This document shows positions 1 through 64,000 of a stretch of DNA of 64,000 nucleotides, one piece after another. Both the position numbers and the translations under genes were made by a program. Source of the stretch: Alkalicella caledoniensis (GTDB lineage: Bacteria > Bacillota > Proteinivoracia > Proteinivoracales > Proteinivoracaceae); contig NZ_CP058559.1 of assembly GCF_014467015.1 (NCBI RefSeq), positions 248,001 to 312,000 of the forward strand. The letters run 5' to 3'. The first letter of the stretch is position 1, and every line of letters begins with the position of its first letter. The notes under the pieces were generated by a model that was given only the letters and a program-made list of their open reading frames with translations, was not told where the DNA came from and did no database searches.

Positions 1-407
1 TAATACCCAATTTAGTAAGTGTAGTTAAAGGTTATGCTGAACATGAACAAGAAATATATGATAAGTTATTACAGGCAAGAGCTAGCTTATCAGGTAATCC
101 CATGTCCAGTGGCAATGAAGAGATTAGAAGGGAACTTGAGCAAGGATTGGGTAGACTTTTAGCCCTCTCTGAAGATAACCCAGAACTCAAAGCTAATGAG
201 CAATTTATTGCTTTAATGGATCAGCTAGAAGGAACAGAAAATAGGTTAGCTACGTCTAGAAGGCGTTATAACGAAGCAGCTGTTAAATTTAATAAAAGAA
301 TTAGACGTTTTCCAGGTAATATTGTAGCAGGATTTATGGGAGCTGAAAGGGTAGATACTATCCAAGAGAATCCAGAGCACCAGGATGCACCTCAAGTTAA
401 CTTCTAA
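1..407 (+). CDS. lemA: LemA family protein (5' end outside window)
   Basis: The open frame begins before the window, so an internal ATG at 102 is not the true start. The first visible residues (IPNLVSVVKGYAEHE) and the later ANEQFIALMDQLEGTENR and YNEAAVKFN segments are hallmark LemA sequence. The C-terminal half of the helical LemA domain is present and the protein ends with a short polar tail. LemA proteins are membrane-anchored by an N-terminal helix with the helical bundle outside; their biochemical role is poorly defined. The N-terminal anchor cannot be seen here. A strong intrinsic terminator follows 10 bases after the stop, so this is the last gene of its transcript. Confidence 0.9.
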   Translation, partial: IPNLVSVVKGYAEHEQEIYDKLLQARASLSGNPMSSGNEEIRRELEQGLGRLLALSEDNPELKANEQFIALMDQLEGTENRLATSRRRYNEAAVKFNKRIRRFPGNIVAGFMGAERVDTIQENPEHQDAPQVNF

Positions 408-416
408 CACAAATGA

Positions 417-450
417 AAAGTGGTCTATGATTATAATAGACCACTTTTTT
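417..450 (+). terminator. Intrinsic terminator of lemA
   Basis: A 12-bp perfect stem (417-428 with 436-447, core AGTGGTCTAT) around a 7-base loop is followed by a T run. It lies just after the lemA stop. Confidence 0.9.
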
Positions 451-628
451 CTAGACCTATTTCCCTCTGCCTCAAATAAATTACAACTATCCCCCCATTT
501 CCAGGAAACACACAAAAAATTATAATGTTATATTTGTTAAAATTAATGGTGTTATGGCAAGAATGTGTAGTTAGCACTCAAGTCAATTGAACTAATAAGC
601 ATATTACTTAAGATAAAGGAGAATAAAA

Positions 629-1618
629 ATGATTGAAAAAATAAACTATGTTTTATCTAAATCCCACGGCAAAAAAATAATTCACACAGATTACAAAATA
701 CAAAAACTCCACGGTGGTGATGTGGGAGATGTACAACTAATAACGGGAATTGCCGAAACCACAAATGGTGAAAAATTTCCGTATAAGCTTGTCTTGAAGA
801 TACAAAAAAAATGGGAAAGATATGGAGATGTTTCGTCATGGCGTAGAGAATACGACCTCTATGCTTCAGACTTCAGCACCGTTTTTTCTGATTTACTCAG
901 TTGGCCTAAATGCTATCATGCTGAGATAAACGGCGATGTAACACAGATATGGATGGAATTTATCGAAGGCCTATCAGGCAATGATCTTACAATTGAAATG
1001 CTTGAACATACGGCGAGAGAACTTGGACGCTTTCAAGGCAAACTTTTTAAGGAAAATCCAGCTTCACTAAGTAACATCTCAAATTTAGGTAAGACTGATT
1101 TCATGAAAAATGATTATAACCAGTGGGATCATCAAACAGTGGAGTATCAATATATTCGCTCCCTTAATTGTGAAATACCTCAACATCTGTGTCAGATGCT
1201 TATTGATATGGATAACGAAGCTGAAACAGTGTTTGAGAAAATAAGCAACCTTCCTGTGGTACTATGCCATAGGGATCTCTGGCTAGAAAACATATTTTAT
1301 ACCAATGGAAAAAGTTACCTTATTGACTGGGACACATCCGGATGGGGCTTTATGGGTGAGGACATAGCAAGCTTAATCGTAGACGAGACAGATAGTGATT
1401 ATCTAGTTGAATACTATGGCAAGCTTGTACCTGCATATTATAAAGGTATTTCAGAATATGTTGATATTTCATTGATTGATGACGACTATATCTGGGAGAT
1501 GATCCTTTTAAAATTCGGATATAGAATTGTAGGTTATTATATGTTTGCAAAATCACCTGAAGCAAAAAAAGAGCAAATAAATGCCCTTCAAAAAATATAT
1601 GAAATGCAGTCTATATAG
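629..1618 (+). CDS. APH-family phosphotransferase (kinase-like)
   Basis: 329 residues. The C-terminal half holds the aminoglycoside-phosphotransferase/choline-kinase fold signature: a catalytic loop CHRDLWLEN (HxDxxxxN type) followed by the metal-binding LIDWDTSGWG (DWD) motif. The N-terminal lobe is a diverged ATP-binding lobe with a beta-strand lysine (YKLVLKIQKK). A cytoplasmic small-molecule kinase is expected. The substrate could be an aminoglycoside, choline, a homoserine-like compound or another hydroxyl compound, and cannot be read from sequence. The start has an AAAGGAG ribosome site 8 bases upstream. It is monocistronic, bounded by the lemA terminator and its own, and convergent with the GNAT gene. 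Calling it a resistance gene would be over-interpretation. Confidence 0.8.
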   Translation: MIEKINYVLSKSHGKKIIHTDYKIQKLHGGDVGDVQLITGIAETTNGEKFPYKLVLKIQKKWERYGDVSSWRREYDLYASDFSTVFSDLLSWPKCYHAEINGDVTQIWMEFIEGLSGNDLTIEMLEHTARELGRFQGKLFKENPASLSNISNLGKTDFMKNDYNQWDHQTVEYQYIRSLNCEIPQHLCQMLIDMDNEAETVFEKISNLPVVLCHRDLWLENIFYTNGKSYLIDWDTSGWGFMGEDIASLIVDETDSDYLVEYYGKLVPAYYKGISEYVDISLIDDDYIWEMILLKFGYRIVGYYMFAKSPEAKKEQINALQKIYEMQSI

Positions 1619-1635
1619 GGAACAATGATGAGCTA

Positions 1636-1674
1636 GCAATAAAAGTCACTTAGGTGGCTTTTATTGCTTTTTAT
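1636..1674 (+). terminator. Terminator of the APH-family gene
   Basis: A 14-bp stem (GCAATAAAAGTCAC with GTGGCTTTTATTGC, one G-T pair) and a 4-base loop is followed by TTTTT. It sits in the 50 bases between two convergent genes. Confidence 0.85.
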
Positions 1675-2195
1675 AACTGAATCCAATAACGCTCTATTTT
1701 ACCTCCATCTACCATTATTTCTTTTTCAAATATGCCCCCATTAGCAGATATTGTTTTTTTGCTTGCAATATTATCAAAATCACAACACACAAGAACTTTT
1801 TCTAAACCATGTTGTTTGCAATTCACAAGATTTTCTCTAAGCATTTGCGTTGCGTATCCCTTTCTTCTTTCTGAAGGTCGGACAGAATAACCAATATGTC
1901 CTCCCCAAAGACTTAGAATTGGGTGATCAATGTGATGCCTGAAGTCAATAATACCGATAATTTTATTGTCACTATGTCTTATTGCCAAGTAGGTATTTGA
2001 AGTAACCTTATCTTTTGGGCAAGTATCTTTATTCTCAAGGATGTTTAACCCATGAATCCATTCCTGGGCGGAAGAACATAGGCGTAGGTTACCACAGCCC
2101 GCTAGGTCATCACCTGAGTCAAGAAATTCTTGCCTATATTTCATAATTTCCTTGGCATATCCCATAGTAGGTTTTATTAGTTTAATTTGAGACAT
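1671..2195 (-). CDS. GNAT family N-acetyltransferase
   Basis: 174 residues, one GNAT domain. The acetyl-CoA pyrophosphate-binding motif A is clear around residues 100-120 (IGYSVRPSERRKGYAT, the R/QxxGxG/A type). Earlier strands contain IIGIIDFRHHID and a WGGHIGY segment; the end (ANGGIFEKE, IERYWI) fits the RimJ/RimL-like acetyltransferase class. The acceptor substrate is unknown. It is a single gene with an AGGGGGT ribosome site and converges on the APH gene. Confidence 0.85.
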   Translation of the reverse strand: MSQIKLIKPTMGYAKEIMKYRQEFLDSGDDLAGCGNLRLCSSAQEWIHGLNILENKDTCPKDKVTSNTYLAIRHSDNKIIGIIDFRHHIDHPILSLWGGHIGYSVRPSERRKGYATQMLRENLVNCKQHGLEKVLVCCDFDNIASKKTISANGGIFEKEIMVDGGKIERYWIQL

Positions 2196-2378
2196 ATAAA
2201 ACTACCCCCTTATTTTTATAACATCGTCTTTTTTCCATAAAATTGATCTACATTTAAATTCAACACCAACATCTAATTTACCTTCCCAAGTGAGTAAAAA
2301 AATGTATCAAACTAAGGGGAAGGTATTTTAGTAAATCAACTTTAGGGAGATATGACTATATTAGCTGGGGGTATTTTT

Positions 2379-2894
2379 CTATTGTGATTTTACATAGTTT
2401 TCGATATCCTTGTCTATTTCTGCCATCAAATCACTGTAAATCTCCCCATCATCATTACTAAGGATATCACTTACTTTCTGAGGTACATAGGGAAACTCAG
2501 GAACTTTTATATATTGCTGGTTTTCATATATGTGTGAGTTTCCTTCTTTTTTAAACCCAATTTCATGTAGTCCACTTCCACCGGATATGGTATTGCCTTT
2601 TTTATCTACCCATGTAGAGATAACCCAAGCGTATACAGTTACCTTTTCAGAAGTCTCTATCGTGTCAATAATTCTATATCTTCCAGTGAAATAATTCCCC
2701 CTAAGACCCATTGAAGGTTCTATCTCCCATAGATAATAATCCATAGCTTCTTCTATGGTTATTCCACCTTTTATCTTTGAATTTTCTTCAGCACGTAGTG
2801 AACTATCTGTGATGATTATGCTATTACTGCAAGCAGATAAAAAAATAACGAACATCTGAATAACAATTAAGTATTTCAATCCCTTTTTTTTCAT
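2379..2894 (-). CDS. Hypothetical lipoprotein
   Basis: 171 residues. An N-terminal lysine-rich start and a hydrophobic core end in a lipobox LSAC, so the mature protein should begin at Cys22 and be lipid-anchored on the outer face of the membrane. The rest is soluble and matches no family that I recognise. It includes a WEIEPS segment, a glycine-rich TISGGSG loop and an acidic C-terminus. A GAGGGGG ribosome site precedes the ATG. A decayed fragment of a second copy lies at 17794-17935, so the gene has been duplicated in this chromosome. Confidence 0.65.
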   Translation of the reverse strand: MKKKGLKYLIVIQMFVIFLSACSNSIIITDSSLRAEENSKIKGGITIEEAMDYYLWEIEPSMGLRGNYFTGRYRIIDTIETSEKVTVYAWVISTWVDKKGNTISGGSGLHEIGFKKEGNSHIYENQQYIKVPEFPYVPQKVSDILSNDDGEIYSDLMAEIDKDIENYVKSQ

Positions 2895-3214
2895 TTTTGT
2901 TGCCCCCTCGTATCAAAATTTTTAGAGCTGATATTTGAATCATTTTCTTAACCCTCATTACTTTAAGCACTACTTTACAAATCAAAGCATTTATCTGCTT
3001 TTACAAAGTTTCATAGTAATTATAATAATGACCCAGGCTCTTAATATTATAGACGAAAAAGAGTCAAAAAAGTTACAGCTTTTTAGAAAAGATTCCATAT
3101 TATAGTCAAAGTATATTGCATTTATATTCATCTTCATTAAATGGAATGAATATTTAACTCTTTGTATGGATAAAAGATATTTAGAAAGAAGGGGGCATGC
3201 TAAATAAGACATTA

Positions 3215-3249
3215 TTAAGGGTAGAATGTCAATGACAATCTACCCTTAA
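3215..3249. repeat. Inverted repeat downstream of the ABC permease
   Basis: Perfect 11-bp arms (TTAAGGGTAGA at 3215-3225, TCTACCCTTAA at 3239-3249) enclose a smaller TGTCA/TGACA dyad. It lies 38 bases beyond the permease stop. A transcriptional end is plausible, but no T run follows on the minus strand, so a stabilising hairpin is as likely. The rest of 2895-3287 shows nothing else. Confidence 0.55.
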
Positions 3250-3287
3250 GGTTATTATTATTTCCTTTATTATTTAACCCAGGACCT

Positions 3288-5651
3288 TTATTCGTTTACC
3301 AGTGAATATGCGGTGATTTTTCTGATCCGGTAGGTAATAAGCATGGAGAATACATAGGATACTAATACAATAATGGCTCCAAGGATAATTATCCAAGAAG
3401 GGGTAATGATATAGTTTGCCCTCATAATACCCATGGTTTTTTGGGTAATTGTCATTATGGAATTGGTTTGAGTCATCCCCAACATGCTTCCTATGAATAC
3501 ACCCATTACAATAGGAGGCAAAAGTCCTAAGGAAAGCTGTTTCATAAGCTGAAATGTGGTAAATCCGAGGGCTTTTTGTAAGCCCAATTCATGTTTTTTC
3601 CTAATAACAGAGGAGTTAATAACAAAGTATAAAACAAGAATCACCACAAATAACGTAATAACTAATATTGTAATACCAACCATTGATAATACAGATGAAA
3701 ATTGACCCATCCCGTCCTGAAACTCTTTATACATATCAATTGTAGTAGCAAAGGAATACCCATAAAGATTCTCAATTTTATCTCTAAACTCTGATGATTC
3801 AATATTTTTATCAAGGTATATATGCAGGTCTAGCTGCTGAAAATCTGGAAATAGCCTTAAAATACCTTGATGCTGGATACTAACAATACTTAACTCACCC
3901 CTAGGAGCCCCTTGAGATAAACCTGTGATGATAAACTCTGCTTGCCTATCTCCCACCTCCAGCACAATACTACCCCCTATTCTTTTGTCTATACTATTAG
4001 CCAGGTATCCTGAAACAACAATTTCATTACTATGAATGGGATATCTACCATCATAGACTGTATTGGTTACCTTTTCAGAAAAATCATCCATTACAAAGGA
4101 TACTATTTCTCTATTGCCATACTTTACAATAGTTGTATCAATAAACTGAGCCTTTTTTACATTCTCTAAGTTTTTGATATTTTCAACGGTACTTGTACTA
4201 TCAGCACTATTGTTAAACATTGCAATGACATGGGACTGTTCAACCCCTGGAATTTCTGCAAATGCTGTTGTGTCAATGGTAGAATTGTAAAACATAACAA
4301 AGGCAAATGCGCTTGCAAAAGAAACAACCATGAAAATTATACTTATCATAATACTCTGTCTCATATTTTGAAGCATTAGTTTGAAAGCTAAAACAGAAGG
4401 TAGACTTCCCTTAGTTTTGTGAAGGGGCATATGGTTTTTGCGGAAACTATGGGTCATAATTCCTCCCCTTAAAGCTACTATGGGGTTAAGTTTGTTTATA
4501 TGCCATGAAGCCATAAGGGAAACTAAAGCCACAATAGATAGTATAACAAATAGTGAGATGGCACTAATCACTCCATCAAACCCCTGCTCCCATCTTAATC
4601 CTGACTGATGGGCAAAAACCTTTGATAGTACAGGAGTTGCCAGGTATGATAATGAAATTCCCCCGACACTCCCTATAAGGGATATAATGGAAAATTGTGT
4701 AACAATGGATAGTATTATTTGTTTACTGGTATAGCCCACTGCCTTAAGGGAGCCAATCTTGGTCATATCCTCCTCAATACTATTTACAATTCTATATCGT
4801 ACAACAATAAGGCAAACAACAGTAATTATGGTTGAAAAGGCTATCATCATCACCGATATGCCACCAGCCATCATGGAACGGGACATTTTTACATGTTCTA
4901 GTTCCAAACTTAAAAAATTATTTGGATTAAAATTTCCATAAGCTGCAATATGGGGGTTATCCTCTCTGATAATATCCCTTATTCCTTTTTCTAAGTCGTT
5001 ATTACCTTCCCTTAGATTAGCAAATATCAAGGTAGCGTTGTGCTCATCTCCCAGTCTTTCTAAAACAGTCTCGTAGGTATCGTTTGGCAGGTAAACTCCC
5101 ATAATTACTGTATCTAAGGAGCTAAAAAATACATCCTCTATAAATCCTTTAATGGTAAAGTTTAAGGTAATGTCCTTAAGTTCCATCATAAACTCATCGT
5201 TCAAACTGTATCCACCGTCAACCTTCATTACATATGGAACATATATGGACATTGAATCAGGGGGAAGGTGTTCTCCAACAAATTTCCAATTTGAAATATT
5301 CCTAGTCCCGCGGGCATTGTTAATAAGGAAAACGCTATCACGAAAACTGCCGTTATAAGGGATGGTCCCCATTACCCATATGGCACTTTCCCTTTGAAGG
5401 GTTTCAATATTATCATTACTGTTGATATACTCATCTATTTTGGAGCTGTATAGATTGTCGGGCATCAAATAATAGACATCCGAAGAATTCAACTCCTCAA
5501 TTATATCTTCAAAATAACCTCCAAAATTTACTAAAATTAATAGTCCTAAATTTAAGAGCATTGCTGCAATTATAAACAAGAGAAGTATTGACACAGCATG
5601 ACCCTTACTCTTTTTGATATTTGCAAAACTAAGCATAAATATCTTACCCAT
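3288..5651 (-). CDS. FtsX-type ABC transporter permease (MacB/BceB-like)
   Basis: About 787 residues. One N-terminal membrane segment is followed by a large extracytoplasmic region, a block of three membrane segments (about residues 280-410), a further segment, a second external domain, and a final three-segment FtsX block at the C-terminus. This duplicated FtsX layout belongs to permeases that export or sense peptides and lipids at the envelope. The start is taken at the ATG at 5651, directly after the ATPase stop and behind GGGGTGG, rather than at 5669. It pairs with the ATPase just upstream, and the two-component system next to it is the likely regulator. The substrate is unknown; antimicrobial-peptide response is an inference from the family. 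Confidence 0.88.
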   Translation of the reverse strand: MGKIFMLSFANIKKSKGHAVSILLLFIIAAMLLNLGLLILVNFGGYFEDIIEELNSSDVYYLMPDNLYSSKIDEYINSNDNIETLQRESAIWVMGTIPYNGSFRDSVFLINNARGTRNISNWKFVGEHLPPDSMSIYVPYVMKVDGGYSLNDEFMMELKDITLNFTIKGFIEDVFFSSLDTVIMGVYLPNDTYETVLERLGDEHNATLIFANLREGNNDLEKGIRDIIREDNPHIAAYGNFNPNNFLSLELEHVKMSRSMMAGGISVMMIAFSTIITVVCLIVVRYRIVNSIEEDMTKIGSLKAVGYTSKQIILSIVTQFSIISLIGSVGGISLSYLATPVLSKVFAHQSGLRWEQGFDGVISAISLFVILSIVALVSLMASWHINKLNPIVALRGGIMTHSFRKNHMPLHKTKGSLPSVLAFKLMLQNMRQSIMISIIFMVVSFASAFAFVMFYNSTIDTTAFAEIPGVEQSHVIAMFNNSADSTSTVENIKNLENVKKAQFIDTTIVKYGNREIVSFVMDDFSEKVTNTVYDGRYPIHSNEIVVSGYLANSIDKRIGGSIVLEVGDRQAEFIITGLSQGAPRGELSIVSIQHQGILRLFPDFQQLDLHIYLDKNIESSEFRDKIENLYGYSFATTIDMYKEFQDGMGQFSSVLSMVGITILVITLFVVILVLYFVINSSVIRKKHELGLQKALGFTTFQLMKQLSLGLLPPIVMGVFIGSMLGMTQTNSIMTITQKTMGIMRANYIITPSWIIILGAIIVLVSYVFSMLITYRIRKITAYSLVNE

Positions 5652-5652
5652 T

Positions 5653-6432
5653 TTACCACCCCATTTCATTTAGGAATGAATGTAGTTTATCCTGCCTGTT
5701 TTTATCGCCACTAACATATTTACCCAAGTCACAAACCCCTTGAATTGAACCATCACGCATATACAAAATACGATTACCACGCCTTGCGGACTTTATATCG
5801 TGTGTAACCATGATAATGCTTTGCCCCCTATTATTGACCTCTGTTAATACATCTAAGGTAGCTTTACCTGCCCCGGAGTTTAGTGCACCGGTGGGTTCAT
5901 CTGCAAATATTACTTTTGGGTTATTAACCAACGCTCTAACAATGGCAGCGCGCTGGGCTTCTCCCCCTGATAATTGAGATGGAAACTTATTCCAAATTGT
6001 TTCGTTTAGACCTACCTGTGTAAGCAAATCCTTTGCCCTTTCAGCAATAGCCTTTCTATCACTACTAATAAGGAGGCCACTTATAAGGATATTGTCCAGT
6101 ATACTCATGTTATCCATGAGATATATTTGTTGAAAGACAAAACCGCAATTCAATCTTCTAAAAACCGCAAGCTTATCGTTAGATAAGTCTGAAATTACAC
6201 TTTGGTTAAATTTAATTGTTCCTAAGGTTGGTTTATCCATCCCTGACAATGCATAAAGCAGTGTTGATTTCCCTGCCCCAGAAGAACCCATGATTACAGT
6301 AAAATCCCCCTCATATATTTCAATGTCAAGGTTTTTAAGAATATGTTGCTGCACACCACCGTATGAAAATGTTTTACAAAGCTTATCTGTACTTATTATA
6401 GGGTTACCACTAGTTACATCTTTATCCATCAT
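5653..6432 (-). CDS. ABC transporter ATP-binding protein (MacB/LolD type)
   Basis: Carries Walker A GSSGAGKST, signature LSGGEAQR, Walker B VIFADEPT and the switch histidine VTHD, all in the order of the MacB/LolD/FtsE ATPases that work with FtsX-type permeases. The ATG at 6432 is preferred over the one at 6450, because AAAGGGA lies 9 bases before it and falls between the two. It is translationally close-coupled to the permease. The TATAAT promoter and phased TTAAGGA boxes upstream indicate expression controlled by a response regulator. Confidence 0.9.
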   Translation of the reverse strand: MMDKDVTSGNPIISTDKLCKTFSYGGVQQHILKNLDIEIYEGDFTVIMGSSGAGKSTLLYALSGMDKPTLGTIKFNQSVISDLSNDKLAVFRRLNCGFVFQQIYLMDNMSILDNILISGLLISSDRKAIAERAKDLLTQVGLNETIWNKFPSQLSGGEAQRAAIVRALVNNPKVIFADEPTGALNSGAGKATLDVLTEVNNRGQSIIMVTHDIKSARRGNRILYMRDGSIQGVCDLGKYVSGDKNRQDKLHSFLNEMGW

Positions 6433-6450
6433 AATTAACATCCCTTTCAT

Positions 6451-6484
6451 AAAAAAATAAGACTGTTTTACCTACAGTCTTATT
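6451..6484 (-). terminator. Terminator of the two-component operon, overlapping the ABC promoter
   Basis: On the minus strand a 10-bp stem (AATAAGACTG/CAGTCTTATT, 6475-6484 with 6456-6465) is followed by seven T. It ends the response-regulator/kinase transcript. The ABC transcript would start at about 6475, inside the left arm, and should therefore escape it. Confidence 0.8.
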
Positions 6485-6536
6485 ATAGTTGAAAATTCCT
6501 TAACAGGTCTTTACCTAATCCTTAACTAATCCTTAA
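6482..6536 (-). promoter_or_regulatory. Regulated promoter of the ABC operon with 11-bp-phased boxes
   Basis: Read on the minus strand, five 11-base blocks run without gaps: TTAAGGATTAG (6536-6526), TTAAGGATTAG (6525-6515), GTAAAGACCTG, TTAAGGAATTT (6503-6493) and TCAACTATAAT, whose last six bases are a perfect -10. No good -35 is present. Direct repeats phased by one helical turn are the usual binding pattern of OmpR-family regulators, and such a regulator is encoded next door. Confidence 0.75.
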
Positions 6537-6541
6537 ATATT

Positions 6542-7807
6542 TTAAGGAATTAAAAGTTTTAACACCATAGTAAATCCATCCTGGGAATTTTCGCAATAAA
6601 TATCTCCCTCCATTTTCTCCATCATATACTTAGATATATATAGCCCTAAACCTGTGCCATTTTGACCTTTGGAATTTTTTGCCCTAAAGTATTTATTAAA
6701 AAGTAGTGGCTTTTCCTCCTCGGAAACTCCCTTACCATAATCTTTAAAAGCAATTTCAAGGTGCTTACCCTTTATAACAGAGGACACATAAATGGAGGTG
6801 CCAGCGTACTTATAGGAGTTGCTAATTATATTATCAATGACCTGGGTTAGTCTTAATAAATCCCCTAAAAAAATACACTGGGGAATTCTTGCAATTTCTG
6901 TAAGATTATTGTAATCTGCAGCTTTAATTAGATCGTAGAAAATATCGCTGGTGTGTTCTGAAGATACAACCTTAAGCTCTTGTAGTTCCTCTAGGGATGC
7001 ATTGAACATATTTGTTATCAGTGTATCAATCTGGTCAGCCTTTGAATTAATTATTTCCAATTGCCTTCGTTGGCTTTCATCTGGTGTTTTTATATGCATC
7101 AATTCCGTAACAGCCTTAATTGAAGCCACGGGGGTTTTTATATCATGGCTAAGTGAAGCAACAAGCTCTTTTTTACTCTGGTTGGCGAGACTTTCCCTTG
7201 CCCTTGAGTTGTTAATCTCCTCCCTCATAAGGTCAAAGCTTTCGGTAAATGCTCCAAACAAATTCCCCTCATCCATTTCAAGGGGCATATCTAAGTTGCC
7301 CTCTGCCACATGGCGGGCAAAGATCTGAAGTTTTCTAAAGGGAAGTATAATTTTCCTGTCAATGTAAGCAAAGTATAATAAACATATAACTGCAGGAAAA
7401 ATTATCAGTAAATAAGTATATACAAGGATGCGATTTCTAAATGCAATCCATTGGGTCTTTGAATCATTATATACTATTAATTTGCCTAGCACTTCATCCT
7501 CTAATTTTATATCTAAAATTATGTCCCTGTTTCGTATTGCAGAGCCCAAATCATTATTTAAGCCCTTTCTTGTAGCTATAAGGAACTGGTTTTTATTATC
7601 AAGTACAACATAATCCATTTTATAATTTAAGCCCGGTAGCTGATTATCTTCCAGCTTTACCCATCCATTTGCAAGGGAATTTGCAATGTCATTAACAGCT
7701 GGAACGTCAATTTCGTATTCCCCGCTATATTTAAAAGCATAAAGGGTAAGCCCACTACAGGTTAGTATAACAACCAAAAATATAACTACTAGTCTTTTAA
7801 AGTTCAT
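6542..7807 (-). CDS. Sensor histidine kinase
   Basis: About 421 residues. A membrane helix near the N-terminus (about residues 8-29) is followed by an extracytoplasmic sensor loop of roughly 100 residues. Then come a second helix (about 131-152), a HAMP-like linker, a HisKA domain with phospho-accepting His in SLSHDIKTP (about residue 225 of the long reading), and a HATPase domain. That domain has N-box NSYKYAG, G1 KDYGKG and G2 GTGLGLYI. The ATG at 7807, four bases after the regulator stop, is preferred to the GTG at 7819. Its partner is the OmpR-type regulator immediately upstream, and the likely output is the ABC exporter downstream. Confidence 0.92.
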   Translation of the reverse strand: MNFKRLVVIFLVVILTCSGLTLYAFKYSGEYEIDVPAVNDIANSLANGWVKLEDNQLPGLNYKMDYVVLDNKNQFLIATRKGLNNDLGSAIRNRDIILDIKLEDEVLGKLIVYNDSKTQWIAFRNRILVYTYLLIIFPAVICLLYFAYIDRKIILPFRKLQIFARHVAEGNLDMPLEMDEGNLFGAFTESFDLMREEINNSRARESLANQSKKELVASLSHDIKTPVASIKAVTELMHIKTPDESQRRQLEIINSKADQIDTLITNMFNASLEELQELKVVSSEHTSDIFYDLIKAADYNNLTEIARIPQCIFLGDLLRLTQVIDNIISNSYKYAGTSIYVSSVIKGKHLEIAFKDYGKGVSEEEKPLLFNKYFRAKNSKGQNGTGLGLYISKYMMEKMEGDIYCENSQDGFTMVLKLLIP

Positions 7808-7808
7808 T

Positions 7809-8489
7809 TTAAAATCCACTCTCTAACACATATCCCGTACCCCAAACGGTTTTAATAAAACGTGGCTCGTTGGGATTTTCCTCTATCTTTTCACGCAGCC
7901 TTCTTATATGCACGTTCAGCGTTCCCTCTGAAGTAATTACATCCCCCCATACCTTTTGAAAAAGTTCATCCTTGGTAATGGTTCGGTTTTTATTTTGGAC
8001 TAAGTATGCCAATAGCTTATATTCCATTGCCTTTAATTTGATTTCATTAGCACCTTGCATAAGCTTCTCCCTTTGCAGGTCCAGGGAAAAGCTGCCAAAG
8101 ACTATATTGTTTTCTCCATTAGAGCTGTATCTTTTTAAAACAGTCTTAACCTTGGCCATGAGTATATTTAGGGAATATGGTTTTTGGATATAGTCATCAC
8201 CACCGATATTAAGGGCTAGGAGTATATCATCATCGCTTCTTCTAGCACTGATAAACAAAATAGGTACATCCATGGTCCTTCTCAGCTCTTTGCAAATTTC
8301 AAATCCAGAATCTTGTCCTAGATTTATATCCAACAGAATCAGTTCTACCCTGTTCTTTGATAAAAAATCAAAACAAGAAGCTTTATCCGCTACCCAATAG
8401 GTCTTTATACCAAACATATTGAAGAATTCACAGGTACTTTGTGATAGAGCCTTCTCATCATCCACTATCAAACAGTCATATCTCAACAT
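7809..8489 (-). CDS. OmpR-family response regulator
   Basis: 226 residues. The receiver domain has the acidic pair DDE near residues 10-12, phospho-acceptor Asp54 in ILLDINL and the conserved lysine in YIQKPYS. A C-terminal winged helix of the OmpR/PhoB class follows (LTVHIRRLREKIE-like NVHIRRLREKIE and TVWGTGYVLE). It is the first gene of a two-gene operon with the kinase; GGGGGAT precedes the ATG. The phased TTAAGGA boxes in front of the ABC operon are its probable targets. Confidence 0.93.
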   Translation of the reverse strand: MLRYDCLIVDDEKALSQSTCEFFNMFGIKTYWVADKASCFDFLSKNRVELILLDINLGQDSGFEICKELRRTMDVPILFISARRSDDDILLALNIGGDDYIQKPYSLNILMAKVKTVLKRYSSNGENNIVFGSFSLDLQREKLMQGANEIKLKAMEYKLLAYLVQNKNRTITKDELFQKVWGDVITSEGTLNVHIRRLREKIEENPNEPRFIKTVWGTGYVLESGF

Positions 8490-8602
8490 TTTCTTATCCC
8501 CCGTATTTATAATGTAAACATTTATATTTTATATTCGACATAATAGGGATGTTACCCTGCAAATTTTAAGACTAGCAAATCTACCGTGATAAAAGAAAAA
8601 TT

Positions 8603-9643
8603 TTAGAAATCGCTCTTGTTCAAACTATTAAGGTATTCTACAACTTCACTAAAATTGGAAACTGGAACTATGTTTACTTTTGTTGCAGCAGCAATTGCCT
8701 CTTCATAGTTTTGCTCAGGACAAAAAAGAATCTGTACTCCTTCCCGTTCTGCAGCATAGACTTTTTGTTTCATACCGTATATACCACCAACAGTGCCGTC
8801 AAGGTTTATTTGTCCCGTTCCCGCTATCTTATATCCTTTAGTTAGATCTTCATCAACTAGATTATTGTAAATCCCCAGGGTGGTCATCATTCCACCTGAT
8901 GGTCCCCTCAACTTGCTATCTTTTATTTTAACATTTATATCTGTAGATATCTCCATATTATAGTTTATGGTCCATATACCTAGTTGTGGTGTGTTTGTAC
9001 CACCTATGGGTACCTCTAGGGTAATTGGCTCTAATCTTGCGTTATAATTTGAGGTATTTCTCCTTAGAACCTCCATGGTTACTTTACTTCCTATTTCCTT
9101 TTCTCTAATTATTTCCCTCAGATCTTCATTGGTGAAAACCTCTTCACCATCGATACTTGATATGATATCACCCTGTTTTAATATTTCATATGCGCTATAG
9201 GAGTCAAGGCCATCTAGTACAAAAACTCCTTCTGATTTAATCTCAGGGGCATAACCAGCAAAGCTAAATGACACATATTTAGCTTTCATTTGACTGTCAA
9301 TTAGAATTCTATTATTCACATCATAAAAGTCCCTGACATTCATATCATGTCCTACAACTGACTCCTTTGGCAAAAGATCTACTTTTGGGTTCACTTTTGA
9401 ATAAATATAAAAGAATGGTGAAGCTTTATATTGGTAATATGTAAGGATGTATATTTCTTCATCCAATGCAGAGTGTCCTTCCATTTCTATGAACTCCCTA
9501 AAGCCCACCACTTCTCCAGGTAATATTACATAGTTTCCTGTATCATAACCAAACCCAAACCATAAAAACAGTATAAGAAAAACAATTGAAAAAACTGTCA
9601 GCTTTCTGGTTTTTATATAATTAAACTGCTTCATATTCATCAT
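8603..9643 (-). CDS. PDZ/S16 (Lon-like) membrane protease, YlbL/SepM family, copy 1
   Basis: 346 residues. An N-terminal membrane anchor (about 14-32) is followed by an external region with a PDZ domain (about 140-210) and a C-terminal S16 Lon-type protease domain. The catalytic serine lies in GPSGG and the lysine in GMKQK, so the Ser-Lys dyad is intact. Family members act outside the membrane on secreted or membrane substrates; SepM of streptococci trims a pheromone. The start could also be the ATG at 9634. The gene overlaps the end of a broken CPBP gene. A close paralogue with the same kind of upstream neighbour lies at 18321-19325. Confidence 0.88.
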   Translation of the reverse strand: MMNMKQFNYIKTRKLTVFSIVFLILFLWFGFGYDTGNYVILPGEVVGFREFIEMEGHSALDEEIYILTYYQYKASPFFYIYSKVNPKVDLLPKESVVGHDMNVRDFYDVNNRILIDSQMKAKYVSFSFAGYAPEIKSEGVFVLDGLDSYSAYEILKQGDIISSIDGEEVFTNEDLREIIREKEIGSKVTMEVLRRNTSNYNARLEPITLEVPIGGTNTPQLGIWTINYNMEISTDINVKIKDSKLRGPSGGMMTTLGIYNNLVDEDLTKGYKIAGTGQINLDGTVGGIYGMKQKVYAAEREGVQILFCPEQNYEEAIAAATKVNIVPVSNFSEVVEYLNSLNKSDF

Positions 9644-9949
9644 CTAAAATCTCGTCATATTTATAGTAGGGATTCTCGTTATCCAATGCATCATAGGACC
9701 TAGTTTTAAATAATATAAACAAAATCACAAGAAAGATAACAAACAAATAACTATTTGGGTTATAAAGGTATTCACCAGGGTTGAACCAGTTGTGTAGTAA
9801 GAAGTAAAAGTTCTTTCCCACATGTGTTATTATCCCGGCGTACAAACTTCCCGTCCATAGAACAACTAACAAAAGAATAGCACCGTATATAATATAAAAG
9901 GGGTTCACATTAAAGATTGCATAAACCTTTGAAAAACTGTCATTTGATT
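9621..9949 (-). pseudogene. Decayed CPBP-family membrane protein, copy 1
   Basis: The 95-residue frame 9621-9908 matches only the C-terminal third of the intact CPBP-like protein at 19395-20252 (LWTGSLYAGII against LWTGSLLSGII, then RSYDALDNENPYY against RNNDAFDEKSTYF). Upstream DNA still aligns to the intact copy as far as CAAAG, but with a net 4-base loss that changes frame. The part that would hold the CPBP active-site motifs is gone. A GGGGGAAAGGG ribosome site now drives a short out-of-frame peptide ending at ATGTGA. It could still be translated from GTG 9908 as a short two-helix membrane protein, but a relic is more likely. Confidence 0.65.
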
Positions 9950-10002
9950 AGTATCCATACCCTTTCCCCCTTTGAGATCCTATATTTATAGATACGCCTA
10001 CA

Positions 10003-10061
10003 TATTATACTTATGAGAGGTAAACAACTAAGTTAAAATAACTTTCCTTATAAGTATAATA
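10003..10061. repeat. Long inverted repeat in the 9.9-10.3 kb gap
   Basis: Perfect 12-bp arms (TATTATACTTAT at 10003-10014, ATAAGTATAATA at 10050-10061) surround a smaller AGTTA/TAACT dyad. There is no T run on either side. An operator-like dyad, a remnant mobile end or an mRNA structure are all possible. The remaining 9950-10283 shows no gene. Confidence 0.5.
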
Positions 10062-10283
10062 ATGACCTTGTGCCAGATCACTCCCTAGATTCCCATGTAT
10101 ATTTAATTCAATATTTTTCGTTAATTTCCTCCCTTTGAGATAAACATTAAAATTAAATACAAATTTTTAGTTATAAAATTCATCATAAAGGAGACTTTAG
10201 GGTTCAAAATGTGTTACATATAGTGATGTCTAAACAAGGATCAATATTCAAGGCATATTTCCCTTCGCAGTATTGATAGTAGG

Positions 10284-10312
10284 TTGATCTCGTGTTACAA
10301 TATTCTTATAAT
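10284..10312 (+). promoter_or_regulatory. SigA-type promoter of the DUF4177 gene
   Basis: TTGATC, 17-base spacer and TATAAT (10307-10312). Transcription should start near 10319, which excludes the ATG at 10292 as the gene start. Confidence 0.65.
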
Positions 10313-10339
10313 TTTGTAATATTGAGGGGGAATTGGAGA

Positions 10340-10534
10340 ATGTTTAGGTACAAAGTATTAACTCAAAAGGATAAATGGTTTTCTGGAAAGTTTGACCCTG
10401 CAAAGCTAGAGGATGCTTTGAATGCCTACGCCGAACAAGGATGGAGGCTACGGAGCTGTGCCACAGCCGATATACCAGGTTTTGGGGGGAATCGTCAAGA
10501 GTTTGTTGCAATACTAGAAAGAGAAGAAGATTAA
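10340..10534 (+). CDS. DUF4177 domain protein
   Basis: 64 residues from the ATG at 10340 (GGAG four bases upstream, promoter -10 just before). The sequence has the DUF4177 pattern: an N-terminal beta strand (YKVLTQKD), then LEDALNAYAEQGWRL, a loop PGFGGNRQ and a last strand EFVAILERE. These small cytoplasmic proteins have no established function. Its stop shares a base with the start of the next gene (TAATG), so the two are translationally coupled. Confidence 0.8.
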   Translation: MFRYKVLTQKDKWFSGKFDPAKLEDALNAYAEQGWRLRSCATADIPGFGGNRQEFVAILEREED

Positions 10535-10845
10535 TGGCTTATACTACTGTTTTTCAGGATATAATATTTGTTGAGGGTAACAACCCTAATGCTACTATAC
10601 TAGGGGATGTACATATTGATTTAGGTTATCAATTTGGTGCTCAGCTGAAAAATCTTAACGATGTTAAGAAAGAAATTGCATCCCAAATTACCAGTAAAGG
10701 TGGAAATTGTATAGTAGACTTTAAATATGGTCAAAAAAGCAGGCTTTTTGCCATTGATGATGTATCTTTCTGGGGTTCTGGTAAAATTGCCTCATTACCT
10801 CAGGATATCTATGAAGAAATCTTAGCTAAAAAGAAAAAAAGATAA
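10534..10845 (+). CDS. Small hypothetical protein coupled to DUF4177 protein
   Basis: 103 residues from the ATG at 10534, overlapping the preceding stop. Not recognised. It looks like a compact alpha/beta fold: strands around TTVFQDIIFVEG and ATILGDVHIDL, a helix KNLNDVKKEIASQI, a strand CIVDFKYGQK, and a lysine-rich tail. Tight coupling suggests that it works with the DUF4177 protein. A bidirectional terminator overlaps its stop codon. Confidence 0.7.
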   Translation: MAYTTVFQDIIFVEGNNPNATILGDVHIDLGYQFGAQLKNLNDVKKEIASQITSKGGNCIVDFKYGQKSRLFAIDDVSFWGSGKIASLPQDIYEEILAKKKKR

Positions 10846-10867
10846 GCGTCCGCTTATCTTTTTTTCT
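10834..10867. terminator. Bidirectional intrinsic terminator
   Basis: AAGATAAGCG and CGCTTATCTT flank a two-base loop, with an A run before and a T run after. It can therefore end both the plus-strand pair and the minus-strand pst-phoU transcript. Confidence 0.85.
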
Positions 10868-10952
10868 TTTTAGGGTACTTTCACTTAATTTTCAATAACG
10901 ACTCGTCAGTTTCTATAACAATATTTTCTTGAGGCCTCGTAAAGACAATATC

Positions 10953-11612
10953 TTAATCATTTAGCTCTTTTCTTACACCTGTTACCATGTAAATCAGCCA
11001 TTCTCCAAGGTTTGTTGCGTGATCACCTATCCTTTCAAGGTAGCTGCTTACAAAAAGAAGTTGAGTTGCTTGAGATATATTTTTTGGGTTTTCCAACATA
11101 TAAGTTAGTAGTTCCCTGAAAATCTGATCGTGGAGGCTATCTATTTCATCATCATCTGTACAGACTTCATGGGCTAGCTCAACGTTTTCATTCACAAAGG
11201 CATCTAGGGCCTTTTTCACCATGGCCTGTACCTTTTCTGCCATCCTAGGAATATCAACCAGTGGTTTAATTAATGGATCAAAGCCTATTCTAATACACAC
11301 CCTAGCAATATCATTGGCATGGTCGGCTATTCTTTCTAAGTCTGTGATTATCTTTAGGACTGTTGCAATCTTCCTTAAATCTTTAGCCATGGGCTGCTGC
11401 ATGGCTATTAGTTTTAAGCAGTTATCTTCAATTTTAAGCTCCATTTCATCTATATTATGCTCTTCTTCAATTACTTGCTGGGCTAGCTCAATATCTTGAT
11501 TTTTAAGGGCAGTAACAGATTTTTTTATACTTTGCTCAACCATATCACCCATAATTAACAGGTCTATAACCAATTGATTTAATTCATCATGAAAACTCTG
11601 TCTAACTTCCAT
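10953..11612 (-). CDS. phoU: Phosphate signalling protein PhoU
   Basis: 219 residues, the usual PhoU length, made of two PhoU three-helix repeats. Each has the metal-binding E/DxxxD pattern (LERIADHANDIARVC in the first, LERIGDHATNLGEW in the second). PhoU links the PstSCAB transporter to PhoR/PhoP signalling and limits phosphate uptake. It is the last gene of pstSCAB-phoU, with a GGAGGAG ribosome site 24 bases after pstB. PhoR/PhoP themselves are not in this window. Confidence 0.95.
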   Translation of the reverse strand: MEVRQSFHDELNQLVIDLLIMGDMVEQSIKKSVTALKNQDIELAQQVIEEEHNIDEMELKIEDNCLKLIAMQQPMAKDLRKIATVLKIITDLERIADHANDIARVCIRIGFDPLIKPLVDIPRMAEKVQAMVKKALDAFVNENVELAHEVCTDDDEIDSLHDQIFRELLTYMLENPKNISQATQLLFVSSYLERIGDHATNLGEWLIYMVTGVRKELND

Positions 11613-11636
11613 TTCTCTCTCCTCCTTATATACTCC

Positions 11637-12395
11637 TTAACCAAATCTACCGGTTATATAGTCTTCAGTTTTTTGATTTTTAGGTTTAGTAAACATTTGA
11701 GATGTTTCTCCATACTCAATTACATGACCACTTAGGAAAAAAGCTGTTTTTTGAGAGATCCTTGCAGCTTGTTGCATATTATGGGTTACGATTATGATGG
11801 TGTACTTGTCTTTAAGTTTAGTAATCAAGTCCTCTACCTTGGCTGTAGCAATGGGGTCTAAGGCAGAGCATGGCTCATCCATTAAAAGCACATCAGGTTC
11901 AACAGCGAGGGCCCTTGCTATGCATAACCTTTGCTGTTGTCCTCCCGATAGGGAGAATGCTGAAGAGTTTAATTTGTCCTTTACCTCATCCCAAAGAGCA
12001 CCGGACTTCAGACTTTTTTCTACTATTTCATTAAGTTTAGCCCTATCCTTTATCCCGTGAATCCTAGGTCCAAAGGCTATATTCTCAAAGATTGATTTTG
12101 GAAAAGGATTTGGTTTTTGAAATACCATGCCAACCTGTTGCCTTAGTGTAACAACATTGGCTTTTTCATGATAGATGTCTTGCTCTCTATACTTAATTTC
12201 TCCCACTACTTTCGAATTTGGAACAATGTCTATCATCCTATTTAAAGTTTTTAAAAAAGTTGACTTGCCGCATCCTGATGGTCCTATTATAGCAGTTACT
12301 TGCTTTTCATCGATATCCATGTCAATACCCTTGATAATTTGGTCATTACCATAATATATTTCAAGGTTGCGGGTGCTATATACAGTATTTTGCAT
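11637..12395 (-). CDS. pstB: Phosphate ABC transporter ATPase PstB
   Basis: 252 residues. Walker [10 protein letters not shown], signature LSGGQQQR, Walker [14 protein letters not shown] and the VTHNMQQA switch are all intact. The C-terminal [10 protein letters not shown] and [18 protein letters not shown] are characteristic of PstB. It powers high-affinity phosphate import with PstA and PstC. GGAGGCG precedes the ATG. Confidence 0.97.
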
Positions 12396-12423
12396 GTTGT
12401 TCTCGCCTCCATTTTTTTCACAC

Positions 12424-13266
12424 TTATGAGAATTTCTTTACTAACCTCTTTAATAAGAATCCGGTAGTGAAATTAATAAATAATACTAAGAAAATCAGCA
12501 CTGCTCCTGTACCAAATGCAACATCCATATTACCTGTTTCCATAGCTACCATGTAAAGATGTAAAGCTAGTGTCCTACTTCCATCAAAGATATTTCTAGG
12601 TAATAGTAAGGTACCTCCTAGGGTTAAAATAAAAGCCGCAGTTTCCCCCACTACTCTACCTATAGATAAAATCAAACTAGTCAATATACCCGGAAATGCT
12701 ATAGGTAACACTATTTTCTTTATGGTATACCACCTAGTTGTTCCTAGTGCAAGGCTACCTTCCCTTAATGAATTGGGGACATTTTTTAATGCTTCTTCAG
12801 ACGCACGTATAATAACAGGTAAAATCATGGTAACTCCTGTTAAAGCCCCAGAGATAATCGACCATCCACCTGTTATAGGCTTCAAAAGAATTACAAAAAA
12901 AGCAAACCCAAATAACCCAAAAATTATAGATGGAATTCCTGATAATGCCTCTGTGGCAAATCTTATTGTCCTTTTTAATGGACCATCCTGCAAGTACTCA
13001 TTCATCAAAATAGCAGTTCCCACTCCCAATGGAGTCGCAATTGCTAAAGTTGTTGCAACTAGGTATACGGTGCCTATAATTGCAGGATAAATACCACCCT
13101 CAGAGCCCATCTTTCTTGGATGTTCTAATAGAAACTCTAAACTTATCATACTAAGCCCTCTACTTAGTACGTAAAATAATATTGCCAGAAGTATTACAAA
13201 TGTAAACATGGCTATCAAACTTAAAAACCCAAAGGCAATAAATTGACTTTTTTGAGCTTTCGTCAT
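12424..13266 (-). CDS. pstA: Phosphate ABC transporter permease PstA
   Basis: 280 residues with about six membrane segments and a binding-protein-dependent transport domain. The EAA loop reads [27 protein letters not shown] in part (EGSLALG core). The start overlaps the pstC stop by four bases (ATGA), which is typical coupling for the two permease halves. Confidence 0.95.
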
Positions 13267-14222
13267 CTGGCATTCCCCCTTTTAGCTATAACAGTGGTAA
13301 CTGAATTTAGTATCATTATAAAAATAAATAATACTATTCCAGTTGCAAATAGTGCCTGCCTATGTTCGGGACCTGCATATCCCATTTCAATTGCAATGTT
13401 TCCTGTCATACTTCTAACTGGTGAAAATAATCCCTTCCAACCTAGCTCTGGAATTAAAACAGTATTTCCTACCACCATAATTACTGCCATTGTTTCTCCC
13501 AATGCCCTACCCATACCAAGAATTATTGAAGTAATGATACCAGATTTTGCAGCAGGAACAACTACCTTATATATTGTTTGCCACTTAGAGGCTCCTAAAG
13601 CTAATGCCCCCTCTTTATATTCCTTTGGAATAGATCTAATGGCATCCTCAGAAATGTTAATAATTGTAGGTAAAATCATTATGGATAGTATAATGCCTCC
13701 TGCAAGGATCGAATACCCTGTTTGGTAGTTTGCAGGTAGTGTACTTCCTAAGTGATTCCTCGTAAATTCAGAAATGAATTGCCTTACTACTACCATGCCA
13801 AATAAACCATATATAACCGACGGTATCCCCGCTAAAAGGTCGATGGCTGGCCTAAAAAATTGTCCTACTTTTTTGGGTGCTATTTCTGTGAGAAATACTG
13901 CTACTGCTATGCCCATTGGTGCGCCGATGACCAGTGCAACAATTGTCAAAAGAATTGAACCCACAATCATGGGGAAAATTCCGTAAATCTGATTTGTAGG
14001 ATTCCATGTTGTACCAAATATAAAGCTAGACAGTCCGTACTTTGTAAAAATTGGCATACCCTCTCTAAATACAAAAAAACTAATTAACCCTAAGGCAAGA
14101 ACTGATGTCATGGCCATTATAATTAGCAAAATCTTAACTATTTTTTCTTCAAACTCCCATTTGGTGCCTGTTGAACTATTTAGTAACGCCCTCCCTGGGA
14201 TTGGACTAATAGTAGGTTCCAA
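13263..14222 (-). CDS. pstC: Phosphate ABC transporter permease PstC
   Basis: About 319 residues from a TTG at 14222. This start is chosen because AAAGGGAG sits 8 bases upstream. A reading from the ATG at 14273 would put the first 17 codons inside a stable stem-loop that ends right before that ribosome site. Six membrane segments follow, with the EAA loop EDAIRSIPKEYKEGALALGAS. It partners with PstA. The segment before the first helix is longer than usual. Confidence 0.93.
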   Translation of the reverse strand: MEPTISPIPGRALLNSSTGTKWEFEEKIVKILLIIMAMTSVLALGLISFFVFREGMPIFTKYGLSSFIFGTTWNPTNQIYGIFPMIVGSILLTIVALVIGAPMGIAVAVFLTEIAPKKVGQFFRPAIDLLAGIPSVIYGLFGMVVVRQFISEFTRNHLGSTLPANYQTGYSILAGGIILSIMILPTIINISEDAIRSIPKEYKEGALALGASKWQTIYKVVVPAAKSGIITSIILGMGRALGETMAVIMVVGNTVLIPELGWKGLFSPVRSMTGNIAIEMGYAGPEHRQALFATGIVLFIFIMILNSVTTVIAKRGNAR

Positions 14223-14241
14223 TTTTTTCACTCCCTTTATA

Positions 14242-14287
14242 CAAGTGAATACAGGGTGATATTTCCATTCCACCCTGTTTTCACCTG
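14242..14287 (-). promoter_or_regulatory. Stem-loop between pstS and pstC
   Basis: A 17-bp imperfect stem (14242-14258 with 14271-14287, 15 pairs perfect) has no T run after it. It probably protects the abundant pstS part of the mRNA or lowers downstream expression. This is common behind genes for binding proteins, which are needed in excess. Confidence 0.6.
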
Positions 14288-14304
14288 ATATTTAATTTCT
14301 TTAA

Positions 14305-15144
14305 CTATTTTACAGGAACGTATCCGTTTTCTGATACTATGGATTGACCTTCTTGACTAAGAACAAAATCTATAAATGCCTGAGTTAAAGCACTTTTTTC
14401 TTTTCCTTCAGTTGTTAGATAAATGAATGGTCTTGCAATAGAGTAGGCCCCAGATTGGATGGTTGCTGTTGTTGGCTCAACATTGTCTACTTTAACAGGT
14501 TTTACTGAGTTATTTAAACCACCGATGGAAACATAACCAATTGCATTTATGTCGTTAGAAACCGCTTCTCTAACTGAACCAGTAGAATTTTGAATGATTG
14601 CGGTGCTAGCTAAGTCTTCATTGTTTAGCACAATCTCATCAAATGCTCCACGGGTACCTGAACCTTCTTCTCTAGAGACTACGACTATATCTACATCTTC
14701 GCCACCAACTTCTGACCAATTAGTAATTTCACCTAGGAAAATCTTAGTTATATCTTCTAGACTCATGTTGCTAATGTCGTTTTCTGGGTGAACTACTACA
14801 GCTATACCATCTATGGCAATTGTGTAAGCTACAACACCTTTTTCATCATCTTTTAGGGAACGAGAAGATGCTCCAATATCCGCTGCTCCTTCTTGGGCTG
14901 CTTTGATTCCACCACCAGAACCTCCCCCTGAAACTTCAAGCCTTGCATCTTTATGAATTTGCATAAATGCCGTTGCTAATTCTTCAGAAAGTGGTTGAAC
15001 TGAAGTTGACCCAGCCATGGTAATTGTCCCACTTAATGTTTCTCCTGGAGACTCATCTTCACTACCACATCCAGTAAGTAATGCCATTCCTAGAACCAAA
15101 CTCATAGTAATTGTTAATAAACGACTTTTCTTAAAAAATTTCAT
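14305..15144 (-). CDS. pstS: Phosphate-binding lipoprotein PstS
   Basis: 279 residues. It has a signal peptide with lipobox LLTGC and then a PBP-like domain. Phosphate-contact motifs are AGSTSVQPL, SGGGSGGG and SREEGSGTRGAF. It is anchored outside the membrane and delivers phosphate to PstCA. It is the first and probably most highly expressed gene of the operon, preceded by a PHO-box-like promoter and an AGGAGG ribosome site. Confidence 0.96.
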   Translation of the reverse strand: MKFFKKSRLLTITMSLVLGMALLTGCGSEDESPGETLSGTITMAGSTSVQPLSEELATAFMQIHKDARLEVSGGGSGGGIKAAQEGAADIGASSRSLKDDEKGVVAYTIAIDGIAVVVHPENDISNMSLEDITKIFLGEITNWSEVGGEDVDIVVVSREEGSGTRGAFDEIVLNNEDLASTAIIQNSTGSVREAVSNDINAIGYVSIGGLNNSVKPVKVDNVEPTTATIQSGAYSIARPFIYLTTEGKEKSALTQAFIDFVLSQEGQSIVSENGYVPVK

Positions 15145-15177
15145 TTTTTTAAAACCTCCTAAGTTTGTGTTACCTTA

Positions 15178-15231
15178 ATAATAAACTACCTTTGTTAGAG
15201 AAAAATGATAGTTATGTTAAGGTAGTGTAAA
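15178..15231 (-). promoter_or_regulatory. PHO-box-type promoter of pstSCAB-phoU
   Basis: On the minus strand 11-base blocks run TTTACACTACC (15231-15221), TTAACATAACT, ATCATTTTTCT and CTAACAAAGGT, then a -10 TATTAT at 15183-15178. Three of the four blocks fit the TT(A/T)ACA half-site of Firmicute PhoP, in the same phase. Phosphate-starvation induction is inferred. Confidence 0.7.
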
Positions 15232-15250
15232 TTTAGTATATATACATAAA

Positions 15251-15277
15251 ATAAAAAAACCCTTGATATCAAGGGTT
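15251..15277 (-). terminator. Terminator upstream of pstS
   Basis: A 20-base perfect palindrome (15258-15277, half AACCCTTGAT) is followed on the minus strand by seven T. It ends the padR/membrane-protein transcript. A nearly identical terminator with the same flank lies after tRNA-Pro at 37374. Confidence 0.85.
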
Positions 15278-15356
15278 CTCAACATTGTATCGAATTTATA
15301 TTTAATGTCTAATCAAGAATAGTTAGTATTTTTAATGCAAATTTTATATTGAAACA

Positions 15357-16382
15357 TCAATCTCCAAGTTTTAATTCACATTTTTCCAGCTTGGTTATTA
15401 AATTGAAAAAATCTTTTCTTCTCCCAAGAACAGAAATGAATACAATTATTATAATAAGCAAGATTATGGTTAATATCATTGGAATTACTTCCACGCTGTT
15501 GCGCATTTGAACCCAAACTAGAAATAGCAACTGAAAAACAAGCACAATAAAAATCAGTAATTGAGGAATGTAGCATAATCTTTGTTCCTTTTTAATTTTC
15601 TCTACTATTTGCAGCTGGTTTAAGGGCTGCTTCCCTTTTTCTATCCTTTTTTTATTCACCTTAGCATATTTCTTTTTCAATGATTCAAATAATTTTTCCT
15701 CAAATGATGTTGAATTTTCATTAAATGAAGTGGTTATTTCTTTTTTTGTTTCATGATCTAATATAATCAATGCCGACACATGGATTACAAGAGAGGTACA
15801 TAATAGAAAAAACATTTGAAACAGGGATATTTCAATAGGGACTTTAGGCATAGCAAGACCAAGTAGGACTACTAGAATAACGAAAAGGTATTTATGCATT
15901 TTGGAGAAAAGTTTGACTTTCCTACTTGAAAGACTTTCTTTCTGATTAAATGCTTTTTTCCTTAAGAAATATGATATAACTTCCGCTCCCATCATGGATA
16001 TCAAAAAAATCGTAAAATACGTTGCTATGTGTATCCGTTCCATAGCAAACATTGGAATGAGAGATGAGAACATGCTCAGTAAACCTACTATAAAAGTGCA
16101 TATACTACAAACTAAAAGTCCATCTGTCACTTTTAGCATTTGCCAATTAGGCATATAGGCCAGTTTTAAGTTCTCACAGAATTTTTTAATGTCACTACCT
16201 ACTATATTAGACACTTGCTGACCTGCTTCTTGAGCATTTAACAGTAGGTCCACAATTTCATTTAAACATCTTTCCATCACAGATTGATCTATGTTGCTTA
16301 GCTTATAGTATAATTCAGCTTTTTCAAAGGTAACTAAATACTCTCCCCAAAGTTTGTTCTTAAGATTATTTATTGTTTTCAT
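15357..16382 (-). CDS. PadR-associated membrane protein
   Basis: About 341 residues from the ATG at 16382, behind GGGGGG within the end of padR. A soluble helical N-terminus of about 100 residues resembles the HAAS/DUF1048-like domains often encoded beside PadR regulators. Two membrane segments (about 115-160) follow, then a pair near 190-225, a charged middle, and two final segments (about 280-330). Function is unknown; proteins of this kind may sense or be controlled with envelope stress. It overlaps padR by 17 bases, so the two are co-translated and repressed together. Confidence 0.65.
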   Translation of the reverse strand: MKTINNLKNKLWGEYLVTFEKAELYYKLSNIDQSVMERCLNEIVDLLLNAQEAGQQVSNIVGSDIKKFCENLKLAYMPNWQMLKVTDGLLVCSICTFIVGLLSMFSSLIPMFAMERIHIATYFTIFLISMMGAEVISYFLRKKAFNQKESLSSRKVKLFSKMHKYLFVILVVLLGLAMPKVPIEISLFQMFFLLCTSLVIHVSALIILDHETKKEITTSFNENSTSFEEKLFESLKKKYAKVNKKRIEKGKQPLNQLQIVEKIKKEQRLCYIPQLLIFIVLVFQLLFLVWVQMRNSVEVIPMILTIILLIIIIVFISVLGRRKDFFNLITKLEKCELKLGD

Positions 16383-16737
16383 CTTCAACATCCCCCCGCC
16401 CTTCAAATAAAATCCTATTAGCTTGTTCAGTAATTAATTGGTATCGTTCTTTAAAATTGCTTAAGTACTCTCTCCCAGCCATTGTGATTGAATAGTATTT
16501 TCTTTTTGGCCCCATAGGAGAATCACCTAATCTACAAGATATATACTCTTTTCTCTCAAGTCTTGTAAGTATAGGGTATAGAGTCCCATCTTGTACGTCT
16601 GTAAAAGAATATTCTTGTAGCTTTATCAGAATACCATAACCATAGGTTTCTCCTCTTCCAATAATTGCCAAAATGCACCCTTCCAAAATACCCTTTAATA
16701 ACTGTGTCTCTCCCAAATATCTCACCTGACTTTCCAT
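16366..16737 (-). CDS. PadR family transcriptional regulator
   Basis: 123 residues. The winged helix has the PadR signature: LLKGILEGCILAII, YGYGILIKL, the wing GTLYPILTRLERKEYI, and GPKRKYYSIT. It is expected to repress its own operon: a 20-bp perfect inverted repeat lies across the -35 and -10 of its promoter. The ribosome site is weak and the leader would be only about 25 bases. Confidence 0.9.
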   Translation of the reverse strand: MESQVRYLGETQLLKGILEGCILAIIGRGETYGYGILIKLQEYSFTDVQDGTLYPILTRLERKEYISCRLGDSPMGPKRKYYSITMAGREYLSNFKERYQLITEQANRILFEGRGDVEDENNK

Positions 16738-16765
16738 CTACTTAGCAATGCATAGTAGGATTAGT

Positions 16766-16816
16766 TAAATAATACCAGTACTACTCTGTATTGTCAAGTA
16801 GTACTGGTATTATTTA
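16766..16816 (-). promoter_or_regulatory. padR promoter with overlapping palindromic operator
   Basis: On the minus strand TTGACA (16797-16792), 17 bases and TATTAT (16774-16769) form a near-consensus SigA promoter. Perfect 20-bp arms (16766-16785 and 16797-16816, core CCAGTACTACT) with an 11-base centre cover both elements. This is an ideal arrangement for autorepression. Confidence 0.8.
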
Positions 16817-16858
16817 TAACTTCCTTTTAATAGGTAATAGAGCTTGATTAACAAACCC

Positions 16859-17701
16859 TTATAGTTTTGTTGCTCCTGAATGCTTTGCTGCTAGGGTGTT
16901 GATATGGGTTTCTCCCACTCCACAGCCACCAAGCTCTACGTCCCATTCAGTGTAGTCGCCATGCCAATCACTACCACCTGTAACAATTAAGTTGTGTTTT
17001 TTAGCTATATCCAAATACCTATTGGTATCTTTTTTACTATGGGCAGGGTAGTGAGCCTCTACCCCTTGTAGTCCATACTCAACCAGTTTTTCTATTTGTG
17101 AATCATCTCCTATTAGCTTTGGGTGAGCTACTACAGGTACTCCCCCAGCCTCTAAAATTATTTCAATTGCACTACGGGCAGTAAATCCATCTAAGTCCTG
17201 GTAACTAGGGCTTTTTTTACTAAAATGTATATCTTTTATTTCGTTCCATTGGTTCTCTTCATATATTCCGTCTTTGACTAAAGCTACAAAAGTATGTAGG
17301 CTGGTAAGCCAAGTTTTTCCTTCGTGATGTTTTAGAACCTTTTCCCATGGGTAATTTAATAAGCCCAATTCATTGTTTTTCTCTAGTATTTTTCGGGTGT
17401 TTAAGGTCCTAGCTTTTGCCATTTCCTTTAGATACTTTTTTAGTTTGCCATTGTTAAGATCGATGTAATAACCAAGAATATGGATTCTAACTCCATATAC
17501 AGAAGTTGAGATTTCAACTCCTGGAATTATGTTAATACCATGTTTCTTCGCCTCATTCATGATTTCATACTGTCCTTCAATAGTATCATGATCAGTCAAT
17601 GAAATAACCAAGACATTATTCCTTTTAGCAATTTGCACTAGTTCTGATGGAGTATTTGTACCATCTGAAAAAACCGAATGTATGTGTAAATCACCGTGCA
17701 T
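16859..17701 (-). CDS. PHP-domain phosphoesterase (TrpH/YciV-like)
   Basis: 280 residues from the ATG at 17701, behind AGGAGGTG. The longer reading to 17872 runs through lipoprotein-gene debris and is rejected. PHP metal ligands are all visible: HIHSVFSDG, SLTDHDT, PGVEIS, VAHP, and GSDWHG near the C-terminus. COG0613 enzymes hydrolyse 3',5'-nucleoside bisphosphates or 5' ends of short RNA; the exact substrate here is not known. It is cytoplasmic and monocistronic. Confidence 0.88.
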   Translation of the reverse strand: MHGDLHIHSVFSDGTNTPSELVQIAKRNNVLVISLTDHDTIEGQYEIMNEAKKHGINIIPGVEISTSVYGVRIHILGYYIDLNNGKLKKYLKEMAKARTLNTRKILEKNNELGLLNYPWEKVLKHHEGKTWLTSLHTFVALVKDGIYEENQWNEIKDIHFSKKSPSYQDLDGFTARSAIEIILEAGGVPVVAHPKLIGDDSQIEKLVEYGLQGVEAHYPAHSKKDTNRYLDIAKKHNLIVTGGSDWHGDYTEWDVELGGCGVGETHINTLAAKHSGATKL

Positions 17702-17793
17702 ATATACACCTCCTATTGAGTAATCCCTATCTTTCCCTCGCTGTGGAGTGCCCAGTGAAACTGCCAATCTATGGAGTATTATTTGATGTTCAC

Positions 17794-17935
17794 TTCTTCC
17801 ATCAAATCGCTGTAAATCTCCCATCATCATTACTAAGGAATCACTTACTATTTGAGGAACGTAAGGACACATTTTTTTTTATTTTAAAACCCAATTTCAT
17901 ATACTCACTTCCAGCGGATATTGGTTACCACTCTT
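17794..17935 (-). pseudogene. Relic of a second copy of the 2379-2894 lipoprotein gene
   Basis: DNA closely matches the lipoprotein gene near 2424-2490 (ATCAAATC.CTGTAAATCTCC, TCATTACTAAGGA) and near 2555-2600 (AACCCAATTTCAT, CCGGATAT-like). The segment between these is missing and several frameshifts are present. It lies immediately upstream of the PHP gene and creates that gene's false N-terminal extension. Confidence 0.75.
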
Positions 17936-18042
17936 TATTATTATGTTTTTTATATAATTTATTTGATAAAAATACTAACAGTATAAAATAAGCATATACC
18001 GCAACAAACTCAAAAAACTATTGGCAACTATTATTGTGATTA

Positions 18043-18201
18043 TTATTGTCGGAAACAAAGCCACTGCGAAAACTGTGATCCAAAATGGAAATTATAAGGA
18101 GTTTTATTAATATCGCTTTTCTTTTTATTAAAATATAAAAACATTGAAAAAAATACATACATAACAATAAATATTGCTAAGCTTATAAATACATTTGTCA
18201 T
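18043..18201 (-). CDS. Possible small membrane protein (may be frameshifted)
   Basis: 52 codons from an ATG behind GAGAGG: an N-terminal membrane helix (FISLAIFIVMYVFFSMFLYF), then a basic stretch NKKKSD. After the stop region, another frame encodes a second hydrophobic stretch (TIIITIIVANSF), so a one-base frameshift in a two-helix protein of about 75 residues is possible. No family recognised. The rest of 17936-18320 holds no other gene. Confidence 0.35.
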   Translation of the reverse strand: MTNVFISLAIFIVMYVFFSMFLYFNKKKSDINKTPYNFHFGSQFSQWLCFRQ

Positions 18202-18320
18202 TTTACTAAGCCTCTCTTCCTTAACACCAGTAGTTAGTTAGGTTCTTTTTACTCTTACCTTAGTCATTTTCGGCCTTTCATAGTACTCCAAATTTTTCTA
18301 TCATATATTGGTGTATCTGA

Positions 18321-19325
18321 TCAATTAACTTCAGCAAGGTATGCTATAACCTCACTAAAATGGGATACAGCTACCACTTTAACATCTGTGGCTACAGATA
18401 TTGCCTCTTCATAGTTTCCTTTGGGGCAAAATAATATATCTGCCCCTTGCTTCTCAGCCACGTAAACCTTTTGCTTCATGCCTTCAATCTCACCTATTGA
18501 TCCGTCTAAATTAATTTGACCAGTTCCTGCTATTACTCTCCCTTTTGTAACAACTTCGTCCATAAGGCGGTTGTATATTTCCAATGTGTATATCAACCCT
18601 GCAGAAGGACCTCCCCTTAATTCTCTTTCGTTAAAATCAATTTTTACAGGGGAGATTATCCCTATATTTTTATTATGGGTAAATATACCCAGAGATGGTT
18701 CTCCCCTAGAGTTTTTTCCGACGGGAACTGTAATTGTTAATTCTTCGCCACCCCTTAGTATTTCCATAGTTAATCTACCGCCAACTCCCTGCTTTTTAGT
18801 AACTTCTCGCAATTGCTCTTGGTAGCGAATATTGGAACCATTGGCTGTAACAATTAAATCACCCTTTTCAAGGAGTTCAAAAGAACTGCCATTTTCAACT
18901 ACTGCTTCTACGAGCACCCCTTCAGATGATATTTCTGCTTCAAAACCAGCTGAAGTCAACGCAACATACATTGCTTTAATTTGACTATTAACCAACATAT
19001 TGGAACTGATTTCACTGTATTCAACAGCGTTCAACCCCTTAGGCGTAACGGTTTTTGATTTTACTAAATCCAGCTTTGGGTTAATTTTCCCATATATATA
19101 GTAAAGAGGTGTAGCTTTTTCCTGCCAATATGTAAGTATATACAATTCAGCTTCTTTAGCTGGATAGTCAGCTACTCTTACCATGTTCTCCCCTAAATAT
19201 GCATATGATGGCAAAGTAATCAGGTATCCTGTATCAAAGGACATAACAAAAGCACTTGTTAAAAAAAACAAACTTACTATAATAATCCATAAAACTTGCC
19301 TTGAATTCATTTGTTTGATCTGCAT
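18321..19325 (-). CDS. PDZ/S16 (Lon-like) membrane protease, YlbL/SepM family, copy 2
   Basis: 334 residues, co-linear with the protein at 8603-9643: membrane anchor (about 12-30), external PDZ domain, then the S16 domain with Ser in GPSAG and Lys in GMKQK. The pair share long stretches such as AGTGQINLDG. GGGGAGGAG precedes the ATG. It lies 69 bases after the intact CPBP-like gene, suggesting that the two membrane proteins act together, perhaps in processing a peptide or membrane substrate. Confidence 0.88.
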   Translation of the reverse strand: MQIKQMNSRQVLWIIIVSLFFLTSAFVMSFDTGYLITLPSYAYLGENMVRVADYPAKEAELYILTYWQEKATPLYYIYGKINPKLDLVKSKTVTPKGLNAVEYSEISSNMLVNSQIKAMYVALTSAGFEAEISSEGVLVEAVVENGSSFELLEKGDLIVTANGSNIRYQEQLREVTKKQGVGGRLTMEILRGGEELTITVPVGKNSRGEPSLGIFTHNKNIGIISPVKIDFNERELRGGPSAGLIYTLEIYNRLMDEVVTKGRVIAGTGQINLDGSIGEIEGMKQKVYVAEKQGADILFCPKGNYEEAISVATDVKVVAVSHFSEVIAYLAEVN

Positions 19326-19394
19326 ATCTCTCTCCTCCCCTCTATTTTATCCTAAATACCGAGAAGCTTTTACTCTTAAATTTAGATGAACTTT

Positions 19395-20252
19395 TCACCA
19401 TTTTTCAGTGAAATATGTACTTTTTTCATCAAAAGCATCGTTATTTCTATTTTTATAAAGTAAAAATATCACCACTATAAAAACAACTGTTTTTAACAAC
19501 AGTGCATAATTGCCAGCAAACTTATGCAATTGATAGTCTCCAAAACCCACATCAAGCATGGCTCTGATCAAAAGAGAATAACTCTGCGCAGCGCTAATTA
19601 TTATTCCAGACAATAAGCTACCTGTCCATAACACCGCAAAGCAAATTATAATACCATAAAAAAAGTATAGTGGACTGAGATTAAATATGCCATATAACAA
19701 ACTTTGAACAACAATTGCCAGCTTTATGTTGTATTTACTCTTTAGTTTCCTTAGGATAATTGTCCTAAAAATCAACTCTCTTATTATGGGCTCAATTACT
19801 ATAGAAGCAACTATGATCAATAAAACAGTCATAAAGGTCATTTCAGTGGAGGTAAATACCCCTATACTGCCGATTATCGATGTTCCTGCTACAGTTGGTC
19901 GCACAGATAATCCTAATACAAAAAGTAGCATAATGGTTCCAATGGGCAGCTTCCTTAATCTGATGAAACTAAACAAGTCAGTATCAAAATCATACAACTC
20001 ATTTTTTTTAATTAGATTGACATACATTTTCAGGGCAATAAAACATCCTAAGATGTATCCCAAGTACAAAGATGTAGTCGCAAAACTATCTCTCCAAAGA
20101 TTTAGGGGTAGTAAAATAAAAGGCAAGAAGTTGCCCATTACAAAACCAAAAAAAACTCCTGACATGGAAAAAAACCAGAAGTAGCTGAATAAACCAATAT
20201 TATCCATTAAGTTCCATACTAAAGCAATTGAATTTTTTACTTTATTTTTCAT
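19395..20252 (-). CDS. CPBP-family membrane protein (degenerate active site)
   Basis: About 285 residues from the ATG at 20252, behind GGGGGG; the longer reading from 20291 lacks such a site. Seven to eight membrane helices are predicted. The CPBP/Abi region is recognisable (EPIIRELIFRTIIL, then LLYGIFNLSP). Where active CAAX-type proteases have EExxxR and FxxxH, this protein has RELIFR and an Asn (GIFN), so catalysis is doubtful. A decayed copy of the gene lies at 9621-9949, likewise in front of a SepM-like gene. Confidence 0.75.
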   Translation of the reverse strand: MKNKVKNSIALVWNLMDNIGLFSYFWFFSMSGVFFGFVMGNFLPFILLPLNLWRDSFATTSLYLGYILGCFIALKMYVNLIKKNELYDFDTDLFSFIRLRKLPIGTIMLLFVLGLSVRPTVAGTSIIGSIGVFTSTEMTFMTVLLIIVASIVIEPIIRELIFRTIILRKLKSKYNIKLAIVVQSLLYGIFNLSPLYFFYGIIICFAVLWTGSLLSGIIISAAQSYSLLIRAMLDVGFGDYQLHKFAGNYALLLKTVVFIVVIFLLYKNRNNDAFDEKSTYFTEKW

Positions 20253-20389
20253 GATATCCCCCCCAGGTAATTCTATGTAGTGGTCAAACAAAACAGACTG
20301 CCAAACAAGTTATACTTACACATAAAAACCATAATCAGAAACGCATATTTCTTATATCTTTAAATGATGTAATTGCATCTAACACATAT

Positions 20390-20433
20390 CTATGGGGTAA
20401 CACATGTTATCTATAATTACCAAAATGTCGATA
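20390..20433. repeat. 44-bp relic of the 23883-24524 nuclease gene
   Basis: Matches 24320-24363 with about six differences (shared ATTACCAAAATGTCGATA). In the intact gene this segment encodes the DILVIID metal-binding strand. No reading frame remains. The rest of 20253-20621 shows nothing. Confidence 0.5.
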
Positions 20434-20621
20434 CTCCAGTTCTTTAGTATGCTAGATAGAGGTTTTTCCCCTCCTCCACTTAATCTGGTAAATGTGCTTT
20501 CCTCCTTGGATTTTAATTAAGATAAATACCTTTAATCATGATCAAAAGTTAGATGGTTTATAACACATAAGCTATTATGGGTCTGGAGAAAACCTCTTTT
20601 TTCCATCTAGTAATAAATTGT

Positions 20622-20957
20622 TTAACTTTTATCAAACAGTTTATCTTCTAGCCCACGAAACAAAAAGAAAAATGCTATAAAAAAAATAAATACAGTTAAA
20701 GGTATCTCAAATCTTTCTTGGAAAGAACTTGCTTGAAATCCATCATACATAAAATAAAAGACAATCAAAAGACTGGTGGCTTCGAATATGTCGTTTTTGT
20801 AAAATTTAATAATTTTCATGTCAGCATTGAAAGTTTTTATATGTTCTTGACATCTTAGACCTTTTATAATACCAAAGACTAGCATTACCACACCAATAGG
20901 AATTTTTAAAAAATTAAACAATATTGTTAAAATAATTGTTAAAAATAATACTTTCAA
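20622..20957 (-). CDS. Small hypothetical membrane protein
   Basis: 111 residues from a TTG at 20957 with GGAAGGAG 8-9 bases upstream (a longer ATG reading starts at 20993). Two N-terminal hydrophobic segments, a basic middle (GLRCQEHIKTFNADMKIIKFYK), then two further hydrophobic segments (SLLIVFYFMYDGF, LTVFIFFIAFFFLF) and a polar tail. No family recognised and no coupled neighbour. Confidence 0.5.
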   Translation of the reverse strand: MKVLFLTIILTILFNFLKIPIGVVMLVFGIIKGLRCQEHIKTFNADMKIIKFYKNDIFEATSLLIVFYFMYDGFQASSFQERFEIPLTVFIFFIAFFFLFRGLEDKLFDKS

Positions 20958-21229
20958 CTCTTCTTCTCCTTCCAAACTTATTAAAAACACCATTTAACTT
21001 ACAAGTCAGGTGATCTCTCTTAATAATCATTTTATTTCTCCTATGTTGCTTAACAAAGGGCAAACATAACTACACTTTTATAACTGAGTCTATAAACTCT
21101 TTACTGTACTTGCTAGTTATGGGCAAAGTTTTCTCCTTAGGTTTCATTGGCGTAATCTCATTATACATCAATTTCTATACGACAACTATCCTAACATATA
21201 GGGGTTTCCACTTAGATAAATTACTGTTT

Positions 21230-21541
21230 CTAAACAAGATATATATGTTTATGCCAGCAAAAGAACGGTACGTTTATACCTTCGGTGATTTTTGTAATAT
21301 TATTTTTTTTGCTACCATTGCCAGGGTTGCTGTCCCTTAAATCTAAGTAATTAGCAAGTGCGCCACCGGGATTAGCTGCCCAGAGCATTACTGTTAAGCC
21401 TATTTGAGCCAATCTTGCTATACCTGAAGCAACTGAATATGCCACTGCTTTCCTAGTCAACTGTGTTTTTAACTGACTAGAAAAAATTACTCCAGCTGCC
21501 GAAGTTCCATCTTTACCAGCTAAGGTTCTCAATGCTGCCAT
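21230..21541 (-). CDS. Small Ala/Gly-rich hypothetical protein
   Basis: 103 residues. The ATG is behind AGAGGGG, but lies inside the end of the HTH reading frame at 21513-21635. A central amphipathic or membrane-like segment (SVASGIARLAQIGLTVMLWAANPGG) precedes a polar DLRDSNPGNG and a tail that looks non-coding in composition. A small secreted or membrane peptide, or a frameshifted extension of the HTH protein, are both possible. Not recognised. Confidence 0.35.
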   Translation of the reverse strand: MAALRTLAGKDGTSAAGVIFSSQLKTQLTRKAVAYSVASGIARLAQIGLTVMLWAANPGGALANYLDLRDSNPGNGSKKNNITKITEGINVPFFCWHKHIYLV

Positions 21542-21635
21542 TCAATGACCCCTCTTTGATATACCTTCTTATTGTTCTTGAGTGCATATTAAAGATTTGT
21601 GCGTCCTCATCTATAGTGAATATCCTTTTTGACAA
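21513..21635 (-). CDS. Excisionase-like helix-turn-helix mini-protein (possibly truncated)
   Basis: 40 residues from a TTG behind GGAGGT. The sequence FTIDEDAQIFNMHSRTIRRY followed by IKEGSLNG is the MerR/excisionase-type HTH_17 DNA-binding motif. It stops soon after the recognition wing, where homologues continue with a basic strand, so it is either a minimal protein or a frameshift fragment. It lies between the zinc-ribbon gene and the Ala/Gly-rich reading frame. Confidence 0.5.
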   Translation of the reverse strand: MSKRIFTIDEDAQIFNMHSRTIRRYIKEGSLNGSIENLSW

Positions 21636-21678
21636 ATCAGTACCTCCTTACTATTTAGTTCCATCCCTACATCCAATC

Positions 21679-21891
21679 TTACTCCTCATCCTCAATCAAC
21701 CTTGCGACACTATGACCACATTTCTTACACTTCCCACTTAGGAGAATGCCAAGCTTATGGTTTTGGATTGAGTAATCTACTATGGTTGTGACACCGCACT
21801 TTACACAGAACACATTACTAAGTAATCTACCTTGGATGCTCTTAGGTATGATGTTCCATTTTTTCATTGCATTAAAGTCTGTTACTGACAT
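21679..21891 (-). CDS. Zinc-ribbon mini-protein
   Basis: 70 residues with a strong AGGAGGAG ribosome site. Two CxxC knuckles (CVKCG and CKKCG) 26 residues apart form a rubredoxin-like zinc ribbon. An acidic end IEDEE follows. Such small proteins often bind nucleic acid or act as adaptors; no specific function can be assigned. It precedes the HTH gene in the same direction with a 43-base gap, so co-transcription is likely. Confidence 0.6.
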   Translation of the reverse strand: MSVTDFNAMKKWNIIPKSIQGRLLSNVFCVKCGVTTIVDYSIQNHKLGILLSGKCKKCGHSVARLIEDEE

Positions 21892-22141
21892 GGTTGCTCC
21901 TCCTTTTTTACTGCTATATATTTTTCGATAAATCTGCTCGTGAGATTATTTTTTGTTATATGTTCGACGGGTTGTTAGTCTTGATGTCATGTTTAGTTAG
22001 CCTATACATTGAAAATCCTAGATATGCAAATAACGTACACTCTACTGTAAATTGTGTTGAAAGAGGAGCATAAAAAAGTTAAAATGTAGAAACAACTACC
22101 TGAATCTTTGTAGTATATGCAAAAATATCGTTTTTTTATAG

Positions 22142-22170
22142 TTGTCGAAAAGTGACGTGTAATTTAGATA
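22142..22170 (+). promoter_or_regulatory. Candidate promoter of the beta-propeller gene
   Basis: TTGTCG, 17 bases and TAGATA, about 30 bases before the ATG. The match is moderate. The rest of 21892-22200 shows no gene. Confidence 0.4.
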
Positions 22171-22200
22171 TAAAAAATATAACAAGGGGAGGGTAATAAT

Positions 22201-23166
22201 ATGAAATCAAATCTTCCTTCATACAATAAACTACTTTCACCTGATGAAACTGTCTTGGTAAATATAGGAAAATATGTTTCATTGTACGCCATAGATGATA
22301 GTGGTTTAAATGAACTTAAACGGTTTAATACATTAAGGAACCCTTCTAGGGCTGCATTATCATCCGATGGAAAAATGCTTGCCTACAGTAATACGTCGGG
22401 TCATATAGCAGTGCATGATATCGAAACTGGAAACCTATTAGTAAAAAGCAAATGCTTGTCCAAAGAGGGGTATAGTTTATATTTTATTAATAATGACTCG
22501 CAGCTCATTTCATCCGATTGGTTCGGTAATATTTTTGTTTTAGATATTAAAAGCGCCAAAATAACACTCCTTAATAGTTTCCCCTTTCATAATGCAACAA
22601 ACTTAGTCCCTATTTCTAATAATAGCTTTATGGTCTTAGGTTCAATATCAACCGGCGAAACAGTGGCATATGATTTTTTAATTCAAAAGGATACAGGAAC
22701 CTTTGAGAAGCTTTTTTCATCGTATCCATATCGTCTGGAAACTACTTCTTTTGCCTGTTTCAAAAATGAAGTTTACTTCTATGGCGATAACATTAATAAC
22801 TCTTCTGATAAATGGCTTGATGACGATATTGCAGAGAATGCGTTGTTTTCATATAATATGTCTGCCAAAGAACTGCATTCTATCATTTGCATTCAAGAAT
22901 TGCTTGGAATAAACTGCAGTCTAAATTCAGAGTATGGATACTTCACAACTATTTGTATAAGCAGTAACAAGCAATATATTTTGATAGGATATTCTAAATC
23001 AATAATTATTGTAGATTTGCTAAGCAAAAAGCACATCACTACAATTAAAACGAAGTACCTCAATAGTTTGCATCTTGTGAAATCCGACACAAAGGTCATA
23101 ATAGGTACATGGAATGATATACAAATTGTTGATTTTATAGAATTATGTCAATTAAACAGTCTTTAA
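22201..23166 (+). CDS. WD40-like beta-propeller protein
   Basis: 321 residues, no signal peptide and no membrane segment, behind a strong GGGGAGGG ribosome site. Repeating four-strand blades are seen: AALSSDGKMLAYSNTSGHIAVHDIETGNLL, then ISSDWFGNIFVLDIKSAKI, and near the end ICISSNKQYILIGYSKSIIIVDLLSKK and KVIIGTWNDIQIVDF (each segment read in parts). Cytoplasmic WD40-type scaffolds of this kind are uncommon in low-GC Firmicutes. It is a lone plus-strand gene in a minus-strand area and could be a horizontally acquired module. No enzymatic motif seen. Confidence 0.65.
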   Translation: MKSNLPSYNKLLSPDETVLVNIGKYVSLYAIDDSGLNELKRFNTLRNPSRAALSSDGKMLAYSNTSGHIAVHDIETGNLLVKSKCLSKEGYSLYFINNDSQLISSDWFGNIFVLDIKSAKITLLNSFPFHNATNLVPISNNSFMVLGSISTGETVAYDFLIQKDTGTFEKLFSSYPYRLETTSFACFKNEVYFYGDNINNSSDKWLDDDIAENALFSYNMSAKELHSIICIQELLGINCSLNSEYGYFTTICISSNKQYILIGYSKSIIIVDLLSKKHITTIKTKYLNSLHLVKSDTKVIIGTWNDIQIVDFIELCQLNSL

Positions 23167-23173
23167 ACAAAGT

Positions 23174-23241
23174 TTACACCCCAACACACCCAGGTACTTT
23201 GCGTATAGCTGCAGCTTGCCTATCTGAGTGAATTAAGGAGT
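23174..23241. repeat. Solitary copy of the 33-kb repeat unit
   Basis: ACACCCCAACACACCCAGGTACT and the following AGCTTG / TCTGAGTGAATTAAGG / GT pattern align with the first 70 bases of the units at 33088-33420. Confidence 0.6.
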
Positions 23242-23245
23242 TTTT

Positions 23246-23851
23246 CTAACCGCCGCCATGTATCTTTATGTTATAGCTTTTTAATTTCTCCATAATATAA
23301 ACTTCTAGTTCCTTACAAAACGCTAGTTCCATTTCACTTATTCTAATAACAGGTTTACCTAGATTCCTAATTATCAAAATGTCTCTTAGGGAATCAAAGT
23401 AAGCTCTTTGATATAAACGCCCATTCTCAAAGGGAAATTCTTTAGTCTGCCTTCTATAGCCAGCCTGACCTTTATTAAACGCTTTAGAGGAATTTTCCTT
23501 GCACCATATTTTATATTGTTCTAGGTCGTAACCTAAATCCAAATTATAGTTCTCTATAATTTCTAGAGACCTCAGTCTAGCATTAGTGAAATGTTGTATT
23601 TCATCAATTTCTACAACTATCCCTAATTCCTCAAAAAAGGAGTCTACCCGAAGCTTCACTACCCTTTTCTCATCTAAGCTCATCTTACAGCCATTGAAGG
23701 ATGTAAATATTTTATTTAAGACTTCTTTATCATAGCTAGAAGAAGTTGATGTGTGATTATTAGTAAGCCACTCAAAAGTTTTCTTTTTATAAGCTTTAGT
23801 GCCTAAAATTCGTTCTATTCTTTCTATAACTTCATTCTCAAACTTCCCCAT
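23246..23851 (-). CDS. PD-(D/E)XK-like nuclease, orphan
   Basis: 201 residues from the ATG at 23851 (GGAGGGGGGAG upstream; the longer reading to 23878 reads through that site). The central region RVDSFFEELGIVVEIDEIQHF has the Asp, hydrophobic strand and ExDExQ arrangement of PD-(D/E)XK-type endonucleases. A basic patch YRRQTKEFPF and a strand-rich C-terminus (LRDILIIRNLGKPVIRI) follow. A restriction- or repair-type nuclease is plausible, but not assignable. It lies 31 bases after the next nuclease-like gene, as an operon. Confidence 0.55.
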   Translation of the reverse strand: MGKFENEVIERIERILGTKAYKKKTFEWLTNNHTSTSSSYDKEVLNKIFTSFNGCKMSLDEKRVVKLRVDSFFEELGIVVEIDEIQHFTNARLRSLEIIENYNLDLGYDLEQYKIWCKENSSKAFNKGQAGYRRQTKEFPFENGRLYQRAYFDSLRDILIIRNLGKPVIRISEMELAFCKELEVYIMEKLKSYNIKIHGGG

Positions 23852-23882
23852 ATTACTCCCCCCCTCCATTACTGGCAACTAA

Positions 23883-24524
23883 TTATAGATTATGATCCTT
23901 TTCCAGTGGAAAAACCAGATAATTAAAAGTACCACCTCTGCTATCATCAAGCTTACAGTATTGTTCCCACTTAACGGTATATTTGTAATCTAGAGCGATA
24001 GGTGTTTCCCTTCCTTTTATTGTCCCTTCTCCTGAATGACTTGCCCAGCACATTATTCCCGCCTTCTCAAGACCCTCGGATAGTCTAAATTGATAGTAAA
24101 CTGTTTCCTTCCTACCTGAATCTTTCCAGTAGGATTGATCATTGGTTAAAAATATTGAATACCCAGCTTTAAAACGTGGTAACTCCTTACTGAATTGTTC
24201 TACTCGCTGCACATCCTTTAAAAAATCATATCTCCCTAAGTCTTGGGCTCCGTGATTTTTAAGCTTAAAAACTTCATCCTCAAAGGTTTTATTGCAACCA
24301 AGTGTCTTATACTTCAATTCTATCGGGTAATACATATTATCTATGATTACCAAAATGTCGATATGGATATTTGGAGTAATAGATGCCGGACAATACTCCA
24401 GCCTTATTCTTGCATCTGGATACAGCTTTTGAATCTCCCACGCAAGAGCAAACTGGAAATCTGCTTCTGAGTGAAAAACTTTTCTACTATTACTTAATTG
24501 CTTAAGAGAAGTAACTATATCCAA
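23883..24524 (-). CDS. PD-(D/E)XK-like nuclease domain protein
   Basis: About 213 residues from a TTG at 24524 with GGGAGGTG 6 bases before. The N-terminal half has a classic PD-(D/E)XK core: a helix FHSEADFQFALAWEI with a Glu, then strand HIDILVIID and YPIELKYK (D ... ExK). The C-terminal half (YSIFLTNDQSYW, HSGEGTIKGRETPI) resembles restriction-endonuclease-like proteins. It is first in a two-gene operon with 23246-23851. A 44-bp relic of the same gene lies at 20390. Confidence 0.6.
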   Translation of the reverse strand: MDIVTSLKQLSNSRKVFHSEADFQFALAWEIQKLYPDARIRLEYCPASITPNIHIDILVIIDNMYYPIELKYKTLGCNKTFEDEVFKLKNHGAQDLGRYDFLKDVQRVEQFSKELPRFKAGYSIFLTNDQSYWKDSGRKETVYYQFRLSEGLEKAGIMCWASHSGEGTIKGRETPIALDYKYTVKWEQYCKLDDSRGGTFNYLVFPLEKDHNL

Positions 24525-24628
24525 GCTAACACCTCCCAGTGAAATAATAGGGTACAAATATAATACCACTTTACGACTTCTTCATAATCTTTTGATTTCC
24601 TGCAAAAAAGAAAGACTATTATAACTTT

Positions 24629-24723
24629 TATTTCCGCTAAAAGGGGCACACCCCTGCTCTCAAAAATATTGCTGTGTGCATATTTTTCCATATATTAGTG
24701 TTATTAAATCCATCAAATCTCCT
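24629..24723. repeat. Dispersed hairpin repeat, copy A
   Basis: Begins TTTCCGCTAAAAGG and contains GCACAC ... GCTGTGTGCA (a stem) and CCATATATTAGTGT; ends at ATCCATCAAAT. It aligns along its length with 37229-37340. It lies in the 5' region of the nuclease operon and abuts the group II intron. Confidence 0.7.
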
Positions 24724-24728
24724 GAATA

Positions 24729-26633
24729 ATCGAGTAGGAGGTAAATAATTATTTTATTTACCGTCCTCTCACACCACCGTACGTACCGTTCGGTATACGG
24801 CGGTTCATTAAGTTACTTGCATCTTCTGATATCTAGCCGTAAGGCTACTGTAAGAAATCGAGTTGAAATATTTGTAGTTAAGTGTTGTATGAAGTACAGG
24901 GCTTTTGGCTATACGCCAATAGCCCTTTCTTGTATTCCCCCATTCGAAGGCTTTATCTTTGGGGGTTCCAAGAGATACTAATTTCTTTATTTTCGTTTTT
25001 GACTTCTTCCATTGCTTCCATATACACATCCTCAATCTTCTACGAGTCCATTCGTCCAGTTTCTGCATGATGCTTTTCGCCTTAGCTATGGAGAAATAAT
25101 TTACCCAACCAGTTGTTACTTGATTGAGTTTCTTGATTCTTTCTTCCATACTTATGCTCCGCCTTCTGCTAGTTATGGACTTTATCTTTTCTTTGACTCT
25201 TCTTAAAGATTTCGGGTGGATTCTTATCTCATATTTACCCTTTGCTACATAGAAACTAAACCCAAGAAATTTTCTTTTCGTGGGTCTATCTACTGCACTC
25301 TTTTCTTTGTTTACTTTGAGCTTGAGTTTGTTCTCAAGAAAGTTCATTATGCTTTTCATAACTCTTTGTCCTGCTCTTTCTGACTTTAGGTATATGTTAC
25401 AGTCATCAGCGTATCTGCAGAATTTATGTCCTCTTTTTTCCAATTCCTTGTCGAAGTCATCTAGTAGTATGTTGGCAAGTAGTGGACTTAACGGTCCACC
25501 CTGGGGCGTTCCTTCTTCATTCTTGACACATATACCGTTTAACATAACTCCTGATTGTAGGTAGAGGCGGATAAGCTTTAATACTCTCTTGTCCTTTACT
25601 CTTCTAGATATCCTGTGCATTAGTATGTCGTGGTTTACCTTATCAAAGAATTTCTCTAGGTCCATATCCACTACATATTTATACCCTTCATTCATATATC
25701 CTCTTGCTTTATGAATGGCGTCGTGAGCTTTCCTTCCTGGTCTGAAACCAAAGCTACTTTCAGAAAAGTGGGGGTCAAATACTTGATTTAATACCTGTGC
25801 TATGGCTTGTTGGATAAACCTATCAAGTACCGTTGGTATTCCTAACAACCTTTTCCCTCCATCTGGTTTTGGTATCTCTACTCTTCTTACAGGTTGGGGT
25901 TTATATGTACCCTTTAATATACTATCTCTTGTGGGTTTCCAGTTTTCCCTTAGGAAAGGACGAAGTTCATCGACCTTCATTCCATCGATTCCATGGCTTC
26001 CCTTGTTCTTTTCTACCCGTTTAAGGGCTTCAAGTACGTTTTTCCCAGATAGCATATCTTCTAAAAGCTTATTAGCTGATGCACTGGATGTCTCCTTTGT
26101 AGGTGCCATAGGTATGCTCGGCACTCTGCGTATACCTTCAGATTCCATCCTATTATTTACGCTAGAGCCTTCGCATGAAGTTTTCTGCTGTCTTTGCATA
26201 TCCTTTGAACCTTTCAAATTCTTCATCCTCCTTAATGTTCAATCCTTCCCAAGATATATGCATCTATCTTGGTACTATGACGTCTGCTGACTTCTCAAAG
26301 TTCAGCCATACATCACTGCATGGGTTGTTATTTCAAAATTCATCTCCATAACGTGTCCTTGAGACCTCCCCAGGTAAGTACGCTAACCTTCATCCCATAT
26401 ATCTCCCACATTTACTATGTAGGATTCGGGTAGTGTTGGACTTCGTTTTGTGTGGCAAACTCGTCCGTCCTAGATAGCCTTATATGTGGTTCGTGTTCCT
26501 CAGACCGGGATTTTGCCTAGGGCTTCCTTCAGATTCCACCTCACGGTGGACACCCTTGCCTTCGGCTAGTGGTTCCCACTACCAAGCCCACAGCGGACTT
26601 TCACCGCCAAGTTAACGCACATGCTGGGCGCAC
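24729..26633 (-). mobile_element. Group II intron (about 1.9 kb) with encoded maturase
   Basis: The 5' end on the minus strand reads GTGCGCCCAGCATG at 26633. The 3' end CCTACTCGAT at 24729 follows a domain V-like hairpin (24752-24797, with CCGCCGTATAC and GTACGGTGG arms and GTGTGAGAGG) and an AT-rich domain VI. The structured 5' region 26227-26633 holds domain I. The insertion point lies 4 bases after the T tract of an intrinsic terminator. That placement, with the absence of an endonuclease domain, favours bacterial class C; the class call is an inference. Confidence 0.88.
24808..26226 (-). CDS. ltrA: Group II intron reverse transcriptase/maturase
   Basis: 472 residues. RT blocks are complete, including SSFGFRPGRKAHDAI, GTPQGGPLSPLLANI and the catalytic YADD in FCRYADDCNIYL. 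The maturase X/GIIM domain follows (SMEERIKKLNQVTTGWVNYFS, then RRRLRMCIWKQWK). It ends without the HNH endonuclease domain of mobile class A/B introns. A start at TTG 26217 with GGAGG 8 bases upstream is as likely as the ATG. It promotes splicing and retrohoming of the host intron. The frame is intact, so the intron may be active. Confidence 0.95.
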   Translation of the reverse strand: MKNLKGSKDMQRQQKTSCEGSSVNNRMESEGIRRVPSIPMAPTKETSSASANKLLEDMLSGKNVLEALKRVEKNKGSHGIDGMKVDELRPFLRENWKPTRDSILKGTYKPQPVRRVEIPKPDGGKRLLGIPTVLDRFIQQAIAQVLNQVFDPHFSESSFGFRPGRKAHDAIHKARGYMNEGYKYVVDMDLEKFFDKVNHDILMHRISRRVKDKRVLKLIRLYLQSGVMLNGICVKNEEGTPQGGPLSPLLANILLDDFDKELEKRGHKFCRYADDCNIYLKSERAGQRVMKSIMNFLENKLKLKVNKEKSAVDRPTKRKFLGFSFYVAKGKYEIRIHPKSLRRVKEKIKSITSRRRSISMEERIKKLNQVTTGWVNYFSIAKAKSIMQKLDEWTRRRLRMCIWKQWKKSKTKIKKLVSLGTPKDKAFEWGNTRKGYWRIAKSPVLHTTLNYKYFNSISYSSLTARYQKMQVT

Positions 26634-26636
26634 ACA

Positions 26637-26667
26637 GAAAAAAGGACAGGACCTAAGTCCCATCCTT
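26637..26667 (-). terminator. Terminator of the XPB operon, target of the intron
   Basis: A minus-strand stem AAGGATGGGAC / GTCCTGTCCTT with a four-base loop and a T run overlaps the stop codon of 26653-27855. The intron begins 4 bases beyond. Confidence 0.8.
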
Positions 26668-27855
26668 AAAAACATGATTTTTTAATGTTTCCCTACCAGC
26701 ATACTCTCTTAACAGTCTCTTCTTGAATTCATAGCCTACTACTTGTGGCATGAAAGTGCTTTTTGCTTCTAACTCTTCAATGAGTTTCTTAAACTTGTCA
26801 GGGTTGTGAGAGGCAATTTTTTCTTTCCTATCATTAGGATCTATATCGTAAACTAACAAATAGTCGTTCTTCTTCATATCTCCATAGCTGTCAACCAAGT
26901 CTATCAAACTTGGATCAAAGTTGTTAGGGATAAAAACTTCAAAATCAGCTGAAATTAGAACTTTCTTCTCATGCCAGTATTTAGGATACTCACCATTTAA
27001 GTAACACCACCCCTCTGGGGTAAGTCGCATATAGTGACCGTTTTTTGTTCTAGAAAAAGATATGAGACCAATTTTCTCTACCATATCCCTGGAATTAGGG
27101 ATATCACTGTTTAGAAAAACATCATTACTAATCCAATCTTCAGGGTTTTGCTGCACTTTAGATAATGAAGTTAACATATCAGATACCTTTTTGTTTTTGT
27201 ACAATATTGATTGATAAAATGTCTCAAGTCTTGTAACTGTTTCCTTTGAAGACCATTCTAGTAATTTAAACTTATCAACTGCTAAGTCCTTATCTTTCCA
27301 TTGTGCGAATCCCTTGTCTAATAAAAATTTAACTAGTAACTCCAGAAACTCTAAAGTCCTCATGTAGGTATCGATGCTGAGTGCCTCATTATAAAACTTT
27401 ATCTCTATGGTTTTCTTTTTAGCCTTTCTAACGTATGCTTTCTCCTCTAGTAGTAAATTTATTAATATAATTAAGTTAAGAAAAGGGGTTTGACTCCCTT
27501 CAATGTAGTTATAGTCCTTAGTGTGTATTTTGAAGTATAATATTTCCTTGATTAGCTCTTTAATTTCAATAGGTATTTCTTTATCTTTATAAATAAGTCC
27601 TGTTTCCCTCAAACCATCTAACTGTTCTTGATTCTCCACCTTGTTAAAATAAACTAATTGGTTCAGTGCTTTTAAACAAGGCTCTGTTAATACTTCCGTT
27701 TTCTTTCTTAAAGTTTCTTTACATGTAAGTTTTTCTTTAATCCTCCGCACTAAAAAACCTCTTACACAATCATTAAATATACCAACTTCTAAATTTGTAG
27801 CTAACTCTTCAATTTCTGACCTATTTAGCCTATCTAAAAACTCATTTAAGTTCAA
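26653..27855 (-). CDS. XPB-partner protein with helicase-associated (Helicase_C_3-like) domain
   Basis: 400 residues. The N-terminus (LNEFLDRLNRSEIEELATNL, then a basic helix) looks like a small helical adaptor. A long charged middle includes winged-helix-like parts (GLISFSRTKNGHYMRLTPEG). The C-terminal 90 residues (VLISADFEVFIPNNFDPSLI, LVYDIDPNDRKE, STFMPQVVGYEFKKRLLRE) match the pattern of the accessory domain found at the N-terminus of bacterial XPB helicases and in their partners. Its start overlaps the helicase stop by four bases (ATGA), so the two are made together. A role in DNA remodelling, repair or defence is inferred. Confidence 0.6.
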   Translation of the reverse strand: MNLNEFLDRLNRSEIEELATNLEVGIFNDCVRGFLVRRIKEKLTCKETLRKKTEVLTEPCLKALNQLVYFNKVENQEQLDGLRETGLIYKDKEIPIEIKELIKEILYFKIHTKDYNYIEGSQTPFLNLIILINLLLEEKAYVRKAKKKTIEIKFYNEALSIDTYMRTLEFLELLVKFLLDKGFAQWKDKDLAVDKFKLLEWSSKETVTRLETFYQSILYKNKKVSDMLTSLSKVQQNPEDWISNDVFLNSDIPNSRDMVEKIGLISFSRTKNGHYMRLTPEGWCYLNGEYPKYWHEKKVLISADFEVFIPNNFDPSLIDLVDSYGDMKKNDYLLVYDIDPNDRKEKIASHNPDKFKKLIEELEAKSTFMPQVVGYEFKKRLLREYAGRETLKNHVFKDGT

Positions 27856-29525
27856 GAATCTACCCCTCCTTTTTGTAGATCCGCCAAATCAAAGATACTA
27901 AATCTAAACCCATAGTTAATTAAACTTTTACGTCTAAGCCTATAATCACTTTCTTCTACGGTATCAGTTGAAATTATTGAAATAAATTTAGCCACTTCAC
28001 TACATTTATCTATTTCCATCAACTTTCCTAACCTTAAATACTCTTCATTAGTTGAAGCTTGTCGATAGGACACAGAGATTAATGTATCTATATTAGTAAA
28101 TTCAAATTGCACCCCTAACAGCGTATAAATTAAACTGTTTATTTCATCTTTGTTAAACTTCTCAACTACTTGTAATCGTGTTGTAAGGTCCGATTCATCA
28201 CCAATATAATTTATATTATACTCATCACTTATTTTTTTGGCTAAATCTTTATAAAAAGATGCTATTAGGGTCCGTTTATGAGGGTTAATTAAGACATTTA
28301 GCGCTTCTTTTTTCATAGCGTTGAACGCCGCTATCTCTCTTAACTTGTAGTTTCCCAAGTTGTTCTTTTCGCTATATAAGTAGAGTTCTTTATCTTTTTC
28401 CGACAGAGGAACTTTTACTTCTACGCACTCTATACTTTTTAAATAGCCAAGCGTTCTTAATGTCTGAGGGAGTAATTCATACCACTTTGGCCCTACAACA
28501 GCATAAACCATATTTCCTTGATTATCGCTTCTTTCCAATGTTGCTGCTAGAGCAAGCTTATGTTTAGATTCAAAATTGGCAGTTTCAATATACGTTTTAG
28601 CAGGCAACCGATGAACATCGTCAAAAATCACCAAGCCCCATTCATAACTATTCAACAGATCGAATGCCTTTCTATCACTAGTTATATATGCGTAATCTGT
28701 AATTGTTATAGGGGCTACTTTATGTGGTTCCTTTTTGTATAACTCAATACTATTTTCACTTAAATCCATTTTATCAACTATTTCCTGTTTCCATTTTTCA
28801 GAACTAACTTCATTTTCTGTAATAATTAGAGTTGTCATATTAAGACTCTCTACTATCTTTAATCCCACGCAAGTTTTCCCAGACCTAGGAGGCATGATTA
28901 CTACCCCACCACCGCCAACACTAGCATTGTTATCTAGATAACTTTCTGCTGCTTCTAGTTGGTAATCTCTTAATGTAAACTCTTTACCGCTTCTAGTAGT
29001 TCTAAGAAAGTTAATATCTAAGGAGCGTCCAACTTTATTTGTCTCATCAATAGCATATAACTCAATCTTAAACAGCAGTTGTTTTAGTTCTATCTTATCC
29101 GACATCTTAAAATATAGAGTATTATGTATTCCTTTGGAAACCAAAAGCTTGCTGATACTTTTGTCACTTAGAATATCCTTTATTATCTTTTCATCCTTGG
29201 CAATCAAAGCTAAATAGTTTTCAGACTCACATAATCTCAGTCTCCTGTACTGGTTCATTACATAGTTTATTTTTTCCTCTAAATACAGTCCAAGCTTATT
29301 GTGGCTGTAGGATTTCAGAAAAGATATAACCTCTGCAGCTACATATCCTTTAGCAGCAGCTGACCATAATGAAAAAGAAGTTAACTTAAAAGTATAAACC
29401 CCCTCAGGCATTTTAATTAGGTCTGTAAATTCGGTTAGCGTCTGCGCCAAGCGCCCATCTGGATCCATACTATTATTCAAAAATATCGTTCCGTCTATAT
29501 GAACTATCAAAGGCTTACTATACAT
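27852..29525 (-). CDS. XPB/Ssl2-type superfamily 2 helicase (divergent)
   Basis: 557 residues. The N-terminal accessory domain (PLIVHIDGTIFLNN, FSLWSAAAKGYVAAEVISFL) is typical of bacterial XPB. The SF2 core has motif I PPRSGKT, motif Ia LIITENEVS, motif II IFDDVHR and motif III LAATLERSD. Motif VI, normally QRxGRxxR, reads YLRLGKLMEI and lacks both usual arginines, so ATP hydrolysis may be altered. It is the first gene of a two-gene operon with a GGGGGAG ribosome site. Bacterial XPB proteins are linked to DNA opening and repair; this copy sits in an accessory region beside nuclease-like genes. Confidence 0.8.
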   Translation of the reverse strand: MYSKPLIVHIDGTIFLNNSMDPDGRLAQTLTEFTDLIKMPEGVYTFKLTSFSLWSAAAKGYVAAEVISFLKSYSHNKLGLYLEEKINYVMNQYRRLRLCESENYLALIAKDEKIIKDILSDKSISKLLVSKGIHNTLYFKMSDKIELKQLLFKIELYAIDETNKVGRSLDINFLRTTRSGKEFTLRDYQLEAAESYLDNNASVGGGGVVIMPPRSGKTCVGLKIVESLNMTTLIITENEVSSEKWKQEIVDKMDLSENSIELYKKEPHKVAPITITDYAYITSDRKAFDLLNSYEWGLVIFDDVHRLPAKTYIETANFESKHKLALAATLERSDNQGNMVYAVVGPKWYELLPQTLRTLGYLKSIECVEVKVPLSEKDKELYLYSEKNNLGNYKLREIAAFNAMKKEALNVLINPHKRTLIASFYKDLAKKISDEYNINYIGDESDLTTRLQVVEKFNKDEINSLIYTLLGVQFEFTNIDTLISVSYRQASTNEEYLRLGKLMEIDKCSEVAKFISIISTDTVEESDYRLRRKSLINYGFRFSIFDLADLQKGGVDS

Positions 29526-29654
29526 ACATTCTCACTCCCCCATTCAATGCTATATGGTAAAATGTATGCTGATTTTTAGCCTAATAAAGATTGTCCTAAT
29601 AAATTGACATAAGAAAATAAAGAAATTTCCCTTTTTGTGGATGTTACAAAAACA

Positions 29655-29722
29655 ACACACCTCCCCTTACATCTATGTTCTATTCTACTTCTTTCGACAT
29701 AGATAAAATTAGGGAGGTGTGT
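29655..29722 (+). promoter_or_regulatory. Long hairpin hiding the ribosome site of the ydjM-like gene
   Basis: ACACACCTCCC (29655-29665) pairs perfectly with GGGAGGTGTGT (29712-29722), which contains the Shine-Dalgarno sequence. ATCTATG (29671-29677) pairs with CATAGAT (29698-29704) inside it. The start codon follows at 29729. It looks like a translation-blocking leader or an operator. Confidence 0.6.
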
Positions 29723-29728
29723 TTAGTT

Positions 29729-30121
29729 ATGAAATGGAGTACCCATAGAGCTGTCGGCGTTGTTACCTACTCAGGATTAGTGACCCATCTATACAAGCCA
29801 TACTCCTGGGGTTTGAGTGTAATACTATTTACTTCTGCTATTATAGCCTACCTATCTTCAACGCTGCCAGATATCATAGATGGAGGAATTAAGAAAGACC
29901 ACCGAGGCTATACCCACTCGTTTGTCTGGTCTGTGGTTGTTACTGCAGTAGCTAGTCCTTTTGTATATTCAATTTGCCTATTACTCGGCTCATTAGGAAT
30001 CTACTATCCAATAACATTACACCTATTTGCCTTCTGGATAGGTTATACGTCCCACTTTCTAGCTGACTTTTTCACTAAGGCTGTTTTCGGATATATTGTT
30101 GCTTTTAGGGGAAAATTATAA
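29729..30121 (+). pseudogene. YdjM-like membrane metal-dependent hydrolase, 5' part (disrupted)
   Basis: From the ATG at 29729, the frame encodes an N-terminal MKWSTHRAVG, membrane helices, the metal-ligand region LPDIIDGGIKKDHRGYTHS and FWIGYTSHFLADFF, all typical of the YdjM/DUF457 family. Original coding ends at 30078, where an IS element begins; codons to 30121 are IS sequence. Joining 30078 to 31891 restores an uninterrupted 168-residue protein across HFLADFFTNNGVSLLWPF, matching the family. The hydrolase loses its C-terminal third and is probably inactive. Confidence 0.85.
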
Positions 30122-30156
30122 TTAATGATATAATTAGGCTCTAGGAGGCGAAATTT

Positions 30157-31164
30157 ATGTGGAAAGACCTTTATGCAGAGTTCACTGATTTAGATAAGAA
30201 AGACCAAATAGCTCTATTTGAGGCGATGAAAATAGATTTATACCTAGAAGACCCTAGTAAAATAACAGAACTACTTAACAGTATACGAGAAACTAGGTTT
30301 GCAGCAGGTATGGCCTGCGTTCATTGTGGTAGCACTTCAATCAAAAGAAATGGTAAGTATCGAGGTAGGCAAAGGTACTTATGTAAAGACTGTGATAAAA
30401 CCTTTAACGACTTAACAAACACCCCTTTTTCAGGTTCTCATTATCCTTCAAAATGGGTGAAATACATAGAGCTTATGGTGGAGGGGCACACACTACCTAA
30501 AATTGCCCAACGTCTAGGAATACATATATCAACAGCTTTTTATTGGAGGCATAAGATACTTAATGCCTTATCCAGTTTAGGTTTTAATCAGTTAGATGGT
30601 ATTGTTGAAAGTGATGAAACTTTCTTTCGTGAATCTTTAAAGGGTCGCAAGGTAACTGATAGAAAACCTAAAAAACGTGGCGAAAAAGATGAAAAAAGAG
30701 GTATTTCAAAGCAAAAAATTGCCGTTGTGGTAGCTCAAGATAGAAATGGGAGCCTGATAGCTAGAAAGGCTGGAACTGGTCGTGTTAAAGCCGAAGAAAT
30801 TGATTTTGTGATAGGCGAATATATCAGCCCTACTGCTTTGCTATGCACAGATACCGCTACTAACTATAAGAAATTTGCAAAACTAAAAGGATTAATACAC
30901 GAAACTGTTAATGAAAACCAAAAGGAGCGTGTTAAGAAAGGGCTTTATCATATTCAGCATGTAAATAACTTTCATAAACGCTTAAAAGGCTGGATGGAGC
31001 GTTTTCAGGGGGTATCTACTAAATACTTGGATAACTACCTATACTGGTTCCGTTGGCTGGAGCTTGGTAAAGGTTTAGCGTTTGATATTCGAACAGAGCA
31101 AATGCTTATTTCTGCCTGTCAAAAGTCTAATTATACAACTGTTGAGCTATTAAGAGGTGCATAA
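30157..31164 (+). CDS. IS1595-family transposase
   Basis: 335 residues. The N-terminal zinc ribbon (CVHCGS ... CKDCDKTF) and a helix-turn-helix (LPKIAQRLGIHISTAFYWRHKI) precede the ISXO2-like DDE domain. Acidic residues appear in VESDETFF, then LLCTDTATNYKKF and, at the end, HVNNFHKRLKGWMERFQGV. CTAGGAGG precedes the ATG. The frame is complete, so the element may be mobile. Confidence 0.95.
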   Translation: MWKDLYAEFTDLDKKDQIALFEAMKIDLYLEDPSKITELLNSIRETRFAAGMACVHCGSTSIKRNGKYRGRQRYLCKDCDKTFNDLTNTPFSGSHYPSKWVKYIELMVEGHTLPKIAQRLGIHISTAFYWRHKILNALSSLGFNQLDGIVESDETFFRESLKGRKVTDRKPKKRGEKDEKRGISKQKIAVVVAQDRNGSLIARKAGTGRVKAEEIDFVIGEYISPTALLCTDTATNYKKFAKLKGLIHETVNENQKERVKKGLYHIQHVNNFHKRLKGWMERFQGVSTKYLDNYLYWFRWLELGKGLAFDIRTEQMLISACQKSNYTTVELLRGA

Positions 31165-31165
31165 A

Positions 31166-31189
31166 AATAGACCTCATTAGAGGTCTATT
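31166..31189 (-). terminator. Terminator between transposase and vanZ-like gene
   Basis: Perfect 9-bp stem AATAGACCT/AGGTCTATT with a six-base loop. The T run follows on the minus strand, so it mainly ends the vanZ transcript, and the stem can also block the convergent transposase transcript. Confidence 0.7.
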
Positions 31190-31210
31190 AAGTAGCAATT
31201 GGGTACCTTG

Positions 31211-31762
31211 TTAAATTGATAATTGCACTGTTTTTTTTAGGTATTTCGCAATAGGCATAAAGATTATAAAACTAATTAAAGCACCTATAGTGTTTAATAT
31301 CACATCATCTATATTGGTCATTCTGTAATTGAAACCTAGGAATAAAGAGAACGTAAATTGAGCTAGTTCTATTCCAATTGAAGTTGTAAGTGCAATTAAT
31401 GTGATTTTACTTATGTTCATATACTTATTACTTAATAGAGGCAAAAAGATACTTAATGGCATTAGTAGAACTAGATTTCCTCCCAGTGCTCTTCTTATTC
31501 CGTATCCTTGATTTATTGTTTCTAGAATAGTTTTAAAGGGAATGAAATTATTCGATATATAATTTATCTCCCTCCTATGTTCAATTAAATTCCTTTGTAC
31601 GGGAAAGGGGAACAAAGTTACTGCCACTACTGCTACTAAATATGCAAAGAAACCAAAGATAAGAAGTTGTTTTTGAAGGGAGTATTTTTTCTTTATACCA
31701 ACTAAAAGTACAGTTAGATATATAGGGATAGATATTAACACTAAAAAACTTATATCTAGCAT
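31211..31762 (-). CDS. VanZ-like membrane protein, IS passenger
   Basis: 183 residues with five hydrophobic segments. VanZ-family features are VAVTLFPFPVQ, the ISNNFIPFKTI segment, GGNLVLLMPLSIFLPLL, IGIELAQF and NIDDVILNTIGALISF. The family includes low-level teicoplanin-resistance factors, but most members have unknown envelope roles. Its position inside the IS, convergent with the transposase, marks it as cargo. AGGAGG precedes the ATG. Confidence 0.85.
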   Translation of the reverse strand: MLDISFLVLISIPIYLTVLLVGIKKKYSLQKQLLIFGFFAYLVAVVAVTLFPFPVQRNLIEHRREINYISNNFIPFKTILETINQGYGIRRALGGNLVLLMPLSIFLPLLSNKYMNISKITLIALTTSIGIELAQFTFSLFLGFNYRMTNIDDVILNTIGALISFIIFMPIAKYLKKTVQLSI

Positions 31763-31882
31763 GATTTAATCCTCCTTATTTTTCCTGTTATTTACATATT
31801 CAACATTCTTTATAAAATCCCTTCTAGAGAAAGGTATTGGGTTAAAAAATTTAAAAAAACAACAATACTTACGAAAACAGCC

Positions 31883-32047
31883 TTCACTAATAATGGTGTA
31901 AGCTTGTTGTGGCCATTTGACAAAGGAAGAAAAGGATTTAGGTTATGGGAACACAAAGATAGAGAAATTCCTGAAACAGTAATTTACCTTCTGTCTTGGC
32001 TGGCAACGTGGATGATTTGGTATAAGCATTTTAGAGTTTATTTTTGA
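31883..32047 (+). pseudogene. YdjM-like hydrolase, 3' part (beyond the IS)
   Basis: After the duplicated TTCACTAA, the frame continues NNGVSLLWPFDKGRKGFRLW and ends in a membrane helix TVIYLLSWLATWMIWY and the stop at 32045-32047. It is the missing C-terminal third of the gene at 29729 and overlaps the end of the convergent gene at 32031 by 17 bases. Confidence 0.85.
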
Positions 32048-32900
32048 ATGATATCTCTAGTGATTTACTATTTAGAATTTGTTTACTATCTACCTCATCT
32101 AATTGTTCTTCGATTTCTGTCTCCAGTTCGATTTGGACTTCAGGATCTTCGTTAAATAGGTAGTTTATACCTACAGTAATGAGAACTATTGGTATAATAA
32201 AATACAGTATGTCCAAACCGCTTTTTATTATCATTTTCTCTAAAATGAACTTCCTAACAGATATCATTAGAAATAGAATTACAAGTAATAATATCCCATT
32301 GAGAATAAAAATGAACCCTATAGCCTCTGATTTTGTTAATCCTTGAATAGTTCCCAGTACACTTATATTTCCAACTATCAGAGCAAATACTGCAATAAAT
32401 ATCGAAAGAATTTCTATGTTTTTTATCAAATTATTATCGATTTTTTCAGTAAGCGATTTTAATCCCACGTATTTTCTATCTATTAAAGTTATTTGCTCTT
32501 GCAGTTCAAGTAAAGATTTGTTTGTTTCATCGTAAATTAAACTATTATAATACGCTCTGCCACTAAAAGTACGTTCTGAATCTTCAGTTAATTTTATGTA
32601 CTGTTCTTGCTCCTTCCACTTTAATTCGTCTACAAAGTGATTCTCAAGTATTTCTTTTGAGTTATGTTTGGTGTTGTCTACATACTTGATACTTCCAGGA
32701 GGCATATAGGATATTAGACCCTGGAAATATAGCCCATCTAATAGTTTGTCATATTTGACATCAGTTATATCTTCAAAGTATTTTTTCTTGATTTCTTTTC
32801 TGTTTTTAAGGTTCTGCCCGATTATCTTTCCTTTTTTAAGATCACCTAAAACTAGAATGATTTCTTTCTGCTTTTCGTTTAAGTTCAGTATACTTACCAC
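32031..32900 (-). CDS. Hypothetical membrane protein with N-terminal winged-helix-like region
   Basis: 289 residues. The first 75 residues are basic and helical with a wing-like YFQGLISYMPPGSIKYV, then a charged coiled region (LLELQEQITLIDRKYVGLKSLTEKI in parts). Four membrane segments (about 165-265) and an acidic tail follow. The start is uncertain: a GTG at 32900 abuts GAGAGG, and a downstream CTG is better spaced. No family recognised; the soluble-head plus membrane-domain plan resembles some effector-like accessory proteins, but nothing more can be said. Confidence 0.55.
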   Translation of the reverse strand: MVSILNLNEKQKEIILVLGDLKKGKIIGQNLKNRKEIKKKYFEDITDVKYDKLLDGLYFQGLISYMPPGSIKYVDNTKHNSKEILENHFVDELKWKEQEQYIKLTEDSERTFSGRAYYNSLIYDETNKSLLELQEQITLIDRKYVGLKSLTEKIDNNLIKNIEILSIFIAVFALIVGNISVLGTIQGLTKSEAIGFIFILNGILLLVILFLMISVRKFILEKMIIKSGLDILYFIIPIVLITVGINYLFNEDPEVQIELETEIEEQLDEVDSKQILNSKSLEISFKNKL

Positions 32901-33087
32901 CCTCTCTAATGGCAGTCTTAGGGCTTATCCCGTTTATGTATTCATAGAATACTAAAGAGATAGTTTGTCCACCCTAGCAAGCAATTTAAAACTGTTTACC
33001 CTTTTATTCGACATAACCTTGTATTTTCCTTCAGAATGAATAAAAGTAATCCTATAGCATGCCACACCACACCACACAAAAAAACAA

Positions 33088-33420
33088 ACACCCCAACCCA
33101 CCCTTGCGCTAAGCCAAATACAAACTAGCTTAACTACTTGAGATAAATTGAGGGTGTTTACCCTTTGATGAATCCTAGCTTACACTCCAGAATTGCTCCA
33201 GAGGCTAAAGTGTACACCCCAACCCACCCAGGTACTAAGCCAAATGTAAACTAGCTTAACTACTTGAGATGAATTGAGGTGTCTATCTTTAATGAACTCT
33301 ACCTTACACCGCAGAGTTGTACCAAGGCTAAAGAGAACACCCCAACCACCCCAGCGCTATGCCAAATACAAACTAGCTTACCTTCTTGAGATGTATTGTG
33401 GTGTTACTTTCATAATTATT
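33088..33420. repeat. Tandem non-coding repeat, about 123-126 bp, 2.7 units
   Basis: Units start at 33088, 33214 and 33337 with ACACCCCAACC and share AGCCAAAT, AACTAGCTTA and TTGAGATGAATTG-like blocks. Units 1 and 2 also share a TTACAC ... CCAGAGGCTAAAG second half. No reading frame persists. A single copy of the first half lies at 23174. The remaining 32901-33087 is featureless. Confidence 0.85.
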
Positions 33421-33467
33421 GTTAGGTTACTAATCATACTTACTGACTTAATTTCAAGGCAACAGAA

Positions 33468-34595
33468 TTATAAGTGCTGCCTCCCACCTTGATTTAGGAC
33501 AAGTAAGGCACTTAAAGCGGATATTACCAAAACCCAAAAAACTAGAAAAATAGGATAATGTATAATGTTTCCAAATACGGAAATAGGATTGTACTCAATA
33601 AAACTAGAGTAAAAGTTATTTACCAGCAACCTGATACTGAAGTTATTGATATACTTAAACTTGACTGATTCGGCTACTATGTTTATCAACACCATTACTA
33701 TCATAGCGGTAAACGTTTTCCTAGTAAATAAAGCTATGACTAATGTTAGTAAAGCTAAACTCATTGCTGACAGTAAAGTGAATAGGAAGAATACAGTTAA
33801 CCCAATCAGTGGTGTTACATTAGGCAAATATATGAACCCCATCTGGGATATCCTTCCTTGAAAACCATTCACCCCTTCTAGGGATAATTTCATGATGAGT
33901 TCTGTCACAAAGAAGGACGCTAATAGAAATGTCCCGAAAATCATAGATGCAAACATTCTTGCCTTGACCAATTTAGTTCTGCCATACTTTGAACTCAATG
34001 TTAAAGAGGCAACACCACTGCTATAATCCTCTCCGAAAACCGGAGCCATTGCAACTACCAATACTATCATTAGGAACAGTAAGAAGTTTTGCTGAGAAAT
34101 ATAGTCCCAGCGCATAATATAAAATCTATCAGTGATAACATTCTCTGTTAAACCTAAATAACCGCTGAGTTTTGTATGTTCTGCGGACTGTGGTTCATGG
34201 TTGTTTAGCATACCTATTAGTTCATCCCTATTTTCAAATGTTCTATTACCATAGGAAAAAGGAAAAAGTGGATTGTCCTGATAGTTTAAGTAGTCATTAT
34301 AAACAAATCTCCTCATTACTAGCTGTGATCCCTCAGCTTCAGTTTTTGCATGCTGTCTTTCCTGATCTATGTTCTTAATTTGCTGTTTGGCAAACTCTCT
34401 TTTTTCAGGGGTTATTTCACCCTGTATTATGTTTAACTCCTCCCCCATGTTTTCCATGTACATATTATAGTTAAGAAAGCTATCATAGTCGTAATTTACT
34501 ATATATAAATTAAGCAAGATTAGCAATAGGGTAATTACAAATACATATTTTCTCTTCGCAAAGCGTTTTAATTCCCATTTAATGAGAGTACCCAT
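33468..34595 (-). CDS. ABC-2 type transporter permease
   Basis: About 375 residues from the ATG at 34595, behind GGAGGGGG. An N-terminal cytoplasmic helix and first membrane segment (KYVFVITLLLILLNLYIV) precede an external loop of about 120 residues. Five more segments and the ABC-2 core follow (DYSSGVASLTLSSKYGRTKLVKARM). It partners with the ATPase whose end it overlaps by 17 bases. A peptide, drug or lipid exporter is likely; the substrate is unknown. Confidence 0.85.
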   Translation of the reverse strand: MGTLIKWELKRFAKRKYVFVITLLLILLNLYIVNYDYDSFLNYNMYMENMGEELNIIQGEITPEKREFAKQQIKNIDQERQHAKTEAEGSQLVMRRFVYNDYLNYQDNPLFPFSYGNRTFENRDELIGMLNNHEPQSAEHTKLSGYLGLTENVITDRFYIMRWDYISQQNFLLFLMIVLVVAMAPVFGEDYSSGVASLTLSSKYGRTKLVKARMFASMIFGTFLLASFFVTELIMKLSLEGVNGFQGRISQMGFIYLPNVTPLIGLTVFFLFTLLSAMSLALLTLVIALFTRKTFTAMIVMVLINIVAESVKFKYINNFSIRLLVNNFYSSFIEYNPISVFGNIIHYPIFLVFWVLVISALSALLVLNQGGRQHL

Positions 34596-35466
34596 TTTTC
34601 TCCCCCTCCTTTTCCAAGTGATAAATGTATGCATCCTCTAGGGATCCTTTAACTAAGTTACCTTCTTTTACTTCTTTGTCACTAATTATTCGGAGCCTTA
34701 CTTGTCCATCGGACTCAATCTCCCTTCTTGAAATCAAGTAGGTTTCATTATATTCCCCATACATATTTTCTTCTATCTTAATCTCAAATACCTTACCGTT
34801 AACATTTCCTAGTAACTCTTCTGGAGAATACTTACCTTTAAGGGTACCTTTATTCATAAGAATTACTTCTGTGGCAAGCCCCTCTATGTCAGAGATTATG
34901 TGGGTTGATAGAATTATAACTTTATTGACTGATATTCTGGATAATAGGTTCTTAAAGCGAATCCTCTCCATAGGGTCCAGGCCTACTGTTGGCTCATCCA
35001 ATATCAAAATTTTGGGATCATTTAATAATGCCTGAGCAATTCCAAGTCTTCTTTTCATTCCACCTGAGTATTTAGCTATTTTCTTCTTTTTTTCATATGT
35101 TAAGTTTACTAATTCTAAAGTCTCTTGCACCTTCTTATCAGTTTCTTTTTTGGTTAGACCTTTAAGGACAGCAATATATCGCAAAAATTCTTCGCCAGTA
35201 AAGTGCTCATAAAACCCCAGCTCCTGTGGAAGATATCCTAATAAATCCCTATATTTTTCATCAAGGTCTTCTTTTTTCATACCATCAAAACTTATATACC
35301 CTTTGTCTTGAGGCAATATATCACAGATTATTCTCATAAGTGTAGTCTTACCTGCACCATTAGGCCCAACTAGACCATATATCCCACCAAATAATTGGAA
35401 TGAAATATTATCCAGTATTACTTTGTTATTATATATCTTGCTAATGTTGCTAATTTCTAAATTCAT
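34579..35466 (-). CDS. ABC transporter ATP-binding protein (ABC-2 partner)
   Basis: 295 residues. Walker A GPNGAGKTT, Q-loop LPQE, signature YSGGMKRR, Walker B ILILDEPT and switch STHI are intact; the CcmA/DRA type common for ABC-2 exporters. The C-terminal extension of about 70 residues is usual for the class. It is third in the sigma-factor operon. Confidence 0.93.
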   Translation of the reverse strand: MNLEISNISKIYNNKVILDNISFQLFGGIYGLVGPNGAGKTTLMRIICDILPQDKGYISFDGMKKEDLDEKYRDLLGYLPQELGFYEHFTGEEFLRYIAVLKGLTKKETDKKVQETLELVNLTYEKKKKIAKYSGGMKRRLGIAQALLNDPKILILDEPTVGLDPMERIRFKNLLSRISVNKVIILSTHIISDIEGLATEVILMNKGTLKGKYSPEELLGNVNGKVFEIKIEENMYGEYNETYLISRREIESDGQVRLRIISDKEVKEGNLVKGSLEDAYIYHLEKEGEKNGYSH

Positions 35467-35483
35467 AATGTTCCTCCCATTTT

Positions 35484-36284
35484 TTACGAGCTAAGCTGGA
35501 CTGATATATCATAGTCCCTCTTAGTCATTTTTATTATATATTGAATGAATAGTCCTGTAGTTAGTACAGCCCCTAAAATGTAGTTAATCGTGGATACACT
35601 CTCTAATAATTGAAAATACCTAGTAGAAAATAACGGTCCACCACTGAAAACTAACCATAGAACCATTGTAATAACGGAACCCAGTAAACCCCTAGAGTAA
35701 AATAATATCCATAAACTCATAACACTTAATACACCAAGGACAAACAAAGATATGGAAAGGTACTTAACTATATCAATCTCAGCACCACTGCCAACCACCC
35801 ATATACTCATAATTAGCAAAATGGTAAGGGCCACGCTGTAGTTTATAAATAGCTTACTGAACAACCTGTTCTTCCAGCTTCTTTTTAAACTAAGTTCAAG
35901 TTCTAACATGTTGCTTAATTTACTTTTATTTAGGCTTATGAACCCTGTTACTATGGGAACAGCTGCAAGGCTTAAAAACATAATCTCTGGTTTGTTATCA
36001 CTAACCACAACTAATGCTATAAACATAATAGTTATTGTTAGTAAGTGTTTTAGCTCAAATTTATTAAAATACGATAATTCCAATTTAACTTCATTGAATA
36101 TGAACCCTAGCTTATCTGAAAAAGTTTTTTTTCTTGGAAGGTATTGATATAAATTTTGTACACAGTTTTCAATTTGTTCCTTTTCAGGCATATCAATCTG
36201 GTAGCAATCTAATTCCAAACAATGTAAAATTTCATCTAACTCTTGTTCAGAGTACTCTCTATCCGTTTCGTTAAAATTCTTCAT
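35484..36284 (-). CDS. Membrane protein of ECF operon, probable anti-sigma or transporter subunit
   Basis: 266 residues. A soluble N-terminus of about 85 residues is acidic (NETDREYSEQELDEIL) and could bind the sigma factor. Six membrane segments then follow in pairs. It overlaps the end of the sigma gene by 14 bases, the usual place for an anti-sigma factor. It lacks the HxxxCxxC zinc anti-sigma motif. No known family; anti-sigma function is inferred from position. Confidence 0.6.
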   Translation of the reverse strand: MKNFNETDREYSEQELDEILHCLELDCYQIDMPEKEQIENCVQNLYQYLPRKKTFSDKLGFIFNEVKLELSYFNKFELKHLLTITIMFIALVVVSDNKPEIMFLSLAAVPIVTGFISLNKSKLSNMLELELSLKRSWKNRLFSKLFINYSVALTILLIMSIWVVGSGAEIDIVKYLSISLFVLGVLSVMSLWILFYSRGLLGSVITMVLWLVFSGGPLFSTRYFQLLESVSTINYILGAVLTTGLFIQYIIKMTKRDYDISVQLSS

Positions 36285-36834
36285 CTTTATCTCCTCCCTT
36301 TAATTTTTTTCGCAACTTTTCAAGGGCTCTGTACAGTTTTGACTTAATCGTTGATTCTTTGGCTCCAATTAAACTACCTATTTCTTTAATGGTCATTTCG
36401 TTGTAGTACTTAAGTATAACAATCTCTCTTTCTTCTTCCTTAAGGCTATTTAAAGCTTTTTTCACACTAGTTCTTTTCTCATCTTTCTCCAGTATGTCTA
36501 ATATATTATCAGAGTCATAATCTGATAAACAATCTAAGTCCTCAATGTTTATATTCCTACTACTTTTTTCCGCTCTAAAATAGTCCCTAATGTGATTCAA
36601 TGCTATTTTAAGGAGCCAGTATTTGAAACTATTAGTCCCCAATCTATATTTATCTATGTTTTTCATCATCTTAATGAAAACTTCTTGAGTTAAATCAGCA
36701 GATAGATGCTGATTATTTACCTGCCTCATTGAATAACTATAGATAACTTCATAGTATCTATTTACAAGGGTATCTAAAGAAGTTTTGCTTCCAGAAATTA
36801 TTTCTTTAACTAGCTGGTCATCCTTAAATTGCAC
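36271..36834 (-). CDS. ECF RNA polymerase sigma factor
   Basis: 187 residues from a GTG at 36834 with AGAGGTGAG upstream. The ATG at 36885 would lie over the -35 of the gene's own promoter, so it is rejected. Sigma region 2 (YYEVIYSYSMRQ, LTQEVFIKMMKNIDKY, FKYWLLKIALNHIRDYFR) and region 4 (LKEEEREIVILKYYNEMTIKEIGSLIG, STIKSKLYRALEKLRKKL) are complete. It likely turns on its own operon with the downstream membrane protein and ABC exporter in response to an envelope signal. Confidence 0.93.
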   Translation of the reverse strand: MQFKDDQLVKEIISGSKTSLDTLVNRYYEVIYSYSMRQVNNQHLSADLTQEVFIKMMKNIDKYRLGTNSFKYWLLKIALNHIRDYFRAEKSSRNINIEDLDCLSDYDSDNILDILEKDEKRTSVKKALNSLKEEEREIVILKYYNEMTIKEIGSLIGAKESTIKSKLYRALEKLRKKLKGGDKDEEF

Positions 36835-36855
36835 TTTCTCACCTCTTTCACTATA

Positions 36856-36884
36856 TAAACGGTAAAAGTGCCTAAAAAGTTTCA
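36856..36884 (-). promoter_or_regulatory. ECF-type autoregulatory promoter
   Basis: On the minus strand TGAAAC (36884-36879), 17 bases, CGTTTA (36861-36856). The GAAAC/CGT pair is the family signature for ECF sigma factors such as SigW. The transcript would begin right at the ribosome site. Confidence 0.7.
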
Positions 36885-37228
36885 TTTATTTATTATCATA
36901 TTAGAAATATATATATCACACATAATAATTTGTTACATCAGTAGACCAAAGGCGGGGATGTTCAGGTAACTTTGAATAATACATGCTAAAATTCAAAGTC
37001 TTAGGTAGTGCAGTTAAGTGCCTTGTGTTCAGTTCGCTAGAGCTTTTGCTTGCGTTTAGAAGTAGTAAGGATTGATCATTCTTGTGGATAGGATGATATC
37101 GGCATTCCTTTTAATATATTATTTACTTTTGTGTAGGAGGTAAACCATTTGAAGAGTTAGTGAAATCCTATTTCAACTAGCAAAGTTCTCAAATAAACCC
37201 TGGAGAATATCTTTTTTTATACGTCGTC

Positions 37229-37340
37229 CATTTCCGCTAAAAGGTGCACACCCCTAGCCAAAAATGCACACCCCATGCACCCAAAATTTTGCTGTGTGCA
37301 AATTTACCATATATTGGTGTATGAAATCCATCAATTCCCC
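37229..37340. repeat. Dispersed hairpin repeat, copy B
   Basis: Starts TTTCCGCTAAAAGG like copy A at 24629. It contains GCACACCCC twice, TTGCTGTGTGCA and CCATATATTGGTGTATGAAATCC, and ends at CCATCAATTCCCC. One extra GCACACCCC block accounts for the greater length. The preceding stretch 36886-37228 holds no gene. Confidence 0.7.
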
Positions 37341-37373
37341 TATCTTTCCACCTCTAAAAACTCCCGAAAGCAC

Positions 37374-37396
37374 AAAAAAACCCTTGAAATCAAGGG
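37374..37396 (-). terminator. Terminator of tRNA-Pro
   Basis: CCCTTGAAATCAAGGG hairpin followed by seven T on the minus strand, 33 bases beyond the tRNA 3' end. The hairpin and its TATAAATT.GATACAATGT lead-in nearly duplicate the one at 15251-15303. Confidence 0.85.
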
Positions 37397-37428
37397 CTTT
37401 ACATTGTATCAAATTTATAGTTTTTGAA

Positions 37429-37505
37429 TGGTCGGACTGACAGGATTTGAACCTGCGGCCCCTACACCCCCAGCGTAGTGCGCTACCAAACTGCGCTACA
37501 GTCCG
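37429..37505 (-). tRNA. tRNA-Pro (anticodon GGG)
   Basis: 77 nt on the minus strand with encoded CCA. The acceptor CGGACTG pairs with CAGTCCG; the D arm is GTAGCGCAG...; the anticodon stem CTACG/TGTAG holds loop CTGGGGG (anticodon GGG); the T arm contains GGTTCAAATCC. All arms close. Confidence 0.96.
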
Positions 37506-37618
37506 ACTTTTGACAAAGATTATAATACTACATAATATTTATTTTGTCAAGGGATTTTTGGCAGAAATCGCATTTCGCAGTTTGCAGTTTGCAGCTTGTT
37601 TAGGTTATTGATGGTTTT

Positions 37619-38250
37619 GTGGGTATACCCACGCTGAAGCATGGGCTACAATTGTTGAGGGGGTTGGTATTTTTTCTTGGTTGTCTGTTGGGGTTATTTT
37701 ATTTTTTTGTTGTGACCCAGCGTAGCAGTAGGACGAGTGAGTTTTAGGCCCAGCATGTTTACATGATGTAGGAGTTACGGTGAGCTAAATTTTGTTTTGT
37801 GGGTCTGCCTACGCTGAAGCATGGGCTACAATTGTTGAGGGGGTTGGTATTTTTTTATGGTTGGCTGTTGGGGTTGTTTTATGGTTTTTATTGGGACCCA
37901 GCATGTAGCAGTAGGACGAGTGAGTTTTAGGCCCAGCATGTTTACAGGATGTAGACGTTACGGTGAGCTGATTGGGTTTTTTGTTTTGTATTGCGGGTCT
38001 GCCCACGCTGAAGCATGGGCTACATTTGTTGGTGGTGGGGCTTTATTGAGGTGGGTTGTTGGGGTTGTTTTATTGGGACCCAGCATGTAGCAGTAGGACG
38101 AGTGAGTTTTGTCCCAGCATGTTTACAGGATGTGGAGGTTACGGTGAGCTGTTGGGTTTTTTGTTTTGTATTGCGGGTATGCCCACGCTGAAGCATGGGC
38201 TACATTTGTTGAGGGGGCGGGGCTTTGGTTGAGGGTGGGTTGTTGGAGTG
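37619..38250. repeat. Tandem non-coding repeat, about 180-194 bp, 3.4 units
   Basis: Units begin near 37619, 37799, 37993 and 38173 with G(T/C)GGGT(A/C)T(A/G)CC(C/T)ACGCTGAAG, followed by CATGGGCTACA (a CCCAcGCT/AGCaTGGG hairpin). Each then carries GTTGGGG, GACCCAGC, AGCAGTAGGACGAGTGAG, CCCAGCATGTTTACA and GTTACGGTGAGCT blocks. The fourth unit is partial. Stop codons and length changes exclude coding. A GCAGTTTGCAGTTTGCAG mini-repeat precedes it. Confidence 0.9.
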
Positions 38251-38261
38251 TGGGTAGATAG

Positions 38262-38292
38262 AAAAAATAAGCTGTTGACATAGGTCAACAGC
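38262..38292 (-). terminator. Terminator of spoIVA
   Basis: GCTGTTGAC/GTCAACAGC 9-bp stem with four-base loop, then TTATTTTTT on the minus strand, just beyond the spoIVA stop. Confidence 0.85.
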
Positions 38293-38300
38293 TTTTGTTG

Positions 38301-39782
38301 TTAAAGGATTATGGCTATTAGGCCACCGCTTCCTTCGTTGATGATTTTTTCAAGGGTTTCTTGTAGTTTTTCCCTTGCGCTTGGAGGCATGTTCCCAAGC
38401 TTATTTTGGATGCCATCTTTAACAAGCTCATGGAGAGACTTGCCGAAGATATTGGACTCCCAGATTTTTTCTGGGTTGTCTTGGAATTCGTCTTCGATGT
38501 AGTTTACTAAATCTTCGCTTTGTTTTTCTGATCCCACTACAGGGGCAAACTCAGATTCTACATCTACGCGAATCATATGGATAGATGGAGCACTTGCTCT
38601 AAGTTTAACACCAAATCTGCTGCCGTGTCTTACTATTTCTGGCTGGTCTAGTGTCATTTCTTCTAGTTGTGGTGGTACAACACCATAACCTGTAGCCCGT
38701 GCTTCTTCTAAAGCATCTTTGATGTAAGTGTAGTCCTTACGGATCTTCACTAATTCTTGAAGTTGTGCAAGTAAATCTTCAGGCCCTTCTAATTCTAAAC
38801 CTGTTTTTTCTGAAGTTACTTTATAGAATAGTTCTTCTGGACATTCTATAACTATTCTTGCTTGACCTGTACCTAGGTTTACATCGTCAAGGGTCACACG
38901 GCTTACGAACTCTTCAGCTGAAACCTCTTCTGTAACTCCATCAAGGTCTCTAACTTTATCAAGTTTACCAACCATATTTTTTACAACACCGTTAAATTTG
39001 TCTTTTAACCAATGGTCTCCTTCTAGAACTTCTAACCATTTTGGAAGCTGAATTTTAACTTCCACTATTGGGAATTCATAAAGGGCTTCTTCTAATATGG
39101 AGTTGATGTCTTGAACACTTAGTTTTGCGATGTTGATTGGCAATACAGGAACACTATACTTCTCTTCTAGATCCCCTCTAAGTTTTAATGCAAACTCAGA
39201 ATTTGGATCTGCTGTGTTAAGTACCATTACAAAGGGTTTACCTAGTTCTTGAAGTTCTGTAATCACCCTTTCTTCAGGCTCAATGTAGTCACCTCTGTCA
39301 AGTGAATCAGATATTGTCCCATCGGTGGTAATAACAACGCCGATTGTTGAGTGGTCTGTTATTACCTTTTTTGTTCCGTATTCAGCAGCTTGCTGGAATG
39401 GAACTTCTTCGTCAAACCAAGGAGTACTAACTAGTCTTTCTCCTCTTTCGTCTGAGTAGCCAAGGGCTCTACTTACAGTATAGCCAACACAGTCTACCAC
39501 TTTAACTTTCATTTTTAAGTTTTCTCTGATAACAACTGTTACAGCTTTCTCAGGGATAAACTTAGGTTCAGTGGTCATTATAGTCTTTCCACCACTGCTT
39601 TGGGGCAACTCATCCTTTGCTCTGTTCCTTTCGTGGTCGTCTTCTATGTTAGGTAGTACGAGTTGTTCCATAAATTTTTTAATGAAAGTCGATTTTCCTG
39701 TCCTTACCGGTCCTACAATACCTAAGTAAATATCTCCACCGGTTCTTTCTACGATATCTTTGTAAAGATCAAACTCTGCCAA
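38301..39782 (-). CDS. spoIVA: Stage IV sporulation protein A
   Basis: 493 residues, the normal length. The N-terminal TRAFAC-type GTPase-like domain has Walker A GPVRTGKST (residues 24-32) and is in fact an ATPase in the family. The middle (VVDCVGYTVSRALGYSDE) and the C-terminal region that attaches to the spore surface (SIHMIRVDVESEFAPVVGSEKQSEDLV in parts) are conserved. SpoIVA polymerises on the forespore and founds the spore coat. It starts at a TTG behind GGGAGGG. Mother-cell SigE control is expected. Confidence 0.98.
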   Translation of the reverse strand: MAEFDLYKDIVERTGGDIYLGIVGPVRTGKSTFIKKFMEQLVLPNIEDDHERNRAKDELPQSSGGKTIMTTEPKFIPEKAVTVVIRENLKMKVKVVDCVGYTVSRALGYSDERGERLVSTPWFDEEVPFQQAAEYGTKKVITDHSTIGVVITTDGTISDSLDRGDYIEPEERVITELQELGKPFVMVLNTADPNSEFALKLRGDLEEKYSVPVLPINIAKLSVQDINSILEEALYEFPIVEVKIQLPKWLEVLEGDHWLKDKFNGVVKNMVGKLDKVRDLDGVTEEVSAEEFVSRVTLDDVNLGTGQARIVIECPEELFYKVTSEKTGLELEGPEDLLAQLQELVKIRKDYTYIKDALEEARATGYGVVPPQLEEMTLDQPEIVRHGSRFGVKLRASAPSIHMIRVDVESEFAPVVGSEKQSEDLVNYIEDEFQDNPEKIWESNIFGKSLHELVKDGIQNKLGNMPPSAREKLQETLEKIINEGSGGLIAIIL

Positions 39783-39824
39783 GGTTTTTCCCTCCCTTAA
39801 AAATACAAGATATGAATACTTTTT

Positions 39825-39860
39825 ACTGTATGTATATGCAAGTATTTTTTTTAATATTAC
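39825..39860 (-). promoter_or_regulatory. Candidate SigE promoter of spoIVA
   Basis: CATACAGT at 39832-39825 fits the SigE -10 exactly and GTAATATT at 39860-39853 resembles its -35, but the gap is 20 bases; an overlapping CATATACA gives 14. Suggestive only. The remainder of 39861-40101 shows nothing. Confidence 0.4.
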
Positions 39861-40101
39861 AATTTAATGAATGTAAAACTTTTTTTAATATTAACTTTTT
39901 TATTTCCTACGTGGCAATTTTTTAAATGAAAATATATCAACTTTTTGGGGCATAGTTTCTGGAAATAATCTAAAATGAAATAATAAGTCACTATTTATTG
40001 TTTGGTAATTGTTTATACAATAATTTTAGTAATAGTTATGGCTAGCCCCCTTTACTTTACACTAGTCCAACTCACATCACTTATATTTATTCAATTATAT
40101 A

Positions 40102-40131
40102 TAAAAAAGAACCATTTATAGGTTCTTTTTT
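40102..40131 (-). terminator. Terminator of the der-plsY-gpsA transcript
   Basis: AAAGAACC/GGTTCTTT stem with a seven-base loop and a T run on the minus strand, 40 bases beyond gpsA. Confidence 0.8.
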
Positions 40132-40170
40132 GCTTAAATATATTTACTTTTTCAATCAATAAACCCTTGA

Positions 40171-41199
40171 CTACCAGTTTTCCCGCTCGGTTCTAACAAC
40201 CTCTTCTGTTTCATGGGTCTTACCCCTGAGCATTAAGTCAATTACTGCTGTTTTGGCGTCTTTTTCTTCAAAAAGTACTTTGTATAGTTCTTCTGATATG
40301 GGCATTTGAATATCATATTTTTTTGACAGTTCCTGCACTGCTTCTGTTGTACGAACACCTTCAACCACCATGTTACTTCCTTCTAGTATTTCTTTTAATT
40401 TTTTGCCTTGACCTATTTGGTTTCCGCAGCGCCAGTTTCTACTGTGCTGGCTTGTGCATGTTGCTATAAGGTCTCCGAGGCCTGCAAGGCCCGCAAATGT
40501 ATGGGTGTCAGCTCCCATGGCTACACCTAATCTAGCTATTTCCGTAAGTCCCCTTGTAAGGAGTGCTGATTTTGTGTTGTCACCAAATTTTAGCCCGTCG
40601 CTAATACCAGCTCCTAAGGCTATGATATTCTTTAGGGCTCCACCAACTTCCACACCTATTATATCAGGATTTATGTAGACCCTTAGTTTCGGTGACATAA
40701 AAACATCTTGCACGAACTCTGCTGTTGATTTCTTTTTTGATGCGACGACAGTGGCAGTAGGTAAATCTTTTCCCACTTCCTCTGCATGGTTAGGTCCTGA
40801 TAATACTGCTATAGGGTGATCCTCTCCTAATTCTTCAGCAATCACTTCACTCATTCTCAGTAGTGTGGACTGCTCAAAGCCCTTTGAAGCAGATACTACA
40901 ACGGTATTATTAGTAATGAAAGGCTTGATCTTTTTGATAATATCCCTCATAACCATGGATGGTGTTGCCATCAATACCAGCTCGCTGTCCTTTACTGCTT
41001 CTTCAAAATCATTTGTAAAGTGGACATTTGCTGGAATGATTACTCCTGGAAGGTAATTAACATTTTCTCGGGTTTTGAATAGATTATCACATATTTCTTT
41101 TCTTCTTGCCCATAGGGTAACAGAAAAACCTTTTTTAGCTAACACGTTTGCCAAAGCGGTGCCCCAGCCACCTGCACCTATAATTGTCATTTTACGCAT
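40171..41199 (-). CDS. gpsA: Glycerol-3-phosphate dehydrogenase [NAD(P)+]
   Basis: 342 residues. The Rossmann motif GAGGWGTALA is at the N-terminus and MATPSMVMRD follows. SASKGFEQ, the catalytic lysine in GGALKNIIALGAGISDGL, and AGLGDLIATCTSQHSRNWRCG are all conserved. It makes sn-glycerol-3-phosphate for phospholipid synthesis in the cytoplasm. It lies 14 bases after plsY, which uses its product. Confidence 0.98.
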   Translation of the reverse strand: MRKMTIIGAGGWGTALANVLAKKGFSVTLWARRKEICDNLFKTRENVNYLPGVIIPANVHFTNDFEEAVKDSELVLMATPSMVMRDIIKKIKPFITNNTVVVSASKGFEQSTLLRMSEVIAEELGEDHPIAVLSGPNHAEEVGKDLPTATVVASKKKSTAEFVQDVFMSPKLRVYINPDIIGVEVGGALKNIIALGAGISDGLKFGDNTKSALLTRGLTEIARLGVAMGADTHTFAGLAGLGDLIATCTSQHSRNWRCGNQIGQGKKLKEILEGSNMVVEGVRTTEAVQELSKKYDIQMPISEELYKVLFEEKDAKTAVIDLMLRGKTHETEEVVRTERENW

Positions 41200-41213
41200 T
41201 TTTTCACCTCACC

Positions 41214-41804
41214 CTATTTCTTCTCACCTATTTTTGATTCAATTCCTTTGATTAATCGCCCTATATTTGCCCTATGTTTGTACCATGCCATAATAGCTAC
41301 AATAAAAGCAAAAAGCATATAGTATATATTTGCACCAACAAAGTAGTAAATTAAAATTGGTAATAGTGCCGTGCCTACTAAAGAAGCAAGTGATACATAT
41401 CTAGTTATATAAACTATAATGGCCATGGTTACCATAACAATTAAGGCTGCTGGTGCATTTAAGCCAAGTAAGACACCTACTGTGGTAGCAATACCTTTTC
41501 CACCCTTAAAACCAAAGAATAGAGGCCAATTGTGACCTATAATTGCAGCACCCGCAGTCAAAACAATAAGCAGGTCTTGCTCAGGATAAAAATACTTTGC
41601 TAATTGTACCGCGGCAACACCCTTTAAAATATCAAGAACTGAGGCAAAGATAAAAGCTTTCACCCCTACATTTCTTAACACGTTTGTTGCACCTGCGTTT
41701 TTGCTGCCATGTTCTCGAATGTCCATCTTGCCAAATAACCTACCGGCTATGTAACTGAAGGAAATAGATCCTAAAAGATAGCCTATTAGAACTAAAATGT
41801 ACAC
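41214..41804 (-). CDS. plsY: Glycerol-3-phosphate acyltransferase PlsY
   Basis: 196 residues, integral membrane. The PlsY motifs are REHGSKNAGATNVLRNVG, GHNWPLFFGFKGGKGIATT-type (FKGGKG) and WYKHRANIGRLIKG. It transfers acyl groups from acyl-phosphate to glycerol-3-phosphate. GTG start behind GGAGGTGA. Co-transcribed with der and gpsA. Confidence 0.97.
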   Translation of the reverse strand: MYILVLIGYLLGSISFSYIAGRLFGKMDIREHGSKNAGATNVLRNVGVKAFIFASVLDILKGVAAVQLAKYFYPEQDLLIVLTAGAAIIGHNWPLFFGFKGGKGIATTVGVLLGLNAPAALIVMVTMAIIVYITRYVSLASLVGTALLPILIYYFVGANIYYMLFAFIVAIMAWYKHRANIGRLIKGIESKIGEKK

Positions 41805-41823
41805 TTGAGTATCACCTCCTGTA

Positions 41824-43146
41824 TTAGTCTTCGCTTCTTTGCCTTGTTAACATTCTTAATGGTGTTCCTTCAAATCCGAAGGCAGTTCTCAATTGATTTT
41901 CTAAAAATCTAAGATAAGAGAAATGCATCAGTTCTGTATCATTTACGAAGAAAACAAATGTTGGTGGTTTTGTTGATACCTGACTTGTATATAAAATTTT
42001 AAGTTGTCTTCCTCTATCAGTGGGAGGTGGTGTAACAGCAATACTATCGAAGATAACATCATTTACAAGACTTGTGGATATACGTTTATCATTTTCTGCA
42101 GCCACTTGTTTTGCAAGGGGTAATAACTTATGGGCTCTTTGACCTGTTAATGCAGATACAAAAATAATAGGAGCATAGTCCATATATCCAAGTTCATTCC
42201 TTATATTTTTTGTAAATTCTTTAACTGAGTGGTTATCTTTTTCTAGGAGGTCCCATTTATTAATCATAATAATACAACCTTTTCCCCCCTCATGGGCAAA
42301 GCCTGCAACTCTTTTGTCCTGTTCTGTTACTCCTGTGGTGGCATCTATAACTAAAATTGCCACATCACTTCTTTCAATGGCTCTAATTGAGCGTAATACA
42401 CTATAGTACTCGACATCATCATCTACTTTACTTTTCCGCCTTAGTCCAGCGGTATCTACAAGTATAAAGGTTTCTCCATCCACTATTACTTTTGAGTCGA
42501 TGGCATCCCTTGTGGTTCCTGGTATATCACTGACTATAACCCTGTTTTGACCTAAAAGTTTGTTTACCATTGAAGATTTACCTACGTTAGGTCTTCCGAT
42601 AAATGTAACTTTCAGTATTCCTTCTTCTTCTGTTTCATCGTGCTCTTCAGTAAAGTTAGCTATTACCTCATCTAATAGGTCTCCTATGCCAAATCCATTT
42701 GCTGCAGATATTGATACCATCACAGGAAATCCTAGGGAATAAAATTCTATGAAGTCTAGTTCTTGTTTCTTATGATCTTCTATCTTGTTTACAGCTATAA
42801 CTATGGGTTTTTTTTCACGCCTTAATATTTGAGCTATTTGTAAATCTTCTGTTGTTATGCCTGTTCTTGCATCAACCACAAATATTATAACATCGCACTC
42901 ATCCACAGCTACCTGAGCTTGCTTTGTTACATCGTTTGCCAGCACATCGCCTTCATCGAAGGTCATTCCTCCAGTGTCCACAAGGAAAAACTCTTTATTT
43001 AACCACTCACCTTTACTGTAAAGTCTGTCCCTTGTTGCTCCTGGTCTGTCCTCTGTTATTGCCAGACGCTGTCCTACTATTCTATTAAACAATGTAGATT
43101 TACCTACATTTGGTCTACCTACTACTGCAACTATTGGTAATGCCAT
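41824..43146 (-). CDS. der: Ribosome-assembly GTPase Der (EngA)
   Basis: 440 residues. Two tandem G domains (GRPNVGKST near residue 9 and GRPNVGKSS near 184, each with DTAG/DTGG and NKxD motifs) and a C-terminal KH-like domain ending QLRTAFGFEGTPLRM. It is needed for 50S subunit maturation. The stop-to-start gap to plsY is 19 bases. Confidence 0.98.
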   Translation of the reverse strand: MALPIVAVVGRPNVGKSTLFNRIVGQRLAITEDRPGATRDRLYSKGEWLNKEFFLVDTGGMTFDEGDVLANDVTKQAQVAVDECDVIIFVVDARTGITTEDLQIAQILRREKKPIVIAVNKIEDHKKQELDFIEFYSLGFPVMVSISAANGFGIGDLLDEVIANFTEEHDETEEEGILKVTFIGRPNVGKSSMVNKLLGQNRVIVSDIPGTTRDAIDSKVIVDGETFILVDTAGLRRKSKVDDDVEYYSVLRSIRAIERSDVAILVIDATTGVTEQDKRVAGFAHEGGKGCIIMINKWDLLEKDNHSVKEFTKNIRNELGYMDYAPIIFVSALTGQRAHKLLPLAKQVAAENDKRISTSLVNDVIFDSIAVTPPPTDRGRQLKILYTSQVSTKPPTFVFFVNDTELMHFSYLRFLENQLRTAFGFEGTPLRMLTRQRSED

Positions 43147-44463
43147 TTAAATTCCTCCTAATATATCTTTTATTTCTAAGGGGCTACTTACAACGTGAAC
43201 TTTTGCTTTTAAATGTCTTTCTAACTCTTCAACTGTAAGTCCATCTAGAAATATAAGTTGGTCGTCTTTTGTTGCTGCTTTAGGGATAATTATTTCCCCA
43301 AGTTCCATGACAGATTTTTTTTGATTTTGCAAAGATTCTAGTATATCCTTCCCTGTTAGTAGACCAGCCACGGTTATACTGGCTCCAAAGAAATGGTTAT
43401 CAACAACAATTAGGTCAGCTGTTAAATTTTCCACCTCATTTAAAGCATCTTCTAAAACCTTTACATACCTCTGGGGAGATTTAGCTGTTACTAGGGTAAA
43501 TTTCCTGGTTTTGTTTAGTTCTTTAGGTAAATTGACTTTAAGTTCTTTAATATCTTCTAAAAAAGTAGATATAATACCTACCCCATTTTCTAGCTGAGGA
43601 TATTCCTCATAATACTCGACTGCTGGGATGGGAAGGTCTGCGTTTACAAAGAATTCATCTGCTGCATATACTGTATTGTACCCACATATCTGTTTAAAAA
43701 TATCTTGATATAAGTTAGTAGTATTTATTATTTCTCGACTTGTTTCTTTGTTGAATTTCTCTAGGGGGTAGCAGTTTGTTCTATGTTCTGTAAGCCCTAC
43801 TGGTACAACAGATAGTGATAGTAGGTTAGGCAATAGTATTTTTGCATCTTCTAAACTTTTTTTAAGTATTTCACCATCGTTTATCCCTGGGACTAGTACA
43901 AGTTGTCCATGAAAATCGATATCATTTTCTTTAAGCTTAGTAAGGATCTCCATGATCCTTGCAGCTTTTTTTTGCCCCATTAATTTGACCCTTGTTTCTG
44001 GGTCAGTTGCATGTATTGATATGTAGAGGGGACTCATGTTCAGGGTAATTATACGGTTTATGTCTTCGTCTGTAAGGTTGGTTAAGGTTACATAGTTTCC
44101 AAACATAAAGGACATGCGATAGTCATCGTCCTTTACTCCTAAGGTAGACCTCATACCTTGGGGTAGTTGATCGATAAAACAAAATAGACAGTTATTATGA
44201 CATCTTTTTATACTATCTAATGTAGGATCTTCAAATATAATTCCTAAATCTTCGTCATATTCCTTTTCTATTTCGTAGATTTCTTCCCTTCCATCTGCTT
44301 TTTGAACATATAGCTCGATAAATTCTTCTGTTTGAAGTAATCTATATTCTATAATATCATTTGGTTCTTGTCCATTGATACTAACTAGCTTATCACTCGG
44401 AGCTAAGTCTAGTTCATGAGCTATGGAGTGTTGCTCAATTTCTCTAATAGTTAGATTTTTCAT
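43147..44463 (-). CDS. DUF512 family radical-SAM/PDZ protein
   Basis: About 438 residues from the ATG at 44463 behind GAGGTG. An N-terminal PDZ-like domain (LDLAPSDKLVSINGQEPND) is followed by a radical-SAM-type cluster CHNNCLFC (CxxxCxxC). Further core motifs are YRMSFMFGNYVTLTN and SPLYISIHATDPETRVKLM, then the DUF512 C-terminus (NTVYAADEFFVNADLPIP, DNHFFGASITVAGLLTGKDI). The reaction is unknown; the gene is conserved next to der in Clostridia. It abuts der without a gap. Confidence 0.92.
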   Translation of the reverse strand: MKNLTIREIEQHSIAHELDLAPSDKLVSINGQEPNDIIEYRLLQTEEFIELYVQKADGREEIYEIEKEYDEDLGIIFEDPTLDSIKRCHNNCLFCFIDQLPQGMRSTLGVKDDDYRMSFMFGNYVTLTNLTDEDINRIITLNMSPLYISIHATDPETRVKLMGQKKAARIMEILTKLKENDIDFHGQLVLVPGINDGEILKKSLEDAKILLPNLLSLSVVPVGLTEHRTNCYPLEKFNKETSREIINTTNLYQDIFKQICGYNTVYAADEFFVNADLPIPAVEYYEEYPQLENGVGIISTFLEDIKELKVNLPKELNKTRKFTLVTAKSPQRYVKVLEDALNEVENLTADLIVVDNHFFGASITVAGLLTGKDILESLQNQKKSVMELGEIIIPKAATKDDQLIFLDGLTVEELERHLKAKVHVVSSPLEIKDILGGI

Positions 44464-44509
44464 AATTAACACCTCATCTTAATACTACATCTACAATTAT
44501 TATATAAAA

Positions 44510-44986
44510 CTATACTTTCGTCAAGGATTCCCTATACCCTTTACTAATTTCTTTTGCTGTTTCAACTTTATTTTGAATTTCTTTAGCTGATAGTAAAATT
44601 CCTAGGGCTGTAAATCTTCTACCGATATTTTTTTGTTTTAATGCCTTAGACACAAATCCTCCTAAGTGAACCCTCCAATTTATTTTGTCTAGGGCATCAA
44701 CAAATAAATATTGATCGTCATTTATTCCATTTACCTGTAGAAAGCTCTTTATCAATTTTACTATCATTTCTTTGTTTTTACCATATCCTACAAAATATAT
44801 TTCGTTTTTATTTTCGTCTGTGCCTAAAAGAGTAGGAATTCCTTTGATTTCAGGGGAATTTAGATCAAAGTAGGTAAAATTGATAATTTCTCCATATGTC
44901 AAAGGATAGCTTAGTTTATTAAGATGAAGTGCCGCGGCAATAACAGAGGAATGTGCCCCTCCATAGCAGTAGTAAAAAATTTTCAT
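44510..44986 (-). CDS. DUF3189 family protein, copy 2
   Basis: 158 residues. It opens with MKIFYYCYGGAHSSV, the family signature, followed by LPLTYGEI-like (LSYPLTYGEI) and an R-x-GGF motif (WRVHLGGFVSKAL). It has no signal or membrane segment. The function is unknown; the family is confined largely to spore-forming Clostridia. It follows a paralogue by only 6 bases, evidence of tandem duplication. Confidence 0.88.
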   Translation of the reverse strand: MKIFYYCYGGAHSSVIAAALHLNKLSYPLTYGEIINFTYFDLNSPEIKGIPTLLGTDENKNEIYFVGYGKNKEMIVKLIKSFLQVNGINDDQYLFVDALDKINWRVHLGGFVSKALKQKNIGRRFTALGILLSAKEIQNKVETAKEISKGYRESLTKV

Positions 44987-44992
44987 ATATGT

Positions 44993-45451
44993 CTACTCCT
45001 CTATGTTCTTTTTTGTTTCCTCAGTTATTTTGGCGAGATTAAAAAAAGCCCTTTGGGTTCCGTATAGTACCAAAGGGCGACCTATTTTTATTAAACCTAA
45101 AGCCCTAGAAAGAAATCCTCCTATACGCATATACCAGTTAACTGCCTGTATAGTGTCTACTAGCATATAGCTTTCTTGAGGAATTCCCATGATGCTAGCT
45201 ATATTTGTGAGGGATGTTTTGCCAAACTTGCGATCTGACCTCAGTCCCACAGAGTAGATCTCATTTCCCTTCTCATCAATTCCTATGTACTGAAGGATTC
45301 CATGATCCTCGTTTTTTTGAGAGTCATAGTAAGATAGGGACATTAGTTGTTGTTTAGTGGGGACTAGATCTTTTGAAAGTAGCCCACAGTGTATGTAGCC
45401 AACAACAACAGATGAATGAGCCCCACCATAACAATTGTAGATTATTTTCAT
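44993..45451 (-). CDS. DUF3189 family protein, copy 1
   Basis: 152 residues from the second ATG (45451), which is better spaced from GGAGGG than that at 45457. MKIIYNCYGGAHSSV and WYMRIGGFLSRALGL mirror the downstream copy. It is a cytoplasmic protein of unknown role and first gene of a run that continues into the DUF512 protein and der. Confidence 0.88.
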   Translation of the reverse strand: MKIIYNCYGGAHSSVVVGYIHCGLLSKDLVPTKQQLMSLSYYDSQKNEDHGILQYIGIDEKGNEIYSVGLRSDRKFGKTSLTNIASIMGIPQESYMLVDTIQAVNWYMRIGGFLSRALGLIKIGRPLVLYGTQRAFFNLAKITEETKKNIEE

Positions 45452-45481
45452 TGGCATGACCCTCCTTTCAGTCGTGTCGCC

Positions 45482-45810
45482 AGCTGAACGCTATCGGGTA
45501 TTTTCAGAGGGGTCGGCAGAACGCTTTTACGTATTTGCTTGGGGTCGGCGGAACGCTTTTAGGTTATTTCGGGGCGGTCGGTTGACAGGAAAAGCTTTTA
45601 AGGTAAAGGGATTTTTTAACCACTACTTCTCACTAAAGGGCTCGACACTATTAAAAGCAACCTTGCTGCCCGCAAAATGCACTTCCCTTAATCTCTTTTG
45701 ATTTTCCTAACCACCGACCTTCAAACAGCCCCGATAGCGTTCTGCAGTCCTCCATGTAGCTAATTAGCGTTCTGCAGACCTGCAAAACGGTCCCGATAGC
45801 GTTCCGCTTT
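45482..45810. repeat. Inverted-repeat element with internal 30-33-bp repeats
   Basis: Left arm 45482-45565 and right arm 45726-45810 are inverted. Each holds three copies of a roughly 32-base unit with core GCAGAACGCTATCGGG (left copies at about 45485, 45515, 45548; right copies reversed at about 45733, 45765, 45794). The 160-base centre is unique. The overall plan suggests a MITE-like element; no target duplication was made out. Confidence 0.65.
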
Positions 45811-45852
45811 GGCAAAGCTACTGACAGTCTTCGCTGTCAGTGCTTTGCCAAA
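45808..45852 (-). terminator. Large hairpin over the end of the YIEGIA-capping gene
   Basis: TTTGGCAAAGC-ACTGACAG and CTGTCAGT-GCTTTGCCAAA pair over 19-20 bases with a one-base bulge and a six-base loop. The stop codon lies in the stem. There is no T run; it may block transcription or protect the mRNA. Confidence 0.55.
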
Positions 45853-46040
45853 ATAAGTACCCCATTTTCTAAGTCGTGGACTACTGCTACTGTTATTCTT
45901 GCTAGGTAGGTGGAAATTTTTTGTTGTTCTTCTCTGTCTTTAGCTATAAATATTGGTGCGAATCCACCTTCCATTACTTTATCTTTATCTTCCGGTGTTA
46001 TTACTATGGCATTTATCATTTTGGTAATTTGTGTATCCAT
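45837..46040 (-). CDS. Capping complex subunit for YIEGIA
   Basis: 67 residues. The sequence (INAIVITPEDKDKVMEGGFAPIF, then ARITVAVVHDLENG) fits the small protein always found beside YIEGIA genes in spore formers. Its start abuts the YIEGIA stop. A sporulation-associated role is inferred from this linkage and the SpoIIP neighbour. Confidence 0.85.
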   Translation of the reverse strand: MDTQITKMINAIVITPEDKDKVMEGGFAPIFIAKDREEQQKISTYLARITVAVVHDLENGVLILAKH

Positions 46041-46964
46041 CTACTCACCTTTTCCTTCGTTAAGTCTTACAATCCCAGCAGCAGACGGTTTTGAAATAGC
46101 ACTTTCCAGCACAGGAGTTCTTTCAACTGCATCTATTAGATCTTCAATATCACCGTGTGTGGGTACTATAATCAGTGCAATTGTTCCTTTATCTAAATCA
46201 CGCCTTGCCATGGGTGTAAACTCTGCGGAATCCACTTCTTTATGAATCCCCATTAGCTTAGAGGCTATGTGTACCAGTGCCTGTCTTTGGCCAACATTGG
46301 CTAAAATAGGAACGGCATCTTTATCTTTTGGTCTTATTATTACACCTAGTGCCCTTTTTTCTATGATTTCCTTGGATTCTATTATTCCTAGGTTCATTAT
46401 GTGTATATCATCAACAAACAGATTTGCTTTATCAAAGTGAACACGGCCTTCATCAACATCCGCTATATCTATGATTCGCTTTCCTTCCATGTAACGTATA
46501 GCTAAAAATACTAAGATTATAGCAAAGGCTAGACCACCAAGGTATGCCCACCATATTCCAAATCTTTCATTTATCAACCATGTTACTGCACTGGTAAATA
46601 TAGTTACAAGTATTACTAGATAGTTTCTAGCTTCAAAGGCCCTTGCTACACCTTCTATAAAATCCGGTCCCCTTGGAACTAGTTCTGCATTTTCAAGTTT
46701 GGATAGGGTTTCTCTTTCAATATTCCTTATATCTCTAAATTGCTGTGCGGCCAATGCTAAGAATGTAACAGCTGCGAAGTCTTTTTCGATAAGTGCTGGG
46801 ATAGCCACAGAACCTAAGCCTGCGGCTATAAAGCCCAGCGATAAGTGTGCCAGTGCCCCATGGGGATAGGTGGGGTATTGTCTATAGTCTAATTTAAGCA
46901 TCATAAATCTCGCTAATGTTCCTACTACAACGGTGAACGCAATTATCTGTATGTGGTTTTCCAT
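46041..46964 (-). CDS. YIEGIA family membrane protein
   Basis: 307 residues. Membrane segments at the N-terminus and near 120-160 surround the signature FIEGVARAFEARNY (variant of YIEGIA). The C-terminal 140 residues are soluble (DIADVDEGRVHFDKANL, LVHIASKLMG). The family is specific to endospore-forming Firmicutes and is of unknown activity. It lies 19 bases after spoIIP in the same direction. Confidence 0.92.
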   Translation of the reverse strand: MENHIQIIAFTVVVGTLARFMMLKLDYRQYPTYPHGALAHLSLGFIAAGLGSVAIPALIEKDFAAVTFLALAAQQFRDIRNIERETLSKLENAELVPRGPDFIEGVARAFEARNYLVILVTIFTSAVTWLINERFGIWWAYLGGLAFAIILVFLAIRYMEGKRIIDIADVDEGRVHFDKANLFVDDIHIMNLGIIESKEIIEKRALGVIIRPKDKDAVPILANVGQRQALVHIASKLMGIHKEVDSAEFTPMARRDLDKGTIALIIVPTHGDIEDLIDAVERTPVLESAISKPSAAGIVRLNEGKGE

Positions 46965-46983
46965 TTTTCATCAACCACCATTT

Positions 46984-48222
46984 CTATTTTTTCTTTTTCT
47001 TTTTCTTAGGTTTGCCTTTTAAAGTGTTTGTAAACTCCTTAGTTGTAAAGTTTTTCAGTTTAGAGCCAACTTCCCCTAGTCCACCACTATTGATTGCTAG
47101 GAAGGCAATTCCACCAACTGCTGCAATACCTAAAATCCACAGTATTGTTCTCCCGCCACCTCTAGCTGTATCTCGGGCAGCTGGGGTTTGGGCTTGCTCA
47201 TCCCCTGCACCAGGTGAGGCTTGTGGAGATGATTGGTCAGGCTCGTCACCGTAAACATAGCTCACAACAACATCTGTGAATGATTCTATGCCGGAAATTG
47301 CCAAGTCCTTATCTTGTGTATATGTTCCAGCTTCTAATAATAACGCCCTGGGAGACATATCTTGATTGTAATTACCCCTTGCTTCAAAAATACCTTTAAT
47401 CAGTTCAGGGTTTTGTTCATCTGCTACATTCTTTAAGCCTTCTGCGAAACTCATGGTTTCTGCTTGATTTTGATTTTGTTGCCCTACAACAAACATAACC
47501 TGAGCAACTTCTTCTCCATCTGCTTCACCTGCGTACTGTTCTGCAGGTACTGCATCCCTATGGACATCGAATATGGCAGCAGGGTCTTCGTTTAGCAGCT
47601 CATCAACAGTTCTACGGGAACGTTTATATGATCCTGCATCATGGGGGTCGTGATTGTTTTCTGAGTATACAACTTCTATTCCCCTTGCTTCTAGTGAGTT
47701 CTTAAAGGCTGCTCCAACATCATAAATACCACCATTGTCTTCAATACTCTCTGTACCATCTGTGGGAACATAAGACTCAGCAGAGTGAGAGTGATAAATG
47801 GCTATGGGTCCTGTATTTTCAGTGGATGTTGTTTGATTGCCTATGTTGAACCTACTAAATAATGCAGCCCAAAAATTAGGCTCTGGCTTAGCATGTTTAG
47901 CTGCTAAGTCCACATCTCTAATGAATCTAGCTTTTGCTGTAAGATTTTCTCTATCTACTTCGTAAACTCGAAATTGTTGATTTTTGTTATTTAAAAACTG
48001 GTCTCCCACGTGCATAATTCTTGCTGTCTGTAATATTACATTATCATCATCATCTACCATTGTATAGAATTGGCCTTCTCTGAGCTCAGTGATGTTTATA
48101 AAGTCAAAAAACTCTTCTAGCATTTCGCTTGCTGCACGCACTGGTTTTTTTTCGTAGTTAAATGCCATTATAGTAGTTAACATACATACTACTAAAAAGT
48201 ATATTAGTTTTTTGTTTCTCAT
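46984..48222 (-). CDS. spoIIP: Stage II sporulation protein P
   Basis: 412 residues. A signal anchor (KKLIYFLVVCMLTTIMAF) leads to an external region and then the SpoIIP amidase/endopeptidase domain: IYHSHSAESYVPTDG (zinc-ligand His), GSYKRSRRTV, FDVHRDA and LLLEAGTYTQ. A second hydrophobic helix near residues 370-390 and a lysine tail end the protein, unusual compared with the basic family plan. SpoIIP digests septal peptidoglycan with SpoIID during engulfment. Confidence 0.95.
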   Translation of the reverse strand: MRNKKLIYFLVVCMLTTIMAFNYEKKPVRAASEMLEEFFDFINITELREGQFYTMVDDDDNVILQTARIMHVGDQFLNNKNQQFRVYEVDRENLTAKARFIRDVDLAAKHAKPEPNFWAALFSRFNIGNQTTSTENTGPIAIYHSHSAESYVPTDGTESIEDNGGIYDVGAAFKNSLEARGIEVVYSENNHDPHDAGSYKRSRRTVDELLNEDPAAIFDVHRDAVPAEQYAGEADGEEVAQVMFVVGQQNQNQAETMSFAEGLKNVADEQNPELIKGIFEARGNYNQDMSPRALLLEAGTYTQDKDLAISGIESFTDVVVSYVYGDEPDQSSPQASPGAGDEQAQTPAARDTARGGGRTILWILGIAAVGGIAFLAINSGGLGEVGSKLKNFTTKEFTNTLKGKPKKKKKKK

Positions 48223-48236
48223 ATTTTTTACCTCCT

Positions 48237-49022
48237 TTAGTGTTTATTTTTATCTTTCTCTTGTTGTCTTCTCTTTTCGTCTAGGGAGGCTATTTTGTTG
48301 TTTTCTTGAAGGTCTTCATCCTCATCTAACTCGAAATCCTCTTCTAAGTTTTTCATCATGTTTGCAAACTCCACACCTTTTAGGTGACGTTTCAAGTCCT
48401 CAGGTCTATCATCAGATGGCCCACCACCAAGCCTTTCCCGGGTTTCTCCTACAACCTCAGCTAAAACAACTGCTAAGATACCAGCTATAACCACTGCATC
48501 GTAAATACCTGCTCCACCTATTGTAGTTCCTCCTAGTTCCGATCCACCAATTGCCAATGAAATTACGTAGAAGACATCTGTAAGTATTACACCCATTACA
48601 CCTGCTATGAATGAACTTCTCCTTGATCTACCAGCTAAGTATCCCACTACACCAGCAACAATTGCGTACATATAAAGTGGGTCAATGAACATTTGTCCAG
48701 GCTCTTCAGGCATAAATCTTTCAACACCATATACTGCAATTGCGGCAACCAGTGAAGCAACAACAGCACGGATTTTTTCCTTAGCTGTACCTGCTTTAAT
48801 AAATAGGTAAGTAACTAGTATTAGTGGAACTAGCCCTCCTCCCACGTTAATACTGAGATTTGCACCTAATGGAATATCTGGTAAGTATGCTCCGAAGAAC
48901 ATTGCGCCTATGAATAAAAAGGCTGCCTTGTCACTTAATCTCATCCTATCTAGTATCCGTTGGGCTAAACCAAAGAATATCAAAACTGACACGATTGTTA
49001 GTGTTATTGGACCTATAGGCAT
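48237..49022 (-). CDS. DUF1614 family membrane protein
   Basis: 261 residues with about seven membrane segments and glycine-rich turns (NVGGGLVPL, GGTTIGGAGIYDAVVIAGIL). An acidic and basic cytoplasmic tail follows. DUF1614 is usually found with SpoIIP/YIEGIA in spore-forming Clostridia. Only 14 bases separate it from spoIIP, so the two form an operon, with a GGAGG ribosome site each. Confidence 0.88.
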   Translation of the reverse strand: MPIGPITLTIVSVLIFFGLAQRILDRMRLSDKAAFLFIGAMFFGAYLPDIPLGANLSINVGGGLVPLILVTYLFIKAGTAKEKIRAVVASLVAAIAVYGVERFMPEEPGQMFIDPLYMYAIVAGVVGYLAGRSRRSSFIAGVMGVILTDVFYVISLAIGGSELGGTTIGGAGIYDAVVIAGILAVVLAEVVGETRERLGGGPSDDRPEDLKRHLKGVEFANMMKNLEEDFELDEDEDLQENNKIASLDEKRRQQEKDKNKH

Positions 49023-49119
49023 TTTTGTTTTTCCTCCTTTTTGTCTTTAGTACAATTTTGGGTCTATGTTTATAATTTCCCTGTATAAAGCTTGGTATGT
49101 ATTAATATAAAAAATGAGT

Positions 49120-49220
49120 GCATTTTTTAAGGAGGTTGCCGTTGGCAACAGGTTCGCTTTTAGCGAAAGGTTTCCTAACGTCAATAGGTTTGCTTGGCAA
49201 AAAGGTTTTAAAAAACTAAA
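49120..49220. repeat. Cluster of short palindromes upstream of the DUF1614 operon
   Basis: TTGCCGTTGGCAA, TTCGCTTTTAGCGAA and TTTGCTTGGCAAA-type dyads follow one another within 100 bases, each linked by AGGTTT-like spacers. It may be a degraded repeat element; no gene is present between 49023 and 49285. Confidence 0.4.
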
Positions 49221-49270
49221 GCCTAATTTCTTAACTGCCTAATAGCTAACTTGCGATCTGCGAACATGCA

Positions 49271-49295
49271 AAAAGAACCCTAAATTTAGGGTTCT
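49271..49295 (-). terminator. Terminator at the end of fni
   Basis: A perfect 22-base palindrome (49274-49295, half AGAACCCTAAA) with T's following on the minus strand. The fni stop codon lies inside it. Confidence 0.85.
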
Positions 49296-50317
49296 CTATT
49301 CATGTGTCTTTTTATGTCTTCTTTGTATATCTTGCTTACTTTTCTTAATGAGCTTACATCTTTTGCTCCCGTTAGTGCTGTAAAAATTTTTATTTCTTTT
49401 ATGAACTTTTCCATGAATTCTAGGGATTCTTTTAGGGTGTAATTGTGGCTTAGGTTTAGGAATAGTCCTGCCATGGATACATAATCTGCTCCCATACTCA
49501 GGGCTTTAACTATGTCTAGGGGTCTATTTATTCCTCCACCTGCTATAATCGTAAGGTCCTTTATGGCACTTACTTGAGCTAGTGAATACGCTGTGGGTAT
49601 CCCCCATGAATAAAGGCCAGGATCTATGGGTTGATACTTTTTCCTCATCCCTTCGATGGAAGTAAAGTTTGTTCCTCCTAGCCCTGCTATATCGATAATT
49701 TTTATTCCTATTTTCTTCAGCTCAAGTGCTGCACCATAGCTTATTCCACACCCAACCTCCTTAATGATTATGGGCACATCTAGTTTTTCTTTAATATGCA
49801 CTATGTTTTCCATAAGGCCTGAAAATTCACGATCACCCTCATGCATAACCATTTCTTGGGCTGGGTTTAGATGGAGTTGTATAGCATCGGCTTTTAGCAT
49901 ATCCACTGCTTGATACACACTTTCTACGTTGGATTTTGCACTTAAGTTAGCTATAAAAATACCCTTTGGATTTACACGTCTTATTGCTGAAAAGCTAGTT
50001 TTGTAGTTTGAATCCTTTAGGGCGATGGTCTGTGACCCAACTGCCATTGGTATGCTAAGTTCCTTTGCTAGTTGGGCTAGCTTTATATTTATGTTGGTAG
50101 CTAGTTTAGGACCGCCAGTGATTGCGTTAATGATAATGGGGTAAGAAATGTTTTTATTTAAAAAAGTAGTGGATAGGGATACATGGTTATATCCAACTTC
50201 CGTGATGCAATTATGTAACAAGTCAACCTGAGAAAAGCCTGACATATAAGATTGCCCTTGCTGTTTTAAGGCAAGGGCAATATGATCTATTTTTCTTTTT
50301 AATCGCAAAGATTGCAA
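49286..50317 (-). CDS. fni: Type 2 isopentenyl-diphosphate delta-isomerase
   Basis: 343 residues, FMN-dependent TIM barrel. Substrate and flavin motifs include RKIDHI, NAITGG, AVGSQ, LQLHLNPAQE-like (IQLHLNPAQE), IIKEVGCGIS, DIAGLGGTNF, WGIPT and AGGGINRPLD. It interconverts IPP and DMAPP. It lies 3 bases after the IspH-S1 gene, which makes both products, an orderly isoprenoid pair. Confidence 0.97.
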   Translation of the reverse strand: MQSLRLKRKIDHIALALKQQGQSYMSGFSQVDLLHNCITEVGYNHVSLSTTFLNKNISYPIIINAITGGPKLATNINIKLAQLAKELSIPMAVGSQTIALKDSNYKTSFSAIRRVNPKGIFIANLSAKSNVESVYQAVDMLKADAIQLHLNPAQEMVMHEGDREFSGLMENIVHIKEKLDVPIIIKEVGCGISYGAALELKKIGIKIIDIAGLGGTNFTSIEGMRKKYQPIDPGLYSWGIPTAYSLAQVSAIKDLTIIAGGGINRPLDIVKALSMGADYVSMAGLFLNLSHNYTLKESLEFMEKFIKEIKIFTALTGAKDVSSLRKVSKIYKEDIKRHMNREP

Positions 50318-50320
50318 GGA

Positions 50321-52069
50321 CTAGTCCTCTTTTTTGAATAGATCAGCGAAGCGATCTCCTAATGTTACGTTTAGTGATTCTGTTTGAGCATATTGACTGA
50401 AGTCTTCTTTAGTCTTTGCTTCTTTAATGCTCAGGCTAATCCTTTTTGATTTTGCATCAACTTCAAGGATTTTAACTTTTACTTGTTGACCAACTGCTAA
50501 CACTTCTGCAGGTTTAGATATGTGATCATCGGAAATTTGGGAAATGTGTACTAGACCATCCACTTGGGGCGCTAACTCTACAAATGCTCCAAAATCTGCA
50601 AGTCTAACAATCTTACCTTCAACGATTTCCCCTTGTTTTATAGCTTTTATGTTGGATTCAAATGGACTTGGCTGAGTGGATTTTAGACTCAAAGAGATCT
50701 TTTGCTTCTCTTCATCTAGTTTTAAGATATCCACTTCAACTTCTTGACCTACCTCTAAAACTTCTGACGGGTGGTTAACTCTGTTCCATGAAAGGTTTGA
50801 AACGTGAACCAATCCATCGACTCCACCGATGTCAACAAAAGCTCCAAAATCAGCCATTCTTTTAACTGTACCTTTTACTCTTTGACCTTCTTTGAGGTTA
50901 GCAAATGCTTTGTTTTGAGCACCTTGTTGTTCTTCAAGTAATAGGTCCTTTCTTGATAAAATAACTTTGTTTTTTTCTTTATCCAGCTCTTTTACATAAA
51001 ATGTAAGGTCTTGACCTACAAACTGGTTTAAGTCTTCAACAAATCTTGTATCAAGTAGTGATGCAGGCATAAATGCCCTAATCCCTAGATCTATAAGGAT
51101 TCCACCTTTTACAACCTCAACTGCTTTAGCAGTTAGTGCTGTTTTGTTCTCAAATGCAGCTTGAATGGTTTCCCATGCATTTTCTTGCTCTTCACCTTTA
51201 ACTTCTTCTTGTCCGTTTAATTCGTTTACCATACTTATAACCTCCCTTATAATCCAATCTGGTGTAGAAGCTCCGGCTGTAATACCAACTGATTTAATAT
51301 TATTGAGCCAGCTTGGATCTATTTCCTTAGCTTCTTCAATTTGATATGTAACTACGTCTAAACTCTTACATATAGACGTTAGTTTAGCAGTGTTAGAACT
51401 TTCCTTACCACCTATAACCAATACCATGTCCACTTTTTCCGCCATGTCCCTCACGGCACTTTGACGTTCATTGGTAGCTTTACATATGGTGTTGTGAACT
51501 TCAATATCCATAGCTTGTTCCCTTAGCTTTGAGATGATTGTATGGAATTTTTCCATGTTAAATGTCGTCTGAACAACAACACCAATTGGTTTAGATAGAT
51601 CTAGCTTTAGGTCTTGGTCTTGGTCTTGCTGATACCCTTGTAATTCCTCAAGATCATTAATAATAATTCCTTTATATTTAGCCCAACCATTTATCCCAAT
51701 AACTTCGGGGTGGTTTTTGTCCCCTAAGATAATTAGTTGTTTGTTATTCTCTATTATGTTTTTAGCTATTCTTTGTACATTGGTGACAAATGGGCATGTT
51801 CCATTTATAACTGTGTTCTCACCGGCTTCTAATTTTGATATTACTTCTGGTGAGACGCCATGGGATCTTACTATAACTGTCTTATTATTTATACCCTCAG
51901 GACTCTCTATATAGTCTACACCTTTTCTTTTGAAGTAGTCAGTTACAGATTGATTGTGAACTAAAGGTCCAAAGGTCACTGTATTATTAGAAATATTCTT
52001 TTCCACTAACTCAACAGCTATTTTTACACCACTGCAAAAACCAGAGTATTTAGCTATAATAATTTCCAT
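50321..52069 (-). CDS. ispH: IspH-ribosomal protein S1 fusion
   Basis: 582 residues. Residues 1-285 are IspH (HMB-PP reductase) with three cluster cysteines (YSGFCSGVK, NGTCPFV, TICKATNERQ) and THSV-like and SSNT (GGKESSNTAKL) motifs. Residues about 300-560 carry three S1 RNA-binding repeats, the last two highly regular (MADFGAFVDIGGVDGLVHVS, LADFGAFVELAPQVDGLVHIS). This fusion is characteristic of Clostridia. It joins isoprenoid synthesis to an S1-like protein whose translational role is not proven. Confidence 0.97.
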   Translation of the reverse strand: MEIIIAKYSGFCSGVKIAVELVEKNISNNTVTFGPLVHNQSVTDYFKRKGVDYIESPEGINNKTVIVRSHGVSPEVISKLEAGENTVINGTCPFVTNVQRIAKNIIENNKQLIILGDKNHPEVIGINGWAKYKGIIINDLEELQGYQQDQDQDLKLDLSKPIGVVVQTTFNMEKFHTIISKLREQAMDIEVHNTICKATNERQSAVRDMAEKVDMVLVIGGKESSNTAKLTSICKSLDVVTYQIEEAKEIDPSWLNNIKSVGITAGASTPDWIIREVISMVNELNGQEEVKGEEQENAWETIQAAFENKTALTAKAVEVVKGGILIDLGIRAFMPASLLDTRFVEDLNQFVGQDLTFYVKELDKEKNKVILSRKDLLLEEQQGAQNKAFANLKEGQRVKGTVKRMADFGAFVDIGGVDGLVHVSNLSWNRVNHPSEVLEVGQEVEVDILKLDEEKQKISLSLKSTQPSPFESNIKAIKQGEIVEGKIVRLADFGAFVELAPQVDGLVHISQISDDHISKPAEVLAVGQQVKVKILEVDAKSKRISLSIKEAKTKEDFSQYAQTESLNVTLGDRFADLFKKED

Positions 52070-52089
52070 TTTATCACCTATTTTAAAAC

Positions 52090-52776
52090 TTATTTAGAAT
52101 TTAGAATTTCTATTTTGCGTTCCACTTCTTGCTTTAATGATTCTACAACTTCATCAATGGTTTGGTTTGATGTATCTACTAAGATGGCATCAATAGCCTG
52201 GATCAAAGGTGCATATTCCCTTTGTTGGTCTATTTCGTCCCGTAAAGATATCTCTTGAGCTATTGTGTCTAGATCCACATTGAATCCTTTTTTGTCTAAC
52301 TCTAGGTATCTACGATGTGCCCGTGCTTGTAATGAGGCAGTCAAAAAAAATTTAACCTCTGCTTCAGGAAGTACCACTGTACCGATATCCCTACCATCCA
52401 TTACAACTCCACCACTTTGGGCCATTTCCCTTTGGAGTTTTAGCATATACTCTCGTACATGTTTAGATTTTGCAACTAAAGAAACATTGTTACTTACTTC
52501 AGGCTTTCTTATCTCGTATGTTACATTTTTGCTATCTACGAAGATTTGATTTTCTTTACATACATTTTTAATTTCAATATGTGTTTTTTTTATTAGATCC
52601 CTTAAAGTATCTTCATTATTTATATCATATTTCTTTTTTAAAGCCTTGAAGGTCAGTGCACGATACATTGCACCTGTGTCAATGTAACAATACCCTAATT
52701 CCTTAGCTAGTCTCTTTGCCACAGTGCTCTTACCAGCTCCAGCGGGTCCGTCTATGGCAATTTGTATGGGTCTCAC
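52090..52776 (-). CDS. cmk: Cytidylate kinase
   Basis: About 228 residues from a GTG at 52776 with AGGGAGGAG upstream, after which RPIQIAIDGPAGAGKSTVAKRLA follows at once (P-loop GPAGAGKST). CYIDTGAMYRALTF, MDGRDIGTVV and SLRDEIDQQRE are conserved. It phosphorylates CMP and dCMP. Its gap to ispH is 20 bases. Confidence 0.97.
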   Translation of the reverse strand: MRPIQIAIDGPAGAGKSTVAKRLAKELGYCYIDTGAMYRALTFKALKKKYDINNEDTLRDLIKKTHIEIKNVCKENQIFVDSKNVTYEIRKPEVSNNVSLVAKSKHVREYMLKLQREMAQSGGVVMDGRDIGTVVLPEAEVKFFLTASLQARAHRRYLELDKKGFNVDLDTIAQEISLRDEIDQQREYAPLIQAIDAILVDTSNQTIDEVVESLKQEVERKIEILNSK

Positions 52777-52876
52777 AAAAATCTCCTCCCTAAATTTAAC
52801 CAACTTTTAAAAATCTACTTTTCTTGCACTTAACAAATTTCGACATTGATGACTAATATCCTTTAAATTTTAGAAT

Positions 52877-53686
52877 TTATTTTAATAAGGGATTTATTTC
52901 TTCCATAAGTGTTTTGAAACTTGTAAAGTTTAAGGATTGTTCTCCATCGGAGAGGGCTTTATATGGATCGGGGTGAACTTCAATCATTATACCATCTGCT
53001 CCACAGGCAAGGGATGCTTTGGCCATTGGCTTCACTAGTTCCCAACGCCCTGTGCCGTGACTTGGGTCCGCTATGATTGGTAAGTGGGAGAGTTCCTTTA
53101 TTATGGCTACACATGTAAGGTCTAAGGTATTCCTAGTGTAGGTTTCAAAAGTCCTTATGCCCCGTTCACATAATACCACATTTTCATTACCACTAGTAAT
53201 TATATATTCAGCGGCCGTTAAAAATTCCTCAATTGTTGCCGCCATCCCCCTTTTTAATAGTATGGGTTTTTTATAATTACCCAATGCTTTTAGGAGTTCG
53301 TAGTTAGTCATATTTCGGGCACCAATTTGAATCATATCACAGTAGTTTGCAACTAACTCCAAAGAAGCTAAGCTTACTGCTTCTGAAACAATAGGCATAT
53401 TATATTTTTTCCCAATTTTATTAAGAATAATTAGTCCTTCCTCTTTTAATCCTTGAAAGGCATATGGTGAGGTGCGGGGTTTATATGCTCCACCCCTTAG
53501 GATATTCACTTTATTATCCTTTAAAAAGCTAGCCACGGTATCCATCTGTTGTTCACTTTCAACAGCACAGGGCCCTGCTATTATTATCTTTTCTTCTCCA
53601 ATATTTACTCCGTTTACTTGAATTATAGTGTTCTTTCCTTTATTTTCTCTACTTACAAGCCTATATTGCTTCAACTGGGTACCCAC
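52877..53686 (-). CDS. aroF: 3-deoxy-7-phosphoheptulonate synthase (AroF, type I-beta)
   Basis: 269 residues. IAGPCAVES, RGGAYKPRTSPYAFQGL, QIGARNM, LLKRGMAAT, LCERGIRTFE and ADPSHGTGR are the DAHP synthase motifs, with metal and PEP ligands intact. It is the unfused short form, starting the shikimate pathway. It lies 3 bases from aroH. Confidence 0.97.
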   Translation of the reverse strand: MGTQLKQYRLVSRENKGKNTIIQVNGVNIGEEKIIIAGPCAVESEQQMDTVASFLKDNKVNILRGGAYKPRTSPYAFQGLKEEGLIILNKIGKKYNMPIVSEAVSLASLELVANYCDMIQIGARNMTNYELLKALGNYKKPILLKRGMAATIEEFLTAAEYIITSGNENVVLCERGIRTFETYTRNTLDLTCVAIIKELSHLPIIADPSHGTGRWELVKPMAKASLACGADGIMIEVHPDPYKALSDGEQSLNFTSFKTLMEEINPLLK

Positions 53687-53689
53687 CTC

Positions 53690-54040
53690 CTACTTTAGAT
53701 CCGGTCGTAGCTCCATTGCTCTTCTTAGATATATATGTTTTGTTTGTTTTTTCGTTTTTTCACAGTGAATTATGACACGTATGCAAAGAGGAATTGCCTT
53801 TTCCATCTCCGCCTCCTGGACACAAAAAAGTGGGATATCTGTAGCGAAATTTTCTCTGAAGAACTTTGCAGGGTTTGCTGCAGTTATGTCCTTAGTTACA
53901 GAAAAAATTAAAGATATTATTTCTTCTGACACAAGATTATTTTCCTTGTATATGGTATCCACAAGTTCAATGGTGGCCAATTTTATATCTTCTTCATTAT
54001 TGGCTTCTATGGTTATTGCGCCCCTAATAGCTGCGATCAT
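53690..54040 (-). CDS. aroH: Chorismate mutase (AroH class)
   Basis: 116 residues, the normal AroH length. RGAITIEANNEEDIKLATIELVD, IISLIFSVTKDITAANPA, FCVQEAEMEKAIPLCIRVIIH match the trimeric AroH fold with the active-site arginines (Arg5-like and Arg in CIRV). It makes prephenate. The ribosome site AGGGGAG lies in the end of the small gene upstream. Confidence 0.95.
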   Translation of the reverse strand: MIAAIRGAITIEANNEEDIKLATIELVDTIYKENNLVSEEIISLIFSVTKDITAANPAKFFRENFATDIPLFCVQEAEMEKAIPLCIRVIIHCEKTKKQTKHIYLRRAMELRPDLK

Positions 54041-54042
54041 TT

Positions 54043-54219
54043 TTATCTCCCCTCTAACCTAGTTATTAGCACTAGCACTCTATTTACTGCTGGAATTCCT
54101 AGAAGTAGTTGTACTGTAATTATGCAAATACCTAAGATTATTAACATTTTAGTAATTTTACTAAAGTTTTTTTCTAAATATTTGAAGGGATCGAAGTTTA
54201 AGCTATCTATTTTAAACAT
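54043..54219 (-). CDS. Small single-span membrane protein
   Basis: 58 residues, too short for common annotation cut-offs. An N-terminal amphipathic charged region (KIDSLNFDPFKYLEKNFSKI) precedes one membrane helix (MLIILGICIITVQLLLGI) and a short basic tail (VNRVLVLITRLEGR). It overlaps the methyltransferase stop by 13 bases and ends 2 bases before aroH, so it is part of the operon. Similar tiny proteins of unknown function occur near cmk/aro genes in Bacilli (YpfB type); the relation is tentative. Confidence 0.6.
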   Translation of the reverse strand: MFKIDSLNFDPFKYLEKNFSKITKMLIILGICIITVQLLLGIPAVNRVLVLITRLEGR

Positions 54220-54806
54220 TTTATTATATGATAGCCTCCTTTTTTTTCAACGGTTTCAACAGTTGAAAAAAATCCTTCAAGGAATTTAGCCATGGATTTT
54301 GCCCCTTGTTTTACCCTCACCACTATCCACAGCTGTCCTGCTTCTAGAAGGTGTTCATGACAACCTCCAAGCAAGTTATACACCTTTTCCTTGCCTGTCC
54401 TAATTGGTGGGTTTAAGAAAATTACATCAAATTTCTCAACAATATTTTCGAACCCATCACTTTGTAGAATATGGGCTTTCACACTGTTGGTAGCACAATT
54501 TTCCTTAGCTAATTCAATTGCCCTATTATTTATATCTGACATGGTAAGTTCTATGTTTGATAACTTTTTTTTCAAATAAACACCAATAAACCCATAGCCT
54601 GTTCCTAGGTCTAAGACCTTCTGGTTTCCTAGGCTTGGGTTTAGTCTTACAAATGTTCTTACTAATAATTCACTTCCCTTGTCAACAGATCCCATGGAAA
54701 AAACCCCATGGTCATAACTAAATGTCATAGTAATGTTTTCTTCATGATATATAAATGTTTTTTTATGGGACTTGACTTGGGGGTCCTTGCTAAAATAATG
54801 TTCCAT
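54207..54806 (-). CDS. Class I SAM methyltransferase, RsmC/YbxB-like
   Basis: 199 residues. MTS-type domain with the SAM motif VLDLGTGYGFIG and the catalytic loop FLNPPIRTGKE, preceded by FSYDHGVFSMGSVDKGSELL. It matches the family that methylates the N2 of guanine in 16S rRNA (position 1207 in E. coli). It lacks the duplicated N-terminal domain of enteric RsmC, as do Gram-positive homologues. RNA target is inferred. Confidence 0.88.
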   Translation of the reverse strand: MEHYFSKDPQVKSHKKTFIYHEENITMTFSYDHGVFSMGSVDKGSELLVRTFVRLNPSLGNQKVLDLGTGYGFIGVYLKKKLSNIELTMSDINNRAIELAKENCATNSVKAHILQSDGFENIVEKFDVIFLNPPIRTGKEKVYNLLGGCHEHLLEAGQLWIVVRVKQGAKSMAKFLEGFFSTVETVEKKGGYHIIKCLK

Positions 54807-54821
54807 TGATTTCCTCCGTAT

Positions 54822-55256
54822 TTATCTCATTAGATCTTCCAGTTTTTCGTTGTATTCTTTAACCATACGGACAAGTAGCCTTTCACCTTGAAACTTATCC
54901 AGGCTTAGATCCGATGGCTCAAGTATCTCTACTCTCCTAAAACTATCCCTTAGAATGAGAGGCAAAAGATCTTCGAGAAAGTCAGCATTTAGTATAACCT
55001 CTATTGGTGCATATGCCACCTGTGAATTATCTTCGTCTAATATATATATTTCCCCATCTGAAGATATTTTTTCATAGGTGATTCCCTGTAACGGCAAATT
55101 CTTTAATAAATTTACTTCTTTAAGGCGATTTTGCTTAGCCATTGCTTTATTGTCACTAGAGCCGAAAAAGAGTTTAGGTGTTTGTACCACAGCAGGTACG
55201 TCAAATCTAAGTTTGCACTTTAGTTTAGGTTTTCTATCTAAAATAGTAACTTTCAT
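54822..55256 (-). CDS. Hypothetical protein
   Basis: 144 residues, acidic C-terminus, no signal or membrane segment. A beta-rich N-terminus (MKVTILDRKPKLKCKLRF) leads to KLFFGSSDNKAMAKQNRL and a helical second half (DFLEDLLPLILRDSFRRVEIL). Not recognised. It lies 15 bases before the methyltransferase gene, so a nucleic-acid or translation link is possible. Confidence 0.65.
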   Translation of the reverse strand: MKVTILDRKPKLKCKLRFDVPAVVQTPKLFFGSSDNKAMAKQNRLKEVNLLKNLPLQGITYEKISSDGEIYILDEDNSQVAYAPIEVILNADFLEDLLPLILRDSFRRVEILEPSDLSLDKFQGERLLVRMVKEYNEKLEDLMR

Positions 55257-55342
55257 GTCTTCCCCTCCTTAGCCACATTTTACCAAAGAAAGGCTTAACT
55301 TTCAATCCCCCTGAGGCTTACAAAGGGATGTTTTAAATGAGC

Positions 55343-56602
55343 TTATCCTTCTTGTAGAAAATGATATAGTTCTTGAACATTTTTAGCAGTACTTACTTTT
55401 TCACCTCTTATGATCTCATTAAAAAGTAGTTCTGCCTTTTTTTCCATAGTGAAGTCCCTTTCTTTAAATTCTTTATCACCTATGATAATAACTTTTTTCC
55501 CTTTTGCTTCTGCATATTTTATAGCTTCAAGATTTTGTATATTTCCATGCCCAAAGGGTGTATTGCATAGGATTACTATATCTGCTTTTTCAATAAACTT
55601 AAGATTGTCTATGTAGTTTTCTTGGGTTATAGGGCTATAGGATTTGGCTGTAACGGTTTCTATATTCAGTTCACATGCCTTTTCCCAGTCCAAATCTCCC
55701 TCGTTTACAACACCCATGGATATGTTTGTACAATGGGTAGACAGTAATTCTAATATGTTTACACTACTACCTCCACCTGGGATGATATGAATTTTTAAAT
55801 CCTTTGATATAGTTACATTTTCAGAGTCCAAGGTTTTGATAAATACCTGATTTGCAAAATCATCCCAGGTAATCTTAGTGGTAATATTATATATTTCTTT
55901 TATTGTGTCAGGTGTTATTACCTCTTTTGGTTTGCCAGTTTTATGTATTTTACCTCTATTTAGCAAAATCAATTCTTGGGAGTATTTTGCAGCTAATTGT
56001 ATATCATGTAAAACAGAGATTACAGTGAGTTTATTTTGTTTATTTAGTTTTTGAACTAGTTTTAGTATTTCAAGCTGATAATTTAGATCTAGGCTAGCTG
56101 TTGGTTCATCTAGTAGTAGTATTTTAGGTTTTTGTGCTAGGGCTCTTGCTAGTAAAACCCGTTGTTTCTCTCCCCCACTTAGTTTGGCGAATCTCCTTTT
56201 TTTCAGACTTAACACTCCAACTTCTTCCATGGCTTTGTTAGTTATTTCAATATCTTCTTTTGTTATGGAATGAAAGATAGAATAGTTTTTATGATAACGA
56301 CCCATTTGTACAATCTCTTCAACTGAGAATTCAGTTTCTATATGGGTATTTTGTGGCAGCATGGCTATTATTTCTGCCCTCTCTTTAGGGTTTATTTGTG
56401 TAATCTCATGATTATCAACAAGTATTTCACCTTTTTTAGGATTTATTAGTCCAGCAATTGTTTTAAGTAAAGTTGTCTTTCCACTGCCGTTTGGCCCTAG
56501 GATAGTATAAATTTTCCCTTGTTCGAAGGTACAATTTATAGAGCTTAGTATTTTAAAGTTGTTTATCTCTACGCTTAAATTTCTAACTGTTATCTCACTC
56601 AT
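55343..56602 (-). CDS. btuD: B12/iron-siderophore-type ABC ATPase with C-terminal extra domain
   Basis: 419 residues, about 160 more than BtuD/FecE. The N-terminal ATPase is complete (GPNGSGKTT, LSGGEKQR, ILLLDEPTASLD, LHDIQLAAKYS). Residues about 255-419 form a second Rossmann-like domain (IIPGGGSSVNILELL, ADIVILCNTPFGHGN, AKGKKVIIIGDKEF), a known but poorly understood fusion in Clostridia. It overlaps the permease gene by eight bases. The B12 riboswitch upstream sets its substrate as cobalamin or a precursor. Confidence 0.9.
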   Translation of the reverse strand: MSEITVRNLSVEINNFKILSSINCTFEQGKIYTILGPNGSGKTTLLKTIAGLINPKKGEILVDNHEITQINPKERAEIIAMLPQNTHIETEFSVEEIVQMGRYHKNYSIFHSITKEDIEITNKAMEEVGVLSLKKRRFAKLSGGEKQRVLLARALAQKPKILLLDEPTASLDLNYQLEILKLVQKLNKQNKLTVISVLHDIQLAAKYSQELILLNRGKIHKTGKPKEVITPDTIKEIYNITTKITWDDFANQVFIKTLDSENVTISKDLKIHIIPGGGSSVNILELLSTHCTNISMGVVNEGDLDWEKACELNIETVTAKSYSPITQENYIDNLKFIEKADIVILCNTPFGHGNIQNLEAIKYAEAKGKKVIIIGDKEFKERDFTMEKKAELLFNEIIRGEKVSTAKNVQELYHFLQEG

Positions 56603-57623
56603 GGTTATTCACCCTATTAGTTTTTTGTTTTAGTAAAAATAAAAAGAAAGGTCCACCTGTTAAAGCTGTTATTATACCCACTGGAATTTCCCTAGGAATC
56701 ATGATAGTCCTGGCCAATAAATCTGCCAAAGTCAGAAATATTCCTCCCCAAATGACGGAAAGGGGAAAAAGTTTTAGGTTGTTTGAACCAAAAATTAACC
56801 TAAGTGTATGGGGAACAATAAGCCCTACAAATCCGATTAGGCCACTTACGGAGACAACGGCTGCTGTTGCTAGGGTAGCACCAAGTATTATTATCTTTTT
56901 TGTTTTCTCTACTTCTACCCCTAAAGTCTGTGCCTCTTCATCACCTATAAGTAGTATGTTTAGATCCTTAAGCTTCAGTGCGATTATTAACAAACCTAAT
57001 ACTGCAGGAATAAAAACTACAGTTATTCTATTCCAACTTGCCCTTTGCAGGTTACCCATGAGCCAAAAAAAGATTTGCCTTATACTATCGTCAGTAAATA
57101 GCATTAAGAAAGAGATGATTGCTGAAAAAGTAGAGCTTATTACTACACCGGCTAATATTAGGTTTATGGCATTTATTTGCCCTTGGCTTCTAGCTAAAAA
57201 GTATACCAGTATAACAGTTGTTACAGCGAATACAAATGATAAAAAGGATACTGCGGGCAAGAAAAAAATAGAAGTACCAGCAAGCACAGTCATGGCCAGT
57301 GTGGCACCTAATCCCGCACCACTGCTTACACCTAAAGTATAAGGTTCTGCCAGGGGATTTTTAAGTATAGACTGAAACGCTACTCCACATCCCGCAAGAA
57401 CTGCACCAACTAACATACCTAAAATTACCCTAGGCAAACGCATTTCAAAGAGTATTACATATGGCGTTGAATCTGCCAGTTGTTGATTTGTTAAATATTT
57501 ATATATTCCATCTAAGTTTATGGACGTGAAAGAAATGGGGGTTGCACCGAAGGCTACCCCCAAAATTGTCACAACAAATAAAACTAGTATACTTATTAAG
57601 TATGTTTTTTTCAAGTTACTCAC
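56595..57623 (-). CDS. btuC: BtuC/FecCD-family permease
   Basis: 342 residues with about ten membrane helices. Family motifs: LPRVILGMLVGAVLAGCGVAFQ, NPLAEPYTLGVSSGAGLGATLA, GLIGFVGLIVPHTLRL and REIPVGIITALTGGPFF. It forms the channel of the B12 importer with BtuD and takes substrate from BtuF. Starts at GTG 57623 or TTG 57614; both overlap or abut the btuF stop. Confidence 0.95.
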   Translation of the reverse strand: MSNLKKTYLISILVLFVVTILGVAFGATPISFTSINLDGIYKYLTNQQLADSTPYVILFEMRLPRVILGMLVGAVLAGCGVAFQSILKNPLAEPYTLGVSSGAGLGATLAMTVLAGTSIFFLPAVSFLSFVFAVTTVILVYFLARSQGQINAINLILAGVVISSTFSAIISFLMLFTDDSIRQIFFWLMGNLQRASWNRITVVFIPAVLGLLIIALKLKDLNILLIGDEEAQTLGVEVEKTKKIIILGATLATAAVVSVSGLIGFVGLIVPHTLRLIFGSNNLKLFPLSVIWGGIFLTLADLLARTIMIPREIPVGIITALTGGPFFLFLLKQKTNRVNNHE

Positions 57624-58440
57624 CTTTTTGTATTATATTAAAAATAGATTGAATCCCTTCTACTATCCTATTACTTGGTCTAGATGTAAGATCTCCATCA
57701 ATTTGAATAACTCTACCTTCTTTAACAGCTGTTAGGTTTTGCCATGCTGGTAGTGAGGTTATCTCCTCATCTGGTGGCCAGCTATAAAGTATGTATTGTG
57801 GATTTAGTTCTAGTAATTTCTCTTGGGATATTTCATACCATCCGTCTTCAATGGCTGCTGCGTTTATTCCACCGCTTCTTCTAATTACTTCATTGGCAAA
57901 TGTATTGTTGCCACCGGTCCAAAAGGATCCGCTATCTATTAGCATAAAAACAGTGGGTTTTTCTTCAGCGAATTCTGCTTCAAGGGCAGACAAATCACTT
58001 TTCATTTCGCTAATGACTTGTTGAGCTTTGTCTTCTTTACCTATAAGGGCTGCTATATCTTCGATGGAAGTATAGATTTCGTCAATTGATTGAGGATCTA
58101 TTACAATTACTTCTAGTCCCATGTCTACTAGCCTATCATAGGGCTCTCCATATGACATCAGTAAAACATAGTCAGGGGCAAGGGCTACAATTTTTTCATA
58201 GTTTGGGTTCCATGAGTCTCCCACTTTTTCAATATCTAGTACTTCTGCTGGATAATTACAAAAATCTGTAACTCCTACTAAATTGTCTAGACCACCTAGG
58301 GCCGCTACGATTTCAGTATTACTAGGTGCAATGGAAACTATCTTAACCTCACTTACTTCATCCTTGGGCTGGTTTGTAGAACATCCAACAATTGAAAGGG
58401 CAATCATAAACACTAGTATAATCCCGGAAAACTTTTTCAA
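57616..58440 (-). CDS. btuF: B12-binding lipoprotein BtuF
   Basis: About 274 residues from a TTG at 58440, behind GGAGGAG. The signal peptide ends in lipobox IVGC. Mature domain is type III periplasmic-binding fold: IVSIAPSNTEIVAALGGLDNLVGVTDFCNYP, then DYVLLMSYGE, a long backbone helix and PAWQNLTAVKEGRVIQID. It is external and membrane-anchored. First gene of btuFCD under riboswitch control. Confidence 0.94.
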   Translation of the reverse strand: MKKFSGIILVFMIALSIVGCSTNQPKDEVSEVKIVSIAPSNTEIVAALGGLDNLVGVTDFCNYPAEVLDIEKVGDSWNPNYEKIVALAPDYVLLMSYGEPYDRLVDMGLEVIVIDPQSIDEIYTSIEDIAALIGKEDKAQQVISEMKSDLSALEAEFAEEKPTVFMLIDSGSFWTGGNNTFANEVIRRSGGINAAAIEDGWYEISQEKLLELNPQYILYSWPPDEEITSLPAWQNLTAVKEGRVIQIDGDLTSRPSNRIVEGIQSIFNIIQKGE

Positions 58441-58476
58441 TTCTCTCTCCTCCAAATTTTGATATTTAGGGCGCTA

Positions 58477-58511
58477 TAAAAAAATAAACTGCCCATTTAT
58501 ATTGGGCAGTT
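58477..58511 (-). terminator. Regulated terminator of the cobalamin riboswitch
   Basis: AACTGCCCA/TGGGCAGTT with a 7-base loop, then TTATTTTTTT on the minus strand, between the riboswitch and btuF. It is the probable OFF state in high B12. Confidence 0.85.
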
Positions 58512-58559
58512 ATAAACATAGTACTAGACGCAGCCTCTTTTTGCCCCCGAAAAGAGTTT

Positions 58560-58735
58560 TGCTTAAAGTTTGGCAGGTCTCCTGGCTTAGGCTTTAAAGT
58601 AGTTATCCCTTCCCATTATTTAAAAATAACAGTGGATTGATAAGTACCTATACCTATACAGTGGCGGGTCCGCTCAGGCATCTCACCTGATTCCCTATTA
58701 TCCTCAATAGCTGAGGCACCAAATCTTTAGTATCT
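58560..58735 (-). ncRNA. Cobalamin riboswitch
   Basis: On the minus strand all landmarks are present: GGTGCCTC, GGGAATCAGGTGAGA, CCTGAGCGGACCCGCCACTG (B12 box), and at the 3' end GCCTAAGCCAGGAGACCTGCC. It lies 120 bases ahead of btuF with a terminator in between, so it represses btuFCD when cobalamin is abundant. Confidence 0.96.
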
Positions 58736-58756
58736 ATACTAATTATAACTTATTTA

Positions 58757-60781
58757 CTATTTATTAACAACCCTATTTTTAAATTTACTGAAATCACAGA
58801 AATCTAAAAATAGGTCGTATATGTTTGTTAGTATGTTTAATCTGTTTAACCTTATGGCCTCATCAGTTGTATAAACATATATGTTATTTAGAAACTTCTC
58901 TAAGCAATAGTTTAGGGAGTGTAGTTCATAGAACGCACTTTCAAAGTCTCCTGTGTCTATTTTGTCATAGTAATTTTTCTTATGATAAAGAAAATTTTCA
59001 TAAAGTTTAATTTCTATATCTTCAGTAAGAAATTCAATTTCTATTTCATTCATAGGGTTGGACCCAATGAGATTCTTAAGGCGGTTAAACACCACAACGG
59101 TGTCTTTTAATTCAGTGTTTTCTATAATACCATGTAAGAAATCACCCTTACCTGATATTAGTGTTATATTTGTACTGCCATTGGCAACTAAGGCGTCTAC
59201 AATATGAGAGTCAAAATCTTGCTCCTCGAGGTAATGCTTAATTCGCATATTGAAAAACTTTAGTATATCTTTTAAGAGTTTATCTTTGTCCTTTTGTTTT
59301 AAAATATGGTAGGACTCATACAAATTGATAGCTAGGTTGGTTATCCTTTTTAAGGATATATCCATTTGAGTTTTTTCAATTATTCTTATTATACCATCGG
59401 TTTTTGCTTTTAATTTGTATATATCGTCATTTCCCTTAGGGTATATGCCAACACTAAAAAGACCTACTATGGTATCTATCTTATCAGCAATACTTAAGAT
59501 GGAACCAGCCATGGTTTGTGGGAGCTTAGGTTGGTATTTAATAGGCAGAATGTATTCTTCTATGGCTTGGGCTACCTCTTGACTTTCACCCCACTTTAAA
59601 GCATAGTTCTTACCTACTATTCCGTGTAACTTAGGGTACAAAGCTACTAAAGGGTTTGTTAAATCGTTTTTCGATAGTTCAGCTGCTCGTTTAGTGTAGG
59701 TTGTTATTGGTTCCCCTATGCTCAGTAAATCCGATATCTTGCCAGCTATATGTTTAACCCTTTGTACTTTGTCATACATGGTACCTAGATCTTCTAAAAA
59801 GACAATATTCTTTAGGGAGTGAGTATCTTTAATAAAATGATTGTCCATCTCGTCATTATATACCTTTTGAATCTGTAGAAGTTTCACTTCAACGGACTTG
59901 GTATAATTAATTACAGATATTTCTGCAACCTTTCTATCCAAAATCAGTGCAATGTTTTTTGATATTTTATCTCCTTTTTTGAAAAGTACTACTTCTGGGT
60001 TAGTTGACAAAAAGAACTTTAAAATATCATCGGGTAGAGTAATTGACTGACTTAAGTGGGATAAGTATATTTTGGGATGCTCTGAAAGGCCAGTTATTAT
60101 ATCCATTTTTGCGAAAAAGGCTTTTGATTTTATGGAATTCTCTATTTTTTTTATTTGATGCTTTATTGTTTCTTCCCTTTGGTTTGATTTAAGTAATACC
60201 CCTTGTTCATTCATTAGTTTTAAATAATGATCTATATTATGGACTTCTACTTTTTCGTCTAAAAATAAAGTAAATTCCTTTGAGCTAAAATCTTTATGAT
60301 TTACAGACAAAACTTCTCCATCAAATATTACTAGGATATTTCTAATGTTTTTCCATATATTTACGCTATTTAAAATCTTCACTATGAAGTTTGGAAAAAT
60401 ATCTTTTATAGGTTTACATTGCTTTTTACCAGATAAATAAATATATTCTTTCCCACAAGTTTCCTTAGTTGTTAATCTTAAATTATTGTTACCTTTTTGA
60501 TGGATAAATTTTTTGTAAATATATGTTGGATTGCCCTCATCATCGTAGCAAATATCCTTAGCTGGACCTTTTATTTCCATGTATTCAGAGATTTGTATAT
60601 CTTGATAATAGCTAGAAATAATAGCTATTCTTTTAGAGGTAGTATAGATATTTATGTCTTTTAAGGGAATGCGAAGTTCCTTTGCCCTTTCAATTACTAA
60701 CTTTTCTAAAGTTTTTTTATATTTTAGTATGGATTCCGGTGAGTTGTTTTGCGTACATATTTCAAGCAATAACTGCTTCAT
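58757..60781 (-). CDS. glyS: Glycyl-tRNA synthetase beta-subunit-like protein (highly divergent)
   Basis: 674 residues from the ATG at 60781, which overlaps the glyQ stop (ATGA). The central HD-like region is well kept (FLEDLGTMYDKVQRVKHIA, RAAELSKNDLTNPLVALYPKLHGIVG, IADKIDTIVGLFSVGIYPKGN). But the N-terminal part lacks the usual FPKSMRW segment and the C-terminal anticodon-binding domain is poorly conserved. Codon use is very AT-rich. Either an unusually fast-evolving functional subunit or a relic kept for another purpose. Confidence 0.85.
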   Translation of the reverse strand: MKQLLLEICTQNNSPESILKYKKTLEKLVIERAKELRIPLKDINIYTTSKRIAIISSYYQDIQISEYMEIKGPAKDICYDDEGNPTYIYKKFIHQKGNNNLRLTTKETCGKEYIYLSGKKQCKPIKDIFPNFIVKILNSVNIWKNIRNILVIFDGEVLSVNHKDFSSKEFTLFLDEKVEVHNIDHYLKLMNEQGVLLKSNQREETIKHQIKKIENSIKSKAFFAKMDIITGLSEHPKIYLSHLSQSITLPDDILKFFLSTNPEVVLFKKGDKISKNIALILDRKVAEISVINYTKSVEVKLLQIQKVYNDEMDNHFIKDTHSLKNIVFLEDLGTMYDKVQRVKHIAGKISDLLSIGEPITTYTKRAAELSKNDLTNPLVALYPKLHGIVGKNYALKWGESQEVAQAIEEYILPIKYQPKLPQTMAGSILSIADKIDTIVGLFSVGIYPKGNDDIYKLKAKTDGIIRIIEKTQMDISLKRITNLAINLYESYHILKQKDKDKLLKDILKFFNMRIKHYLEEQDFDSHIVDALVANGSTNITLISGKGDFLHGIIENTELKDTVVVFNRLKNLIGSNPMNEIEIEFLTEDIEIKLYENFLYHKKNYYDKIDTGDFESAFYELHSLNYCLEKFLNNIYVYTTDEAIRLNRLNILTNIYDLFLDFCDFSKFKNRVVNK

Positions 60782-61575
60782 GATAGTGGTACTCCTCCAG
60801 TTGTATTTCCTTGTAGGCATTTTTGGGTTAGCGATGCTATTTTTTTATCATACCCAATTTTTTTAGTTTTACTGATATTTCCCCTAAGAATTAACAATTG
60901 ATATATGAAATAACATTGCATCAAGAAAATAAAACCCACTTTTCCTAAATCCCTACTTAAACAGTAAATAGTTTCATCAAGGTAGTTGTCAAATAGGTGG
61001 AACAATAGTTTTTTACTACAGTCTTTATAGAGGTACTCACCGAACTCCCCTGTAACTGGCATTTTCTCTTGTTGATGGATAGCTTGTTGTGGCATATTTA
61101 GATTAAGATCAAAGAAAATTGAGTTTTCATTTTTTTGCCCAGCAAAACGTTCTATAAATCCTGTAAAGCCCATTTTATAACCATCTAAATATATATCCCA
61201 ACCGTATAGTTTAACTCCTAAGATTTGATTTTCTATTGTTTTTTCTTTAGTTTCCCAATAACCAGATTTGTTAATATTGTTCATTAGGTTCTTTATCAAA
61301 TCAACGGGGTGGTAGCCTTCTCCTTTAACTATTCCAGCTAGGTGTTGTTCAATACAACTGGTGGCCGAAGTCCCTAAGATATATTTAGTTTTATTTACAA
61401 CTGCATCGATGGTTATTGCTTTACATTTATCCTGCTTAATTGATTGTGCTATGAAAAAAAAGAGGTTTGGACTTTGTAATGTATTGCTTTTTAGAAATAG
61501 TCCCGGTGTTAGCTCTTTAAATTTATATTGGTGGAAATAATCCCGTATCTTACAATTTAACTCCAATAATTCCAT
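60778..61575 (-). CDS. glyQ: Glycyl-tRNA synthetase alpha-subunit-like protein (catalytic motifs lost)
   Basis: 265 residues (normal about 290). Homology is clear in ILGVKLYGWDIYLDGYKM (family TLGAWGLGWEVWLDGMEI) and in the C-terminal ARG-like helix (YQLLILRGNISKT). But the N-terminal active-site region of normal GlyQ, with QPYD, the RRPTDGRYGENPNR motif 2 and the LKPSP run, has been replaced by unrelated-looking sequence. Aminoacylation activity is therefore doubtful. AGGAGG precedes the ATG. It sits in the conserved recO-glyQ-glyS place, separated from recO by DUF4342 and a terminator. Confidence 0.8.
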   Translation of the reverse strand: MELLELNCKIRDYFHQYKFKELTPGLFLKSNTLQSPNLFFFIAQSIKQDKCKAITIDAVVNKTKYILGTSATSCIEQHLAGIVKGEGYHPVDLIKNLMNNINKSGYWETKEKTIENQILGVKLYGWDIYLDGYKMGFTGFIERFAGQKNENSIFFDLNLNMPQQAIHQQEKMPVTGEFGEYLYKDCSKKLLFHLFDNYLDETIYCLSRDLGKVGFIFLMQCYFIYQLLILRGNISKTKKIGYDKKIASLTQKCLQGNTTGGVPLS

Positions 61576-61712
61576 AATTTCCTCCTAGAATTTGATATCC
61601 AGCCAATTTTAGTATTTACTTTTATCATCTAAAAGATTATGTAAAAAAATTACATTCAGTATTTAAGAGTTAAATTAAATAAACCTATTGATAACAGTTT
61701 TGAATCAGAATT

Positions 61713-61735
61713 AAAAAAACGCCCTAATGTGGGCG
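61713..61735 (-). terminator. Terminator after the DUF4342 gene
   Basis: CGCCC/GGGCG stem with six-base loop, then seven T on the minus strand. It separates era-recO-DUF4342 from glyQS, so glyQS needs its own promoter in 61576-61712. Confidence 0.8.
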
Positions 61736-61741
61736 CCTTTG

Positions 61742-62149
61742 TTACTCTTGATGTTGTTCTTGTTGTACTGTGCCTGATCCTGGATCTTTTTTTCTTTCTA
61801 TTTCTATGGTACATTTTGCCACTAGTGCAGAAAGTACACCTAGTATGGCTAAATGTGGAGCTATTAATACTCCAATGGCCCCTGCAGTTACGGGAATTTC
61901 AACTATGGTTTTCTCATTAGATTTAACTATTATTTTGGTAACATTTCCTTGGTGGATAATTTCTTTAATCTTATCTACTAGTTCTCCACCAGTTACCGTT
62001 ACCTGTTCACGCCATACTGATGATTTGTCTTCTAACTCTATTATCGCCTTTAAAACATCACCATTGGTTCGTTCTAGGGCCTCATGGGCTGCCTTGTAGC
62101 TACAACCTGTTCTTTCTCTAATTATATCCACTTTGCGTAATTCATCCAT
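61742..62149 (-). CDS. DUF4342 protein with UBA-like N-terminus
   Basis: 135 residues. The first 40 form a UBA/TS-N-like helical motif (IRERTGCSYKAAHEALERTNGDVLKAI). DUF4342 follows (GGELVDKIKEIIHQGNVTKIIVKS, then a hydrophobic VTAGAIGVLIAPHLAILGVLSALVAK) and a Gln-rich tail. Function is unknown, perhaps membrane-associated. It lies 11 bases after recO in one transcript. Confidence 0.88.
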   Translation of the reverse strand: MDELRKVDIIRERTGCSYKAAHEALERTNGDVLKAIIELEDKSSVWREQVTVTGGELVDKIKEIIHQGNVTKIIVKSNEKTIVEIPVTAGAIGVLIAPHLAILGVLSALVAKCTIEIERKKDPGSGTVQQEQHQE

Positions 62150-62160
62150 TGTCTTTCCTC

Positions 62161-62904
62161 CTAAGTATAGTTTTTTAAAAAATCTTCACTTTTGAAAGTG
62201 CGACCATCACAATGGTACTTTATATATCTAACTAGTATGCTGTCTACTACTGTAAGATCATTTATAGATATATCTATCTTTAGTATATCTTCAAAAGTGG
62301 ATTTTAATAATAGGAGTAACAGATAAATTTCTTTTTTTGCTAAAAAAGCTGTTTTTTGCGGTATGCAGTTTCTGCAGATTATGCCACCATCTTTTATACT
62401 AAAAATAAACTTGTTGTCACTATGACCTCTGCCACAGTGTACACAGGATGCTAACTGTGGGCTATAGCCAAGTAAGGCCATTGCTTTTATTTTGAAGGCA
62501 CTTAATATAACTGAGTGATTATCAGGGTATCTATTCAAGTAATCCAAGGTTTTGGCTGTAAGATCAAAGACCTTTGATTGTTCTTGAGCAGAGGGTAAAA
62601 AGAAATCTAATAACTCACATATATAGTACGTGCTAAAGGTAAGGCTCAAGCTTTTCATGAGATTTTTATAGTGATCTAAAACATCTGCTTGTCTTAATAG
62701 TGGCAGATTATTATTTTTTTGATAATATGTGTATTCACCTAATGTAAATGGTTGAACGCTTGAACTTAGCCGGCTTTTTAATTTTTTTGCACCCTTTGCC
62801 AACATCTCAATTTTGCCATTTTCCTTAGTAAAAATAGTGACAATTGTATCTGCCTCTGAAAAGGGAAAACTCTTTAGGACAATTCCTTTAGTTTTGTATA
62901 GCAT
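62161..62904 (-). CDS. recO: DNA repair protein RecO
   Basis: 247 residues. N-terminal OB fold (YKTKGIVLKSFPFSEADTIVTIFTKENGK), helical middle, and a C-terminal zinc-binding cysteine set (CVHCGR ... CRNC). It loads RecA with RecR at single-strand gaps. It follows era by ten bases. Confidence 0.95.
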   Translation of the reverse strand: MLYKTKGIVLKSFPFSEADTIVTIFTKENGKIEMLAKGAKKLKSRLSSSVQPFTLGEYTYYQKNNNLPLLRQADVLDHYKNLMKSLSLTFSTYYICELLDFFLPSAQEQSKVFDLTAKTLDYLNRYPDNHSVILSAFKIKAMALLGYSPQLASCVHCGRGHSDNKFIFSIKDGGIICRNCIPQKTAFLAKKEIYLLLLLLKSTFEDILKIDISINDLTVVDSILVRYIKYHCDGRTFKSEDFLKNYT

Positions 62905-62914
62905 ATCTACACCA

Positions 62915-63808
62915 CTACTGGTCTTTGTCGTTTAGGCCGAACTCGTTTATGGCTCCTGGTAAGTCTCTCCAGTTCTTTTTAACTTTAACCCATACTTGGA
63001 GGAATACCTTGTTGTTGAAGAAGTCTTCTATTTCGATCCTTGCTCTTTTACCAATTTCCTTAAGAAGCTTGCCTTGTTTACCAATAATTATTCCTTTGTG
63101 GGAGTCTCTTTCCACATAAATATTGGCTGATACATCTAAAATACCATTTTTCCCTACTTCCATTTGGAATACCTCAACAGCAACACCGTGGGGAACTTCT
63201 TCCCTAGTTAGCTGAAGGATTTTTTCACGGATCATCTCCTGTAGAAGGACTCTCTCAGGTTGATCTGTTATCATTCCTGCTGGATAATACTGTGGCCCTT
63301 CTTGTAAATAATCATTTAATAGTGTTACAAGTCCAGTTGTATTTACACCTTCAAGGGCTGATATTGCAATTATATCACTGAATTTGTACATGGATCTTAA
63401 TTCCTCAATTCTTGCCTTTGCTAAATCTTCAGAAATTTTGTCTATTTTGTTGGCTACCAAGATAACAGGTGTCTCTCTATTTTGCAGGCCTTCTAGTATA
63501 AAGCTATCTCCTCTTCCTATGGGCTCTGATATGTCAGTAATAAATATTATGGCATCCACATCTATGGTAGAGCTTCTAGCAGCTTTTACCATGGCTTCAC
63601 CTAGTTTGTGCTTAGGTTTGTGTATACCAGGTGTATCTATAAAAACTATTTGATATTCATTTCCTGTTAGAACCCCATGGATTTTAGTTCTTGTGGTTTG
63701 TGCTTTGTCTGATGTTATAGCTACTTTTTGTCCCAGTAATTTGTTTAATAGCGTTGATTTTCCTACGTTTGGTCGGCCTATTATTGAAATAAATCCTGAT
63801 TTAAACAT
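62915..63808 (-). CDS. era: GTPase Era
   Basis: 297 residues from the ATG at 63808. G domain: GRPNVGKST, DTPG, NKID; C-terminal KH domain with VERDSHKGIIIGKQGKLLKEIGKRAR. It assists 16S rRNA and 30S maturation. The start overlaps the cdd stop by eight bases; the longer reading from 63844 lies in cdd. Confidence 0.97.
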   Translation of the reverse strand: MFKSGFISIIGRPNVGKSTLLNKLLGQKVAITSDKAQTTRTKIHGVLTGNEYQIVFIDTPGIHKPKHKLGEAMVKAARSSTIDVDAIIFITDISEPIGRGDSFILEGLQNRETPVILVANKIDKISEDLAKARIEELRSMYKFSDIIAISALEGVNTTGLVTLLNDYLQEGPQYYPAGMITDQPERVLLQEMIREKILQLTREEVPHGVAVEVFQMEVGKNGILDVSANIYVERDSHKGIIIGKQGKLLKEIGKRARIEIEDFFNNKVFLQVWVKVKKNWRDLPGAINEFGLNDKDQ

Positions 63809-64000
63809 GTTTAACACCGGATAATGATTTAGGAGTAAAAGCACCAGGTAAAAGTTCTCTTACAGAAGTCAACTGATATTCTCCTGACTCATTTGCTAGT
63901 ATGACTGGGGCTTGTTGTTCTAAAAATTCTGCTATAACTTGTCTGCATGCACCGCAGGGTGATGCTAGTATTTCACCTTTACAGATAACTGCTATTGCTT
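63801..64000 (-). CDS. cdd: Cytidine deaminase (5' end outside window)
   Basis: The last 66 codons are seen. The zinc motif PCGACRQV and the following AEFLEQQAPVILANESGEYQLTSVRELLPGAF (in parts) are typical of CDA. The upstream half with the HAE motif is outside. It lies next to era, as in many Firmicutes. Confidence 0.95.
   Translation of the reverse strand, partial: AIAVICKGEILASPCGACRQVIAEFLEQQAPVILANESGEYQLTSVRELLPGAFTPKSLSGVKHV

Follow-up and report, generated by a model that had tools for sequence, protein, structure and literature searches.

The window, by which we mean the whole 64-kb stretch of DNA analysed here, carries on its minus strand a two-component system followed by an ABC exporter. 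The genes of this module are, in the order in which they would be transcribed:

7809..8489, minus strand: response regulator gene, OmpR/PhoB-type, presumed activator of the promoter described below (Pfam Response_reg and Trans_reg_C)
6542..7819, minus strand: sensor histidine kinase gene (ORF; HisKA and HATPase_c)
5653..6432, minus strand: ABC transporter ATPase gene (ORF and ABC_tran)
3288..5669, minus strand: permease gene, 793 residues, presumed target together with the ATPase gene (FtsX, two stretches)

In its longest form the ATPase ORF starts at 6450, and a start at 6432 or 6429, behind the ribosome-binding site AAAGGG, is more likely. Bce/Psd-type modules likewise consist of a regulator, a kinase, an ATPase and an FtsX-type permease, and their exporter promoter lies between the kinase and ATPase genes. 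The module in the window has this same gene order and promoter place; it differs in that its kinase seems, by eye, to have an extracellular segment, its 793-residue permease has two FtsX stretches, and its operator is made of four direct repeats. The exported substrate is perhaps an envelope-active compound. A SepM-like protease, whose match lies under the family's cut-off, is found upstream of the module in the window. Just 3′ of the permease gene, at 3200-3260 on the minus strand, is an inverted repeat, AAGGGTAGA...TCTACCCTT, which is likely to be an end-of-operon hairpin.

The element studied here occupies the gap between the kinase and ATPase genes on the minus strand. Its operator and promoter comprise:

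6526..6536, minus strand: operator box 1, TTAAGGATTAG (sequence; alignment of 30 loci)
6515..6525, minus strand: operator box 2, TTAAGGATTAG (sequence; alignment of 30 loci)
6504..6514, minus strand: operator box 3, degenerate, GTAAAGACCTG, covering the -35 region (sequence; alignment of 30 loci)
6493..6503, minus strand: operator box 4, TTAAGGAATTT (sequence; alignment of 30 loci)
6482..6487, minus strand: -10 element TATAAT (sequence)
6475 (about), minus strand: predicted transcription start, inside the left arm of the hairpin described below (usual -10 to +1 distance)

The four 11-bp units adjoin one another from 6536 to 6493, in a phase of exactly 11, and are followed by TCAAC (5 bp) and then TATAAT; the predicted start is the G at 6475, 7 nt past the -10. 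An earlier note on this DNA, made from the letters alone, had described TTAAGGA boxes in strict 11-base phase ahead of TATAAT, and this description holds, with TTAAGGA present three times and a degenerate GTAAAGA in the third slot. At spacers of 16 to 18 the hexamers are GACCTG, AGACCT and AAGACC, and TTGACA is absent. The promoter is therefore missing from the output of a sigma-70 scan of the window, and the -35 region coincides with the degenerate third box. The missing TTGACA is as expected of an activator-dependent promoter. OmpR-family class-II activated promoters have direct repeats in 10-11-bp phase that end beside a -10, and no consensus -35; the four 11-bp boxes, the 5 bp and the -10 here follow this layout.

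Interlocked with this promoter is a hairpin, reported by a terminator scan:

6474..6484, minus strand: left arm of the terminator hairpin, which takes in the last bases of the -10 and extends to +2 (terminator scan; pairing across relatives)
6456..6466, minus strand: right arm of the terminator hairpin (terminator scan)
6450..6460, minus strand: T-rich tail, TTATTTTTTTA, whose first bases pair with the left arm (sequence; terminator scan)

The hairpin, AATAAGACTGT-AGGTAAA-ACAGTCTTATT at 6484-6456 and followed by Ts to 6451, has 11 pairs and a loop of 7. As in a terminator-promoter overlap, bases are held in common: the left arm (6484-6474) shares AAT with TATAAT (6487-6482) and also includes the predicted start. 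With a start at 6475, the transcript would retain just two bases of the left arm. We found that read-through RNA from the kinase gene folds into the 11-pair hairpin at -11.8 kcal/mol (z -3.7), a value that 0 of 200 shuffles equalled, while RNA from the predicted start gives -0.2 kcal/mol and no hairpin, so that folding bears out the earlier statement that the one RNA folds and the other does not. A bidirectional terminator was considered and dropped, because the opposite strand has, by eye, no good T-run.

To place the element among relatives, we searched for its neighbouring genes. A kinase search of genome contigs returned three loci, of which Clostridium sulfidigenes (71% identity) and Tissierella sp. 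P1 (58%) were informative. The permease was found in 3 of 398 genomes across the phylum, the window's own included, and in 28 of the 197 genomes of one other Bacillota family. The intergenic regions of 32 loci were compared, two of the entries (L010 and L069) being the same place, and 30 loci, namely the window, C. sulfidigenes and 28 from that other family, were aligned. A fixed-spacing regular expression matched 29 of the 30; the last, L044, whose first box is TTTAG, was added via its own sequence. All 30 align without a gap over 66 columns, 18 of which are invariant. Box 3 reads [GA][CT]AAAGA in most relatives, and the -10 appears there as TATGAT, TACGAT, TATAGT and others. Among the 16 non-redundant loci, the boxes had a mean pairwise identity of 0.71 and the -10 one of 0.82, against 0.29 upstream and 0.30 downstream of them. 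Leave-one-out matrix scans placed the true site first, by a wide margin, in all 16, and a 55-bp matrix built from the 15 non-redundant relatives, with the window's own sequence excluded, scored the window site at 49.0 bits; no other position in the 64 kb, on either strand, scored above -2.4.

Simpler patterns served less well. The two-box pattern TTAAGGA-N4-TTAAGGA, with two mismatches allowed, was uninformative, since it matched the whole genome 93 times and a reversed control 132 times. A pattern of three boxes plus TATAAT, run over the 398 genomes of the phylum, matched the window with 0 mismatches and a second place with 3; it is too strict for the relatives because their -10 and boxes vary. 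Together, the conservation across families of boxes, spacing, -10 and hairpin, along with the folding, supports the earlier proposal of a regulated promoter interlocked with a terminator. The switch appears to be kept in relatives from distant bacteria and to be real, but it is made of known parts.

The hairpin is more variable than the promoter. We scored it with a simple stem score against 200 shuffles per locus (smallest p 0.005), keeping the promoter head fixed and shuffling the downstream part. At p≤0.05 a hairpin beyond shuffles was present in 16 of the 30 loci (1.5 expected, for loci that are related and a test that ignores kinship), and at p≤0.01 in 12. In these 16 the hairpin lies in the same register, overlapping the -10, and every one of them has standard pairs from -4 to +2. 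Six stem positions show two-sided changes among them, for example A-T to G-C, and loop lengths vary by locus (4, 5, 6, 7, 14 and 32 nt). Such two-sided changes and loop lengths favour an RNA hairpin over a DNA operator. A DNA operator would be the natural reading if the inverted repeat bound a dimeric repressor on the -10 and +1, as the perfect 11-bp dyad over the -10 and start, a typical repressor position, might suggest, and several loci do keep the left-arm ACTGTA with no right arm to match it. We consider this quite improbable: an arm distance of 4 to 32 nt would be intolerable for a fixed protein dimer, a T-run directly follows the right arm in the window, and in many loci the right arm is lost while the activator boxes are kept.

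The other 14 loci have no hairpin beyond shuffles, whether weak or gone, with operator and -10 intact; in many of them the left arm is retained and the right arm is gone. This suggests that insulation is optional, whereas operator and promoter are not. The clean insulation claimed earlier agrees with the folding in the window but does not extend to a general requirement. A joint transcript is possible in those 14 loci, and the kinase stop codon lies only 5 bases before box 1, both of which would suit an alternative in which the hairpin is an attenuator with an upstream start and a signal, or in which partial termination tunes a single operon of regulator, kinase and exporter. We regard this as very doubtful, as no conserved competing structure was seen upstream, and what is conserved is four direct repeats in phase plus a -10, i.e. 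a promoter. An Rfam search of 6300-6700 also returned no match to a described leader or attenuator at E up to 1.

Returning to the hairpin as an RNA terminator, we found that its T-run differs in quality among loci. It is good (5-7 T of 8) in the window, C. sulfidigenes, L044, L045, L053, L056, L057 and three of L067-L071, has 4 T of 8 in L068, and is poor (2-3 T of 8) despite the hairpin in L046, L047, L048, L054 and L061. The folding contrast between read-through and started RNA is also seen in other loci. L044 and L040 (Tissierella sp. P1) have nested hairpins, in which RNA from the start folds the inner hairpin, with the T-run not directly after it, and RNA from the start also forms an inner hairpin in L069. 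On an ATPase tree of 32 rows (13 of 29 inner branches weak; hairpin state of L040 set by eye), hairpin presence changes at least 6 times, gain and loss being indistinguishable, which indicates that the hairpin comes or goes repeatedly.

Two variant loci bear on which gene the terminator belongs to. In Tissierella sp. P1 (L040:5260-6500) a gene resembling a GNAT acetyltransferase, by eye, lies between kinase and ATPase, and immediately before the ATPase come the boxes, TATAAT and a longer, nested hairpin that has its T-run. The terminator thus appears to move together with the exporter promoter. It had earlier been described as the terminator of the upstream operon; we instead assign it to the exporter promoter, because in Tissierella sp. 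P1 the element stays with the ATPase, and not the kinase, despite the intervening gene. In genome G227 (L075:2500-2720, minus strand) the exporter lies behind another upstream gene and the regulator (52%) downstream of the permease. Here two or more boxes stand further from the -10 than in other loci, and the hairpin is long, with a 14-position near-perfect stem, eight Ts and TATGAT in the loop. L075 was left out of the 30 because of this different box-to--10 spacing; it appears to follow the same principle with a different geometry.

We next consider which regulator reads the boxes. A search of the window's genome with a model of the element, for which the window was in the training set, gave one convincing site (E 1.3e-13). 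The second-best match (E 0.03), a short tandem repeat before an isoprenyl-transferase-like gene, was rejected. A strong site was present in 28 of 28 permease-bearing genomes of the other Bacillota family, the same genomes that trained the model, and therefore the informative part is the 169 permease-free genomes of that family, where one (G403) had a strong site and three had weak ones. The recognition-helix segment GTLNVHIR-x-LREK was identical in all eight regulators aligned (8 of ~32 loci). Since the site is linked to the module and the helix is invariant, we provisionally assign the boxes to the adjacent response regulator.

The boxes might instead belong to another regulator, e.g. the phosphate regulator: ORFs a few kb upstream read by eye as pst and phoU genes, and PhoB/PhoP-type regulators also read 11-bp repeats. 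The PhoP core binding region of Bacillus subtilis has four TTAACA-like repeats in 11-bp phase upstream of the -10, bound by two dimers; the likeness lies in the four phased repeats, and the repeat sequence and the global phosphate regulon of PhoP set it apart. Such an assignment is very improbable: the genome has a single convincing site, the site accompanies a regulator-kinase-exporter module in C. sulfidigenes, in Tissierella and, in another family, in 28 of 28 genomes, and the ORFs listed for C. sulfidigenes showed no pst gene.

Two further sites lie outside the module. The strong site of G403 (L084:1500-1570) precedes a transporter gene that looks EamA-like by eye, has no close regulator, kinase or exporter in its neighbourhood (best regulator match 37%), and is probably a relic of a lost module. 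Genome G551 has a second site (L114:2276-2334, minus strand; E 6.9e-9), without a hairpin, before a beta-lactamase-like serine hydrolase gene (by eye), hinting at a cell-envelope stress regulon.

From these features we predict, with a probability of about 0.8, that the adjacent OmpR-family regulator activates the exporter genes by a class-II mechanism from a terminator-promoter overlap. The exporter operon would have its own promoter, switched on by the regulator encoded two genes upstream. The four 11-bp boxes (about -61 to -18) would be occupied by two phosphorylated regulator dimers arranged head-to-tail, with the last pair placed over the missing -35 and in contact with RNA polymerase, and the polymerase would start from TATAAT at about 6475. 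An intrinsic terminator would use the same bases, from the -10 to about +2, as its left arm. Polymerase coming in from the kinase gene would copy both arms, so that its RNA would fold and stop in the T-run, whereas polymerase started at the promoter would copy the right arm only and pass. The exporter would then be made only while the regulator is active, because incoming RNA would stop and promoter-born RNA would pass. Regulator binding, phosphorylation dependence, the start site and termination efficiency are predictions of this scheme. It is very unlikely that the overlap instead couples the two units rather than insulating them, with terminated polymerases staying on the DNA, sliding back a few bases and restarting at the -10 when the regulator is bound; if it did, transcription of the kinase operon would feed the exporter promoter, and the loci that have lost the hairpin, about half of the total, would have changed their wiring.

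Under the class-II reading, about 85 bases hold operator, promoter and terminator, and initiation itself would disarm the terminator. The relatives with and without a hairpin on the same promoter offer a natural comparison for the effect of the overlap on expression. Term searches of the open-access literature found no report of this module and nothing fitting the operator, which, now defined, offers a way into a regulator-exporter family that those searches did not find described. The element neatly combines known parts, of which it is a new and well conserved example, and the overlap arrangement itself has already been published. The available text of PMC7055797 cites inter-operon terminator-promoter overlaps in Salmonella at tufB-secE, secE-rpoBC and S10-spc-alpha (Brandis et al. 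2019) and says that the overlap matters for expression. There, too, the upstream unit's terminator has sequence in common with the promoter of the unit that follows. As far as that text describes them, the Salmonella cases concern housekeeping operons of a Gram-negative, whereas here an activator-controlled promoter serves a two-component-exporter module in Bacillota, the left arm covers the -10 and start, and many relatives have lost the overlap. In the Clostridium sol operon, the promoter region is overlapped by the terminator of a non-coding RNA (PMC9402939, in part).

The operator most resembles the CiaR box of streptococci, which the accessible part of PMC3091779 gives as the direct repeat NTTAAG-N5-TTTAAG, in 11-bp phase and at a fixed 10 nt upstream of the -10. 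The phase is the same and the distance to the -10 nearly so (10 nt for CiaR and 11 nt here, counted alike), but by the same excerpt CiaR promoters have two boxes where this one has four. The recognition helices also differ (VVEVYVSKVRKKL in CiaR, GTLNVHIRRLREKI here), placing the element outside the CiaR regulon as described there, and CiaR has 15 promoters in S. pneumoniae as against one convincing site in the genome here.

The module (window 5653-8489) looks horizontally acquired, since the permease was absent from four genomes of the window's own family (G001-G004, search at E 1e-60) and the nearest kin on the ATPase tree are C. sulfidigenes, Tissierella and G549, the last from the other Bacillota family; a plasmid collection gave a single ATPase match (2%). 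Similar phased boxes before TATAAT were observed at the end of the kinase gene in a different regulator-kinase-ABC module (L115, about 2066-2124; L118, about 2148-2206), so that the phased-box layout may be wider than one family.

Follow-up and report, generated by a model that had tools for sequence, protein, structure and literature searches.

A head-to-tail cluster of GTAG REPs interleaved with solo arms of a second repeat beside spoIVA

What is the array of non-coding units of about 180 bp that lies next to spoIVA? The original prediction, made on the window (the whole stretch of 64,000 nucleotides analyzed here), described three full units and a partial one, each with a hairpin and with conserved islands separated by variable G/T-rich filler. 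It compared the hairpin to REP-like palindromes, and it suggested structured RNA or a protein-binding array rather than simple duplication. Here we determined that the array is a head-to-tail cluster of GTAG REPs. Between the REPs lie three solo half-copies of a second repeat that looks mobile.

In the array, four hairpin blocks, with another conserved block in each of the three intervals between them, alternate with faster-changing G/T-rich filler. A repeat search of the window placed the hairpin-block starts at 37614, 37794, 37988, and 38168, a spacing of 180/194/180, and found the second conserved block in three copies. The full extent is approximately 37609-38262, slightly wider than the 37619-38250 first noted, and the array has the top tandem-repeat score of the window (TRF score 629, 92% matches). 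The fourth unit is incomplete and stops against the spoIVA terminator, so the predicted composition of three full units and a partial one was borne out. The contrast between islands and filler also held up. Across units 1-3, with gap columns counted, identity is 90% in the REP island and 92% in the arm of the second repeat (the T arm) versus 69% in the filler (p = 3.5e-10 for islands against filler, computed from pairwise columns that are not independent). Between units 1 and 2, filler identity is 89%. The features of the array and its limits are listed below; R1 is the covariance model of the hairpin.

37429..37505, minus strand: tRNA-Pro(GGG)
37522..37550, minus strand: sigma-70-like promoter of tRNA-Pro (TTGACA-17-TATTAT), one limit of the array
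37614..37656, minus strand: GTAG REP copy 1 (TTGTAGCCCATGCTTCAGCGTGGGTATACCCACAA); R1 match of 61.0 bits, E 2.8e-9, the best in the genome
37657..37711, no strand: G/T-rich filler 1, the C/A-rich 5' flank of the minus-strand REP (alignment, composition)
37712..37790, minus strand: solo T arm 1, end motif AGCTCACCGTAAC plus two CATGCTGGG boxes; nhmmer 64 bits, E 3e-18
37794..37836, minus strand: GTAG REP copy 2 (one stem mismatch, GTAGG); R1 match of 58.3 bits, E 1e-8
37837..37891, no strand: G/T-rich filler 2 (alignment, composition)
37892..37972, minus strand: solo T arm 2; nhmmer 74.5 bits, E 2e-21
37988..38030, minus strand: GTAG REP copy 3; R1 match of 55.9 bits, E 3.3e-8
38031..38074, no strand: G/T-rich filler 3, shortened (alignment, composition)
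38075..38150, minus strand: solo T arm 3; nhmmer 75.4 bits, E 1e-21
38168..38210, minus strand: GTAG REP copy 4; R1 match of 53.7 bits, E 9.6e-8
38211..38262, no strand: G-rich filler 4, the end of the array at the spoIVA terminator (alignment, composition)
38269..38294, minus strand: intrinsic terminator of spoIVA (11 bp stem, T tail), the outer limit of the array

Three other elements were seen in the window. A second array at 33087-33404 has a 126-bp period and 2.6 copies, is built of CACCCCAACCCACCC and conserved TAAGCCAAATACAAACTAGCTTAACTACTTGAGATG blocks, and adjoins an ABC-transporter region. A short tandem array of 32-bp units (GAACGCTATCACGTATTTGCGAGGGGTCGGCA) occupies 45486-45581, and Rfam models of group II introns (Intron_gpII and two D1-D4 models) match 24729-26550 on the minus strand.

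The hairpin is formed by CCCACGCT and AGCATGGG, as originally described. Read on the minus strand, the hairpin block consists of TTGTAGCC, a stem-loop with a 7-8 bp stem, and then GACCCACAA. GTAG is unpaired at the 5' foot of the short palindrome in all four window copies, with copies 3 and 4 reading ATGTAG, and TGTAG is invariant in an alignment of 33 family copies from this genome. In the same alignment, 95.7% of cells in the 7-bp stem are paired versus 75.3% in shuffles, a percentage that is inflated because the copies were chosen with a hairpin filter; slid-pairing controls gave at most 50%. Stem changes on both sides numbered 39 versus 15.6 in shuffles, with compensated changes of A-T to C-G, G-C to C-G, and U-G to G-C. 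The filtered selection is not the sole basis for the several alternative complementary stems. The stem of copy 2 is broken on folding, so not every copy folds well.

R1 gave 105 matches at E <= 0.01 in the 3.695 Mb chromosome, a count that includes the training copies of the model, so the hairpin is not a chance palindrome. The 34 sampled copies are intergenic, apart from one apparent exception, where a repeat array gives rise to a spurious ORF. Nine REPs lie head to tail at C1:185083-185670, the last eight with a 67-69 bp period; this array yields a spurious 326-aa ORF on the minus strand. R1 has no matches in 40 relatives. A plasmid search returned only a weak 44-nt match in enterobacterial plasmids, and searches of phages and of viral contigs returned nothing. 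We set aside a reading of the hairpin as an integron attC site, since it fits a REP fully.

The REP part of the array has the defining features of the GTAG REP superfamily that were tested. As in that superfamily, there is a GTAG foot on a short stem with a small loop, the copies are extragenic and occur as dimers and clusters, tandem reiteration takes in flanking DNA, and there are sub-families with alternative complementary stem bases (PMC3733652). GTAG REPs have been reported in Proteobacteria, Cyanobacteria, Chloroflexi, and the PVC group (Di Nocera 2013, PMC3733652); the word Firmicutes does not occur in that survey, whereas the host here is a spore-former. The units here also differ from those of the superfamily in containing the arm of a second element. 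Head-head or tail-tail pairs are the usual, though not defining, organization of GTAG REPs (PMC3733652). In contrast, the arrays in the window and at C1:185 kb run head to tail, while the REPs around the transposase gene described below do alternate in orientation. The head-to-tail order and the captured T arm are unusual features of this array.

REPs of this type are associated with REP-associated tyrosine transposases (RAYTs), and a RAYT-like gene was proposed as something to look for. The genome has 11 matches to Y1_Tnp, and one of them, at C1:2.8178 Mb, encodes such a protein. It is 157 aa long with HVH and YIHKNP motifs and scores 125.6 bits against the REP-associated tyrosine transposase model NCBIfam NF047646 (cut-off 80), versus a sub-threshold 43.1 bits against the IS200 model. 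More than 20 REPs of the same family surround the gene as an array, lying on both sides of it and alternating between two stem types. The further copies, the stem covariation, and this gene embedded in the same repeat family together uphold the proposed likeness to REP palindromes. Because the stems of the RAYT-adjacent REPs differ from those of the window copies, the link between the two is by family rather than by identical sequence.

The layout of a RAYT with its REPs is that of a REPtron (PMC3733652, PMC8266576). Like the REPtrons with TnpAREP (PMC2817692, PMC8266576), the locus encodes a Y1 transposase with HUH and YIHxNP motifs and has same-family REPs on both sides, with strand-specific polarity. 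Unlike those REPtrons, the RAYT here sits amid a long array in which REPs with two types of stem alternate. Relatives of this RAYT in the scanned genomes are distant. Among those that match over most of their length, the closest comes from an unassigned bacterial MAG and is only 40% identical; most of the other relatives are from Bacteroidota or Planctomycetes. No R1-type REPs were found around 26 RAYT relatives from other phyla or around four other Y1 genes of this genome, and therefore the REP family is local. A second RAYT-like Y1 gene (L054:1341-2020) is flanked by a different family of GTAG hairpins (GTAGGGGGTCCCCTTGTGGGGCCC). Y1 transposase-like proteins are also encoded at C1:1215571 and C1:1234534 (L049 and L050). 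The 313-aa L049 protein has a C-terminal match to the DnaA helix-turn-helix domain (PF08299) just below the cut-off, and there are no R1 REPs around its gene.

The orientation of the REPs follows replication, as expected for a transposase acting on single-stranded DNA. The window lies on the replichore with a minus coding strand, because dnaA is at 1.927 Mb and the GC skew and coding strand both flip near 3.65 Mb. With matches collapsed to loci, REPs are on the minus strand at 13 of 16 loci of this replichore (13:3) and on the plus strand at all 12 resolvable loci of the other, where two were ties (Fisher p = 1.5e-5). The GTAG strand is therefore the lagging-strand template, the reported substrate of IS608-type Y1 transposases (PMC6006769). 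Nearly everywhere sampled, genes run in the direction of replication, so polarity is confounded with gene orientation and gene direction is another possible cause of it.

The second conserved block is one arm of a second, MITE-like element, which we call T. From outside to inside, the arm has AGCTCACCGTAAC and then two CATGCTGGGTC boxes about 35 nt apart. Seven complete T elements with inverted arms were found, non-coding and 198-253 bp long (for example, C1:183223-183422), and the T profile gave 67 matches in the stretches searched. In the window, the three arms are solo. There are 77 T boxes in the genome, nearly all at 134-394 kb and 3.475-3.661 Mb, around the replication terminus. Like the bacterial MITEs Bcr1, ERIC, and RUP (PMC3733652), T is a non-coding, multi-copy, intergenic element of about 200-250 bp with inverted arms. 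It differs from them in that each arm carries two long direct boxes and in that arms also occur solo. The ends of the seven elements show no clear target-site duplication and have A/T-rich flanks, no parent transposase with the same terminal repeats was recognized, and an exact-pattern scan of the genome-contig collection for the T module gave no match.

Two family members, G002 and G004, carry relatives of T whose ends are TTGGCCAC. In G004, 46 exact GACCCAGCATGTARC boxes at C1:424073-2578730 are fully polarized, 25 on the plus and then 21 on the minus strand, with a single flip: all are plus below 1.2835 Mb and minus above 1.2865 Mb. We rejected a polarity flip exactly at the terminus of G004, since the flip at 1.285 Mb is about 100 kb from the GC-skew terminus at approximately 1.39 Mb.

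T arms also keep company with genes of the GxxExxY family (TIGR04256/PDDEXK_3; PD-(D/E)XK-like). The six such genes here (C1:165875, 177662, 188528, 196524, 3665275, and 3681412) lie at 165-197 kb or 3.665-3.681 Mb, the terminus-proximal, T-arm-rich end of the chromosome. For two of them a T arm is no more than about 100 bp away, and the last lies about 20 kb from the nearest recognized box. The single GxxExxY genes of G002 (C1:1683928) and G004 (C1:1282478) lie among T arms, so in each of the three family genomes with GxxExxY genes, T-arm-rich stretches contain them or lie close by. At C1:177 kb, in G002, and in G004, the gene sits on an arm's inner side, and the stop of the ORF at C1:177626 falls within a T arm. 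We rejected a canonical T element with the GxxExxY gene inside it, as the arms face the gene inconsistently across loci.

The site itself bears on the origin of the array. In G001, whose SpoIVA is 85% identical, the gap between spoIVA and tRNA-Pro is 113 bp, versus 795 bp here, and holds no such repeats. G002 retains the tRNA-Pro after spoIVA, and the array is absent. The array is bounded by the spoIVA terminator on one side and by the tRNA-Pro promoter on the other; no promoter was found inside it, and an Rfam scan of the window matched no family to it. Based on the empty G001 site and this placement in a tolerant gap, the array looks like a lineage-specific insertion rather than a conserved regulatory element or an RNA gene. 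No host function is indicated for it.

We think it likely that the array, four GTAG REPs with three solo T arms and filler, was inserted and expanded here through RAYT-mediated spread and local multiplication. A RAYT (Y1/HUH transposase) similar to that at 2.818 Mb would recognize the GTAG-foot hairpin as single-stranded DNA, as TnpAREP requires a single-stranded REP and GTAG (PMC8266576), and probably spread the REPs around the chromosome. The cluster would then have been inserted and expanded in this lineage, in the gap from the spoIVA terminator to the tRNA-Pro promoter. The 180-bp period would come from local multiplication of a composite block of REP, filler, and T arm, through recombination, slippage, or further rounds of RAYT action. 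Each island is the core of one of two genome-wide repeat families, hence its apparent conservation, whereas the low-complexity filler drifts fast. Tandem REP clusters carrying segments of flanking DNA have been described for known families (PMC3733652), and therefore no new principle is needed.

The closest competitor is a plain tandem duplication, in which unequal recombination or slippage took a chance block of REP and T arm to about 3.5 copies and a RAYT played no part in forming the array. This is a possible though less probable account. It draws on the regular 180-bp period, on filler homology that is still recognizable between units 1 and 2, and on the similar head-to-tail REP array at C1:185 kb, and duplication of a single REP and T arm with no recent RAYT action fits the array equally well. 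However, the divergence between islands and filler is not uniform and the components belong to dispersed families, so this account covers the period and leaves the source of the components unexplained. The original contrast with simple duplication is thus only partly right: the islands are cores of genome-wide families, but tandem reiteration of a composite block is the best account of the 180-bp period. The structured RNA also proposed, a non-coding or cis-regulatory RNA built of repeated modules, is very unlikely. The stem covariation across the REP family includes G-U pairs, but covariation is equally expected for REPs recognized as single-stranded DNA hairpins. The position after a terminator and upstream of a tRNA promoter, with neither an internal promoter nor an Rfam match, T arms that fold no better than shuffled sequence, and the absence of the array at the syntenic G001 site all speak against an RNA.

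A protein-binding array with a host function in nucleoid, terminus, or gyrase binding, with the CATGCTGGGTC boxes as sites for a chromosomal protein, is improbable, though less so than the RNA. The boxes are concentrated around the replication terminus here and strongly polarized along the G004 chromosome, and binding of DNA polymerase I to REPs elsewhere, and of gyrase and IHF to composite REP elements (BIMEs), has been reported (PMC2817692). However, the boxes are paired inside inverted-arm elements typical of mobile DNA, their copy numbers and sequences vary greatly among relatives, and the G004 flip misses the GC-skew terminus. This part of the original prediction may hold only in the sense that REPs would be substrates of a RAYT.

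The finding shows that an anaerobic-looking spore-former with SpoIVA has a GTAG REP/RAYT population whose polarity is linked to replication and which includes a clear REPtron; this is a range extension relative to the groups of the PMC3733652 survey only. The T element and its GxxExxY company are a more open lead than the REP part. It is doubtful, though slightly less so than a protein-binding role, that T arms are a new mobile or chromosome-organizing repeat system linked to GxxExxY (PDDEXK_3) nucleases that cut at or spread CATGCTGGGTC boxes; if true, the GxxExxY protein would be the enzyme that does so. The distribution of T around the terminus and its association with GxxExxY genes offer a testable lead to the function of a widespread family with almost no literature.
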